A DNA stretch of 64,000 bases from Gryganskiella cystojenkinii. Lineage: Eukaryota > Mortierellomycota > Mortierellomycetes > Mortierellales > Mortierellaceae. Both the position numbers and the translations under genes were made by a program. The notes under the pieces are model-generated. The model saw nothing but the letters and a program-made list of their open reading frames with translations. It had not been told where the DNA came from and did not search any database. The stretch lies in assembly GCA_015852425.1 (NCBI GenBank), contig JAAAIG010000035.1, positions 30,922-94,921 on the forward strand, written 5' to 3'. Shown piece by piece: positions 1-64,000 of the stretch; position 1 is the first letter of the stretch; each line of letters opens with the position of its first letter.

Positions 1-421
1 GACAGATGATATGTAAGGAAAATGCAGAGGCCACATGACGAGCCTGAAGCAAAGTTGATACCACAATTGGTGAGCCTTTGGCAAAAAAACGTAACTGACT
101 GTTTGTTCCACTTTTATATATATATTTTTATTTCTGAATAGCAAACGCATCAACAAGAACATTGGTGTGGAAACGGCGCACTATCTGAACGATCACTTGT
201 GGAAGACAGTGGTCGACATCTAGATACAAAAAAACGTGGGCGAGTACATGGGGCTTTCAACGACAATAAAAGATATCAACGGATACACTCAAAAAACAGC
301 ATTGAACATTGTCTTGGAGTCACTATTGAGTATTACTTCAAATGGCCCCGAGTGCGGCTGCGATAACGCCATTTAATCGTCGGCTCAAATGAAGAAAAAC
401 AGCAGAAAAAATCAAGGCGAA
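1..421. other. Intergenic, no gene seen
   Basis: No convincing coding segment or RNA gene is seen. This stretch lies downstream of the SNAPC4-like stop codon and probably holds its 3' untranslated region. It is AT-rich, with a short TA run near 115-125. Confidence 0.5.
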
Positions 422-3400
422 CTACTCTGGATTTGAAGGAGGACCTGAAGTAGACGACGAGCCAGCGCCAGCAAGAGTGGGGGCAAGAGAAGACGACGAC
501 GAGGACAACGTGATCTGAGTATTCTTGGCCAAAGCGGCCTCCAACTCTCTTAGCTCCTTTTCCTGCTTTCTTTTCACCCTGTCATAGTGAGATACTTTGC
601 TCTTCACCAACGCATGACCCGTCTCTTGGTTCAACATTCCCATCAACATTGGCCATAGGAACGTGGCCTCGAATCGATCCGCTAGTTCCCTGTACTCGGG
701 TCTCCCCTGTTCCTCTGCAGAAAGGATCTCGACCGGAAGAGGCTGAACCACGACATGACCTGCATTGTCAGAGACGGTCTTCATTCGGAATCGACCTCCA
801 TTCAACTCGCCTTGATCCAGCAGATTCGAGAACGCCTCCATCGTGGCGACACACGGCGGGACGGGTCGAATCAGACCCGGGGCAACGACCGCGGCTGGAT
901 TAGGGACCTTGGGCTTAATCACATCCTGGACATTCTCATAAGCTGCTTCGAGAAGTTTCATGTTCTCGTCCTCCTCGAGCTTGAGTTTCTTCTTCAGCTC
1001 TTCCTCGGTCTCCTCTTGCTCGCCCTCAACCGCGGCTCCGCCATCCTCATCCTCGTCGTCCTGTTGTTCGAGCTCATCATCGTGCTCGAATCCATCGCGT
1101 CTCCGTTTGCTGCTCTTAACTGGGGTTGGCGGAGGGATACCGAGGTTAAAGACCTTCTCGATCGGATCCAAGATGCCATGGGATTGCTCTTGCCAGACAT
1201 CATAGATCTCCCGTTGCCGTTCCGTCGCGTCGTCATAGTATCGCTGAATTTCCTGAGACTGAAGACCTCGGAGTTGTTTCTGATAGGCGTCAACGAGTCC
1301 CTTCTTCTGCCGATCTCTCTGGTCCTGGGCTTGAATCAATCGAGCGAGTCTCCGGATCTCTTCCCGATGCCGCTTGATATCCGGTGTTGCTGCGATGGTC
1401 CCGAACCCCTTCCGACGGTTATAACCCAGATACTGTGACGAACGTGGCTTTTTAACTCGTCTTGTTCCGCCTTCACCGACCTCGGTTTGACCTGTAGCCT
1501 CGCGAGCCTTCTTTTCATCTTCTCTCACCAAAAGTCTCCACCGACGACAAGCCTGATTATCTGTCCGACCGGGCAGAAGGGATGCAATTTTGGCCCAACG
1601 GGATCCATGTTCTTGAACCAACTTTCGCAATCTTTCGATTTCCTCTGGATCCCAGGGTCCACTCTTGAGGGCCGGGTCCAATCGATCACAATAACGTTCA
1701 CGACACTGACGATCCGTTCGACCGAGGACAAACTCTTGAATTTTGCCCCAGCCCTTCCCGCCAAAGAGGGTCGTCGCGGCCCTGAGAGCTTCATCTTCTT
1801 CCTCGACCCATTTACCACGCCGGATCGCAGGGTTGACGGTCTTGTTCCAGTGATGACGGCATTGGGCTGCGGATCTGTTATCGAAGCAGTAAGAGATCTT
1901 TTTCCAGTCCTTGTCGCCAATCAATCGGACAGCTTCCAACAGAACACTGTCCTCTTCTTTAGTCCATATTCTAAAGTTGCAGATCGTGGAGAATTAGAGC
2001 AAAAGGAGAAGATTAAAATATTATAACCATAACAGTGGTTTCTGCATGCGCCATAAAAAACCCTCTTTGCATATATTCCCAACTTACTCGTTCGAAAAGG
2101 CCTTGTTCAATCTGGAGTTGTACTTGCGGAAACATTGAGCCGCAGTTCTGTTGGTGTTCAGTTCTAACGCAATCTGGATCCAGTTACGACCGTTGTATTT
2201 CTCGACGAGTTTCTCAAGCTGCGTCAACTCTGCTGATGTCCACTCCTTTTTGTTGATACCAGGGTGCTCAAGACCCGTCCATTGGATAAGGCACTCTGTT
2301 GCGCTCCGTGTGTCTACCTGTCGTAACATAATTGTGATATAAAAACGGAGGTAGGTCAGTTATGCAGAGATGTAAATAACATAAATAAAAATTGTTAGCT
2401 ATAACAAGGATAACGGACCAAGGCCTTACAAAGAGTCTGGAGATACGCCCCCAATCCAGTCCAACCGTATTCATGGCCATCTCTGTGTCCGGCGCTGTGT
2501 CAAGGGCTCTGATGGCTCTCATGTCCCCCTCTTGACTGTACTTCTCGAACAGGAGTCTCTTGTTCTCAGAAATCACTCCAATCAAAAGTTGCTCTCGCTC
2601 CTTGTACGTCCATGTTCGAAAGTCACCCGTGACCACCAGAGGTTTTTCCTTGATCCTTCTCGAATCCGCATTATCGGGCGGTACCTACGAGCACGTAAAG
2701 AGTAATCAAGTAACGCAGTTAGGCATGGGAACCATCGAAAACGTCATATTCACTATATATATCAGAATCTCTCGTGCGCATTACCTGCTCGAACTGATCA
2801 ACAAAATATGGTGGACCGATCCGCTGATTCGTTCCTTCAAGTTGTATAGGTGCCTTCTTGACTCGTTCTTGTCTTTCAACAAGATCCTGGATCACAGCCT
2901 AAACATTGGCAAAGAAAGGACTGTTAGCGAAGAAAGGGGAGTAATAAAAGTGGAGTAGAGTTCATGAATAAACGCTGACTCTCATTCACTTCTCTTACCC
3001 GCTGCTTAATATTCCGCTGTCGCGCGTCCTCGATCTCTTTCAGATGCTTCTTGAGGACCTCCTGATAACTTCGGTTGACTTCCAGGGCATGTTCAGTCTG
3101 TTTCCGGATCTCAGCTGTTAAGTTCCTGTTCTCGTCTTCAGAGACGGTTATAGGGTACTGACCATACCCAGCGGGCTTTTGTTTCCGCGATCGTTTTTGT
3201 TGTTGCCGCCAAGAGGAGCTTCTGAAGTGAACTCGAGGCCGCTGTGGCTGTGGCTGCTGTCCGTCTTCATCATCACCGAAAAAACTTGGTTCCGCCTCGT
3301 ATTCCTGTAGTTGCTCATCTTCATGGCTAGATTGTTGTTGTTGAAGGTCATTCTCATTGTTCGACTGCGTGCTAGTCGTAGTTGGGAGAGTAGGGATACT

Positions 3401-3991
3401 TGTTGCTGGAAGGTTTGTTGCTGGGAGGCTTGTTGCTGGGAGGCTTGTTGCTGGTATGGGTATAAGGTGGGAAATGTAGCTGTTTTGAACTTGGTTTCCG
3501 TTCTGGTTGGCTTCATGACCTAAGGACAATTGTGTCCCTGGGAAAGTCCCCGGGAAAGCCCCTGTGGGGATCGAAGACGATGAAAATGTCGATGCGAGAC
3601 CGTGCTCCTGTTCGTGTTGTCTTTGAATCCTTATCAGCCACTCGATGGCATCAAAGGTTGTCGTGTTTGAAGGTATTGCCGAGGAAGTTGAAACACTTGA
3701 GGACGAGGAAGCCGTAGGGGGCATTGCGATCGAGCTGTTGCTGTTTTGGGCGACATGAGCAGGTGCAATGGCTCGATCCGGCGGTGGTGGTGGCGTAAAG
3801 GCTGTATGGTCGATCGAGATATGTTCGCGCGCGAGGAGTGCCTGTAATTCATCCTCGTTCTCGACCAGATCATCATTGTCACTCTCGTCGCTGAGGAGGT
3901 CGTCCATGTCCATGTCTTCGGTGAGTCTGGCTGCATGGTCAGAATCAGCGGGTTCGTCAAGGTCCATGGCATTACTCGGAGGTCCTGCCAT
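422..3991 (-). CDS. SNAPC4: SNAPC4-like (SNAP190) Myb-repeat snRNA transcription factor
   Basis: Exons read 3991-2999, 2898-2785, 2684-2430, 2317-2088 and 1970-422, giving about 1046 aa; all junctions keep frame with GT-AG borders. The first ~330 residues are acidic and low complexity (Asp/Glu, Thr/Ser/Pro runs). From about residue 430 to 690 there are a half repeat and four Myb/SANT repeats, with cores such as NWIQIALEL, DWKKISYCF, GWGKIQEFV and RWAKIASLL. The order and the linker HPGINKKEW closely match the large subunit of the snRNA-activating protein complex, which binds the proximal sequence element of snRNA promoters for Pol II and Pol III. The rest is charged, with a Cdc5-like flavour, but the SANT linker pattern fits SNAPC4 better than Cdc5 or c-Myb. 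The start at 3991 is chosen because residues upstream of it look non-coding; an in-frame ATG lies at 4132. Nuclear role is inferred from the family. Confidence 0.82.
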
Positions 3992-4257
3992 GATGCTTCT
4001 TTGTGGTTTCGTGTAATGACTTTGCTTGCTTTGATTGGGGGCTGGGATAGGGCGAGGCGATGGTCGTTTCTCTTCACAGAAGCAGACTCGACCACATTTG
4101 GCTTTGTTTGGTTGAAAGAAAAGAAGTTGCAATTCCTGAGAAATATCGGATTAAAATATTAAACTTACTAGATAAAAAAGACTAGGACAAATATACTGGG
4201 AATAGTTTTTTGGTGGCAGTAGCGGCACATACTAATATTTATTACTCTATTTTATCG

Positions 4258-5449
4258 TCATGCAGCTGTCCTGAAAAGGTTGTCCACTACGTGTTTACTA
4301 TGTTGGATGTAGCAGCGCAATAGACAGACGATTAGACACTCAAAACATATAAATCGAGAAAAAGCGATAGAAAAGTACCGAACAAGCGTCCTTACAAGAA
4401 CGAAGGCGCGCGTAAGGGTCTCCAGTTCGTCCTTGCGGGCAGAGAAACCCGATCGATCTCCAAGAACCCGTAGGCAACACTAAATCCTCTAATCGCTACC
4501 AACGTATAATCGTTGGTCATGTAAGACCACGCCGTGAGCATCGTAATGTTGCAGAGCAGGAGCACTCGGATCCGGAACCATGGGCGTGACATTTCGAAAT
4601 ACATCGAAACACAAATAATCCACCATACGTTCTTGGCCATGAACGGGACTGGAGTGAAACTGGTTATTGTCTAATTTACAAATGATATTTGGAGCGTCAG
4701 TCCTTAAAACTCCATTTTCGACTCCACTACAACAAGCCCATGAAAGACAAAACGGTTTAACGAACCAAGGATACGCCCCCGATGAGCAGGAACATCCACA
4801 GGTAACCTTCTTTCTTTTCTCGAAACGTTAGGGTCTCCAGTAGGTGTCCGGAAGTGAACCTGAAAAAATAAATAGAAAAATAGAGAGAAATAAACTAGTC
4901 AGAAGACAATGATGACGACGCCTTCATTTTTTTTTTCTTGACTCGCAGCAAACAATGCGAACTTACATCGACCACATATGAAACGCTAGACCAAGAAAAT
5001 GGTTTGGCGGTATTGGAGGTACTTCGCCTTCCGTGAAAAATAGAAAGGTGGTGAAGATGCGCCAGTACTATATTCGCGAGGAGGAAATGTGAGAGTTATG
5101 TCGTTTGTGGCGATAAATAAAGGGTCGAAAACAAAGGCGTTGGGGTTATCGATCCGAACGATTGTGACGAAGATATAATCCATACTTCACGATTATGGAA
5201 GAACAGGTGAGGATCCCAGTGTAGTTTGTACTCGCTGACCCATCCCATAACCTGGAATAGGTGACGATATCAGAAAAACGTTAGCACTCGTCTTTTCAAC
5301 GCAGGCTAAACAAGAGTCTTTCATATGGCGGCTCGGAACGGTAAGCTCCGCCACCGACCAGTGATCAAGATAATTACCGGTGCAAAAGTCACCAAAACAC
5401 TCAAAGCCGTGTAAACGGTCGTTATGGGTGCGTTAATCATCCGATTCAT
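4258..5449 (-). CDS. Derlin-family ER membrane protein, copy A
   Basis: Six exons: 5449-5378, 5251-5186, 5067-4967, 4859-4766, 4670-4396 and 4270-4258, total 206 aa. The start NAPITTVY corresponds to the Derlin N-terminal PPVTR region. HWDPHLFF then leads into EYWRIFTTFLFF (residues 46-57), the Derlin WR motif. GYLWMFLLIGG and YGFLEIDR match the loop and last-helix regions of Derlins, which are rhomboid pseudoproteases of ER-associated degradation. No rhomboid Ser-His pair is expected or seen. Length is near the usual 200-250 aa. The donor of intron 4 is an atypical GTTCGT, shared with copy B. The last exon adds only LTAA and a stop, also shared. Membrane topology is inferred from the family. 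It is about 74% identical to copy B by hand alignment. Confidence 0.78.
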
Positions 5450-5752
5450 CTTATCTTTAGACTTGCAAAAAAAAAAAGGTCAAAACTTAAAGGTTGATAC
5501 AGGTGCGAGAAAGAGAGAAAAAAAAGGCGGGTAGAACAGTATTAGAGCAGTCCAAATGTGCTTTTTGATGAGAATGATGAAATGAGATGGAGCCAGATGA
5601 ATGAATGAACAAAGTTATGCGACCACTTTCATCGGGGACTTCGCCCTCGTCGGTCTGTAGCACAAACGACAATTAATATCGACAGAGCTTCGCCAAATAA
5701 AAAATATAGCGGCTGTAATGTGAAGAACGGCTGTATTTATTCTATTTTATCG

Positions 5753-6950
5753 TCAAGCCGCTGTCCTGAAAAGGTTGTCCACCACGCGTTTACTATGTTT
5801 GTTGTAGCAGCGCAATAGACAGACGATTAGACACTCAAAAAAACATAAAACGAGAAAAAGCAATAGAAAAGTACTGGACAAGCGTCCTTACAAGAACGAA
5901 GGCGCGCGTAAGGGTCTCCAGGTCGTCTCTGCGGGCAAAGAAATCCGATCGATCTCCAGGAACCCATAGACAAGACTATATCCTCTAATCGCCGCCGTCG
6001 TATAATCGTTAGTCTTGTATGACCACGCCGTGATCATCGCTAAGAAGCAGAGAAGGGACACTCGGAACCGAAACGATAGGCGCGACATTTGGAAATAGTA
6101 CGAAACACAAATAATCCACCATACGTTCCTGGCCATGAACGGAACTGGGGCGAAATTGGCTATCGTCTTATTTTACAAATGATATTCGGAACGTCAGTCC
6201 TTAAAACTCCAGTTTCGACTCCATTACAACAAGCCCGTGACCGTAAAACGGTTTAACGAACCAAGGATACGCCCCCGGTGAGCAGGTACATCCACAAGTA
6301 ATCTCCGGCCTTTTCACAAAACGCTTGAGTCTCCAGTAGGTGTCCGAAAACGAGCCTGAAAAAAAAAAAATAAGAAAAAAAGGAGCAATAAAGCCAGTCA
6401 AAAGACAATGATAAAGACGCCTTCCTTTTTGTTTTCTTAACCCGCATCAAACAACGCGAACTCACAACGATGCAATATGATACAATAGACCACTAACAGG
6501 TTCTGGCGGCACTGCTATTACTTCGCTTTCCGTAATATATAGAAAGGTGGTGAAGATGCGCCAGTACTAAATTTGCGAGGAGGAAAGACGAGAGTTATGA
6601 CTTTCGTAGCGATAAAAAAAAAGAGTCGAAAACAAAGGCGTCAGGGCTTTCGACCCCAAAGATTTTGACAAAGATATAATCCATACTTCACGATTATGAA
6701 AGAACAAGTGAGGATCCCAGTGTAGTTTGTACTCGCTGACCCATCCCATAACCTGGAATAGGTGACGAAACCATAAAAAAGTAAGCACTCGTCTCTTCAA
6801 TGCAGGCCAAACAAGAGTCTTCCATATATCGACTCGGAGCGGTAAGCTTGGCCACCGACCAGTGCTTAAGACATTTACCACTGCAAAAGTCACCAAAAAG
6901 CTCAAAGCGGCGTAGACGGTCGTTATGGGTGCGTTAATGATTCGAATCAT
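5753..6950 (-). CDS. Derlin-family ER membrane protein, copy B
   Basis: Six exons of exactly the same lengths as copy A: 6950-6879, 6752-6687, 6566-6466, 6355-6262, 6166-5892 and 5765-5753, total 206 aa. Residues 25-46 are identical to copy A, and the WR motif (EYWRIFTTFL) is kept. The segment that follows (residues ~56-90) is strongly diverged. The intron 4 acceptor is AAG here but TAG in copy A, and the donor is the same weak GTTCGT. The expected role is membrane extraction or retrotranslocation of ER proteins with Cdc48, known for the Derlin family and not shown here. Both copies look intact, so neither is an obvious pseudogene; division of labour between them is a guess. Confidence 0.78.
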
Positions 6951-7287
6951 CGTATCGGGATCACTTTGGCAGACTTTCACTCCACTAAAAAAGAAAGAGT
7001 TGGTAGTATTTGGGCACGAGAAAGACAAAAAAAACAGGTAGAGGAGGACTAGGGGGATCCAATTGTGCTAACTTTGTCTGATGGAATGAAGAAATGAGAT
7101 GGGATTAGATGAATGAATGAACAGAGTAATGTGAAGAGCGTCCTCGACAACGAACTTTCATAGGGACTTCGCCCTCGTCAGTAGCACAAAGCCGACAAAT
7201 TATTAATAGAGCTTCGCTCAAAGGGAAAGAGAGGCCACAGCAAAACAAAACGGTATTTAATTTTTTTATTCACCGTTGACACAACCA

Positions 7288-9229
7288 TTATGCTTGACGG
7301 TTCCGCCTTACGATCGATCCAGATGGTTCACTCCTGCCGACCCAAAGTCCTGCAAGGAGAACCATATGACTCGCAAATAAAATCCCCGAACTCTGAGCCG
7401 TGGCCGGGAATACGTTCCAGGCATATTCAATCAATCCCAGGATCAAGACCCTGATCAAGATCGGTAACCGGGTCTGCCAAAGCAGGTACGGCAACGTCAT
7501 CGCGTACCAGGCATAGAACTGGTAATGCAACGATCTCGCAAAGACGATTCCGATAAAGTTGCTCGTGAACAAGAGATTGATCACATGGTTGGGTCGCATA
7601 TAAAGAGCATGGATCGACAACACGGACTTGGGTGCGGTCAGCCCTCGCAAGACTACAGGAATGATTCCACCCTCGGATCTAGATGCAGTAGCGCAAGCAT
7701 CTCAAGAGTTACAGTGATGCAATAAATAGAATAAAAACTAAAATTTCGAGTTTTCTTTCTTTGTTTCTTACCTGCTCCATCTGAAAAAGACAAAGGCAAA
7801 GAGCACGATGAAATGTGCTCCCAGCAACAGTTTGGCAACCTCCTCACTCAAGAAAGTCTTCTCATCCAAGAATTTCCAGTTCACAGTCCACTTGTACATA
7901 AACACTCTTGAGAACTCGAAAGCCTTTTGAAGATAGCTTTGAGGGTGATGGAGTGTGAAAGGGAGCGACAAAAGGACCTAGCGGAAGTGTCAAAACAGAG
8001 AGACAGAGAGAGAGAATAGTAGATGTTTTAGGGCCATCCTTAGGGTCTAGACAATTTGCTCCGCATCCACACCCTCACAGCCGTCTCTTTTATTTCCTTC
8101 TTCTCCCACTCTCGTGAGATTACCTGGATCAGGACCATGAGTACGAGGTGGATAATGGTACCGACAACACCCTGCGCTTGCCACAAGAGAAAACCAAAGG
8201 CTGGGAAGAAGAGCAATATGTTCATCTTGACCGAGACAGCCAAACTTCAAAAAAACGACAAAAAACGTTTTGACATTAGCACATGATCATGGTGGATACT
8301 TGGTAGCAAGTACGGTAGGCGCTCTCTTACCTGAACAATGCACTGCTCAACGTCCAGCGTTTGTAGAGGAATGCCAGAGTAGCCGAATACATGAACAGCA
8401 TCGCAACCGGGTCATTGAACAGTCGCAAAACATAAATCGAGTGTAACCGACGGGACAACGTGACCAGGATCAAGACGTATGGGGGTACCTAAAAAGAGGT
8501 AATAGAGGTAATAGGAGGTAATATAATCGATTAGCCCTTTCAGTTTCGGAAAGGAAAGGGAGTGACGCTACTTTGCTCCAAAAGAAATCCATCCCTGCCA
8601 TGTTCTGCTTACCGATCTATCCTTGGCGTAAATGGCGAAAACGACGCCGAGAGTAATCAGGTACAAGCCCATAAAGAACCATTGACCTCTCAGAATGTTA
8701 GCCCCATGCTCTGTCATGTAGTAAAGAGCCGAGTAGATGTAAACGAATCCTGCGGGGTAAACCAAAGGGCCGGTATCGCCTCGAAGTTTTAAATAGTCGG
8801 TTTCGCCCTTCAGATATCCCGAGACTTCTTGCATGTATGCAATCCAGTCAATCTCTGTATCTAAAAAAATATATATAAAAGAAAGAACTGCAGAGATCAG
8901 ACTGCTGCCTCACCACATCCTTTGCAAACCGAAAAACGTATAACAAGCGACTTTGGCTTTATTTGCTCGAACTTACAAGGGATCTTCTTGATAATCACAA
9001 CGTTCAGAAAAATCTCACCGAGGAACAAGAGTCCAGCGAGTTTCCAGAGATGAGCATGGTTGAAGAGGAGTTGGGGGACAAAGTCGATGGGTCGAAGGAT
9101 GCTCAATTCCTGCTCTGATGATGACTTCTTCTCTAAAGATGACGATGTCGATGCCGTCGTGCCTGACGACCGGTACTCAGTCCTGCTAACGGTACTCCGT
9201 CCGGTCTGCTTCCTGCTATTGCTGCTCAT
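7288..9229 (-). CDS. ALG3: ALG3, dolichyl-P-mannose:Man5GlcNAc2-PP-dolichol alpha-1,3-mannosyltransferase
   Basis: Six exons: 9229-8977, 8860-8613, 8488-8331, 8244-8124, 7977-7772 and 7678-7288, total 458 aa, the same length as I recall for the yeast enzyme. It adds the first lumenal mannose to the lipid-linked N-glycan precursor in the ER membrane. Diagnostic stretches are [59 protein letters not shown] and [13 protein letters not shown]. The N-terminal ~45 residues are a Ser/Thr/Lys-rich cytosolic leader before the first membrane segment. The acidic-aromatic EIDW after the first membrane span is typical of GT-C mannosyltransferases. It sits head-to-tail with the Derlin genes on the same strand, with its own promoter region. 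Confidence 0.95.
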
Positions 9230-9413
9230 TCGCTTCAAAGGTGATTGAGTTCCTGCCTCCGAATGCAGAGTAAAGTGATGAAATGATGTAATGAAAAGGG
9301 CGCGGTGACCACCTTGTGCCACCAAATTTGGTTTTTGTGTGAAATAAAGTTTATTAATGAATTTTCTAAAGGGTAATATTTTGCCAAGTTTATTTCGGCA
9401 GCGTTTGGGGGAG

Positions 9414-12400
9414 CTACTTGCGGGGTGCAAAGACATCCTCAAGGGATCGAGGCATCTGATGGCTTGTTGGTGACGCTATCGTCGCTGGTGTCGCTGTTGC
9501 TGCTGCTGTTAGAGTACTAGGAGTGGTTGGACTTCCAGGTACAGCCGGCTCCGAAGCAACAGAACGACGTGCCTCCATTGGGACTCCTCCGCGGACAGAA
9601 CTACTACTGCTGCTTCCTGCTACAGCCTCCAATGGTTCATCTGTGGGACCGACAACCGCTATTGAGGGTGCGTTCCAGACCTGCTTTGATTTCCCCTTTG
9701 GTGTTGAGGAAGGTGATCCCGATGAAGATGACGAGCCTTCGGTTTCTTCTGGAACAGAATCCGTAGTCCTGCTGTAAGATGATCGATCGACCACAATGGG
9801 TGGTTTACCGTCGACGGTCTGACCATGCTCTCTCAACATGATCTTGAGACGCGCCACAGAATCGGGTCCAGATTGACTGACCAGACTGTGGAAGTAACCG
9901 TCCTTGTTCTCGATCAGCTTTGTAGGGTGCTCAAACTCGACAACGCGTCCGTCCTCCATAACTAAGATCTTGTCGCACTCGATGATTGTGTTGAGTCTAT
10001 GAGCAATCATGAGAACTGTGCAGTTGGCAAAGTTTTTCTTGATGGTCTCTTGGATCAAAAGATCCGTCTGGAGATCAACCGCACTAGTGGCCTCTACAAT
10101 CAGAAAAAAAATTATCACCATCATCATTAGAAACATTCGCTCAACCACGAACACTTGTTCTTCCTCATCAATTACTGTTCCCACTCAAATTACTCACCAT
10201 CCAGGACTAGAATCCTGCTCTGGAAGAGGATAGCACGGGCGATACAGAACAGTTGACGTTGACCCAACGAGAAATTTCGTCCATTCTCGATAATCGGTGT
10301 CTCGAGCTTGGCAGGCATGTTGGCCTTTATATTCTCGGAAAGATGAGCTGCATCGAGGGCCGCCCAGATCTCCTGGTCCGTCCGACGATGGAACGGATCC
10401 AAGTTCGAGCGGATCGTCCCCACAAACAGCACGGGCTCCTGAGGGATAATCGCAATTTTGCTCCGGAGATCCTGCAATCCGATCTCTCGCACGTCCACGT
10501 TATCGATCAGGATCTTGCCCTCAGCCGCCTCCACAACGCGCAACAAACTAATCAGTAACGTCGTCTTGCCACTGCCCATCTTGCCGACCACACCAATCTT
10601 CTCGCTCGGTCGGACAATAAAGCTGACCTTCTTCAAGACTGCGACACCATAGTTCTGATACCGGAGGACGACCTTCTTGAACTCGATCTCGCCTTGACTT
10701 GGCCAGTCGACAGGGGGTTGGTTCTCGGGGATGTGATCTGGAGCCTCTGCAGGAATGTTCATGCCATAAAGCTCCAACTGGCACACAGATTCTTTGGTCG
10801 ATTTAACCTCACCGGCCATGCGAACCGACCACTGTCCAAAGATGAGCAGTTGAAGAGCGTTCGTGAGGGCCAGTCCAGCTTGGGAAGCATCCAAGGTTCC
10901 GTTATGCGCAAAGTGAACGACAAACATGGCGGTCGCCAACACAAACACGGACGAGACCAGATCCAGATAGAGCGCCAGCCACGCACGGACTTGCATCATC
11001 GCGAACAATGCCTTGTGGTTGTCGTCGATCTTGGTCAGGTTGAAATTGTCGAAACGCTCCTCGGCTCCATAGACACGGATCGAGAAGAGACCGTCGAGGG
11101 TCGCTGCCATGTGTGCAAAGATAGGTCCTTTGGTCATAGCTTCCATTGCCTTTAGTCGTTCATCCGTGAAATTCGAGGCTCGGAGCAACAACCAGACAAA
11201 CGCCAAAAGGACGACAACGGCGATGGCGGACCAGGGGACAATGACGATGACAAGAATCGTAGTTCCGATCGCCAAGGGCATATACTGTAACATCTGCAGG
11301 ATCGCATCCGGCAAGACCTCATCGACAACATAAAGATGTCTCGCAAACGCATTCAAGATCTTGGCCAAGGGTGTGACATCAAAGTAACTCATGGGGGCAC
11401 GCATGATCTTTCGGAAAATGCGATCGTGGTACGTAAGCGACTTTTTGAAGACTGCCCAGGACAAGAAGAACGCACGACCATACGCGCCGATGACAACCGC
11501 AGCCACTAGCCCACCATAGATGCTAAGATAATAGTGGACATCACGCTCATCCTGTCCAGCCGTGAAACGGAGCCAATAATCGGAAAAGATGCGGAGTCCA
11601 TGTGTCGCCAAAAAGACCATAGCCACCGCCACGGATAAACCGATCCCAGTTCCCTTGCGGAGGTAAGCCTTCGTCACAGACCATCCAGAGACAACATCGC
11701 GACTCTTGACACCATAGCCGAGATCCAATCGCTCACCACGGCCGCCACTGAGCATTCCTCCCTCGCGACCACTCAAACTGTGAATCGTCAGTTGGTTCCT
11801 CTCAACGGCTCGGGCCATCGAGTTCTCCTCACGGTTTGTAGGAGCAGAGGAGAGTCGGTTCGGACCCATACTTCCAAGGATAGTCATCTGGTTCCGTTCA
11901 ATCATCCTGGAAATAGTCTGCTCGTTCAACATCTGATTCTGGATCGTGTGAGCGTTCAGTTCTCGCAGACGGTGGATAGTTTGTTCATTTGCTGTGGCAT
12001 TGGAGTCGCCGTTGGATGATCCTGCCTGAGTCATTGAGTGAGAACGTGTCGAGAGAAGGTTGGGTCGGTTGTTGACAGATGACGAGCCCACAGACCTAGC
12101 AAAATTGGCAAGACCCCGGACGCTGATGTTGTTCAATTCCTCGCCTTCAGTCCTCTTTTCATAATCAGGGAATCTGGCGCTTGACCCCTTTCCGTTTGTT
12201 GGTTGTTGGATAGTAACTGTTCTTGGGATCGTCAAATGGTTGTCAAGTGGCTTCTCGGGGGTGGCAGCAGGAGATGCAAAGGTGCCAGCATTGTTCTCGT
12301 CGTCAGAAGATGGTTCCAATCGGATCTCGTTCGTAAGCTCGTGAATCTGATCCGGATCCTCGATTTCCATCGACTCGTCGACTATACGGGCCAGGTTCAC

Positions 12401-15400
12401 ATCCTTCTCCATCAACTCTTGGAATGTTCCTTGAACTTCGATCGAGCCGGCCTTCATGGCAATGACGTGGTCACAGTCGGCAAGATGTTGAAGCTGGTTC
12501 GTGACATAGACAACAGTCTTGTTGGCGAGATAACCCTTAATACACTCCTGGAAGATGTGTTTTCCGACCTGAGCGTCCATGCCACTAAGAGGGTCATCGA
12601 GGAGCATAATGTCTGCATCCGAATAGACAGCCCTGGCCAAACTGACGCGCTGGCGTTGTCCCTGACTCAGATTTATCCCCCGCTCGCCAATTTCGGTCTC
12701 GTCTCCTGCGCTCAGCAAAGTCAAGTCTCGAGTGAGGGCACAGACGCGCAAAATGTCGTTGTATTTTTGGCGGTTGAAGGCCGACCCAAACAAAATGTTT
12801 TCCTTGAGAGTCGCGTTCAACAACCAAGCATCATGGGGCACATAGGCGAGCGATCCTCTGACCTCCTTGTCTCCTGCCATCAGTCTGATCTGGCCCATAA
12901 TAGCAGCCAACGTTGAAGATTCTAGCGAGATGAAATTAGGTAGGTTAGCATCGAGAGCATGGAAAAACGAAATGATTGCATAGGAGCCTCCAAGAAGCCC
13001 ATGTGCGAGGGCATAACATACTTCCTGATCCAACATCGCCGACAATAGCGACCAACTGCTTCGGCTTGACACTCATGCTAACAAACTTCAAGGTGGGGTT
13101 TGATTCTTGAGATTCAGGCCAACCAAAATCGGCGTCCTTCATATAAATCTTGAGCTGGGCAATCTCTCGGCGACGGGCAAGACGCTCAATCTCCTTGGCG
13201 TCTCCACTGCTGCTGTTTGAGCCATTCATCACCAATCCATCTGCCACAACAGAAGTCGTCCGCGACTCGTCCCTGTCCGTATCCTGAGCAGAGCCTACGC
13301 CGCTGTAAAGTTGAAGGGGTTCGACCTCGGGCAGACCCAAGAAACCATCGAGTCTGCTGAAACTCAGCAATGCGCCCAAAGTGGTCTTAACAGCAATGGG
13401 GAGCATGATCAAGGGGTAGCGCAATGTGTTGAACAAGGACAGAATTGTGAACACGACGCTCGCCTCGACATGTCCTGTCGCGCCTCGGTTGTCAGTCAAC
13501 TCGTATACGCAAATACAGGCCAATGTCGTCAGAACTGGAGCTGCAAACACGAGTGCGAACGAGGTGATCTTCAGGTACATGCCTCGCTGCAGCTCCCTCA
13601 TCTCCTTGGCCCTGACGCGAGTGACACGATCCCGAAAGTAGGATTCCCATGCATAGAATTTGATGAGCTTGATGGCGGTGAGAAGCTCGGACATGATGTG
13701 GATCCTGGCTGTCGTCAAGTTGGTTGCCATGGCGTTCACGCGCGCGGTGTAGAGCGAGAGGAAATACTGAACAGGGAAAAGGAGCACCAAGATCACCAGT
13801 GCGGGCACCGCAGCAGTCTGGAGTTCCACAAACGCCAAAGCAATGACCACAAGAATTTCCAGCGCTGAACTCCAGAGGAAATGAAAGTTGACAAAGGACT
13901 CGGCCACACGGTTGCAGTCATTCGAGATGAGGTTGATAATGTTGCCGATGCCACCATGTGCTGACGACAATTTGAGTGACTTTCGGTAGATCAAGACCAT
14001 GAGCCCAGCGCGGACCTAATAATAATCACAAAACAATATAGAAGAAAAAAGGTTAGACCATTTTGATGTTAGTTCAGGAACAAGGAAAGGAGGGGGGAGG
14101 GGATGTCGTTGGGGTTGTACCTGTACGCCGATCCTTGTGCATTCCGCCATGACCTGTTGGATGCAGACACTACTGCAGACACAGGTCAGAAAAAGACCGA
14201 GTGCATAAAGGTATCCCTCCTTAGACGACGTTGGGTCTGGACCTTGCACCGGCGCAGATTCCACATGGCTGATGATACGCTTGACAAAGAAATACGCGCC
14301 TAGATAGGTGAAAATGATCCAAAAGACCTTGTAGAAAGCCAACATGAGATAGGGTCGCCCAAAGGCGCTCATCAAGGCTCTGCTAATGGACGCTCTAAAA
14401 ATGATCACGCAGCCACAAACAATGCGCGCATTTTTTTTTTTTTTGGAGAAAAAGAGATGGAAAAGTAGTAAAGATGGGAGGGCGGAAAAATAATGGATGC
14501 CAGATGTTAGAAACAAATTCGAGAGCAGTTCGAAGAAAAGTGTCAAGACAGGCTTTCTCGTCAATGATATCTTCGGCTTCTCGTGGTAGAACATTTTTTT
14601 GTGAGATCCAACACAGGCCCCAGACCACGGGTCCCCATGAAAGATGATGAACATGGATATGGATGATGACGACAGAGATAACCACAAAAGAACACAGAGC
14701 ACAAACAAGACGGAGAATAGAGCCGCCCAACCTCTCAATTTGCGGACATATTCCCCACTTTCAAAAAAAACCCGCCCCTTCACCCCCCTTTTGCACCTGT
14801 CGCTCTGTGGCGAATGTGTCAATTGATGCACGTCTTTCGAGGGTTCGTTCCGCTTTGTGGTTTGTGTATTCGTGTCTAATTATGGCCAACCCTCCGATCT
14901 TCTCTTCAGCTATCCCTGAAGCTAACAATTGTCAGGGAACCTGCAGTTGTCCCAGTGACCCAATTGTCCCCATTTCTCCGCGTAGTTCTCATTTCCCCAT
15001 AGTCCATATTTATCCTAATTAGAATTAACGGTGTTTTGAAGCTTTGGTGCTTTCTCGTTTTGCTGTGTGCTACCCCAAAGAAAGAGTCCCAATATCTGGG
15101 GACCATCAACACGACTGTTACATGTGCTTTTTGGCCCATTTGTGTCTTCTTTTTTGTTGACCCGGTAAACGATCATTCAAAAAGACCCGGTACACGATCA
15201 TTCAAAAAGAAACAGGAGGTGTAGGTAGGGATGAAAGGTCAGGTAGACAGGTAGATGAGGAGGTTCGGCAGACAGACACATGTAAAAGGAGAGAGAAAAG
15301 TAAACCCTGTGAGCTCTGCAAAAAGGAGAGTGTGGGCAGAAAAGAAAAAGGTGCGTTCAACGAAAGGACAGCTTTGCGGAGGAAGGAAGGAGGGAGTGAT

Positions 15401-15999
15401 AGGAAAGAGAAAAAAAGAACACCACGGGCATGGTCGATCGTACTCCCCTATCCCAAATGAGGTGCACTATCCTGCTATGTCAATTGTTCGCATCTCATAG
15501 CGCCGTTTTTCATGCCATGTGCCCATCCCTGTCATCCAAGTGTCTATAATCCTCGTCGCTTCGCTTAGTTTGGCCCTGATTCCTGATCTTTAAGCTCGAT
15601 TACTGCTCGTAGTCTCTTTTTTTTTTTTTGTCCAAAAGATAAAAGACTCGGATCAAGAATAGACCGAGTGAGATTAAGAAAGAGGATGAAAGGGTGGGAA
15701 GAACGGATATCTACTTACTTTTCCCTATAGTCGAGTTCTTCCTGTCGCCAACGATCGCCTAGACGTTCACCGGCATAGCGGGCAGATTCCTCTTGCTGCA
15801 GTTGGATCGAATCTGGATCAAAATCTGGATCAGACCGAGTACGGCGCAAGAGGGGAATCACCCAGAGGAAAAACCACTGAGACACCACGTTGTAAGAGTG
15901 ACCGCCCTTGAGGACGATCGGCTGTGGGTCTGACATGGATGAGTTTGTGTCCTTGTTCCTCTTGTTGTGCCGGTGGGACCGCTGTGGGGTCAAGGGCAT
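9414..15999 (-). CDS. ABCC (MRP)-type full-length ABC transporter
   Basis: Five exons: 15999-15719, 14394-14121, 14015-13022, 12921-10198 and 10093-9414, about 1650 aa. An alternative in-frame start at 15936 gives about 1629 aa. Order is a short cytosolic N-terminus without TMD0, TMD1, NBD1, a long linker, TMD2, NBD2 and a Ser/Thr-rich tail. NBD1 has Walker A GDVGSGKSS (split by the exon 3/4 junction, ~residue 515), signature LSQGQ and Walker B LLDDP, lacking the catalytic Glu as usual in ABCC NBD1. NBD2 has GKMGSGKTT (~residue 1295), NFSLGQRQ and LVLDEAT with the Glu present, so one ATP site is degenerate. The family exports glutathione conjugates and other organic anions at vacuolar or plasma membranes; the substrate here is unknown. 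Intron 1 is 1.3 kb, far longer than its neighbours, and a small missed exon there cannot be excluded. Confidence 0.88.
15159..15208. repeat. 25-bp tandem duplication inside ABCC intron 1
   Basis: Two adjacent copies of a 25-base unit beginning GACCCGGTAAACGATCATTC occupy 15159-15183 and 15184-15208. They differ at one base (TAAAC versus TACAC). Confidence 0.85.
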
Positions 16000-16299
16000 C
16001 TGGGACGGTGTTTCTCGGTTGAGGGTTTTCTTGTTCGTGAGTGTATCGGGCGAATATACCGGAGAGATAAAGAGAAAGAGAGGAGGGAGAGAGAGAGAGA
16101 GAGAGAGAGATAAAAGATGGAGGGGTGAAAGGGGGTATGTATGAACTATGAAGAAGGGATTGGACCCTGAGTTGAAATGAAGAAGTTGAATAGGTTTTCA
16201 GTCGAGAAGAAAGAAAAAAGGTCGAGGGTTGGGATCGGGAAGAAGTGGAATGGAGTTGAGAGAATCCGTTGAAAGAGGAGGGGATAGTGCGTCCTCGGT

Positions 16300-16335
<36 letters not shown>

Positions 16336-16720
16336 CACACACACACACACTGACAAAGGAGTGTGGGAGCGAAGAGGGAGAGTCAGGATTAGACTCGAAA
16401 GGAAGCCATGCAGAGAGTATTCAGAGAGTAATAATAAAAAGATGGAATGGAAAGTGATTATGCAAAGTTGAAAGAGACAGAAAGAAATGGATGAGAATGG
16501 GGATGAATGTAATCTTTTTTACCTTCTCTGTTCCTGGTGGACTGCTTTCTCTGTTACATAGGTTTCTTGCGATTTTTTTTTTTTTTTTTTTTTTCCTCTC
16601 TCATCTCGTTGATTGATTCCCTTCTGCTCATTCATTTCATTACTCACACACAACAGGATCGGACAATCAGAGAAACACCCCCCTTCCCCCTCGACACATC
16701 ACATCCACACAGACAGGACA
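16000..16720. promoter_or_regulatory. Divergent intergenic region between ABCC and Csm1 genes with microsatellites
   Basis: The stretch separates two divergently transcribed starts. It holds a (GA)n run at 16087-16110, a compound (GA)n(CA)n run at 16312-16350 and a poly-T tract at about 16573-16594. No coding segment is convincing. Promoters for both genes must lie here by position, but no specific element is recognised. Confidence 0.55.
16312..16350. repeat. Compound (GA)n(CA)n microsatellite
   Basis: Alternating GA dinucleotides run directly into CA dinucleotides. A second pure GA run lies at 16087-16110. Confidence 0.9.
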
Positions 16721-18610
16721 ATGCCCCCAAAGAGAGCTACCGGCGCCTCTTCTACAAAGACCGATCTCAAGGTAAATCAAAGCACTTCATTATTATATTG
16801 ATCTTTTTTGTTGCAGGCACTGAGTGAATGCAACATGACATGAAAAATATATAAAAATAATGCGCCACCATCCAACGGCTTTCGCTCTCGCGTTCCAATT
16901 ACATCTGCGGTTGGTTCAAGGACTAATTATGCGTGGTCCAATCCCTCTCTCTCTTTCTCTTTCTCTCTGTTGGTCATCTCATAGCGTACCAAGGATGTCT
17001 CCCAGGACCTTGCAGGTACGAGAAACCCAAACAAAAAGCAAAAGAAAAGAACGCGCTCCTTTGTCTCCTTCGTGACATAAAGAGTCTAAGCATTTTGTCA
17101 CCCTCTCCCTCACTCGTCGAATTAGCACGAGCAACTAAAGCAGTACGCGGAGGAAACTCTACTACGAGCCCACATTCGGAAGACGAACAAGACGACCACG
17201 ACGAGGAGAAACAACTGACTAAGAAGAAACCTGTGCCAAAACCACGCAAAAAGACCTCCTCGACTGCCGATACAGGATCCAGCGCCGTTGTCAGAGAGAC
17301 TGAATCGTCAAAACGGAGCAATAGTGGAAACGACAATGGCATCGCCAGTAACGGTATCCACAACGGCAACACCAAATATGCATCTACTTCACTGGTGACA
17401 GCAAGTCAGAAGCGACAATTACGAATGGAGGACATGACCAAGGAAGAGGTAGGTCAAAGATCGCTAAACGATTATGTATCAGGAACCTCTTTTGCCTGTT
17501 GGCGGGGCAAACTATGAGTGATATGCGACACAACTCACCTTTCAACGTTCACAATTGTAAAAAAAATAGATTGCAATCGCGTTGGAGGACTTGCAAAAGA
17601 AATACAAGAAGCTAAAGTACCTTCGACATACGGAAGCAGAAAGCCATCTGGACGAATACAAATCAAAACTTGACGAGATGACGCTCAGCACAGAAAACTA
17701 TCGAGCGCAAATGGAACCGCAGTTTAATGGTATGACACCAATCCGTAACTCTCGATTTTGCTTTTCATTTTAGTTACCTTCTTTTTCGACGTATCTGTAT
17801 CTAGGGCATTACTGACCTCCCGCAATCTGTTCTTTTCTTGTGACCCTTCCTTCGAATCTGTAGCTGCCCTTCGATCGGAAATATTGTTGAGGGACACGAA
17901 CGAGATTCTCAATGCCAAAGGTAACAGACGTGATTGTTTCTTCGTGTCAATTGACAGCATCCCGCGCGTAGAAATTGACTTTTTATCTGTAATCTCATCG
18001 GAATGGCCACTTTTAGTTCGAACACTTCAACGAGATCTTCGGGACGCAAGAGATAATCTCAAACAGGTGGAGAAGGATGCAAAAACCCGAGCCAAGGACG
18101 CGAGTTTAAACTCGGTACTCACAAATCCAAACCTGGACCAGGATTCGGCCATGGATGCAAGCACCGTTCATTTGTTTGAGGACATGAGTGGTTTTAGGTT
18201 TGTTCCGCGAGATACCAATCCACGGTCGTCAAAAGACGGGCTACCTTCTGTTTGGGACTGTGAGCACACCGGTCATCATGGCAGTAAGTGCTTTGTTTCT
18301 TCGTTTTCTGTGCTAAACTTGTTATAGAACGAATTATAGCGACTTGGGACCCCATATCGGTTACTCTTTCTCACCTGGACGCCTTTTTTCTTCTCGCTTT
18401 CTGTGCACTGTAGCGCTGAGATTTACGTTAACTTACAGTAATGCAGGCGATGATGAAGTGTCCTACAAGCCAGACCTTGATCCTGAGAAAGATGGGGGGC
18501 TGATGAGTATTATTCCGAACTATTTGCAAACGGATATCGACTTTAAGAGGCAGTTTCAATCCAAATTGTTTCGGCGGATACTCGCACTCAACAGTGACGA
18601 TGACATATGA
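16721..18610 (+). CDS. Csm1/Pcs1-like kinetochore (monopolin-type) protein
   Basis: Seven exons: 16721-16771, 16985-17015, 17126-17448, 17570-17729, 17864-17920, 18017-18283 and 18414-18610, total 226 aa. The N-terminus is basic and low complexity. Residues ~135-190 form a coiled coil (EDLQKKYKKLKYLRHTEAES), then comes a C-terminal globular domain. That domain reads HLFEDMSGFRF, then VWDCEHTGHHGTLRFTLTY, then SIIPNYLQTDIDFKRQFQSK. This is the Csm1/Pcs1 domain pattern (a di-Cys/Gly strand followed by leu-pro-x-tyr-leu and a terminal helix). In yeasts, Csm1 or Pcs1 homodimers clamp kinetochore microtubule sites and, with Lrs4 or Mde4, recruit condensin. Exon 2 is only 31 nt. Assignment rests on the domain motif, and function is inferred. 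AATAAA lies at 18649-18654. Confidence 0.75.
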
Positions 18611-19118
18611 AAGAGGACCATACCCCCTAATCGTGGTATTTCAAGCGAAATAAAACAAAAAGATCCCTGCTCATTCCACCTCCCCTCCTCCTTACCACCG
18701 AAAGCTGCACAGAGGTTTTTTTTTTTTCAGAAAGGCTCTCACGTTTTGTTTTTGGAGGGAAAACAGAATAAAACTCACAAGAGGGAAATTCTGCGAGTTT
18801 CTATTCGTCGTAGGCGTACTTTATTTTTGGGACAATTCATATCAGGTCTTTGAGACTCGTTGATTAGTTTTCATGAGAAAGAGTGGGGAGTGTTTGCTAG
18901 CATTGATAGGGAGCAAAAGCTGAAGGAGGAGAGTGGGGAGTCTTTTGCTCGTAATGATAAGGAGCAAAATTAAAAAAGAGAAGGAAAACGGGAGCAAGCA
19001 AGAAACCAGTAAAGAGGAGAGTAGGAAAGTCATTTTGAAAGAAGAAAAGAGAGAAACACGTTGATTCTCATCCTGCTTCCTTAAGCATATTCTGTTCATC
19101 AAGAAGAAAATGGATGAT
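18611..19118. other. Convergent 3' region, no gene seen
   Basis: It lies between the ends of the Csm1-like gene (+) and the ADP/ATP carrier (-). It contains an AATAAA at 18649-18654 on the plus strand and purine-rich low-complexity sequence. A related GGAG(T)AGCAAA-like purine-rich motif recurs around 18890-18970. Confidence 0.4.
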
Positions 19119-20222
19119 TTATCCTGAACCACCGCTGTAGGCCTTGCCGAACATGAGGACCTGGAGCTGATCGTAACCGGACAAGACACCAGCACCAGCA
19201 ACAGCACGGAGAATGTTGGCACCAGCGCCCTTGAACAAGGAGCGGTAACCTTCCTGAGTAATGATCTGACGGAACGCATCCATCGAGGACTTGTACTGGA
19301 CGGCCTCGCCGGTAGTCATCATCATGCGACGGCGAACAGTATCAACAGGGTAAGAAGCAAATCCAGCCAAGTTGGTCACACCCCATCCGAGGATGAACGA
19401 GGCCAAGAACGAGCCACGCATGGACTCGGGCAACAAGGGCTTGACGGAATCATAGAGACCAAAGTAAAGGCCACGGTAGACGACAATACCGGCGACCGAG
19501 AGAGGGAATCCGCGGTAGAGACCCAAAACACCGTCCGAGGCAATCGTCTTCTTATAGACATCTGTCAGTCCGTTGAACTGACGGGTACCGTTGACACCAC
19601 TGCTCTTGGCATCCGCGGACAGACGCGTTCTCGCAAAGTCGAGCGAGTAAGTGAAAAGGAGTCCCGTGGCTCCTGCGAGGGCACCCGAAGCCAAGTTTCC
19701 AAAGAGCCATTTGCCATAGCCGTCCCGCTCCTTCTTGAAGTTGAACATTGCCTTGTAGTAATCCCTGAAGGCAAAGTTCAGAGCTTGGGTAGGGAAATAA
19801 CGGAGAACGTTGACGGCGTTACCTCTCCAGAGTGGGGCCACGCCTTCCTCGGCAATGACACGTTTGAAGCAATCGAGGACGCCGCTGTAAGGGTGCGAGA
19901 GTCGGCCGGCCTTGAGCAGGGCATCCTGGTTCTGGATCAGAAGCTTGACGCGCTCGATAGGAGCGGCCGCAGTTTTGGAAACCGTGGCAGCGACTCCTCC
20001 CTAGAAAAAAAAATCGATATCCGCAATGGTTAAGAAGACAAGAGAAAAGAAAAATGTGAGTTGTTGATCGACCGAAATTCTAGAATCCAAGGCTGGCGAG
20101 AGAAGCTGGGCTTATCAAGAAGTGACTCGCGATGAGTTTTATTCTAGAAAACATACGAGGAGAAAGTCGGTCATGAAGGTTTTGGCATCCTTCTTCTTGG
20201 GTGCTGCGACATTGTTGGACAT
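19119..20222 (-). CDS. AAC: Mitochondrial ADP/ATP carrier
   Basis: Two exons: 20222-20157 (22 aa) and 20000-19119, total 315 aa, the usual length. It exchanges matrix ATP for cytosolic ADP across the inner mitochondrial membrane. Three ~100-residue SLC25 repeats are visible. The diagnostic RRRMMM nucleotide-carrier signature follows the third-repeat PVDTV at minus-strand codons complementary to ~19320-19335. [15 protein letters not shown] marks repeat one and [10 protein letters not shown] marks repeat two. The short first exon has a GTATGT donor. A TATATATATA run at about 20318-20328 lies roughly 100 bases upstream of the start and could serve as a TATA element, which is inference. A broken copy lies at 23090-23947 on the same strand. 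Confidence 0.97.
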
Positions 20223-21054
20223 TGTAGCAGAAAGTGTTTGTTGTAAAAAAGAGTGGAGAGTTGTGTTTGAGTGGGAGTGAAGAAAAAAGAAAAGGAATGT
20301 GGGTTTCGATTTGACGATATATATATATGATCGAATCAAGGTTCCTTCTCACAAAAACTTGTGAAGTAAAAGGGGACGAATAATGGAGTCTCGGAAGCAA
20401 ACAAAAGGGCTGTCTGTTTGATGATGACTTCGGCATAGATGTACAATGCGAAGTGGCAGACTGAAAGTAAGAGTGAGTTTTTTTGTGTAACCATTGATGA
20501 GCAAAAAAAATAAAGAATACGCAGCGCTAAACCCTCACGACAAAAATCGAACCCAAAAGAGGCAATCCCCTTCGGAAGCGGAAGGGAAGCGTTTGTCGCG
20601 TTGCTTCTTCAGGTTGTAAAAAGTCCGAAATGGACAAGGACGTTCATGAAGGCCGTGCGTCTTCGCTTATCTATTTTGTTGTTTGTTGTTCTGTTTGGTA
20701 TGGACTCAAATCCTGCAGGCACCAAGGCGCAGCCAAGGCATCCTCACACGGAGAACACCTTCATACCGCAAGCCACCAAAACGAAAAAAAAAATAGACAC
20801 CCACTCTCAGCACGGTTTAGTTTGGATTTTTTCTCTTGAGAATGAAAGTTTGGCCTTCGAGAGCCAACACGGCGCGTTCTTATTTTTCCCATTGTCTTTT
20901 TGCTTTCGTGGGAGATAACATTGGGATCAATTATGGCGTTCCGAGCAGTCCTCTTTTTATTTTATCTTTGTATCAACTGCTTCTCCATTCTATGGGAACC
21001 CCCGTTCGTCGAATTGTCAACCACGACCAATGCGTTTCCACCCGAGCGTCCGGC
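20223..21054. other. Intergenic, carrier promoter side and PLC-like 3' side
   Basis: The part near 20223-20600 is the upstream region of the ADP/ATP carrier, with a TA repeat at ~20318-20328. The rest holds no supported gene. Short open frames here show no family resemblance. Confidence 0.45.
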
Positions 21055-22577
21055 TCAACCACTGCCATTCGATCCATTCGCGACAGTAGGCCCTGGGGTC
21101 GCCGCCTGACCGTTCCAGGGCACACCATTGACGTTGGCAACAGTTTGGAGCAACGATCCAATCTCGTAAAAATCCACAGCGATAAAACTCGGGATCTGGT
21201 TAAACGTGGTCTGACACGACGTGACATGGCTCGTCAAGTCCGGTCCATTGGTCTGGCTCGCAATGCCCTTTTGAGGGCCTGTGACGACTTGGTTGTCCAT
21301 GTTGACCTCGCCGTTGACAAAGTGGTTGAGGACGTACATCTATTAGAAGAGTCAATCAGGCATGAGCGGACAATAAATGAGTTGAATAAACGAGCCATCG
21401 CTGATTAACGATAGGATCGCCCGCCGATTTCTAGCTCTTGTGAATGAATACCTGTCTGCGCTGGTCCTTTGGACGATCGACCGTACAAGGGTATGCGGTT
21501 CCCTTGGGGATATCATAAGGGGTCTCAAAGATGAAATCGTATTCGGCCATCAACCTATTGCGCCGTTGGGTTCAGCAGACAGAGAGAGACAAACGGATGG
21601 GTTAGATGAGATGGATTTCAAAGGTGTTATATAAATTAGACAAACACTGTTTCATCATCTAGCGAGGTCATTTTAACCAAGACTACTCATCGTCGTCGTC
21701 ATCATCCTCGTGTTGGCTCACCATGGGACAGAAGCGGCAGCACCATTGTCCAGGTAACTGACAAGCCGTTGGCCACTCGAAATCATCTGCGCCAATGTGG
21801 GCCAAGTCGTGTTACCAGGCTTTTGAATGTAGGAGTAAGGCACAAGACCGGCGGCTGTGTAAACTGTCTATAAATAGAGGTAAGCAGTAGAGAGATGCTT
21901 GAGGGTGTCAGTATACATCACATTACTCTTTCCCCCTCTCTTTCAATCCTCTTTTGTTGGCCATTGGAGGTTCGAGTCCTTAAGGATCCTTTAAAGGGCG
22001 TAGATGGTTGAGGAGGAGGTGATAGAAGAGAAAAGAGCATTAGTGCTTTTTTACCTGAAAGTGTTCAGGAGTGAGATTCTGTGAGTTCTCCCAAAGGATT
22101 GTGATCACCTCGTTCTTGTTCGCATCCATGAAGGACTTGAGATGCTTGAATGTCGCTGATAACGACCCTCCGTCCACAACATCGCCTATTGTCGTCGATA
22201 ACAGGCAGAAGCACAAAACGGTTCAGCATCGTTCTCAAACCCAAAACAAAACAAAAGAAAGCGAAAAGGGTGTGCCTACATGACATATGACAGAGCTCAA
22301 TGTCATTGACGTTGCCAGACGGAACATAGTATGCATCTAGCATGAATGCTCGAATGCCATCCTTGAGTTGAGTTGGAATATCATTGTCCTGGTTGGTCTG
22401 GACTCCGTTCAAGGGCCTGAACGAATATGCGTTATGGGTCGTCGCATAAGCAACTTTGTCATAGGTTTTGGAACACAGATCTGTATATCCATTGCAGCGC
22501 TGTTGATGGGCTTCGGTCTGTTGAAGCAAAGCAGTGGTCGCAAGAAAGGCGCCGAGAGAGATGAACGTTGACCGCAT
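21055..22577 (-). CDS. Secreted PI-PLC X-domain-like phosphodiesterase
   Basis: Five exons: 22577-22280, 22185-22055, 21867-21722, 21554-21452 and 21339-21055, total 320 aa. A signal peptide is clear: MRSTFISLGAFLATTALL with a likely cut after TEA. The mature start has a Cys-rich CNGYTDLC segment. AYATTHNAYSF carries the first catalytic-type His, and DIELCHMSC carries the second, as in the PLC-like phosphodiesterase superfamily (bacterial PI-PLC fold). FKHLKSFMDANKNEVITILWEN is the conserved helix-strand that follows. The C-terminus is Gly/Asn/Ser-rich, with no clear GPI or membrane segment. Such fungal secreted proteins are common, and their substrates are mostly unknown; lipid or phosphodiester cleavage is inference. 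Splice junctions are in frame throughout. Confidence 0.82.
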
Positions 22578-23089
22578 TGTTGCTCTTGCTTTCTTCGTTG
22601 TCAGGTTGGTCCGCTGAGTGAAATGAGAGGGGGTTTTTTTCATATGAGAATGCGAAAAAAAAGTGGAATCGGTTCGTGAAAGGTGGTGTACGAAGAAAAA
22701 GAAAGAGAGGGTCAACAAGGGAGGGAAGGGGAGAGACAAAGCGAGAAAAAGGGGAGGCAAAGGGGCTTTCAATCGAAAGGGATACAAACAAGAGGATTTG
22801 ATGGTGATCAGAATGGGCGAAGTTTAGATTGCACCGTTGGAACAATCGAGACTTTTATCGTCTGTCATCAAGAGTGAGGAGAATTTTTTTTTTTGTTTTT
22901 GCTCGCGATGGTAGGGAGCAAAGGCGAGTAAGGAATTGAAAAAGAACACTGAGCGAGGAGTTATTTGGAACCAGGCCAGGGAAGAAGAGAAATAGCGCAC
23001 GAACAATGTCATCGCTTCCTTCAACCTAGTTCCTGTCGTGGCTAAGGCCACTTCTTGTCTTTGTTGGGAGAAATACCGGAGGTTCTATC
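22578..23089. other. Intergenic, no gene seen
   Basis: It contains the upstream region of the PLC-like gene. The sequence is purine-rich on the plus strand (runs of GAAAGAG and GGAGGG). No supported gene. Confidence 0.45.
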
Positions 23090-23947
23090 CAGGTTACCAC
23101 ATAGCCCCTGGAGTAGATCACATCCCGACAAAGCACCGGCATCAGCGACGGCACGAGGCACATTCGCACCTGCGCCTTTGAAGAGGAATCCAAACCCTTC
23201 TCTGAGTAATAATCGGTCGGAATGCATCCATCGAGGACTTGAACTTGACAGCTTCATCTGAGGTCATCATCATTCAACGACGCACCTTATCGATTCGGTC
23301 AACCGCAATCTCAGCCATGTTGATCATGTCCCAATTCAGGGCGGTCTTTGCCCAGAAGGAACCCTGTACAGACTAGGGCATCAGAAGTTTGATTGAATTA
23401 TACAACAATGATCTCGACGACAGAGAACAACGACCCTCGGTGGAGACGATCCCATCCGAGGCCAGGGTCTTCTGATAGACATCTATTAGCCCATCGAACT
23501 GACGGATATCAACACCGCCGCCACCGGCAGCCTCGGGACTCTTGGCGTCATTCGACGGACGTGTTCTCGCAAGAGAATAAACAAAGAGGAGACAGGTCGC
23601 TCTCCCGTGCCAACACCCGAGGCCAGGCTACCAAAGAGCGATTTTCCGTACCCTTCATTTTTCTTCTCCTTTTGGAAGTCGAACATGGCTCTGCAGTAGT
23701 CCCTCAAACCAAAATTGAGGCTTGGGTGAAGAAATAACGAAGGGGTGTTCACGGCATTACTTCTCCAGAGTGAAAGGATGCCTTCTTTAACCACGATCCG
23801 TTTAAAAACAATCGGCAAACGCCATATGTAGGAGCGAGAGTGTCGACCGGCCTTGATCGAAGCGTCGTGTTCCTGGAGAAGTAACTCGACACGTTCAAAG
23901 TGGGGCTGCCACAGTCTTGGAGATCGAAGCAGCGAACTCGCCCTGGG
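23090..23947 (-). pseudogene. ADP/ATP carrier pseudogene
   Basis: This is a decayed copy of the carrier at 19119-20222, on the same strand and covering its second exon. Recognisable pieces in order include TVWRSNAVN-like, [26 protein letters not shown] and [21 protein letters not shown]. They fall in different frames, so several frameshifts separate them. The RRRMMM signature is broken by a TGA at 23274-23276, where the third Arg codon should be. The carrier's first exon is not found upstream. An AG acceptor-like border is kept at the expected place (near 23947), which suggests a DNA-level duplication instead of a processed transcript. No function is likely. Confidence 0.88.
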
Positions 23948-26725
23948 TTTGATTACAGGTATTGGATGCTGGAGTATTTGTAATAGAGAGGAGGCAAAAA
24001 CAACAAAGGAAAAGAAGAAATAGAGCCATAGCTACCGGAATACTTTTTTTTCGCCACAAAACACAGAGGGGAGAGCCTTGGACACGGTCATGTCTTTACG
24101 TTCTTGCAGCCTGTGAGACTTTCCACGATCGAGATCTGTCTCTTGAATCTTGTTTTTTTTTGTGTTGGTCACTTCTTGGCTAGAAATGGTGCCCCAGGTT
24201 CTCTTGCACGAAAGGTTCCCGAGCCGACAAACACCCGCAAGTGTAATTTTCAGTGAAAAAAAACAGAAAAGGAAGTGGTCCTCAAGACGCGTTTTGTCAT
24301 CGTATAGTTGTAGTAGATCTCTGCCGATACTAATAAAGGCTTGCAGCCGTCTAGCCCTTTGAAAAAAAAGTAAAAAGAGGAAAGACACAGTGTATGTAAG
24401 AGAGAGAGAGAGAGAGAGAGCGGAAGAGAGAGGAATAATGTGATATTTACAAGAGCTCGTCCACTCTATGACCTAATTGCAGCAAAGCTTTTTTAGACTG
24501 AGGTTTTGAAACCAATGCGTACGAAAGATGAAACGAGCGAGCTTTTCAACATTGTTTATGTCGTTGTCTGCTGTGGAGCAAGTTCTATGTGACGAAATCG
24601 TTAGTAATCCCGTGAGGAAAACGCATTGACAGTTACTGCCGTGGCACAACTCACTGTGCTGAAGCCGTCATTGATCCGACACAAGGCATGCCAAGGAAGG
24701 GAAAGAGTGTTTTTGCTGATGATAACTGTATGCAGCTTGAGTTGTCAACGCTGGACGAACTAAAAAAAAGCAAATGCGGGCAGTAACACGAGAAGTGCAA
24801 AGATATGATATCAGGCGTGAAAAAGCGTGTCGCGAACCCTTTCTAGAACGGACTAGCCCTTTTTTTTAGTCGGGAACCACTTAATGTTCTTTTACTTGCA
24901 CGGTAAGAGACAAAATGGGGTCCAAGAAGTTTTTTAAAAAAAAAGAATCTTCCGCATAGGAGATCAAGTCTTCACTGGCTTCTGTAGAGAAGGTCTTTAT
25001 GGTCCATCCAACCGAACCCCAAACAAAAGGGAAATAGTCCTGGAAACACAAAGAGTCTCGCGCTGAATTCTGGAAAATTTCTGCCAGTTTGTTCATGCTA
25101 AGAAAGGATCGACAATCCTTCGCCACCAGGATGGGGTGTTCCCGCAGCATTCACATTCAAGGAAAAACAAACGCATCGATCCAAACAAAAGTTGCTCGCT
25201 TCAAAACACGCTGGGGCTTTCTCCGACGGAAAGAGAAAAAAAAACACCAAAGTAAGAAGAATTGAAAGGTGTAGAGGCTTTTTTTACATTCGTTCTGTTT
25301 CACCGTTCGGCGATTCTTTTGTGTCCCCCCACCTGGACATTTTTTTTGAATCTAGAATCCTTCTGAAATGGAAAGTGAGTCCACTGGGACTAGTGGCCCT
25401 CAAATTTTTTTTGCTGAGTTTCATTCTTTAATCTTGATCTTCCTTGATTCTTTCGTTTGAACTTGGTTTTTTTCGGAATAAGCATTCTTTTATTCCAAGA
25501 GGGGTTGAACAGCCTGGGGCCATGGACCGAAAGGGAGAGGAATCAGAGATAATTGTATGGGGATCAACAAAATACGCTACAAAAAACCCGAAGCTTTCAT
25601 ACAAGAAGAATCTCCTCTTCCGTAACGGTCTTCATGTGCACTCTTGTGCTTTCAATGGAGAGAGAGTTGTGGGGAGAAAAAGACAAGTGCGGAAGAGAGA
25701 GCGTGTCAATTGATCCGTACTTCTCTGTCGAACCTGACCAGTTGTTGGTCAAACTGTGACACTGCGTTTCTACCTGTATCCGCGCGATCCGCCTTTTTTC
25801 AGCTTAAAACGCTAAAACGCGGTTGTCAGTAACGATAATTTTCGCATGTTTATCATCATCATCTTTTTTTTTGCTGTGCATAACTGATTAAAAGCGGTTA
25901 AGACGTCACCTTGTGTATGGATCGGATTGTTTTAGTTCGCATATGTTAATTTAGGGGAGCTGCAAGGGGGGAAAAGTAGAACTTGAGGCGCAAAAAAAAA
26001 CGGTAACGTGTGGAAAGAAATGAAGTGGAAAAAAAGAAAAGCAGGTGAGCTTGGAGAGCAGCAATATCAAATGACAGGAATGATAGAAAACAACGATCAG
26101 GACTAGATATGTATGGTACTTCAGAAAGCATGTCATGCTTTGTTGACCCTGTTCTGACGACTGAGGGTTGAAAAAAGAACTAAGTCCGCTCATAAAAACT
26201 ATATTTGACAAAAAAAATATTTACATCTGAAGATGAATGAGGTCAGAGCAATCCAATCGACTATCATTGCCACAGCCAGCCGTTGAAAGATTTCTTGTTC
26301 TTCGATGTTGATCGTCCAGACAGGGTGCTTTGTTTTTATTTGTGACCCCGATCTTGAGGGTGAAAGGAGGGTGGCACAGAGAGTGAGAGCAACCCATTCC
26401 CGGGGAAGAGAGACTTTTTATTTTGTGTTTTTGAGGTGCTCTGACTGAGGCCGAAAATATTTTTTTCTCTTCAGAGGGGGACTCAATTTTTTTTCGTGTT
26501 TTCTTTTTTCTTTCTTCTCTGTTTTCTTTTCTTTGCTTCCCGTCCGTCCTTAATTCTCACTTCCTCTCACTTCTATCTTTCTCCCATATTGTAACTCTCT
26601 GCTTTCGACTTTTACAAGCAAGCAAAGATAAACCTCTCTTCTCACTCTCTCCATCACAACTCTTCGCATAGCAACAGTCCATCTATCCCCCAGAACTCTT
26701 TGCACCTCGCAGTTCCAACACAAAC
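23948..26725. other. Gene-poor stretch of 2.8 kb upstream of the P2C ATPase
   Basis: No supported gene on either strand. A (GA)n microsatellite lies at 24399-24420. The last ~300 bases (from about 26400) are pyrimidine-rich with CT runs just upstream of the ATPase ATG, typical of a fungal core promoter or leader. Short open frames at 24881-25150 (-) and 25444-25713 (+) resemble nothing known. Confidence 0.5.
24399..24420. repeat. (GA)n microsatellite
   Basis: An uninterrupted run of eleven dinucleotides in the gene-poor stretch. Confidence 0.9.
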
Positions 26726-29700
26726 ATGGCCTCTGACCAGGGCCTTTCCGCGGACGCGATCCAGCAACAACCCAAGCTGGAGTTCAGTGAGCCATTAAAG
26801 ATGACCAGAACCAGGACCGTTCCTGCCAACAACAACACCAATGCCCCAGTATTATCCGAAAAGGAAAAGGAAAAGCGGGAAGCGATCGCCAAGAAGGAGA
26901 AGGCCCTCGATATTGTAAGTCTGGTTTTTTTAGCGTTCTACTCGTCGCCTATCTACTTTCGTGCGTCTTTTTGTATTTTATTTTTTGCAGCGAACAATGG
27001 GATTTGGTATAACAGGAGGAAGGGGAACAAAAACATAAGATAGATACGTCAATTCCGAAAACCCCATCGTCAAAACTACAAACGAAAGACACTGCAAAAA
27101 ATTTACTGGAGTCAAGACGCAGATTCCAACTCGTTCATCTTGTATACTGACAACTTCTTTTGCTTTAATGATGATTATAGACGGAACATATGTTCCCTAT
27201 CGAGGACATCGCAGCTCGACATGGAGTGAGCATCGATGTGGCCAAGGCCGCCAACAGCAAAGGTCTTGACTCCGCCGTCGCTGCTCAACGCTTGATCGAA
27301 AACGGACCCAACATTCTTTCGCCCCCAAAGCAAGTCTCAGCCTTTGTGAAATTTTTCCGCTGTCTGACCTCGCTCTTCAACCTGTTGCTGATCCTCGCCG
27401 GTATTCTCAACTATATCCTCTTGGCTGTCGATCCCAAAGGAAACAAAGTCAACGTGAGTCCTCCTTTTTTGTGGGTTTATTATGTTGCTGGAGAAAAGAA
27501 GAGAAGGAAAAATGGTTGTAGTTATTGTTGTCGTTAGCCCTTTCCCAAGTGGCTGAGCAAAGCAANNNNNNNNNNNNNNNNNNNNNNNNNNNNNNNNNNN
27601 NNNNNNNNNNNNNNTGGAGAAGAAAACTCACATTCTTTGTCTACCTCCACCAACTCTTTTTCTTTCTTGATAGACCTATTTGGGAGCCATTTTGATCATT
27701 GTCGCCTTTCTCAACGCCGCCATCGAGTTCTACCAGGCTCAAAAGTCGGCCGCCGTCTTGCAGTCGTTCTTGAATTTGATGCCCCAAAAATGTTTTGTTG
27801 TCCGTGATGGCAAGTCTATTCAGATTCCCGCCTCGGATTTGGTACTTGGCGATGTGGTCTTTGCCCGTATGGGTGACAAGATCCCCGCAGATATCATGAT
27901 CTATGCCTGCACAGATATGAAGGTTGATAACTCTTCTTTGACTGGAGAAACCGATCCTCAGGATCGTAGCACTATGAATGATCATAAGAACCCGCTCGAG
28001 GCCCGTAACCTGTGTTTCAACGGCTCATTGGTCATCAACGGTGAGGGTTATGGATTGGTCATCAGGACGGGCGATAACACTGTGTTGGGTCAGATTGCTG
28101 GATTGACTGCCGGAGAGGATGCCGGAAAGTCCCCATTGTCACGCGAAATTGATGACTTTGTCAAAATTATTGCCTCGATCGCCATCACGACTGCCATTGT
28201 CTTTTTCTTGATCGGTTACTTTGCCGTTTACCGTAAGCAGAGCGGTGGTATCTCCAGTACCCTCAACTTTGCTATCGGTGTCTTCGTCGCCTGGGTCCCT
28301 GAAGGTCTCCCCGCTACCGTCACCATGTTGTTGACTATCGCTGCCAAGCGCATGGCCGCCCAGAACGTCTTGGTCAAGGATTTGACAGGAGTCGAGACCC
28401 TTGGTGCGATCACTCTGCTTGCAACCGACAAGACTGGAACCTTGACCCGTAATCAGATGACTGTTACCAACATTTGGTCCTCTCAGAACATGTACTCGGC
28501 CTTCCGTAGTGCTGCCAACGCCGGATCTCCCTTTGACGCTTCTTCCCCTGGTATCCCTGAGGTTTTGTCGATCGCTGCTCTTTGCTCCCGTGCCAAGTTT
28601 GATCGTACTGATGTACCCATTGCCCAACGTCAGGTCCTCGGTGACGCCACCGAGTCCGGCCTTCTTCGTTTCGCCTCTGCCAACATTGGGAACTTTGACC
28701 AGTTGACTGATTTGTACCCCAAGGTTTTTGAGGTTCCCTTCAACTCTGAGAACAAGTGGGCCATGACCATCCATGACAAGGAACACGCCCACGGCCGCTT
28801 CACTCTCTTGATCAAGGGTGCACCCGAGCGTATTTTGAGACTCTGCAGCACAATCTTGATGAACGGCGAGGCTATTCCTTTGACAGAGGAGCACTCCAAA
28901 GCCTACGATGAGATGTATGCCTTGATGGCCTCGAAGGGTCATCGTGTCTTGGCTTTTGCTCAGTTCTTGTTGCCTCGTGATCAGTACCCGGACAACCATG
29001 TCTTTGACAAGGAAAAGAAGAACTACCCTACCACCAACTTGACATTTGTCGGTCTCGTCTCGCTCGAGGATCCCCCCAAGCACGGAGTTCGTGAGGCTAT
29101 TGGTCGCTGCCGTTCTGCCGGTATCCGTGTCATGATGGTTACTGGTGATCACCCCTTGACCGCTGAGGCGATCGGACGCAAGATCAACTTGGTTCTCTCG
29201 GATACAAAGGAATTGGTCGCCAAGCACCGTGGTTGTTCTGTCGATGAGGTTGGCGATGACGAGTACAACGCGATTGTCATTCACGGTGAACAGATTGATT
29301 CATTGACGGAGCAGGATTGGGATCTCATCTTTTCCAAGCCAGAGATTATCTTTGCCCGTACCTCGCCCAAGCACAAGCTCCAGATTGTCAAGCACGCTCA
29401 AGCCATGGGCCACATTGTCGGTGTTACTGGTGATGGTGTCAACGATTCCCCCGCTTTGAAGAAGGCTGACCTTGGTATTGCCATGAACATTTCCGGCTCT
29501 GATGTCTCCAAGGAAGCCGCTGCCATGATCTTGCTCGATGATAACTTTGCCTCGACTGTCCGAGGTATTGAGGAGGGACGTTTGATCTTCACCAATCTCA
29601 AGAAATCGATCCAGTATACGATTACGCATTCGATGCCCGAGGTTATTCCCAACTTGCTTTACGTCATTGCATCGATCCCTCTGCCCATTTCCGCCATGTT

Positions 29701-30571
29701 GATTCTCGTTATCGATCTCGGATTCGAATTGTTGTTGTCGCTCACCTTTGCCTGGGACAAGCCCGAGTCCAGCCATGGATTGATGCGTTTGCCTCCTCGT
29801 AAGCCTGTAACGCCTGCCTCAATCGAGCGTAAACGTCGTCTCGCCACTCGTGTCTTGCCCCCTGTCATTGACCAAGAGACCAACGAGGAGATCAAGCCCT
29901 CTTGGTTTACCCGTTTCAGCCACGATTTCAAGGCCATGTTCACTTCAGTGTACTGGCGTGAGCGGTTTGAACACACTGATGACGAGATTTTGGTCGATGG
30001 CGGATTGTTGTCCTGGGCTTACTTGGAAGTCGGTATCATCGAGACCGTTGGTGCTTTGGTTACGTTCTTTGTCGTCATGTACAAGGACGGCGGTCTCACC
30101 CCTGCCCGGGCTGTCGCCCTGCAGAAGCAGAACGCTTTTAATGTCGACGGGTCCCCCGAAGCAGAAATCCTTGCAAGGGCCCAGTCCTCGTTTTATCTCG
30201 CCATTATGATCATGCAAGTCTTCAATTTGTTTGCTTGCAAGACCCGATACCGTTTGCCCTTTGGCAAGTACATGTTCCAGAACGTTCGGTGCTTCGTCGG
30301 TATCGTCTTTGGTTGCGCGCTCGGATTCTTTATCGTCTACTGCCCCGGTTTGAAGGTCGTGTTCGGTACCAGTCCTCATACCAAGTTTATTTACTTGTTG
30401 ATCCCCATGGCTTTCGGAGTGTTCATCATCTTTTACGCGACCATGCGTCTGTTGATCCAAAGAAGGTTCCGTCCCACCACCTTGAACGAGGAGATTATTG
30501 GTTTGAACATGGTCCCGACCATGAAGACCATGTTCAGCAGGAAATCGATCAGCCAGCCTGCCCCCAACTGA
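26726..30571 (+). CDS. P2C-type (Na,K/H,K-like) cation-transporting P-type ATPase alpha subunit
   Basis: Three exons: 26726-26914, 27181-27453 and 27674-30571, total 1119 aa. The N-terminal cytosolic part is Lys/Glu-rich and leads into the cation-ATPase N domain. Landmarks are SLTGET (actuator), VAWVPEGLPATVTM (M4), TDKTGTLTRNQM with the phosphorylated Asp at about residue 406, KGAPERIL (nucleotide site), MMVTGDHPLTAEAI and GVTGDGVNDSPALKKAD (~residue 740). M5 reads YTITHSMPEVIP and M6 reads VIDLGFELLLSL. Overall order and spacing match Na,K-ATPase alpha subunits, not fungal ENA or PMA pumps. Several cation-site residues differ from the animal pump (see findings). No C-terminal KETYY is present. 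Codon use is strongly biased to C/G-ending codons, suggesting high expression. Location in the plasma membrane is inferred. Confidence 0.93.
27566..27614. other. Assembly gap (49 N)
   Basis: A run of N lies inside intron 2 of the P2C ATPase gene (27454-27673), so it does not interrupt coding sequence in this model. The real intron length is unknown. Confidence 0.95.
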
Positions 30572-30941
30572 TAAAGGAAAACACACCTACACCCACTCAC
30601 TCACACTCTCAATAAGCTTGTATATCAGTTATGTTCGTTTCTTTTTTCTCCAATTGATTCCCCCTCTTCTCCGTTCTTAGTTTCTATTTCCCCTTCTACC
30701 GTCTTAGAAAAATATTCACAACACATTAAATAATATCTTTCCAACCGTAAAAGCTCTCGTCGCCCCATACTGCATAGTTATCTCTTTGCCTCCGTAACAT
30801 GAAGGTGATGCATCTTGACAACGCTCGGCGAGAGGAGAGGAGGCGTTATTTTTTATTAATAGGCGATGTGATGTTACATGAAGAAGGGACAGGGGCAACC
30901 AATTGTTGGTTTGTTTTGGTATTGTACAGATAGGGGATAAC
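30572..30941. other. Convergent 3' region
   Basis: It lies between the end of the ATPase gene (+) and the end of the adaptor gene (-). It contains AT-rich and CT-rich stretches. No gene seen. Confidence 0.5.
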
Positions 30942-33900
30942 CTAAGTCCAGTGAGGACGAGGCTTGGGGGCACCTCCAGACGAGGGAGAAGGGGAAGGAG
31001 AGGAGGAAGTGAAGGATGAAGGAATCGGCAGGGGTGGCAGCGATGGTCGCCTTTGACCATTCTGATTCTGACTCTGACTCTGACTCTGACTTTGACTTGA
31101 GTCTGCAGAAGCACCTGAGCTCGCTTTCGTCATCGTCATGTAAGACGCAAACGACGACGTGGACCAAGACGATGACGGAGTCGTAGCAGATTTTCGTCCA
31201 CCTCCTGTGGACCCTCGCCCTGTGGGCACTGCAATTGGTTTTGTACGCGTGGTCTTTTCGCTGGCCGATATGGTGGAAGAAGACAAAGAGCTTGATGAAG
31301 AGACCGATCCGGTTCGACGACGGCTATCCTTGGACGTACTTGTCGTCGTGAGATTGTTGTTGGGGTTGCCTTTTTCTACCGGCGGTTGGGTTCGAACAGA
31401 TCTGCCCACAGAGTTGGAGCGAGCCTTCGTGGTAGTCGAGGTTGAGGTTGACGCTTTGGCCTTGGTGACTACATTTGAAAGATCTGCAGAACTGGTCGCT
31501 GACAACAAGTACTTCAACCCCAATATGTTTTGGTTTTCGGCCGCAATCCCTGTCCGAGGTTGTGGTCGGTTTGTTCCTGTTGTGATTGATGACAATGAGC
31601 CTTTAAGACCGGATCCGGTTCCTGTTGGCGCTGCTGTCGTTGCCGTTGTATTATGACCCGATTGCGCAGAAGGCGACAACGACGAAGAAGAGAAAGAGTC
31701 GGATGACGATACCTCTTGGAAAGTGCTCGATCTCATGGACGGCGAAGGTAGTGGCGTAGACACCGCTGAGCCATAATGATGATGATTCCTTTGTCCGGGG
31801 GAGGATGAAGATCTGGCCGTCAACGAGGCCAAACTTAGTCCTACACCGACATCCCTGATCGCATTTGGAGACCGTTGTTGCGTTGGACTCATCAAGATGG
31901 ATGTGAGGACAGCTGCGGCCGCATTCGCGTTCCAAGTGACACGAGGTGTTCCGGAGAGGACTGTTTGGAGAATGTTGTTCTCCTCGAGACGTTGATGAAG
32001 TTCCGCAGAGAGGGAGAGGCGCTGGGGCAGGACCGGCGTTGTGGAAGAAGAGGATATCGTGCGGCTGCTCGTCCGCTTGAGGTCTTCTCCTGCCGTGTGG
32101 TCTATAGGGCGTTCCAGCATGGAGTGATATCGTCGGTGTTCGACCTTCACCGGCTCTTCCAAGTCCAGGGTATCTTCGAAAATGACATGCTGTTGCTCCT
32201 GCTGCTGCTGGTGATGGGGAGAGCCAAATTGAGGTTGAGGTTGAGGTTGAGGTTGAGGTTGAGGTTGAGGTTGAGGTTGAGGTTGCTGAGATAACGAAGA
32301 CGAAATGACTTCTACAGCCTGACGAGTTTCAACCGCGCGTATCTCCTGATCAAAGGTCTTGGGCTCTTCCGAGTCGCGAAGTTCCTGATCCAAACCTCGC
32401 ATGGCACCATTCAACTCTTGACCCAGATTTCCCACAGGACCATTCAACTCTTGATTGAGTCCTCCATGGAATCCGTTCAGTTCTTGATCAAGACTTCTTG
32501 AGTATCCTTTCAGTTCTTGATCCATTGTGCCCATGTTGTCGAATGCTCCGAGTTCATCGCCCAGTGTGTTCGCATGATTGAATCCTGCAAGCTCAGACTC
32601 CAAAGTATTGCCCATGCCGGATAGTTGATTCCAATTGTCATGGCGACCAAACATAGGATCCAGTTCCTCCTGCAGACTCGGGTGTTCCCTACTGCTTGTT
32701 GTTGATGTGCCGTCCAAAGATTCCACCATACTATTTGCAGCGCCAGCACCAGAGGATCCACTTGGCGACGATCGATCGTGTGCGTCACGATGGTGAGGTG
32801 GAGGCAAAGGTGGCGTTCCTGTCTTTTCATCCCAAATCACGGCCTGTGAACCACGAGGGGGGAGCGATGCCCAGTTCCGACCCTCAAGATCGGATTCAAT
32901 CCGCATGGATGTGATAGTCTCTTGTGCTTCTTCCAGTAGTTGCGCATATTCCCGGGTATTGGTCATCATCTCTAGGACTTTGCCCTCGCAGTTCATTTGC
33001 CTTGACTCTAATTCCTCCAATGTCAGGCGCATTGTATCGCTGTCCGAGAAGACCTAAATAAAGTAATTGCAGGACGAATTTGTCAGTGTCAAGGGAAGGC
33101 TTGCGAAATGTACAAACTCAAAAAAAAACCCCAAGTCACTCAGCATTCTTACCTTGCCCAGGTCTGACTGGATCAACTTGACAGCCTGTGTGGTACTAGA
33201 ATATGTCTGTTTCTGCTTTTGAAGTGCATTCTCGAGCTGCACCTGCAAATTCACGTTCAACTCCTGGGTCGCGGCCAGTTCCTGTTCGACCTCGCCTAAT
33301 CGACGCGCATAAGAGTTGACCTTGGTCTTGGCCTCGACCATCTCGAGTCCCATCTCTGCCATCTGTTCTGAAAGATCGTCGAGTTCCTTGCGGAAAGACT
33401 TCAGCTCTTGTCGACAGGAATCGAGTTCGCGCTGAAGGAAACGATTATGACCTGTGAGTTCCTTGACCTCGTTCTCGGATCCTGCGAGTTGGTAGGATAA
33501 TTCCTGGGATTGGTTTGCCTTTGCCTGGAGGGCCAAGTTCTCATCCTGAAGATATTGAAACTAACCAGGCCGAATATTACACAGGGGGATTAGTGAGTAT
33601 AAAGGAGTCACTCTCATGTGTATAAACCTGTAAACAAAACAAACAAGCAAACAAACAAACAAACAAACAAACAAAGAACATGGGAATAGACAAAGACAAC
33701 GAACGCACAATGTGGGCACGTTAGGTCGTGAGAGACACGAGAAGGAGATGAGAGTGGAAACGAAAAGAATGAAAAGGAAGAAAAAAAAAGTACGCGGGAT
33801 AGTGTACCTTGGTATAAGAGTCCTGCTCCATCTGCTGTATCTGTGAATGAAGGTCAAGTCCCAGACGAGCAGCCAGGTCCAAGTTCGTAGCAAGTCCCAT

Positions 33901-34047
33901 GCGCTCCTGTTCCTTTTGAATCAACAATCGTCGGAGGACCACGGGGTCATGGATATGATCGACTTGGGCAAGAAGATCGTCTCCGAAATCCTGGGCTTGT
34001 TCCTTGACTTTACGGTAGGAAGGAGGAGATCGACCGTTAAAAACCAT
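30942..34047 (-). CDS. Coiled-coil protein resembling TRAK/HAP1/BICD-type motor adaptors
   Basis: Exons 34047-33808, 33560-33153 and 33053-30942 give 919 aa. Residues 1-270 are predicted coiled coil. The segment LDLAARLGLDLHSQIQ (AAxxG at ~59-63) resembles the CC1 box of BICD, TRAK and HAP1 adaptors, which binds dynein light intermediate chain. YAQLLEEAQETITSMR near residue 250 resembles the end of the HAP1_N region. The rest is low complexity: QELNG-type repeats (~370-450), a Gln-Pro repeat coded by nine GAGGTT units at 32231-32284, Ser-rich tracts and SQSQSQ. Motor adaptor function is inference. The 5' end is uncertain: a possible first exon (34480-34439, MSTQDRPIPLVDES, with a perfect GTAAGT donor) could splice in frame near 34002. 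Confidence 0.62.
32231..32284. repeat. Coding minisatellite, nine GAGGTT units
   Basis: Nine perfect hexamer repeats encode a Gln-Pro run on the minus strand within the coiled-coil adaptor gene. Confidence 0.95.
33641..33674. repeat. (CAAA)n tetranucleotide microsatellite
   Basis: It lies in intron 1 of the adaptor gene (33561-33807), next to similar A/C-rich sequence. Confidence 0.85.
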
Positions 34048-35899
34048 AAGGCCGTAGAAAGAATGATTTTGAAAATGTAAGTATTATGATTGCAATGTGC
34101 GAGAAGATTGAGAGAAAGAAAAGAGGTGAAAAAGGAAGATCGAGAAGAATATATTATCGAGGTTCTGGATTCTATTTCATTCAACACTTTATCTCCCCTG
34201 TTGAACAAAAGTTCCAAACCATTCTGTTACTTCCTCTTTTCTCTCTCTTTCTCTTCCCCAAATTAAAGCAGTAGCATGAAACACACGAAATAATCACACA
34301 CGAAAAAAACCCGATCGGCAACAAACGACGGTATCCGTGCCACCCAACGTGCCAACGGTTTACTATGCCATGGAGTGTATTCGATTCAAAGAAAAAGGTT
34401 CCATTCCGAGGGGAGCGATGAAGGACTCAGGAACTTACCGATTCGTCTACTAGAGGTATTGGTCTGTCCTGTGTAGACATCTTCGGTCGTCTGGTTGTAT
34501 GGAGGCGGATATTGCGCGTTGTTCTATTTTGAAAGAAGCCAAAGTGTGAGTTACACTTATCTCTTAAAGTTTCCTGCTTGCTCCATACCACACAAATACA
34601 TATCCATCCCACTGGCCGTTACTGCAAAACAAAGAGCCAGAACACACAGAGATTGCGCGCTGTGCTACTATCCTTCCTTGTGATATCACATTTTCGACCA
34701 CGTTTTGTCATCAATGGCTTGTCTGCTCGCCCAGCGCGCCTTTTGTCAGCTGGAGGAAATAGGAGGAGGGAGGGGAGTGTTGGCTCTTGGCAGATCCAAA
34801 ACGAGACATTCTTCAGTTATGTTCTGCCGCTCCTTTGATTTTGTCGTCCTTGAAAGAGAAGGGTGTATTGCTTCCTTTTGTCCGCGCTGGCTATTATGCG
34901 TTGTGGATAGGTTCCTGATTGAACAATAAATAGTTTTTTTTACCTCGAGCGAGTGGTTGCGACTATGGGAGAGGTGCGCTGGCCTGAGCATGGCTGAGCA
35001 GAGCAAGAAGCGTCCGCGGAGTCACAGCTGCTGGGTGAGGAGTCCGAGGTGTTGTGCTCGATTCACAGGTGGAGATTGGAGGGAAGCAAAGGCGGAGAGG
35101 GATTGTTTGAACACAGAATGGAAAATAATGGGTGGGATGGACAGGTCTCGGTTTTTTGAGAGTGAACTAGGAGGGAATGAACTCAACAGAGAGAGAATAA
35201 GAGAGAGGGCGAGAGAATGACTGAATGGAACGAAGAGTGAAGGAAAGCAGGTGGATGTGAGAATGAAGAAAATGAAGTGAAAGGCAGAAAGAACAACCCT
35301 GCGGGAAGGAGTGGGAGGAGATAGAAAGAAAGCCAGCAGAGACGAAAAGGAGATTGAAAGGAGGCAGGAGTGAGTGTGGGAGAGTGGAGAGGAAATCTTG
35401 GTAGTTGTTGGGTCAGTCTGCAGTTTGAAGTCTGCACTGTGCCTGACAAAGAGAGGGCTCTCATTTTCCTTTGTCAGTCATGTCGACTGGCTGACGGTCT
35501 TTCACGACCTGGTCTCTCGAAAGGGAGGAGTCCCAAAATGAAGAAAAACCATAAAAACTGAGATCGCGTTGACTCGCGTTCTTGGGACATTAGCCGCCAA
35601 AGCGGCGTCCGGGCTTGTGGATATTTAGGAGACTTCAATCGCGTGGCACAAGAACAAAGCAGTTCTTTGCAGGGTCCATGCCAAGCTGGAGTCCGGTTGT
35701 CTCTGTTGACCATTTTTCATGTTGGTGGCAAAGAGAGGAACGTGACATCCCCCACACTCTCTGCATCTTTGTCAGCCCTCTCCTTTCCCCCTTCTCCCCT
35801 CTCTCCTCCCTCTCTTCTCACCCTCATTCTCTTTTTTCTTCCATATAATCTCTCATCCCAACCCACAATCACCCTTTTTTCTTTTTTTCGGCATCGATA
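34048..35899. other. Divergent intergenic region of 1.85 kb
   Basis: It lies between the adaptor gene (-) and the Ded1-like helicase (+). A candidate upstream exon for the adaptor gene is at 34439-34480 (-). The sequence from about 35080 to 35330 is purine-rich, and 35750-35880 is pyrimidine-rich (CTCTCC runs) just before the helicase ATG. No other gene is supported. Confidence 0.5.
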
Positions 35900-38484
<2,585 letters not shown>

Positions 38485-39115
38485 GTTGATGACGACCATA
38501 CTCATTCTTTTTTCTTCTTCGACCTTGACCTTGCCCACTATTTCTAGTGATTTTCTTTTTCGTTTCATTTCTCTCTGTCTTTTACACTTACAATCGTTTC
38601 TATGCTGGACATTCAGGCGGTTCTCAAACACACATCCCCCCCCTTCATCATTCTTTCAATCGCGACTTGAACGCACACCTCTTGGGGGCTTTTTGATGCG
38701 AACCTTCTGTACTTTTAGCCTTGTCTAGCTTTTTTTCTTTCTTTCTTTTCTCGTCCAATATTTGCGTTTACTGTGTACCATAGTCCACTTTGTCCTAGGT
38801 TTTCTCTATCCTTCATGCTCCACTTGTATCATTACCTTTGATTGCATTTCAACTACACTTCATGAAGGAAAAGAGAAAAAATACTGCCCCCCCTTTACTT
38901 CCATAGACAAAACCGCAGTTTATGCAATAACAGTCATTTTCTTTAAAAAAAAGAAATAACAAATAAAATAATTCGAATCGGAATATTTTAGTCGAGGCTA
39001 ATGACACGAAAGTGGAAAATTGCTCATTCATTCAAACTTGACTTTTTCATGATTGTCTCTTTGCCCATTCGTCTACTTTCCTCGGTCTGCAATAAGGTGT
39101 CGGAGTACTCTCGCG
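38485..39115. other. Intergenic: helicase 3' region
   Basis: T/C-rich sequence follows the helicase stop, with an AATAAA-like stretch near 38955-38970. No gene is supported here. Confidence 0.45.
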
Positions 39116-41272
39116 ATGACTCACCCCAGTTGGAGAGACCCCCTCAAGATGCATCAAGAGACCATAGACTCATGGAAAAGAATCTTACAGGACTTGGACA
39201 ATGACACGCCTGCGTCTAAAGCTCATGGGTCAAAAGAAGCGGGACCAGCAGCTTTTGTTTGGAGCATTGGAAAAGGTATAGCAATACTGGCACTTTATGT
39301 ACTTGAAAATCAGAAAACGAGCTATATCTGTAGCTGATGATAGACTCTAATTCGTCTTTTGATGTTGCCTTAGTCCATCATTGCCACCAACTTGATCCGT
39401 TTCCCAAGAGACCGGATCTTCGAGATCTGGTGCCGAGTACGAAGCGCACAGGAGTTGTAGTTGTACCACAGGAAGGACTAGAGGTCATGATGTTGTCAGC
39501 AGGATCCATCCGAGAGCGAATACAAAAGAGACGTAAGCTAAAGTGGAGTGCAGGCGGTTTCGATCCAAGCTCTGGGAACCCATTACGGAGGAACCCTGAT
39601 TCTGGAACCGACATTTCGTGTGGATCCCCTGCAATTCAGGACTCGGAAGAACCGGAACAATCGAAAACGACCATGGAGAACAACCAGGCAACGGCACAGC
39701 AACTTGATGACCTTGAAGAGGCTGTTCGCTCGCTCAGAGAGAAGCTGGAGATCCTACAGCCCGAAGGCAAGAGACCTTCCGATATCGAGGCTGCAGCCAA
39801 GACAGGAACCGATGGCGGTTCATCGACCGAGTCTGTAGATGAGACGTCGGAAGAGCATGAGATGGTGCTCTCTCAAGCCGTGTCCTCACAGCGATCTATC
39901 CTCATCTGGGATGAGATTCGAGTCCTAGTCGAACATGCCAGTGCAGGAGCGGAGGAAATCTCGCGACAGGTTTGTGGAGTAATCGAATTCGATTGGTTTT
40001 GTAGGATCGCTGAATATTGCATTCAGTACTAATGTTCTTTACCTCTCTCTCTCTTTCGAAAACCAGGCACAACTCGAGATTTCTCGATTAGGTCTCGAGG
40101 ATCTGGAGGACAACGCTCTTCACCGATTATGTGTCAATGAGCTCTTTGTTCAGGATCAAAAGGAAAGAGGAGATGATCCTGAAGGCAGTATGAACGAGAC
40201 GATGGCTTCGAGGCAAGTGGTACAGCTGTCATACCACGTGAGTCTTTATCTATATCGTCTCTTGTTCTTAAAAAAGGTAAGTCTTTTCTTAATCTTAACA
40301 TCATGTCCTGTAAGAACTGAATGACAAACAATAACGGAGCTAATACGTATCTATTATTTCTGTTTTCTGTTGTGATATTAGTCATTTGATCTCAAATCAA
40401 CCCCCTCTCGACTCTTTCTGGATTCAATGCTGAGTGCAGGAAAGGCACATGGGCGAGCCATTGTCGACGGCGTGTTGTTGCCAATAGCCCGAGACTATCA
40501 CCGGTATTCTAAACATATCTCGGAGCTGATACAAAAGATCATGAAGGAGCAGACCTCGGCAACAATGATTCATTTTTTAAGGTATACATTGCCGGATCTG
40601 CTTACTGAACTTATACCGTGAACTGCTATCGCCAACTCACTTATCAAGGCCGCTTTGCTGTTCATTCATTACCATAGCCAAATGTTTGACTCGGTTCCTC
40701 GGCGACAGGAGACTGGAGCAGCAATCGGGGTCTCTCAGACCCATACCTTCTCTCGACTATCGATCGTCTTTGTGACGGAGACCCACCTTTCAACCTTGCA
40801 GATGATTTTGGGATTCAACAACGTTCCCTGTCCGGTCCCGACTCGTTTATGGACACGGCTTAATGAGTTGCTCGAGCAACTGTGGGACCATGTTTCCGCT
40901 GTGGTGACTGCAGAATCCAGCAATAGCTCCAGTCATTCATCTGTCGTGTTGAACATGGAGAGTGTTCAGACGTCGATTCTCAAGACCTACCTTTCCCAAA
41001 GTCTCTGGGAGACAATCTCTGGTACCACAACAAAAGGTGGTGGCACGGTAGCCAAGAAGTCTACATTGGCCGATGTTGGGCCGATTATCCGACTCTCGAA
41101 TGCGAAATTGATCCAGATGTTGATGACCTGGGTCCTGCGACAGGGACCGGTTTGTTCAGACATCGGATGTTTGCGGAGGATGCAACTGTTTTGTAGATCA
41201 AAATTGGATGAGCGAATGGCCAAGGGATTGGTGTCCAAGTTGGATGCGTTCATCAAGAAGAGGACAAAGTGA
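39116..41272 (+). CDS. Helical-repeat protein, possibly FANCE-like
   Basis: Exons 39116-39275, 39374-39969, 40067-40237, 40382-40581 and 40678-41272 give about 573 aa. The donor of intron 2 is GTTTGT, and the exon 5 start is the least certain junction. The N-terminal half has an Arg/Lys stretch and an acidic, Ser/Thr-rich linker with a short coiled coil (residues ~150-200). The C-terminal ~250 residues look like helical repeats. TPSRLFLDSMLSAGKAHGRA and SNAKLIQMLMTWVLRQGP resemble, in order and spacing, the C-terminal repeat domain of Fanconi anaemia core protein FANCE. That comparison is from memory and weak; a generic HEAT-like protein is the alternative. An in-frame upstream ATG lies at 39053. 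Gene reality is much better supported than the family name. Confidence 0.55.
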
Positions 41273-41522
41273 AAGAAAGATGACCATCATCGACAAGATA
41301 AAAGGCATTAAAAGAAAATGATTTTCGCACGGTTCGCTTTATTTTTTCCGGGTCGCGTTTCAATTTTCTGCATTTTTTTCTTTCCTTCTCTTCTCTCTCC
41401 TTCATCTTCCCTTTCATCCTCATCTCTTCCCACCTCGCCGTACTGACGATCACACCACACTGTGCACACGACAACTCGTACACGCTCTCCACCTCCCCTT
41501 CCTTTCCATTTTCAACCGCAGG

Positions 41523-42809
41523 ATGTCTGCTGTCATTGATGTTCAACCCTGGCTCAGGTTCGCAGCCACAACCGTGGGGCGTGATAAAGTTTACAGAGCC
41601 GTCCAGTACTTTTCCCGGTTCTTGGCCTGGTACCTCTTTCGCCAGGGAGCCACTAAGGAGACTGTCGCAAGATTCAACAACTTGAAAAAGACTCTGGCTT
41701 TGTCACGCAAATGTAAAAACACGGCAATGAATGTATTCATGAATGTATTCATTCAATGATTTTTTGTTTCGAATGCATCCAACGTCGTCTTCCAGTAGCT
41801 AATGAGGTCCCCCCTCGTACTTCCCCACCTTGTAGTGATGCGAGTCGGTATGGACAAGAAGTAGACTCACGACTAGGATAGAAAAAAGGAAACAAGTCAA
41901 GTGTCCGTAGACGAAAGCTAAAAATGTCTCTTTGGTCATTTTGGTCATTTTTTTTTTAAACTCCACTTTTTCTAGGAAAACCTGTGGAGCATGTTGAGGC
42001 TGCCGCTGCTGCTTCGAACATCAAGGACGAGTTCATTCGGTTCTGCTCCGTGGGAAAGCAACTCTCCTATGCAGGATATCTGACTTATGATGCCTTGATC
42101 TTTGTATGTTTCGTTATCTGACGATAATGGCAAGTCGTCTATTCAAGTGGCGGGGACTTTGCTTACTCATAAACCTTTTTTTTTGGTGTTTAACTCTCTT
42201 TCGTTTAGTTGGATGGCGCTGGAGCTTACAAGTTTGCAAACATCAAGCGTTACAACGAATTGGCAAACAAGTTCTGGCTTGCCGGTATCGTTTTTAGTTT
42301 CTTGACTGGCATGTACAAGACCCGACAGGTTCAGATTCGTCGCGAGACTGCGAGTCGAGGTCTGAAGCGCCAAGCAGATTCCGAGAAAATTATCGCTCGT
42401 TCAGAGATCATAGCCTTGGATAGGTAAGTTCATGGAGGAGAAGGACATCAGGGTGGTGATACTCTCGATTTTATCAGTAGACTGAGCGAGTTTAACCATG
42501 ACTTGACCGAAAAAAACCCCCCTCTTGTTTACAAATCAAAAAAAATCATAGGGAACAGCACAGTCTGAACAAGCAGCTGCTTCAGGATGGATTGGACTTC
42601 TTCCTCCCTGCCACTGGACTGGGCTACTTTGATCTTGACGATGGTGCTATTGGTCTTATTGGGTGAGTGTCCTTGCTTTCGTCAGAAAAGAATACATCAA
42701 ACAAGTAGAGTACTAACTATGATGTTAAACTCGTTTATTTATTAGAACTGCTACCTCGATCATGGGCGCTCAGTCCCAGTGGGCCAAGGTCAACCGATTC
42801 GACAAGTAG
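41523..42809 (+). CDS. PEX11: PEX11 peroxisomal membrane elongation/division protein
   Basis: Six exons: 41523-41712, 41836-41847 (12-nt microexon), 41976-42103, 42209-42423, 42552-42662 and 42746-42809, total 239 aa, the normal PEX11 length. PEX11 binds and tubulates the peroxisomal membrane before fission. The start WLRFAATTVGRDKVYRAVQYFSRFL is the conserved amphipathic helix region. ALSRKLMRVGKPVEH follows and is complete only when the microexon is included; without it the frame hits a stop. The middle YDALIFLDGAG and the C-terminal GTATSIMGAQSQW with a lysine end match the family, where the last segment spans the membrane. No other in-frame route from exon 1 to exon 3 was found. Confidence 0.93.
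41836..41847 (+). other. 12-nt PEX11 microexon
   Basis: The sequence TGATGCGAGTCG is preceded by TTGTAG and followed by the donor GTATGG. It joins phase-1 ends on both sides and supplies Leu-Met-Arg-Val of the conserved SRK-LxRVGKP segment. Confidence 0.8.
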
Positions 42810-43572
42810 TCAGATGTTGAAATTGCACGTGACCAAGAATAAATCAAGAATGTGACTTTCTTTCAATTCAGTTATGAAGACGGTCGCTGTAGACCAATGG
42901 AACCTCCTCTCTCTTCACGATATTAGTTGTGAGTCTCCGCTGTGTGATATCGGAACACATCCATCGGTCACGGAGCATTGCAGCATGCAGCCATCAACGC
43001 ATTCAACCATCCATCCGACTACAGGACTCGCCATTGTCCATATATTCGACATCTCATTCCGGTTCATCCTTGGGGTCAAATACTTGAGGCGAACCTATGA
43101 CCTATCAGGGCATTCATTCATGCATCCCTTTTTTTCCCTCGACATTTCACATGACTGGATTCAACAACTTTTGCCACGAGTAGACAATCGAGTCAGAAAC
43201 CTCTGTTGTTTCGACTGCATTTAACCAGGGACTCTGCCTGAGGCGATTCGACTGAGTGATGTGATGACGATTGCTCTCCAGACAGTCTTCTCGAAGTTTT
43301 CTCTCTTCCATGGAATGGAATCGAGCTTCTGTTTTCTGGAGGGTCTGAAAGCGATTGCTCTTCTCATCTTAGCAGTCTCTCTGGCAATGAATCGAGCAAC
43401 GGAGGGATCAATTACTTTTTCCTAAAGTCGCAAAGGGATCGGCATCAGGATCAGGATCCATCGACATTAGTGCTCTCGGCTTCTGTGGGGGGAACATTTG
43501 ATCAACTTGGGAGCAATCAGGACTAATGCGACCGATCCCTCCTCTCAACCAACCTTTTTCCTTGATAGAAAA
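42810..43572. other. Upstream region of the uL2 gene
   Basis: No protein gene is supported. The T-rich stretch ending CTTGATAG at 43567 just before the ATG looks like a 3' splice site, so a leader exon probably lies upstream. A weak C/D-box-like pair (GTGATGA at 43261, CTGA at 43345) is present; it is not called as a gene. Confidence 0.4.
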
Positions 43573-44800
43573 ATGGGTCGTGTCATTCGTGCTCAGCGTA
43601 AGGGTCCCGGAGGAATCTTCAAGTCGCACACTCGTCTGCGCAAGGGTGCCGCCAAGTTGCGCTCCCTCGATTTCGCCGAGCGTACCGGTTACATTCGTGG
43701 AATCGTCAAGGAGGTTATCCACGATCCCGGTCGTGGCGCCCCCCTCGCCAAGGTCCAGTTCCGTGACCCCTACAGGTAAATAACCTCGACTCCAAGATAC
43801 AAGTCCTTCACAGCGATACCAGTGATACCGCTACTACCGATGTCAAGGACACAGGAGGAGACATACAGCGAAAGAAAGAGACCTCCACTATTGTACATTG
43901 GAGCTTCATCCGACAACAGGGACGAAAAGTGGGCAAATCCTATCAGACGACAACATCTCAACTCACTGAGAAACTTTTAAGATCAATCGAAGGAACCGCA
44001 GGACAGGAACAAGCATTGGAGCAATTCAATTATTATCCATGACGGTACCCAAAAGCTACTCGTTCATGAAAGCCGTTGTGGAGACGACAGGCCAAGTCAA
44101 ACAATCTTTAGAATCCTCAAATCTCAGGAAGCAATGACCATATTATCACGAACTCGGACTATTGAAGAGTATCTACTCTCACTCGATATATTTCGGACAA
44201 GCGACTAATGACCACTTCTCTTTGTTACCTCTTTACAGATACAAGATGCGCACTGAGACCTTCATTGCCACTGAGGGTACCTACACTGGTCAGTTCATCT
44301 ACTGCGGTAAGAAGGCTGCCTTGAACATCGGAAACGTTCTTCCTTTGGGCTCCATGCCCGAGGGTACCGTTGTCTGCAACGTTGAGGAGACCGTCGGTGA
44401 TCGTGGTGCTCTCGCCCGTACCTCCGGAGGTTACGCCACCGTCATTGGCCACAACACCGATGATGGCAAGACCCGCATCAAGTTGCCTTCCGGTGCCAAG
44501 AAGGTCGTCTTCTCGACCGCTCGTGCCACCGTTGGTATCGTTGCCGGTGGTGGACGTATCGACAAGCCCCTCTTGAAGGCCGGTCGTGCTTACCACAAGT
44601 ACCGCGTCAAGCGCAACTCCTGGCCCAAGACTCGTGGTGTTGCTATGAACCCCGTCGACCATCCCCACGGAGGAGGAAACCACCAGCACATTGGTCACGC
44701 TTCCACCATTGCTCGCGATGCCGTCCCCGGTCAGAAGGCTGGTCTCATTGCTGCCCGTCGTACCGGTTTGCTCCGCGGTTCCAAGAAGCTCAAGGAGTAA
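43573..44800 (+). CDS. RPL2: 60S ribosomal protein uL2 (yeast Rpl2, human RPL8)
   Basis: Two coding exons, 43573-43775 and 44239-44800, total 254 aa, the exact length of yeast Rpl2. It lies at the peptidyl-transferase side of the large subunit. [11 protein letters not shown] starts the protein. The conserved [18 protein letters not shown] carries the catalytic-site-proximal His. The end is [11 protein letters not shown]. Codons are strongly biased (CGT, AAG, GGT, ACC), consistent with high expression. The 463-nt intron falls within an Arg codon after YR. AATAAA lies at 44865-44870, 65 bases after the stop. Confidence 0.98.
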
Positions 44801-45069
44801 AGAAAAGTATTTGGATTCCTTTGTACTTTTTAAAAAACTCTGCAGCATCTTTTTCTCTTTGCAGAATAAAACCTGTGAAAAAAATAATTTTGTTAAAAGA
44901 AAAGCAGCAACCAGCGGTATTGAAAAAATGTTCAATAGTAATCGTCTTGCAAAATGTTTCGTGCATAACTGCTTGCACGTCTTTTACTTCATATTATTAT
45001 TAAGGGACACAATTGGATACATATTGAGCAGAGGACAAAAAAAGAAAAACTCATACGGCAGTATCATAA

Positions 45070-48000
45070 TTATTGCTGGCGACTGCTCTGGCGAGAATGG
45101 GTCAAAGCCCCGGCACGGGGCACGTTTTGGTTAATCGCTTGCAAAGCGTCAAGACTTAGTTCCGAGTAGAGATGAGACATAGGACGATCCCGTCGGTTCC
45201 TCCTCAGACCCGAACGAAGACCACGAATCGCATCGTCCAAGTGACCGTCCCGGATCGCAGCCACGGACATGCCGCTCGGTCCTGCGACAGTAGAGTTGTT
45301 CGAGATGAGACTATCGTTCGGTCGACGAATGTTGTTGTTGTTCTTGGATGCCTGTTGATTCTTCAGCCTTTTCTCCATGGTTTCGTTCTCCAACTGCGAC
45401 TTTTGGAGCTGCGTCGAGAACGATACAAGCATACCGAAAAAGTCTTCTGGCTTGGTTGTGACGGGGTCCTCGCCATAAAACATCAGCAAGAGTTTTAGGT
45501 CTTGTTCGAGTCCCTGGCCGACTTCTACGATCTTCTGGATACCTTCTTCGTTGGCATCCGCGAATTTCTATGAGAGCACCATAAATATCATGCAGTCGTC
45601 AGTATATATATAAAAGGCATAACCAGTAATCACATCTTAGGAATATCAAGAAGAATTAACTCTTGTAGGGACGAGAAAAATCTATTACCTCCATAACATC
45701 GACAAATTGGTCGTTCGGGGGTGAGATACGGATTCGGCGGAGGACCCTAATCTCCTCTCGGATTTGGTTCATACCCGCGACCAAGCTGTTGACAGAGCTC
45801 ATCAAGGTCTGGACCGAGATACGGGCTGCTGCCTCCAGATGAGGAACTTCTTCCAAGAACTTGAGCAGACTTGGATCCTTGGTCTGGATGGCTTTGGCTA
45901 GGTAGTGAAGCAGAGTGCTTGAGCCGGGCTTGACTCCCTCCACTCCCTTTGTATCGCGAATCTGAGAGGGATAAAAAAAAGGGTTGATGAGCATAACACA
46001 CGCAACATAATGTCCCTGTTGCTTGACAATAGATGTAGTGCTGACCTTGAGAAGAGCATCGAGCTGGAAACCATAAGCGTTTCCTCGGAAACTGGTCGCG
46101 TTCAAATGATTACCCATCAACAGCACAGTCTGTGCGTAGGTATAAAGAAGTAATGGAAAAAATCATCAGAATCCATATGTTCAGAAGATTGAGCGAACTT
46201 GAGTGAGATCCTCCAAAGAAACGTTGCATTTTTTTTTTACCTTCAGCAAACTCTTGAGTCGCCTTGAACTATGCAGTTCATCGATCGTTAGCCGAAGAAC
46301 ATCCATTTCCTGAAAAGAAAAAAAAATACAGTTGAAATTAGCAGGGTGGTTTGACCGAAGCTATCAAATAATGCTTTCGCAACTCAAAAACAAGGCTTAC
46401 GGGCTTAAGCTCGCCGACTTCGATCTCGAGTCGTCGTCTAAAGATCATTGAAGAAACTCTCTCGGATAGTCGAGGAATATCCATGATCTAATTTTGGAGA
46501 GAGAAAAAAAAGAGACGTTAGATTTTTCATCCAGAATGAGAGCTACTACAGGAAGGGTGAGGTGAGAAGAACTTACCTCACGATAGAACTTTTCAGCATT
46601 GCCCAAGAGTTCAAAGTCGCCGTCGTATTCTCTAATCATCTCGATCTGTCGAAAGAGCGAGAAAAAAAAGTTAGATCATAAACAGCACGTCCTCTTTCTT
46701 CTTTCACTCAAAAAATCAGAGAAATTTTACCTCGTCGCCGCTTGGAACGTATTGCTTAATAGCCTTCAAGTTCTCGATACTGAGCTTCTCGTCGAGAATC
46801 TCCATCAGGGCAATACGGATATCGGGGTAGGTCAACTTGATTCGACTCAACATGATGGCTATTTGTGATGGAGTCGTATGAAAATGTCAGATTTAGTACT
46901 AACGTATCAAAACGACTGGTAACTGTGCAACGAATACGTACCGATATTGTTTGCTCGGCTGTAACTGAACAGACTGACAGCCTTCTTCTTCTCTGATGCC
47001 GCAGTGGCGCCTATAAAGGATGACAGAAGGTGAACGAAGTTGAAGGGTGAAGAATTGTTAACATTAACGATTCATAGGCATACGTGAAAAATAGAACAGA
47101 CAATCAAGAGCGAAACGTTACTGGCGGCAACAACTTGATTCTTGCAGAAAAGCTCGTCAATCTCGGCATAGTCGAGATCGATGGTACCAAGATCCGAGGA
47201 TGGATCACAGATGTCTTTCCATACAGTCTGCGTAATCGTTCCCGTTGGAAGTTTGTTCCAGAACAATTGCTGTGAGAGATGAGGAAAGAGGCAGATATTA
47301 TCAGCAACCGACGGGGATCACCAAATCACTTGACAGCATTACATCTTTTTTTTTTACCTTCATGGGTCGTGTCGGTTTAACAGCTTGAGGGATGGCCATC
47401 GAAAGTGGTTTCAATGGATTCGCAGGTCGGCTACTGGTTAAGAAAACAGGCAAAGTCGGGTTCGCACCCTCAAGAGAAGCCGCTCCATGAGCACCGGGTG
47501 GGCCAGGTGGTGCTGGGGGTGGGGGAGGAGGGAGAGGTGCAGCTGGAGCCTTGAGAATCGATGGTCCGAAGGTGACACTGAGACCTGGAGGAGGCGGTGG
47601 TGGTGGTGGAGGAGGACCACCTGATGAAGTTGAAGGTGCTGCCGAAGATGTGGAGAGCAGTTGCACCGGTTGAGACGCTGGCACTGGCAACGAAACCGAT
47701 CTCTTGAGAATCGACTGACTCGGCCCTGCCAGCGAGCCAGCGATGAAGGGTGGAGGTGGTGGTGGTGGAGGCGGTGGTGGCCCGCCACCTGATCCTGCCG
47801 TTAGTACCGTTGGTACTGGTACTACTGTCGACTCTGGAGCAACCGCATTAGAAATCGGGTCATCCATGGGGGCAGAGGGTGGAGTAGGATTGAACTTTTG
47901 AGGACCACGAGAAGCAACAACGACTGGAGGTGGTGGTGGGGGTGGTGGAGCACTGCTATTGTTCTGCATAGGTGTTGCTTCGGTGACTGTGGTCGGTGGA

Positions 48001-51000
48001 AGTGGAGGTGGCGGTGGAGGTCCACTAGCAACCGGTGCTGCAGACGAGGCGGATGAGGATACAGATTCAGCAGGAGTGAGAGAGACTACTTGTGTCGCTA
48101 CTGATGTAGTTGGAGTCGTTGTAGAAGTGGCGGCAGCTGCTGCAGCGGCTGCAGCATAAATCTGGTGTTTAGGACCTGGAGGTGGAGGTGGTGGTGGCAA
48201 CGCTGGTCGACGTCCACCAGCACCAAGTACCCTGGTCTTTCCGGGCTGGGGTGACAGGACTGGCGAGAATAAGCTGCCGGTGGGTTTCTGTCGACCAGGA
48301 CTAGTCACCCCGAGATCTTGGATGTTGTTATCGGATATCGAGGGCGAGAGAGTGCCAGTGCCTTCTTCCTGCTCCTCATCGACCTCCTCTGCCTGCCATC
48401 CATTCGCAGAAAGAGCCCTGATCTGCAGTTTGAGGTTTCCGCGAGAGTGCGATCGATCCACGCGTCCATTCGCGAGCTGTTGTTGAGGCTGCTGCTGTTG
48501 ACCCTGATGTCCATGTGCCTGAGTAACACCATTGTTGTCATCGGCAAGCTTGGCGGCCTCCAAAATGAACAACGACTCCTTCAGTCCCTTGATGGTCTTC
48601 TCTCTTTCAGCGACCAAGGTCTGAAGCTCTTGGACTCGTTGGCTTACATCCTTGAGGTTTCCACGAAGGTTCAAGACTTCTTCAGTCGGAGTCAATCCGA
48701 CTACAGTTTCCTTACGCAACCGGTCGACTTCATCTCTGAGTTCGATAATTTCCTCGTCCTTTCTGGCGAGAGCTTCAAAGGTCTTGGAGAGCTGAAGGGA
48801 TCCCTCGGTCTGCTGGCTATTCTGGTTTGTTTGGTCATCCTCCGTCATTACAGTTAGACGCTCGCCCATCGCATTCTCGTACCTGGTACAAACGATCTGC
48901 AGAGCGCGTTTGAGGTAAGCAATCTCTTTCTGTCGTTCATCCGCAAGACTCGCCTGTTCCACAGTCTAAAAGATATATTTGACAAAAAAAATGTAACACG
49001 AGTAACACAAGTAACATATTAATAAAGCCATTAAGTAGCATGTCCTTCAACAACTTGGTCATATGTTTTGTTACCTTGTTCTTCAGAATCTGAACCTCGT
49101 TCATCATCGCGTTCCAGCGCGTGCTATCAATCTCCTTGGACCTCTCAGATTTGCGAGGTTCATCATCCTATAAGATCCAAACAGAAATGAGGTGGGAAGT
49201 TAGTCCATTGCTCCGAATCTATTCTATCTCTTTTTTTTCCATCATTCATTCTTTTTTCATGTTCTTTTTTCCTTCTAGGGAAAACCAAGGGACTCACAGT
49301 GACGAGCTCCGCTTTGTCCTTGTACTTCTTCTCCATTTTATCGATCGTCTCCCGCAACTGAGCGACTTCTTTCTCCTTCTGCACCAATCGTTGAACAACA
49401 CCGGCATGATTCTGGTAGATCGAGATGGGACCACAAACAAGCGCGACCAGGGTAAGGGTAGCGACACCGCACGCGAGAATTAACAGAGAAAGAGGAACGA
49501 TATAAGCCATATGTACAGGCGATGATGATGTAGTACGACGCATAACATTGGTGATTGAGGACGGGAAAAACGACATTACCTCGCGTTTCCCATAGGAAGT
49601 CGGAGGCTCACTGTCGGATCCATCACGAACATCCCTAATGGGTGACTTTGATTTTGTCTGTTGCTGTAACTGCTGGTATAGAACCAACTGTTGCTGCAGC
49701 TGAGCTCTGGACTCCTCAGTCTCATTGCGGGCCAACTCGAGATCCTTGCGCAATTTCTCATTATCGTCTCTCAAATCGTCGACATCTTGTCGCAGGCTGT
49801 CGATCTCGTAGTCGATATAACTGTGGCGACGACTTGACATGAGCGAGAGCGACGAGACAGAGGCCGCAGAGGACGAATTAGCGTTGGCACCACCGGTATT
49901 GGGATCGGCAGAAGCAGCGGAGAAGGCAAGAATGGCGCCACGCTTGCCGACAATATGTTGGATTCCCTCCAAAAACTCGTCCTGGCAGATTGCCCAGTCC
50001 TTCTCAAGATTTCGCATCTGGAAGACGCGCTCACTGAACTTTTCGACGATCGTCCAGAGGTCCTCCTTGAATTGACTGTTCACATAAGACCGAGGATAAT
50101 GAATAGAAGGAGCGTTCAGTCAACATAAAAAGATAATGTTTCGTCAATATGCAAAAGCATGATGCCGCAGGCGGGAAGAAAAAAACTTACGGGCTTTGCC
50201 TGGAGATCAAGTCTTGGTGTTCATGATTCTCATCGTCATCGTCTGACTCTTCTTGGGTAAGGGTCGATACGGCCGCATTGGCGTACTGCTGCAAGGTCTT
50301 GACGATCCTCGGGTACATCTCATCCTCCACAGGACCAAGACCAGTGATTGTCTTTGTAAGCTCAGACTCCTCAGATCTGGTGGCAAGAAAAGGAAAAAGA
50401 CGGAACGGTTACTTTGGAGAACTTTTAGACTCATGATTCATTCTATATCATTCATATTCGTCACTTTTCTTACGCTTTTTCTCCTTCTGACTGTTGAATC
50501 AATGAGGACTCATAAGCCCGTTGCTCCTGAAGATCTACCCAGTCCTCATGTTGTTCGTCCTCATAAACATTGATCTGGATCAGCAACGATTCCGGTGGGG
50601 ATTGTGCCTGCAGGGTCTTGAACACGTCCTCGAGACCACGTCTCCTCAACTCGTTCCTGAGCGAGATTCTGTCCGTCAACAAGGACGGCGAATTCGCCAG
50701 AGCGTTCATTAAACTCAGGCAGGCTGTTTTGTACTCCCATTCGAAACTCTCTTGAGGCTCTCCTGCAGTAGGGTCTTGTTCACTGACAGTGGCCGTGCCC
50801 AGAGATTGAACCAAGTACTCGAATCGGAATCGTTCCTCATGTGCAACCCTGAAATCTGACAGTGCCATCAAGACTAATCGATGTGATTCTGGAGACATGA
50901 CACAGAGCGCTGCGAGGACCTCAGCGACCTTTGTCCGGAGTTTGCTGTTGGACGTGTAAAGACAGTAGGAAATATGGGCCACCAAGGACGGTGAACGAAG

Positions 51001-53485
51001 CACTTGGGCGAAACCAGGCTACGTAAAATGGAGGACAAATGTTGTTAGTAACTTAACCTCCTTGGCATAGAGGCAAAAGCGAACTCGAAAAAAGAAGGGT
51101 GACTCCGTACCTCTGTGTTCATGAGGACTCGAAGACATTGAACACACTCGGACTGCAAGGTTTCATCTAGATCATTAGCCTTGCCGGCTCGTTTTTTGAT
51201 CGTCGTCCTGTCCAAAACTGTCTCCAAAGCTCGAAATCCTCGACTATCTAGGAACTGACGAATCCAAGACAACTTTGCAGTAGCGAGTGCAACTCGAAGT
51301 GCCTGTAGTTGTTTGACAAGATTCTTTTGTGTGGTTGTCCTAGAGTAATAAATAAATTAGGCAACGCGGTTTGTAAGAAACTAAAAAAAAAAATTGGCGA
51401 CTTTTCGTCGGGATTGCATTCTGATGCACTTACTTATTCATGAGCTGGTCAACATAATACTGAGGCGAATCGTCATTCGGCTCATCGATCGAGGACGTGT
51501 CATTCTGTTGCGCAGCTCCGAACCAACTCGACCAAAGAGATCCAGCGGCAGCCATGGTCGGAGACATGGGTCTCTCCGAGCCAGCAGTGGTTTGCTTTGG
51601 TGGCGAGCCATCCGATCCGTCGTAGGAACCTGCAAGGCTCGACCAAGAGGAGTATCGCGAATGAAGTCTGTTGCTGCTCGGATTCGATCCTGCCGCGGGT
51701 GGCTGCGGCGATGGAGTATCAGGTTCAATGAATGAAACTCGAGAAGAGATCGAGCCAATAAACCTGTTCCTGCTAATAGCATTCCTGGATGCAGTCGCAG
51801 CTGCGCTAATGCTGTTGGATCCCTGTTGGATCGAGTATGGATCCGGGGACACGATCCGTTCCTTTTGCTCTTTCTGCATCTGAAGCTGTTGATTGGAACC
51901 GATCAACGCAATACGTTTCTCTCGACTGAACTGCATCATCGCATCGATATCCTTGATATTGAGGTCATGCTATTTTTTGACAATAATTTGTTAGAGATCA
52001 CTCGTTGTAATATCGATCGACCTGTAGTTAAGTATGAAGAAAAGGAAGCGATTCATTACCAACAATGCGACAAAAGTCTCGTTTAACTCCTCGTCCGACA
52101 TGTTGTGGACCTCAGATCCGGCGCCACTCTCGAAAGCAGTTGGTCTAGAGATCAAACTAGGCGAACTCACACCTCCAATCATCGAGAACCGTTTCTTGGG
52201 ATCCGGCGCCAACCACCCGCCTATTGACGAGGGATCAAAGAAAGAGCTCAGCCTCGATCCAGCAATCATGCTTTGCCGTCGATTTTGAGCCTTCCTGCTA
52301 CTTGCATCCGTTCCGTGGTCTGAATCGTTGACGCCGCCCATGTTCTGGAAAGAAGGGTGGTGAATCGAAGTCGGAGCGATGGGAATCGGAGCCGAGATCT
52401 CTCGACTTGGCGGAGTAGGAGAAGCTGGGGAACCGCCAAAGAGACCGTAGACCGCCATGGATAGGGGTCGAGTTGCTGTCCATCCCTTTGTGATCCTGGA
52501 CGTGACAGATTCGACTTTGGAGATCCAAGAGTCAGGGACAGTAAAGAGGAAATGGTAATCCTTGATCTGATGCATAAGAAGTAACTCTCTGTTCTCTTTT
52601 AGAAGTTCATAGGGACTCTCTTCATCAGTAAGTTGCCTCTCCTCTGCAAGGGGGGTTATTTTTGTCATATGAAGAGAGTGGACAGTTGAACGGAAAAATA
52701 AAGTGTGTCCAAAGAGAAAACCTTATCAGTTAGTGATCCTTACGTGTTCAAGCTTTTGTAGTAACAAAATCAGTTGTTTGCCTCTCTTTGTCTCTTTTCT
52801 TTTAGGTAGCCCCTTATGGCAATCTAGTTTTCATTACCTTCAATGCCATCTGCATTGACCTTGACCTGTGAGAACACAAAATCGGCCGAGGTCGGTATTC
52901 GAGCTGCGCCAGAGTTGCTGTTGTTGTCGGCATTGTCCAATGCCTTCAAGCCCATCTCCCGTGTGACAATATCCAGGATCTGTCGAACATTCATGGTTGG
53001 CAAAATATGAATTTGTCGACAGTGCGCCTCCGGAACAGTGGGAACATGTCGAAAGACCACGGGTAACGTATATTGTAGATTTACAATTTTGAGAACTGTC
53101 GCATCTGGGTTTTTCAGAAGCTCTTGATGTCGTTCCTGAATCTCCTTGATCGGTGTGTCGAACGACAAGGCACCTTGATCCAGTGCAAAGAGCTCACGGT
53201 AACTCAAGGTTGCTAACAAAGTGCAAAAAGAGTCAGTCCGCTGGGTCAATCTCTCAGTACCAAGGGTCTGTCCTCAACCTTGCTTCACGAGTGATATTCG
53301 ATTTCTCCCCACTCACTCTGTCGAGGCATAGCGACTTCAACGAACGCCCAGTGACCGTCACTGTAGGTTTCACTATCGATGGCCATGGCCGTCAACAAGT
53401 CACCTATGGTCGCATCCTCGTCCAAAAAGGTTGCCTCCTTGAAGTGGTCCGGGGTCAAGACCTGTATGATATCCTGTTTCCCCAT
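45070..53485 (-). CDS. Diaphanous-type formin with an N-terminal Ras-association-like domain
   Basis: Twenty exons: 53485-53317, 53212-52838, 52643-52060, 51969-51434, 51339-51111, 51018-50474, 50376-50191, 50075-49580, 49411-49298, 49167-49075, 48965-47358, 47269-47122, 47010-46942, 46858-46731, 46645-46577, 46487-46401, 46309-46241, 46129-46046, 45961-45689 and 45567-45070, total 2119 aa. Formins nucleate and elongate unbranched actin. Residues ~100-221 look like an RA domain (ERQLTDEESPYELL then HFLFTVPDSW), preceded by a shorter ubiquitin-like stretch. The GBD/FH3 starts near 370 (FVALLHDLNIKDIDAMMQF), followed by armadillo-like helices and coiled coil (~900-1250). FH1 has many runs of 5-10 prolines. 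FH2 (~1640-2000) begins QLFWNKLPTGTI and includes MGNHLNATSFRGNAYGFQLDAL. A DAD-like DDAIRGLRSGLRRNRR lies at ~2064-2079. Frame is continuous through all junctions. Confidence 0.9.
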
Positions 53486-54192
53486 CCTTTCTTCTTTGGT
53501 TAGGTGCGTTGCGTTTGATTTTTTGTGGGCTCTTTGGTTCCTGAATGCGCGTCTGTAAGATTTTTATGTTCCGCGAAAGCACAGCGCGACAATGGTGAAA
53601 AGAAGTTGACTGCAATGAAGCGAATGGAGGACAAGACTGGGTGAAGGGTGGAATATGAATGGTAACGAGTTGGAGAAGTGTGCGTGCGCAAGATAAAGAA
53701 AGGAAAGAAGTAAAAAAAACAAAGGGCACAACTTTTGTCATAGCCAACTCTGTCTCTGTTGTCATCGCCCCGGTCATGTCCCCACGCGCCACGCCCCTAT
53801 TTTCTCCTTTATTTTCACAAAAAAATAATCAAACGCAGCACATGGCCATGTTACCTCGAGGTCTTACTATCGCCCAAACAGTAGAAGAGAAAAAAGGTGG
53901 TCAGAAGATCTTGCAAAATGAACCACTTGGGGAATACTTTTGTTTTTTTGTGCTTGCTGTGTGCGCAGAAAGCCTCGGGCTTTGCTAGTCGAGAGGACAA
54001 AAGGATATTTCAAAAAAGACGCTCAGGGGAAAGAAGGATTGCAGATGCAAAAGACCGTTGGAGGAAAGAGTGTCTGTCTCTCTGTTGCTTTTTTATCTGC
54101 ATGCACGGGCAGAAGAGACAAAGATAGAAAGAGGTAGAGACAACAGAAATCGATTTTTAATTCTTTTTATGGAAAACAGGCGAACTTCGGAC
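53486..54192. other. Intergenic: formin promoter side and BRAT1-like 3' side
   Basis: No supported gene. Short open frames on the plus strand (53659-54137) are A/G-rich and show no family match. Confidence 0.5.
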
Positions 54193-57100
54193 TCAGTAAC
54201 AGTCGAGTACATTGTTGCCATCGTTTGGCTTCTCGCTCTCGGCCATCACTACATCCTCGACACGCTCAACATTCAAGACTTCCTCGTAGAGCTGCTCCAC
54301 CGACGTTGAAGCATCGAGCCTCTCAAAGTCCAAACCGCACAAGACCTCGTAAAAGGCCGCATGAGGATGCATGCTCGGTTGCGTGTCTTGATCCGAGGGG
54401 GAAGACGATCCATTTGTATCACTGCTAATGGCAAACCGCTTCCGCTGTAACAATCCTCCCTCGATCTTCACACCAGACGGACTGGTCTGAGCCTTCGTCG
54501 ATGCTTCAAATGTCATGTCGGGTCCCAAACGCTTCTCAATCGACGCCTTGATCTTCTTCAGAGTCTCGACGCTTGTTAGTCGTACCATTCTCGAGGAGTC
54601 CCTTGATGCCTCGACCAAGATTTGATCTCCCTTAATATCGTAAAACCACCATGTCGACGGTCTTGCTGGTGCCGCTTCTTCTAACGCTTCCCGATCTGAA
54701 TCCTTGATACGTTTTGATGCTCGAATTCTGTAATCTGCTCTCTCGTCCAATGCAACACTATGTTCCCATACTGCGGCAAGGAACTCGCAGGCACGAATAC
54801 GGACTTCCCAGTCCGCATCATCCAAGGTCAATCGCGACATGAAATGGGCACTAAAAGTATGCAAATTATTGAGTTACAGAGTCAATTAAACCTTAGGACT
54901 CGGTCGCTCCCATCGAAAACATGTTGCGAGGACTTACTCAACAAAGAGGTCAGTTCCATTGACCATCAGGACAGTGCCGGATTCACGCTCGCTCACAAGA
55001 CAAATCATAGCCTCCAGAACCGCTCGGCGTACAAACGCTTCACTGTCTCGAATCAAAGTTGGAAGCTGGGCACTCAGTCGTTCGTCGAGGTTCTTTTCGC
55101 ACATTCCTTTCCATCCTCGAGGGTCTCTCATGATGACCTCAAATGCATGGACGCTTGCTGCTCGAACATAAGCCTCCTCGTCTGAAAGCTTTTGAAAAAT
55201 TGATTCTAGCATATCGTACTTGAGTGCCCATTCGACTCCATGCTCTGGTCCTCCCTACATCATATATGTATGTATGTTAGTTATAGTCAATAGAATCCAT
55301 ATCGGTGGCATATTAAAAACAAAGACAACTTACTGAGGAGAAAAGGCTGCCGATATATTCAACTACATTATCTCGAACATCCCATTCCATGTCATAAAGT
55401 TTCAATCCAAGGCCATTTGAAAGGTCCTGGCCTACTTTCTAGAGTTCACAAGTCACAAGATGCGTTAATGTAATTGTCAGCAGCGTACAACATTATAAAG
55501 CGTCATTTGGATCGTATCGTACCTCCTGTAGCAGAATCTTGCCAAGAATGCTATCTGCGAAAAACTCTTGAATAGCGGTCAGGATAAGCCTAAGGGACGT
55601 ACTTCCTGTACCTGGACGCTGGATGAGGCCCAGAATGACCTTCATGGCGCTGGAAAAGAGCTGTTCGTCCAATAGCTTTCCATTCTGCACCTTGGTCTTC
55701 AAAACAACCGGCAGAGTCGCCAAGCATGATTTGAAAACTCGCTGATCCGAGCGGAGTTTGTGATCAAATAGGACCGAAAGTGTGATGGCTATGGCCTCAC
55801 TCTTCTCCACAGACTCTTGGAACAAACTCGCCAGACTCTGCAACGCCTTGAATGCCGAAAGAACGATGGTTTTTGGTAATGTACCTCCTCGTGATGCAGC
55901 ACCCCGAAGAGGCTTTTGGCGACCGTGTACTCGGACGACGTTTTGAAATCCGGTGGCATTGAGAAGCGAGGCAACCTTTCCAGAACCGGGTATGACGACT
56001 ATGTCTACCTTAGGACGGTTAGCAGTAGAAGCGTCGGATGTGTTGAAGTCCTGCATGGCTTGAATGATCCAAAGCACAATAGCCAAGATCGTCTCCTTGA
56101 ATTGAGTGCCTTTTCCGTTCATTTCCTTGCTGTGACTGAGAGGCATAATCATGGTATCAATAATTCCTGTCGCCACATGCAGCGCCTTTAAGGACTCTGT
56201 TTGCTTCAACAGTGAGCATACTTCATTCTCTAACATGAAGTTGAAGCCTAACGTAAGAAAAAGTGGATTAGAAATCACGTAAAATAGTTTCGCACAAAGG
56301 TTTGTGTTCGTAGAGACATCTCACTTACAGTCCACCAATGCTTCGTCCTTCGACTGATCCATATCCATGATGTCCGAGTTATCGGCGCCTCTCCCGAGAA
56401 CGGCCAGAGGATCGGCGGCGGAGTCCAGAAGAGTCGACAACACATCCAGTGCGCGGCTCCGGACAAGACGTGAGTCATCCATGAGGACCTCCATGTATGA
56501 ATAAAACTGTATTGAATATGATCGAGATTAGCTATCATTTTATAGAAAGGCAACGATGTGGACAACCTATGTCCGGATAGTGATAAACCTACTAGTTGAC
56601 TTTGTCGGAGGAAGGCAGCTCCTCGATCTGACCGGGTGTTCGTCACCATCCAAAGAAACTCGAGACCCGCAAGACGATTCCTTTCTGAGGTTTGATCCCT
56701 CATCATGCTCTCGATGAGCTGGTACAAGGCGATAGACTCTAGCAGAGTATCCATCAGGGTATCGTGCGCCGTAGTTTTCTCCCCTCCTGTACTTCTGTTT
56801 TCGATAATAGCCACCAAGAACTGACATGCAGCCGTGAGTACCTATGTTAACAAACAAGGCATTAGGTTTTCCTTAGACACTACAAATATTCTTTAGCACA
56901 ATATCTTATCTTTGGTAGGTGCTTACATAGGTACTTTCGTCCTTGAGTGCTGAAGATATCATTTCCGCACATTTTTTTGACGAAAGGAGCCTGTATATTG
57001 ACAATGAAAAAGTTAGACTCTAATGAAGACGAAAGGGCTACGCACTCTCTGCGGTTTCGACGCGAACTTACCATTGGGCACCTCTGTCGTATTGAACAGC

Positions 57101-57679
57101 CCGTTCAAGAGCAAACCAACATGAATATCTCGTCAGAGCCTCTTCACCAAAAGTATTGTCGATCACATACTGAAGAATGGAGGGATACTTTGTCTCCAGT
57201 AGACCCCAAACTGAATTTGATCCTTCCTTCCCGTTTCTCTCTGTGTCGTTCTGCTGGTTGTCATATTTCATAAGGAATCCCAGTAACCGCAGAGCCACAC
57301 AGCTGACGCGGTAGTCCTGATCTGGCGACAGGCAGTCCTACGAACACAAATATCATGCGTTAGTCCTCCGCAGTCTTTTTGCTCTATCTCTCTCTTTGGA
57401 ACCTGACTTGGTGGAAATAAAATAAAGTACCTGCAAGACGTCGAGAATGACCCAGTCGTTGAGCATGGTCCGCATGAGCTGGGGATCGGCTTGAGCAATA
57501 AATGCAGACACATAAGAGAGGACCTTTTCGTGCCTCGTGTCGTCGACAATGTTCTTGGGCATGTGAGGCAGGGTCACAACGACCCTCCTCAGTTCTTCTA
57601 GAGTCTCCTCCGAGTTCGCGTTGGGGACGTTGTGGACCATAGTAAATGATTGACGAACAGGAACAGCATGTGCATTCAT
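54193..57679 (-). CDS. BRAT1: BRAT1-like HEAT-repeat protein
   Basis: Nine exons: 57679-57431, 57337-57072, 56990-56927, 56841-56593, 56506-56329, 56247-55523, 55438-55334, 55254-54938 and 54850-54193, total 936 aa. Nearly all of it is HEAT-type helical repeat. The last third matches the order of repeat cores I recall from human BRAT1: MEWDVRDNVVEY, DEEAYVRAASVHAF, DSEAFVRRAVLEAM, then DADWEVRIRACEFL. After a conserved FYDI segment comes FYEVLCGLDFERLDA, and the protein ends LDCY. The DCY end is also that of human BRAT1 as I remember it. Animal BRAT1 binds INTS11, the Integrator endonuclease, with its C-terminal tail reaching the active site; it is also linked to DNA-damage signalling. The fungal role is inference. 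The exon 4 donor is GTAGGT; other donors are ordinary. Expression signals were not recognised. Confidence 0.83.
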
Positions 57680-57921
57680 CTCGTTTTATTGCTGTTTTGC
57701 CACCAACACGATTGGGCAGTCACTAAATGATTTTTGCACACGGTTATCATTGACAGGACATCATTTTTAAGCTCTTTTGGGACCTGGTATCAAAGAAAGA
57801 CAACGATGATTCGGAGGAATAGAAAGAAAATGCTGGTATGTATGTATATTTGAGTAAAATGCTTTTTGATGCGAGGAAGTGTAAGAGGTAGTAGTGCCAA
57901 GGGAGAATATTGTGCTGTTGC

Positions 57922-58974
57922 TTAAAGAGTCACTGTCTCGTGCTATCAATGAACAAGAAAACAATAAATGGGTTAGTTGTTCAGTTCTGGAAATCAACGC
58001 GGTAGTCCAAGATACATACAAAGATCAATTGCAATGCGCGTTAAAAAATATTTACCTCGTATTCCTTCTCGAACATATCCTCCATATCCTCTTCATCCTC
58101 ACTCTGGTCAGAGACATACTCGCGCTCCTCATCCTCGTCCTCCTCCTCCTCTTCGTCTTCTGACTGGGAATCATCCTCGTCCGTCTGATCACTGTCGACC
58201 TCGAGTGCACCCTTCTCACCTTCCAGGATCTCCTTCCAGACATCCTCGTGTACGTTCAAGGGAGCATCGCCATAGGCATGTGACTTCAAGCGGTCCAAGA
58301 GCTCCTTCTCAATTGCCTTGTCCAATCTCGCTGCAGCTTCGGCCTTGACCTCTCTCCGTGACTCACGACGGTCAATCTTCTTCTTGATGCCGACCAACTT
58401 GGGTCTCTCGTCCGCCTTGAGCTTGAGCTTTCTCATCTTGATGAGGTACTGCGTGATCTTTGTGAGACGTTGCTTGCACTTGTGAACCGAAAAATTGGGC
58501 CAGTAAATCAACTCCTTGTCAATCTGTTCCAGTGCCTGGGCATAGTTCTTGGACAACTTGATCTTCTCCCACATCTTGGCGGGCATATGTGCTCTCTCGG
58601 GAGTCTTGACAAACAGGTAGATCACACCGTTCTGTTCACGGACCGTAGCATAGCGAGAGTTGGCGAGTGGGCAGGATTGACGGTTGCAGAGTCCAGTGGC
58701 GTTGTATTCGTTCCTGCAAAAGTTTCCTGTTGCTGTTCTATAAGAATGACAAGAAATAGTTTTAAAAAGGAGGTTAATATCAAAACCTCAACTGCCTTTT
58801 TTTGTTTGTTTGTTGAACCTCGTTATATATTATCTCGGCGTGCGGAGAAAGCAAGTGGGTTGGTAATGGAGTGGATGCAAGACGAGGCGATGGAGAAGGA
58901 GAGACGACGTACTTGACTTTGTAGGAACAGAACTGCTGGTTGATCACCTGCCAGATGACTTCGTCGGTGTTCAT
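57922..58974 (-). CDS. MAK16: MAK16 ribosome-biogenesis factor
   Basis: Three exons: 58974-58913, 58737-58056 and a terminal 57942-57922, total 254 aa. Mak16 is a nucleolar protein needed for 27S pre-rRNA maturation and 60S assembly. The start [21 protein letters not shown], the Cys-containing [23 protein letters not shown] and the [11 protein letters not shown] segment are diagnostic. The tail is a long Asp/Glu run. The last exon encodes HETVTL and a stop; it is supported by a GAG|GTAAAT donor, a CTAAC branch-like site, a T-rich tract and TTGATAG acceptor. Reading through instead would end the protein three residues after the donor at 58041. The EYEHET end resembles the EYE-x-E tail of other Mak16 proteins. 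Confidence 0.92.
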
Positions 58975-59473
58975 GATAGCAAGATGGTTATGTGATTAAT
59001 GAATAAAATAGAGAGAACGTAATCTGGAAAGGAAAATGTGAATGAAATGAATGTAAAGTCGGTGTTCGGTCTTTTTTTCTTTTGCCCACACACAACGTGC
59101 CTCTTCTCTCTTTTTCAAAAAAAGAAAAAAAAAAAAAAATGTAAACAGCGAAAAAAGAGGCAGTCACGTTCGTATCAAATTAAGGGTGTATTCTGACCCC
59201 ACTTGTGACTGGCTCTTGGCTCGTTCATTTCGAAAAGTTGCGCCATACCCGTGCGACTGCGATGACTCGTGCACTGTCAGGCAAACGGAAACCTTGATTG
59301 TTGGGGCTTACAATGGCTTTATCCGGCCTACCACATCTCTTTCTTCTTTCTCTCTTTACTCATTCTCTCTCCCTCGAACACAGTCCTTTTTCCTCACCTT
59401 CTTTGGCTACACGAACTCAACCGACAACAACAACCGGGAACAACGAATAACAAACAAACTCATACATACAATC
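58975..59473. promoter_or_regulatory. Divergent promoter region, MAK16 and cystathionine beta-lyase
   Basis: About 500 bases separate the two divergently transcribed starts. It holds A-rich tracts at 59118-59139 and an A/C-rich leader (CAACAACAACC-type) just before the lyase ATG. No specific element is identified, although a sequence TCACGT at 59165 resembles part of a CACGTG-type site of sulfur-gene activators. Confidence 0.4.
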
Positions 59474-61255
59474 ATGGTCGACTCTACAACCCGTATCAAG
59501 TACCGACCCGCCACAGAACTTGTCTATGTCGACAACTCTGATGGCAAGGGTCCCAAGGACAGTTACAATGCTGCTTCCATGCCCATCTACCAAACAGCCA
59601 CTTTCAAGCAATCTTCCTCAACACAGATGGGCGAATACGACTACTCTCGCTCCGGCAACCCCACTCGCTCCCACGTCGGTACGACACCAACTACACGTTC
59701 CATATGCATATCCTGCCTTTGCTTCTACGGCCACAATTTCCCCACTCCGACAGAACCTCCACAAAAAAAAGAGTCACCTCGCTTGTCTCGCAACAGAATC
59801 ACTGATTTTTTTTCTTTCTCCGATTTCTGATAACCAGAGAACCACTTGGCCAAGATCATGTCTGCAAAGAGAGCCTTTGCTGTCAACAGCGGCATGACTG
59901 CCTTGGATGTTATTACTCGTCTTGTAAAGGCTGGCGAGGAAATCATTGCAGGAAATGATCTTTACGGAGGTGAGGGAAAAAAAATAATAACTTTGGCCTC
60001 AAAGGAGAGAGTCTAAACGGAGACTTTGTTTTTCTTGGATCGTCTGGGAAAAAAAAAAAGAAATCGCTCTAAAATGATGTGATCGGCTGGAAGCTGGACT
60101 GTCTTCCTTCCCCTTTCGTGCTCCCTTCCTTGATTTGGTTTCGTTGAAAAAAAATTGTATAATCGATTCGATACCCATCTACCATCCACTTTACGCCTGT
60201 TTCTCCTGTCCCCCAACACATTTTTTCCTCTCTTTTCTTAACCCTGTCTCCCTTGCTGTCTTTTCTTCACAGGCACAAACCGACTCCTGAGCTTCCTCGC
60301 CACACACAACAATGTCAAGACACACCATATCGACACCACTCAATCCGACACCATTATCCCTTTCCTTTCTGAAAAGACGCGGCTGGTCTTGCTCGAGACA
60401 CCGACCAACCCCTTAATGAAGGTCGCCGATATCCCTCGCATCTGTGAGATTGTCCACGAACGGTGCCCTAATGCCCTTGTGGTCGTCGACAATACCATGA
60501 TGTCGCCCTATCTGCAAAAGCCTCTCGAGTTGGGCGCCGACATCGTCTATCACTCTGGAACGAAATATCTTAGTGGACACCACGATCTCATGGCTGGTGT
60601 CGTCGCTGTCAAGGATGATTCCATTGGCGAGGTGAGTTGTCAGGACCCCCACTCTGTGTCGATTTTCATTACCGCAGTCTCGTGTTTGCTGGCCAGCTCG
60701 TTTTTTTCTCATACCTGTTGTGTACGTTTATTTGTTTTACTCTGGGGATAGAAAATCTACTTTACGATCAACGCCACAGGAGTCGGATTGGGACCTTTTG
60801 ACTGTTGGCTGTTGATGAGAGGCATCAAGACGCTAGCGGTTCGCATGGATCGTCAACAGGCGAATGCGATCCAGATCGCGGATTTCTTGCAGGCACACAA
60901 GTTCAAGGTCCACTACCCTGGACTGAAGACGCACCCTCAATACGAACTGCACGCCAAGATGTCTCGTGGCCCTGGAGCGGTGCTCAGTTTCGAGACTGGT
61001 AACGTCGAGCTGAGTGAAAAGTTGGTCGAACTCACCCGTCTCTGGGGTATCAGTGTATCATTTGGCTGTGTCAACTCTCTGATCAGTATGCCATGTCGTA
61101 TGTCCCATGCCAGTATCCCAGCAGCTGTCCGTGCAGAGCGTGCGATGCCCGAGGATTTGATCCGCCTTTGTGTAGGCATTGAGGATGTGGACGATCTCTT
61201 GGAGGATCTTTACCACGCCTTGACTGCCTCAGGGGCACTCAAGTTGGCCAATTAA
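59474..61255 (+). CDS. STR3: Cystathionine beta-lyase (PLP-dependent)
   Basis: Four exons: 59474-59678, 59838-59969, 60273-60631 and 60752-61255, total 399 aa. It cleaves cystathionine to homocysteine, pyruvate and ammonia in methionine synthesis. It belongs to the Cys/Met metabolism PLP enzyme family. Visible landmarks are EYDYSRSGNPTRSHVEN (cofactor phosphate-binding Tyr and Arg), VNSGMTALDVITRL, LLETPTNPLMKVADI, VVVDNTMMSPYLQKPLELG with the cofactor Asp, and YHSGTKYLSGHHD with the Schiff-base Lys. SLISMPCRMSHASIP lies in the C-terminal substrate region. The motif details fit fungal beta-lyases better than gamma-lyases, but the two families are close. AATAAA is at 61425-61430. Confidence 0.92.
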
Positions 61256-61655
61256 GAGAGGTTTAATTGCTTTTCTTTCCGCCATTACATCCACCTCTTC
61301 TTCTTTTTTTTGCAGAGCCATTCATAGTGAACAAAACAATTCACATCCTTTTACCCCTTTCAATAGTTCTTTCCCACCACCATGTCAAATAGTATATTAT
61401 CCCCATATTTCAATGCAAGCTGTCAATAAATTGTTTGCCCATCTTTTAAGACAGATAATGTGTTATGCTTATGTGTTTTTTGCATTATTTTACAAGGAAA
61501 AGGAATGTGAATGGGGAGGCTTATGTTGAAAACTATTACAAGGTAATCAAAAATTGTAGGGTTTCGTGTAGATGAATGCATGAAGGGTAGCAAAGGAAAC
61601 AAAACGATCGATAGAGAAAAAAAAATATGACTATTGAGGTGGGTTTGCTGTATTT
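61256..61655. other. Convergent 3' region
   Basis: It lies between the lyase (+) and mitoferrin (-) stops. AATAAA at 61425-61430 is the likely lyase polyadenylation signal. No gene seen. Confidence 0.5.
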
Positions 61656-63517
61656 TTAATGCATGGGTGCAGGTTCAGAATCGCCCTTGTTCAAGAACCA
61701 TTTACCATACTCATAAACACTCCAGCAAATCGCGGTCGAGGGCATATGACTCAACACACGAGGGCCAATACCTTTACCGAAGCCAGCAAGACCCTGACGT
61801 TGGTAGATCAATTTGAAGGCCTCAACTAGACCATTGCAGTTCTTTATCCTCAAATCGGTAGATTCACCGCGAGTCTGGAGCAACGTCTTGGCCACATCTA
61901 AAGGTGTGGTCGCCGCAGCAGCGACGGCACCGGCGATACCTCCTGCGGTGATATGGGTCATGGGATCATACAGTCCCGAGGGGTTCAAGACCTTTCTCAA
62001 GTACTCATAGGTCGCGAATTGAAGCGATTGGAAAGGGATCGTCATGGTCAAGGTGGTTGGGTACGAGATATAGAAGGCGCGCATGCCCTCGGCCGTGTAG
62101 ACTTTACGAGCACAGTCCATCACGTTCTTATAAACGGAACCGTGAACCTGCATACGTTGTTTGATCACATCAAATGGGTTCATCAATGCGTCACTGGCAA
62201 TCGTCGCACAGGCTCCAGCAGAGGCTAATTTGTTGACAGAAAAAAATGTTGAGAGTCGAGTCAGTGATAAACTCAAAATTGGATCAGTCTTGTGGCACAT
62301 GTCGCCCTTTCTTTATGCATTGTCTGCTAAACGTTGCCATGCTGTCCGTGACTTCCTAATCTGGTATGAGAAGTCATTTCCATATCCTCCTTCTCGTCAA
62401 AAATACGCCGAGAAATAAGATCGAGGTTTCCTTGAGTTTGTTTTCCCACAGTATGAGAGCACGTATGTCCAATATTCCAGCTTCAAGACTTCCTTTAGCC
62501 AATGTCGCTTGTTTCTTACCAGCAGCAATAAGATGATGTCCGTCCTGGTTGCCTCCAAAGGCATGCTTTGCATACTCATACGTTCCAAAGTACAACGCAT
62601 GGGCTGGTCCTGCGCCCAAGATCACAGAGTTGACTCCACGCCACAAGGTTTTATGGCCCTCTGTTGTCGTAATTTTTGAAATGGCATTGATCACACCAGT
62701 GTAGACTGCCTGGGGTGTTGGCTGAAGGATCTGCATCCTAGTCTATGGAAGCATGCAAAGAGAGAAAAAAAAATGGTCAGAAAAATCGTGAAATTGGAGG
62801 CCATGACTTGGAAGAAAAAAAAGAAAGCTTTCTTCCCAAAGAAAAAAAAAAAGTTATTTTCTGTGAGCGCTCTGTTTGTATTTCCTGCTTCTGCCGACGG
62901 GACTTTGACTCAGTCGACAGAGTCAACCCAACTCGACTGACGTTCCTTAAGGCACATGGCGTTGACGACGAGACGTGATGGCATCGTTTATCGAGATGTG
63001 GGGAAAGATTCTGCATGTCTGAAACATCCTCGACTCCCTGTCAATCTGCCTGATCTGTCAAATTGAACCTTACAGGCTTAGTGTCAGTGGCGCATTCCTC
63101 CTGCAGGAAGTTCCATTGCTTAATCCTGATCGTCCTCATAATCTCTTCTACTTTCTCATCCGCGAGAATGCTGTTGATCTTTACTTTCTTTCTTTCTCTT
63201 TTTTTTAACATGCGATCCACTGGTTCCAGTCTCTTATCAGTGAGTGCTCCGCTTTATCTTCAAGTCAGTTTGAAGATCGTTTTATCGATTCTCGAGATAA
63301 GATATCTCTCGTCCTCTGATCCTGACTCCTACTCTCAAACAGAGGTTTTTTCCCTCGGCATATCTGTTCCTCACATATGTACCTTAATAGAGTCGACAGG
63401 GTACATGATGGCGTGTTCAGCGATTCCTGCAAAGGCGCCGGCAAGCAAGCTGGCCGAGAGCGAAGAGTTCTCTGGCAAAGCCTCATATTCATAATCTTCA
63501 GCGGCGTCTTGAGGCAT
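61656..63517 (-). CDS. Mitoferrin (Mrs3/Mrs4-type mitochondrial iron carrier)
   Basis: Four exons by splice signals reduce to three in this model: 63517-63383, 62742-62520 and 62224-61656, total 308 aa. SLC25 family members have three repeats, each with a PxDxxK signature: here YPVDSIKTRMQ, NPFDVIKQRMQ and TPLDVAKTLLQTRG. The first and second signatures, plus GPAHALYFGTYEY and IPFQSLQFATYEYL, match mitoferrins, which import Fe2+ for heme and Fe-S synthesis across the inner membrane. The N-terminus MPQDAAEDYEYEALPE is acidic and has no cleavable presequence, normal for carriers. Intron 1 is 640 nt. The first exon ends exactly after the first Lys of the signature. Confidence 0.93.
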
Positions 63518-64000
63518 GATAATTAAGTTATTGAGTTGTGAGAGTGGGTACGGTTGAAGAATATGAAAAAGAGAGTAGGGAGTGGAGAGTGCAGAGTGGA
63601 TGGGATCTCAAAGAACAATGGGGAAGAGGTGGGTTGGCGTCAGAGACAAAGTAAACGAGTGAAGACAAAGAGGAACGGGAAAAAAGAAGAGGAAAAAAGA
63701 ACAAAAAAAATGTGACTCTCTTCCTATTTGACACTCAGATCGATTGGGCGAACTGCAGGACTGCGCGTTGAACTCTTTTCATTTGCGCTTTCAACATGTG
63801 CAATCCTTACCTTTCCCGATTATCAACCCTGCTGGTTCAGGCGGACCCTGTTGTCGGGTCCTTGCATTTTTTTTTTTTTTTTTTTTTTTCCACATGGACC
63901 AGATGTTCTTTTACATCATTTGTTCCTGAACAGTCAGTTGCCTTCGCACATCAACGATTCCTCGATGTGATATCCTTTACTGCTCTCGCAGCCCAAAAGT
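63518..64000. other. Upstream of mitoferrin, window edge
   Basis: It contains the mitoferrin upstream region and a poly-T tract at 63867-63889. No supported coding segment. A neighbouring gene may begin beyond the window. Confidence 0.45.
63867..63889. repeat. Poly-T tract
   Basis: A run of 23 T on the plus strand. Homopolymers of this length are prone to length errors in assemblies. Confidence 0.9.

Follow-up and report, generated by a model that had tools for sequence, protein, structure and literature searches.

Evidence for a BRAT1 orthologue with a conserved terminal Asp-Cys-Tyr in the fungus Gryganskiella cystojenkinii

Sequence and profile matches, the predicted structure of a relative, motifs at the N- and C-termini and a conserved tail support the identification of a gene of Gryganskiella cystojenkinii as a Mortierellaceae orthologue of BRAT1, as an earlier sequence-only reading had proposed. 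The gene lies on the minus strand of a 64 000-nucleotide stretch of DNA, analysed as a whole and called the window here. We consider it very likely that its product is an Integrator assembly factor, with a HEAT solenoid that would cradle the INTS9-INTS11 heterodimer and a tail cysteine that would sit on the metals of INTS11. Human and fly BRAT1 keep INTS11 stable and idle before its entry into Integrator, INTS11 pairs with INTS9 in known Integrators, and human BRAT1 ends in Asp-Cys-Tyr. Lin et al. 2024 (Mol Cell) reportedly found this tail in the INTS11 active site with its cysteine on the metals. Human BRAT1 binds and stabilises INTS9/INTS11, according to PMC9418311.

The sequence-only reading had described a 936-residue HEAT-repeat protein ending in Leu-Asp-Cys-Tyr, and splicing nine minus-strand exons at GT..AG introns confirms it, giving one open frame that ends in LDCY and a stop codon (Table 1). 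The frame has an upstream ATG at 57679 and a second methionine (MVH.., residue 14 of the 936-residue reading) at 57640. Because many relatives start at this second methionine, as does the NCBI model P0001, a protein of 923 residues is likelier than one of 936. P0001 (BGZ83_006373, ‘hypothetical protein’, from the same species) has 802 residues that are 100% identical to the nine-exon model throughout, and is without 110 residues (exons 2 and 3) and a further 11 at the end of exon 7, both of which are found in P0002 from Dissophora ornata. The genome searched was the G. cystojenkinii assembly (35.0 Mb, 1050 contigs), in which the window occupies 30922-94921 of contig C386. The adjoining gene at 58041-58787 (minus strand) encodes Mak16 (Pfam Ribosomal_L28e and Mak16), and a probable formin gene, named by eye from polyproline stretches in its reading frames, lies at 47301-52722 on the same strand.

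Table 1. Features of the BRAT1-like gene, in window positions, and the INTS4 gene, in contig positions
Feature	Position	Strand	Basis or remark
BRAT1-like gene, 936-aa reading	54193..57679	-	nine exons spliced at GT..AG introns
Exon 1, with the likelier start at Met 57640	57431..57640	-	start as in relatives and NCBI model P0001
DDTRHEKVL motif, near N-terminus	57518..57544	-	counterpart in bat (DDTCLEKLL) and fish (DDTSLEKLL) BRAT1
Exon 2	57072..57337	-	absent from NCBI model P0001
Exon 3	56927..56990	-	absent from NCBI model P0001
Exon 4	56593..56841	-	splicing of the reading frame
Exon 5	56329..56506	-	splicing of the reading frame
Exon 6	55523..56247	-	splicing of the reading frame
Exon 7	55334..55438	-	last 11 residues absent from P0001
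Exon 8, HEAT repeats including DEEAYVRAA and DSEAFVRRAV	54938..55254	-	splicing and PDB sequence match
Exon 9, DDADWEVR repeat, linker and tail	54193..54850	-	splicing of the reading frame
Conserved HEAT core, residues 530-742 (936-aa reading)	54778..55666, introns included	-	matches human BRAT1 443-658
Terminal Leu-Asp-Cys-Tyr	54196..54207	-	translation and alignment with relatives
INTS4 gene	C583:23979-25964		human INTS4 query and PDB confirmation

When searched against the PDB as a single sequence, the window protein has human BRAT1 as its best match (E 7.6e-7), followed by a designed repeat at 0.003. A family profile (A2), built from 35 of the 36 fungal proteins of our protein search with P0012 excluded, reaches BRAT1 at 1e-13, followed by designed alpha-Reps at 6.5e-4. 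For the Calcarisporiella relative P0036, which shares 25% identity with P0001 (alignment A1), BRAT1 is the sole PDB match (6.7e-7). The late-repeat motifs quoted in the sequence-only reading occur in the translation as DDADWEVR, RDSEAFVRRAV and DEEAYVRAA, and the PDB sequence and profile matches place the late repeats in the same order as in human BRAT1 (8uib, 8r22, 8r23, 8r2d), with which the window protein also shares the HEAT solenoid. Pfam reports HEAT and HEAT_2 above their cut-offs and nothing more specific, and NCBIfam gave no family for P0002 or P0036, the two relatives tried. Searching human BRAT1 residues 443-658 back into the Gryganskiella genome, with no control genome run, gave no match.

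Comparison of region 505-760 of P0036 with 5.8 billion proteins returned seven: P0036 itself, four from Mucorales (Chlamydoabsidia, Parasitella, Radiomyces and Absidia; E 4e-17 to 1e-13) and two animal BRAT1s, namely one from a fish (E 10) and one from a bat (E 0.07), the latter named ‘integrator complex assembly factor BRAT1’. A single comparison of the Calcarisporiella protein with that of the bat gives an E of 4e-8, and the fungal and animal profiles align over 287 columns with 97.9% probability (E 4e-13). The four Mucorales belong to Mucoromycota, Calcarisporiella to Calcarisporiellomycota and G. cystojenkinii to Mortierellomycota.

Human BRAT1 also ranks first by both Foldseek and VIA-align when the AlphaFold model of a relative is the query, and VIA-align matches it over about 650 residues at about 20% identity with an rmsd of 6.8-6.9. 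The linker and tail are of low confidence in the predicted model of P0002. Structural likeness extends to the Drosophila protein CG7044/dBRAT1 (8uic, an entry titled as a complex with IntS11), found at Foldseek rank 6; this protein is not among the 50 VIA-align matches listed, nor among the PDB sequence and profile matches.

Both ends of the protein are conserved. Among 40 fungal proteins (the 36 from the protein search plus the four Mucorales from the P0036-region search), 34 carry the Asp-Cys-Tyr tail, 31 of them as LDCY and three as LDCYA, so the last three residues are indeed kept among relatives. The remaining six lack a visible tail: two carry the label partial (P0019 and P0029), two are short models (P0032 with 616 residues and P0034 with 564), and two diverge from the family sequence a few residues short of the C-terminus (P0012 and P0035). 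We suspect mis-splicing in P0012, which is from Dissophora ornata, because P0002, the other model from that species, keeps the tail. A tail column count of 34/34 is circular, as it took in only proteins ending in the motif. By eye, the 20 residues preceding the tail in Calcarisporiella and Mucorales look unlike those of Mortierellaceae, yet LDCY is kept. Judged from these sequences, the conservation of the tail is more than chance, because 34 of 40 proteins keep it, including Calcarisporiella and the four Mucorales with their unlike linker. Asp-Cys-Tyr is also invariant in an alignment of nine sequences (seven fungal, one bat and one fish); the residue before it is Leu in the fungal copies, while the bat protein ends in EADCY and the fish protein in VVDCY. 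Near the N-terminus, a DDTxxEK(V/L)L motif is present in 33 of the 40 fungal proteins (30 with DDT, three with DDA) and, as DDTxxEKLL, in the bat and fish BRAT1s. Five of the seven models without it start downstream, and the other two, P0018 and P0025, stop within or just past the motif.

The same genome encodes further Integrator and cleavage factors. INTS4 is, like BRAT1, a HEAT-repeat protein. It is a subunit of the cleavage module together with INTS9-INTS11 according to a review (PMC9006982). A human INTS9 query finds neighbouring exons on contig C342, the best three with 55%, 35% and 44% identity (E 1.9e-12, 8e-17 and 1e-18), and the PDB matches of one C342 exon are all INTS9 chains (E 7.8e-20). 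Several exons match in this INTS9 gene, at C342:31024-32644 (locus L019), and by eye a C-terminal piece may lie at L019:4125-4421. With human INTS4 as the query, C583 yielded exons with a best E of 1.9e-20, and the best of them has INTS4 chains as its first PDB hits (1.4e-21). The INTS11 query is 100% identical to a chimpanzee entry over residues 300-600, and comparison with PDB sequences bore out the INTS9 and INTS4 hits. The genome also has genes for CPSF73 (C154) and CPSF100 (C319), and on C196 a HECT_2 gene that is UBE3D/Ipa1-like in type. The window gene was considered as INTS4 itself and rejected, INTS4 being a separate gene on C583.

Of INTS11 and INTS9, which the sequence-only reading proposed to look for in this genome, INTS9 is present, with INTS4 in addition; INTS11 was not found in the 1050-contig assembly by searches of uneven power. 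Absence of INTS11 was among the outcomes that this reading had named as counting against it, and in the formal sense that outcome has occurred. Human INTS11 and Arabidopsis INTS11-like queries reached CPSF73 (best stretch 40% and 38%) and CPSF100 and no INTS11. With the Beta-CASP and Lactamase_B_6 models, all the exons recovered were those of CPSF73 and CPSF100, an answer that carries little weight because INTS9, which is present, was missed as well. With the RMMBL model we obtained one CPSF73 stretch below the cut-off and no INTS11; the IntS11_C model and the INTS1 RPB2-binding domain, run without a positive control, had no match in the genome, nor did a DNA pattern encoding DCGMHMG in which one mismatch was allowed. 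An exon on C154 was rejected as INTS11: human CPSF73 matches it with 397 bits, and no INTS11 chain exceeds 178. Searching INTS11 residues 300-600 against all proteins is silent on fungi, the named ones among the best 120 of 1625 matches being mammals and birds. Since similar queries did find INTS9, INTS4 and CPSF73, this assembly very probably lacks INTS11. We favour an assembly gap over true loss as the cause, because INTS9 and INTS4 are kept.

A true loss would open a different reading, in which Mortierellaceae kept BRAT1, INTS9 and INTS4 and lost INTS11, Integrator cuts with CPSF73, and the tail of this BRAT1 descendant now guards CPSF73. CPSF73 and CPSF100 are clear in the genome, whereas INTS11 was not found, and there is a comparable case in UBE3D, a partner of CPSF73: PMC11904178, citing the same study as for the BRAT1 tail, has Cys144 of UBE3D placed in the CPSF73 active site. 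UBE3D and its yeast counterpart Ipa1 thus resemble BRAT1 in putting a cysteine into the active site of a metallo-beta-lactamase nuclease, and differ in being of the HECT_2 family with CPSF73 as client. The separate HECT_2 gene of Gryganskiella means that CPSF73 probably has a guard of its own, INTS9, the known partner of INTS11, is present together with INTS4, and one fragmented assembly argues weakly for a loss of INTS11. We regard this reading as improbable.

Less probable still is that this BRAT1 orthologue works chiefly in DNA-damage signalling, in the BRCA1/ATM role, and not with Integrator. NCBI has given the name ‘BRCA1-associated ATM activator 1’ to 24 of the 36 proteins from the fungal search. 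Against this, the conserved tail is the part that reportedly touches INTS11, and in PMC9418311 patient cells with BRAT1 V62E have no defect in ATM activation and BRAT1 is tied to INTS11 stability. The reading as another HEAT family (importin, SF3B1, INTS4 or cohesin-like) with a coincidental tail is hardly credible, since the best match is BRAT1 in the sequence and profile comparisons and with the structure of a relative, the other long VIA-align alignments (about 590-650 residues) have an rmsd of 12-18 against the far lower value for BRAT1, none of 40 residue shuffles exceeded 0.9 bits against bat and fish BRAT1 where the real window protein scored 21.6 and 21.2, and both end motifs are common to fungal and animal BRAT1.

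Our preferred reading is accordingly of fungal BRAT1 as, probably, a chaperone of INTS9-INTS11. Its flexible tail would enter the active site of INTS11 from the cradling solenoid, and INTS11 would be held stable and idle until joining Integrator, as for human and fly BRAT1. This is not a new kind of system, and its interest is evolutionary. A 2022 review restricts Integrator to metazoans (PMC9006982), and PMC9418311 describes the complex as conserved across metazoans. In the present case INTS9, INTS4 and the BRAT1 tail occur together in an early-branching fungus, and relatives in two other fungal phyla also keep the tail. The INTS11 guard is probably as old as the animal-fungal split, and older than animals: if the tail mechanism holds in fungi, the safeguard was already present in the ancestor that animals and fungi share. 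Such an age would point to an Integrator role of BRAT1 that goes back further than the BRCA1/ATM name lets one suppose, and such deep conservation would mark the last residues as a functional core. The literature searched, with most subscription papers outside its reach, contained no report of a fungal BRAT1; the orthology is already present in databases through automatic annotation of fungal proteins.

Fungi may also serve as organisms for studying the tail mechanism. In Podila, P0013, P0022 and P0024 have an extra Ala after the terminal Tyr (LDCYA) and P0015 and P0020 end in LDCY, a contrast that offers a natural test of the importance of a free Tyr end.
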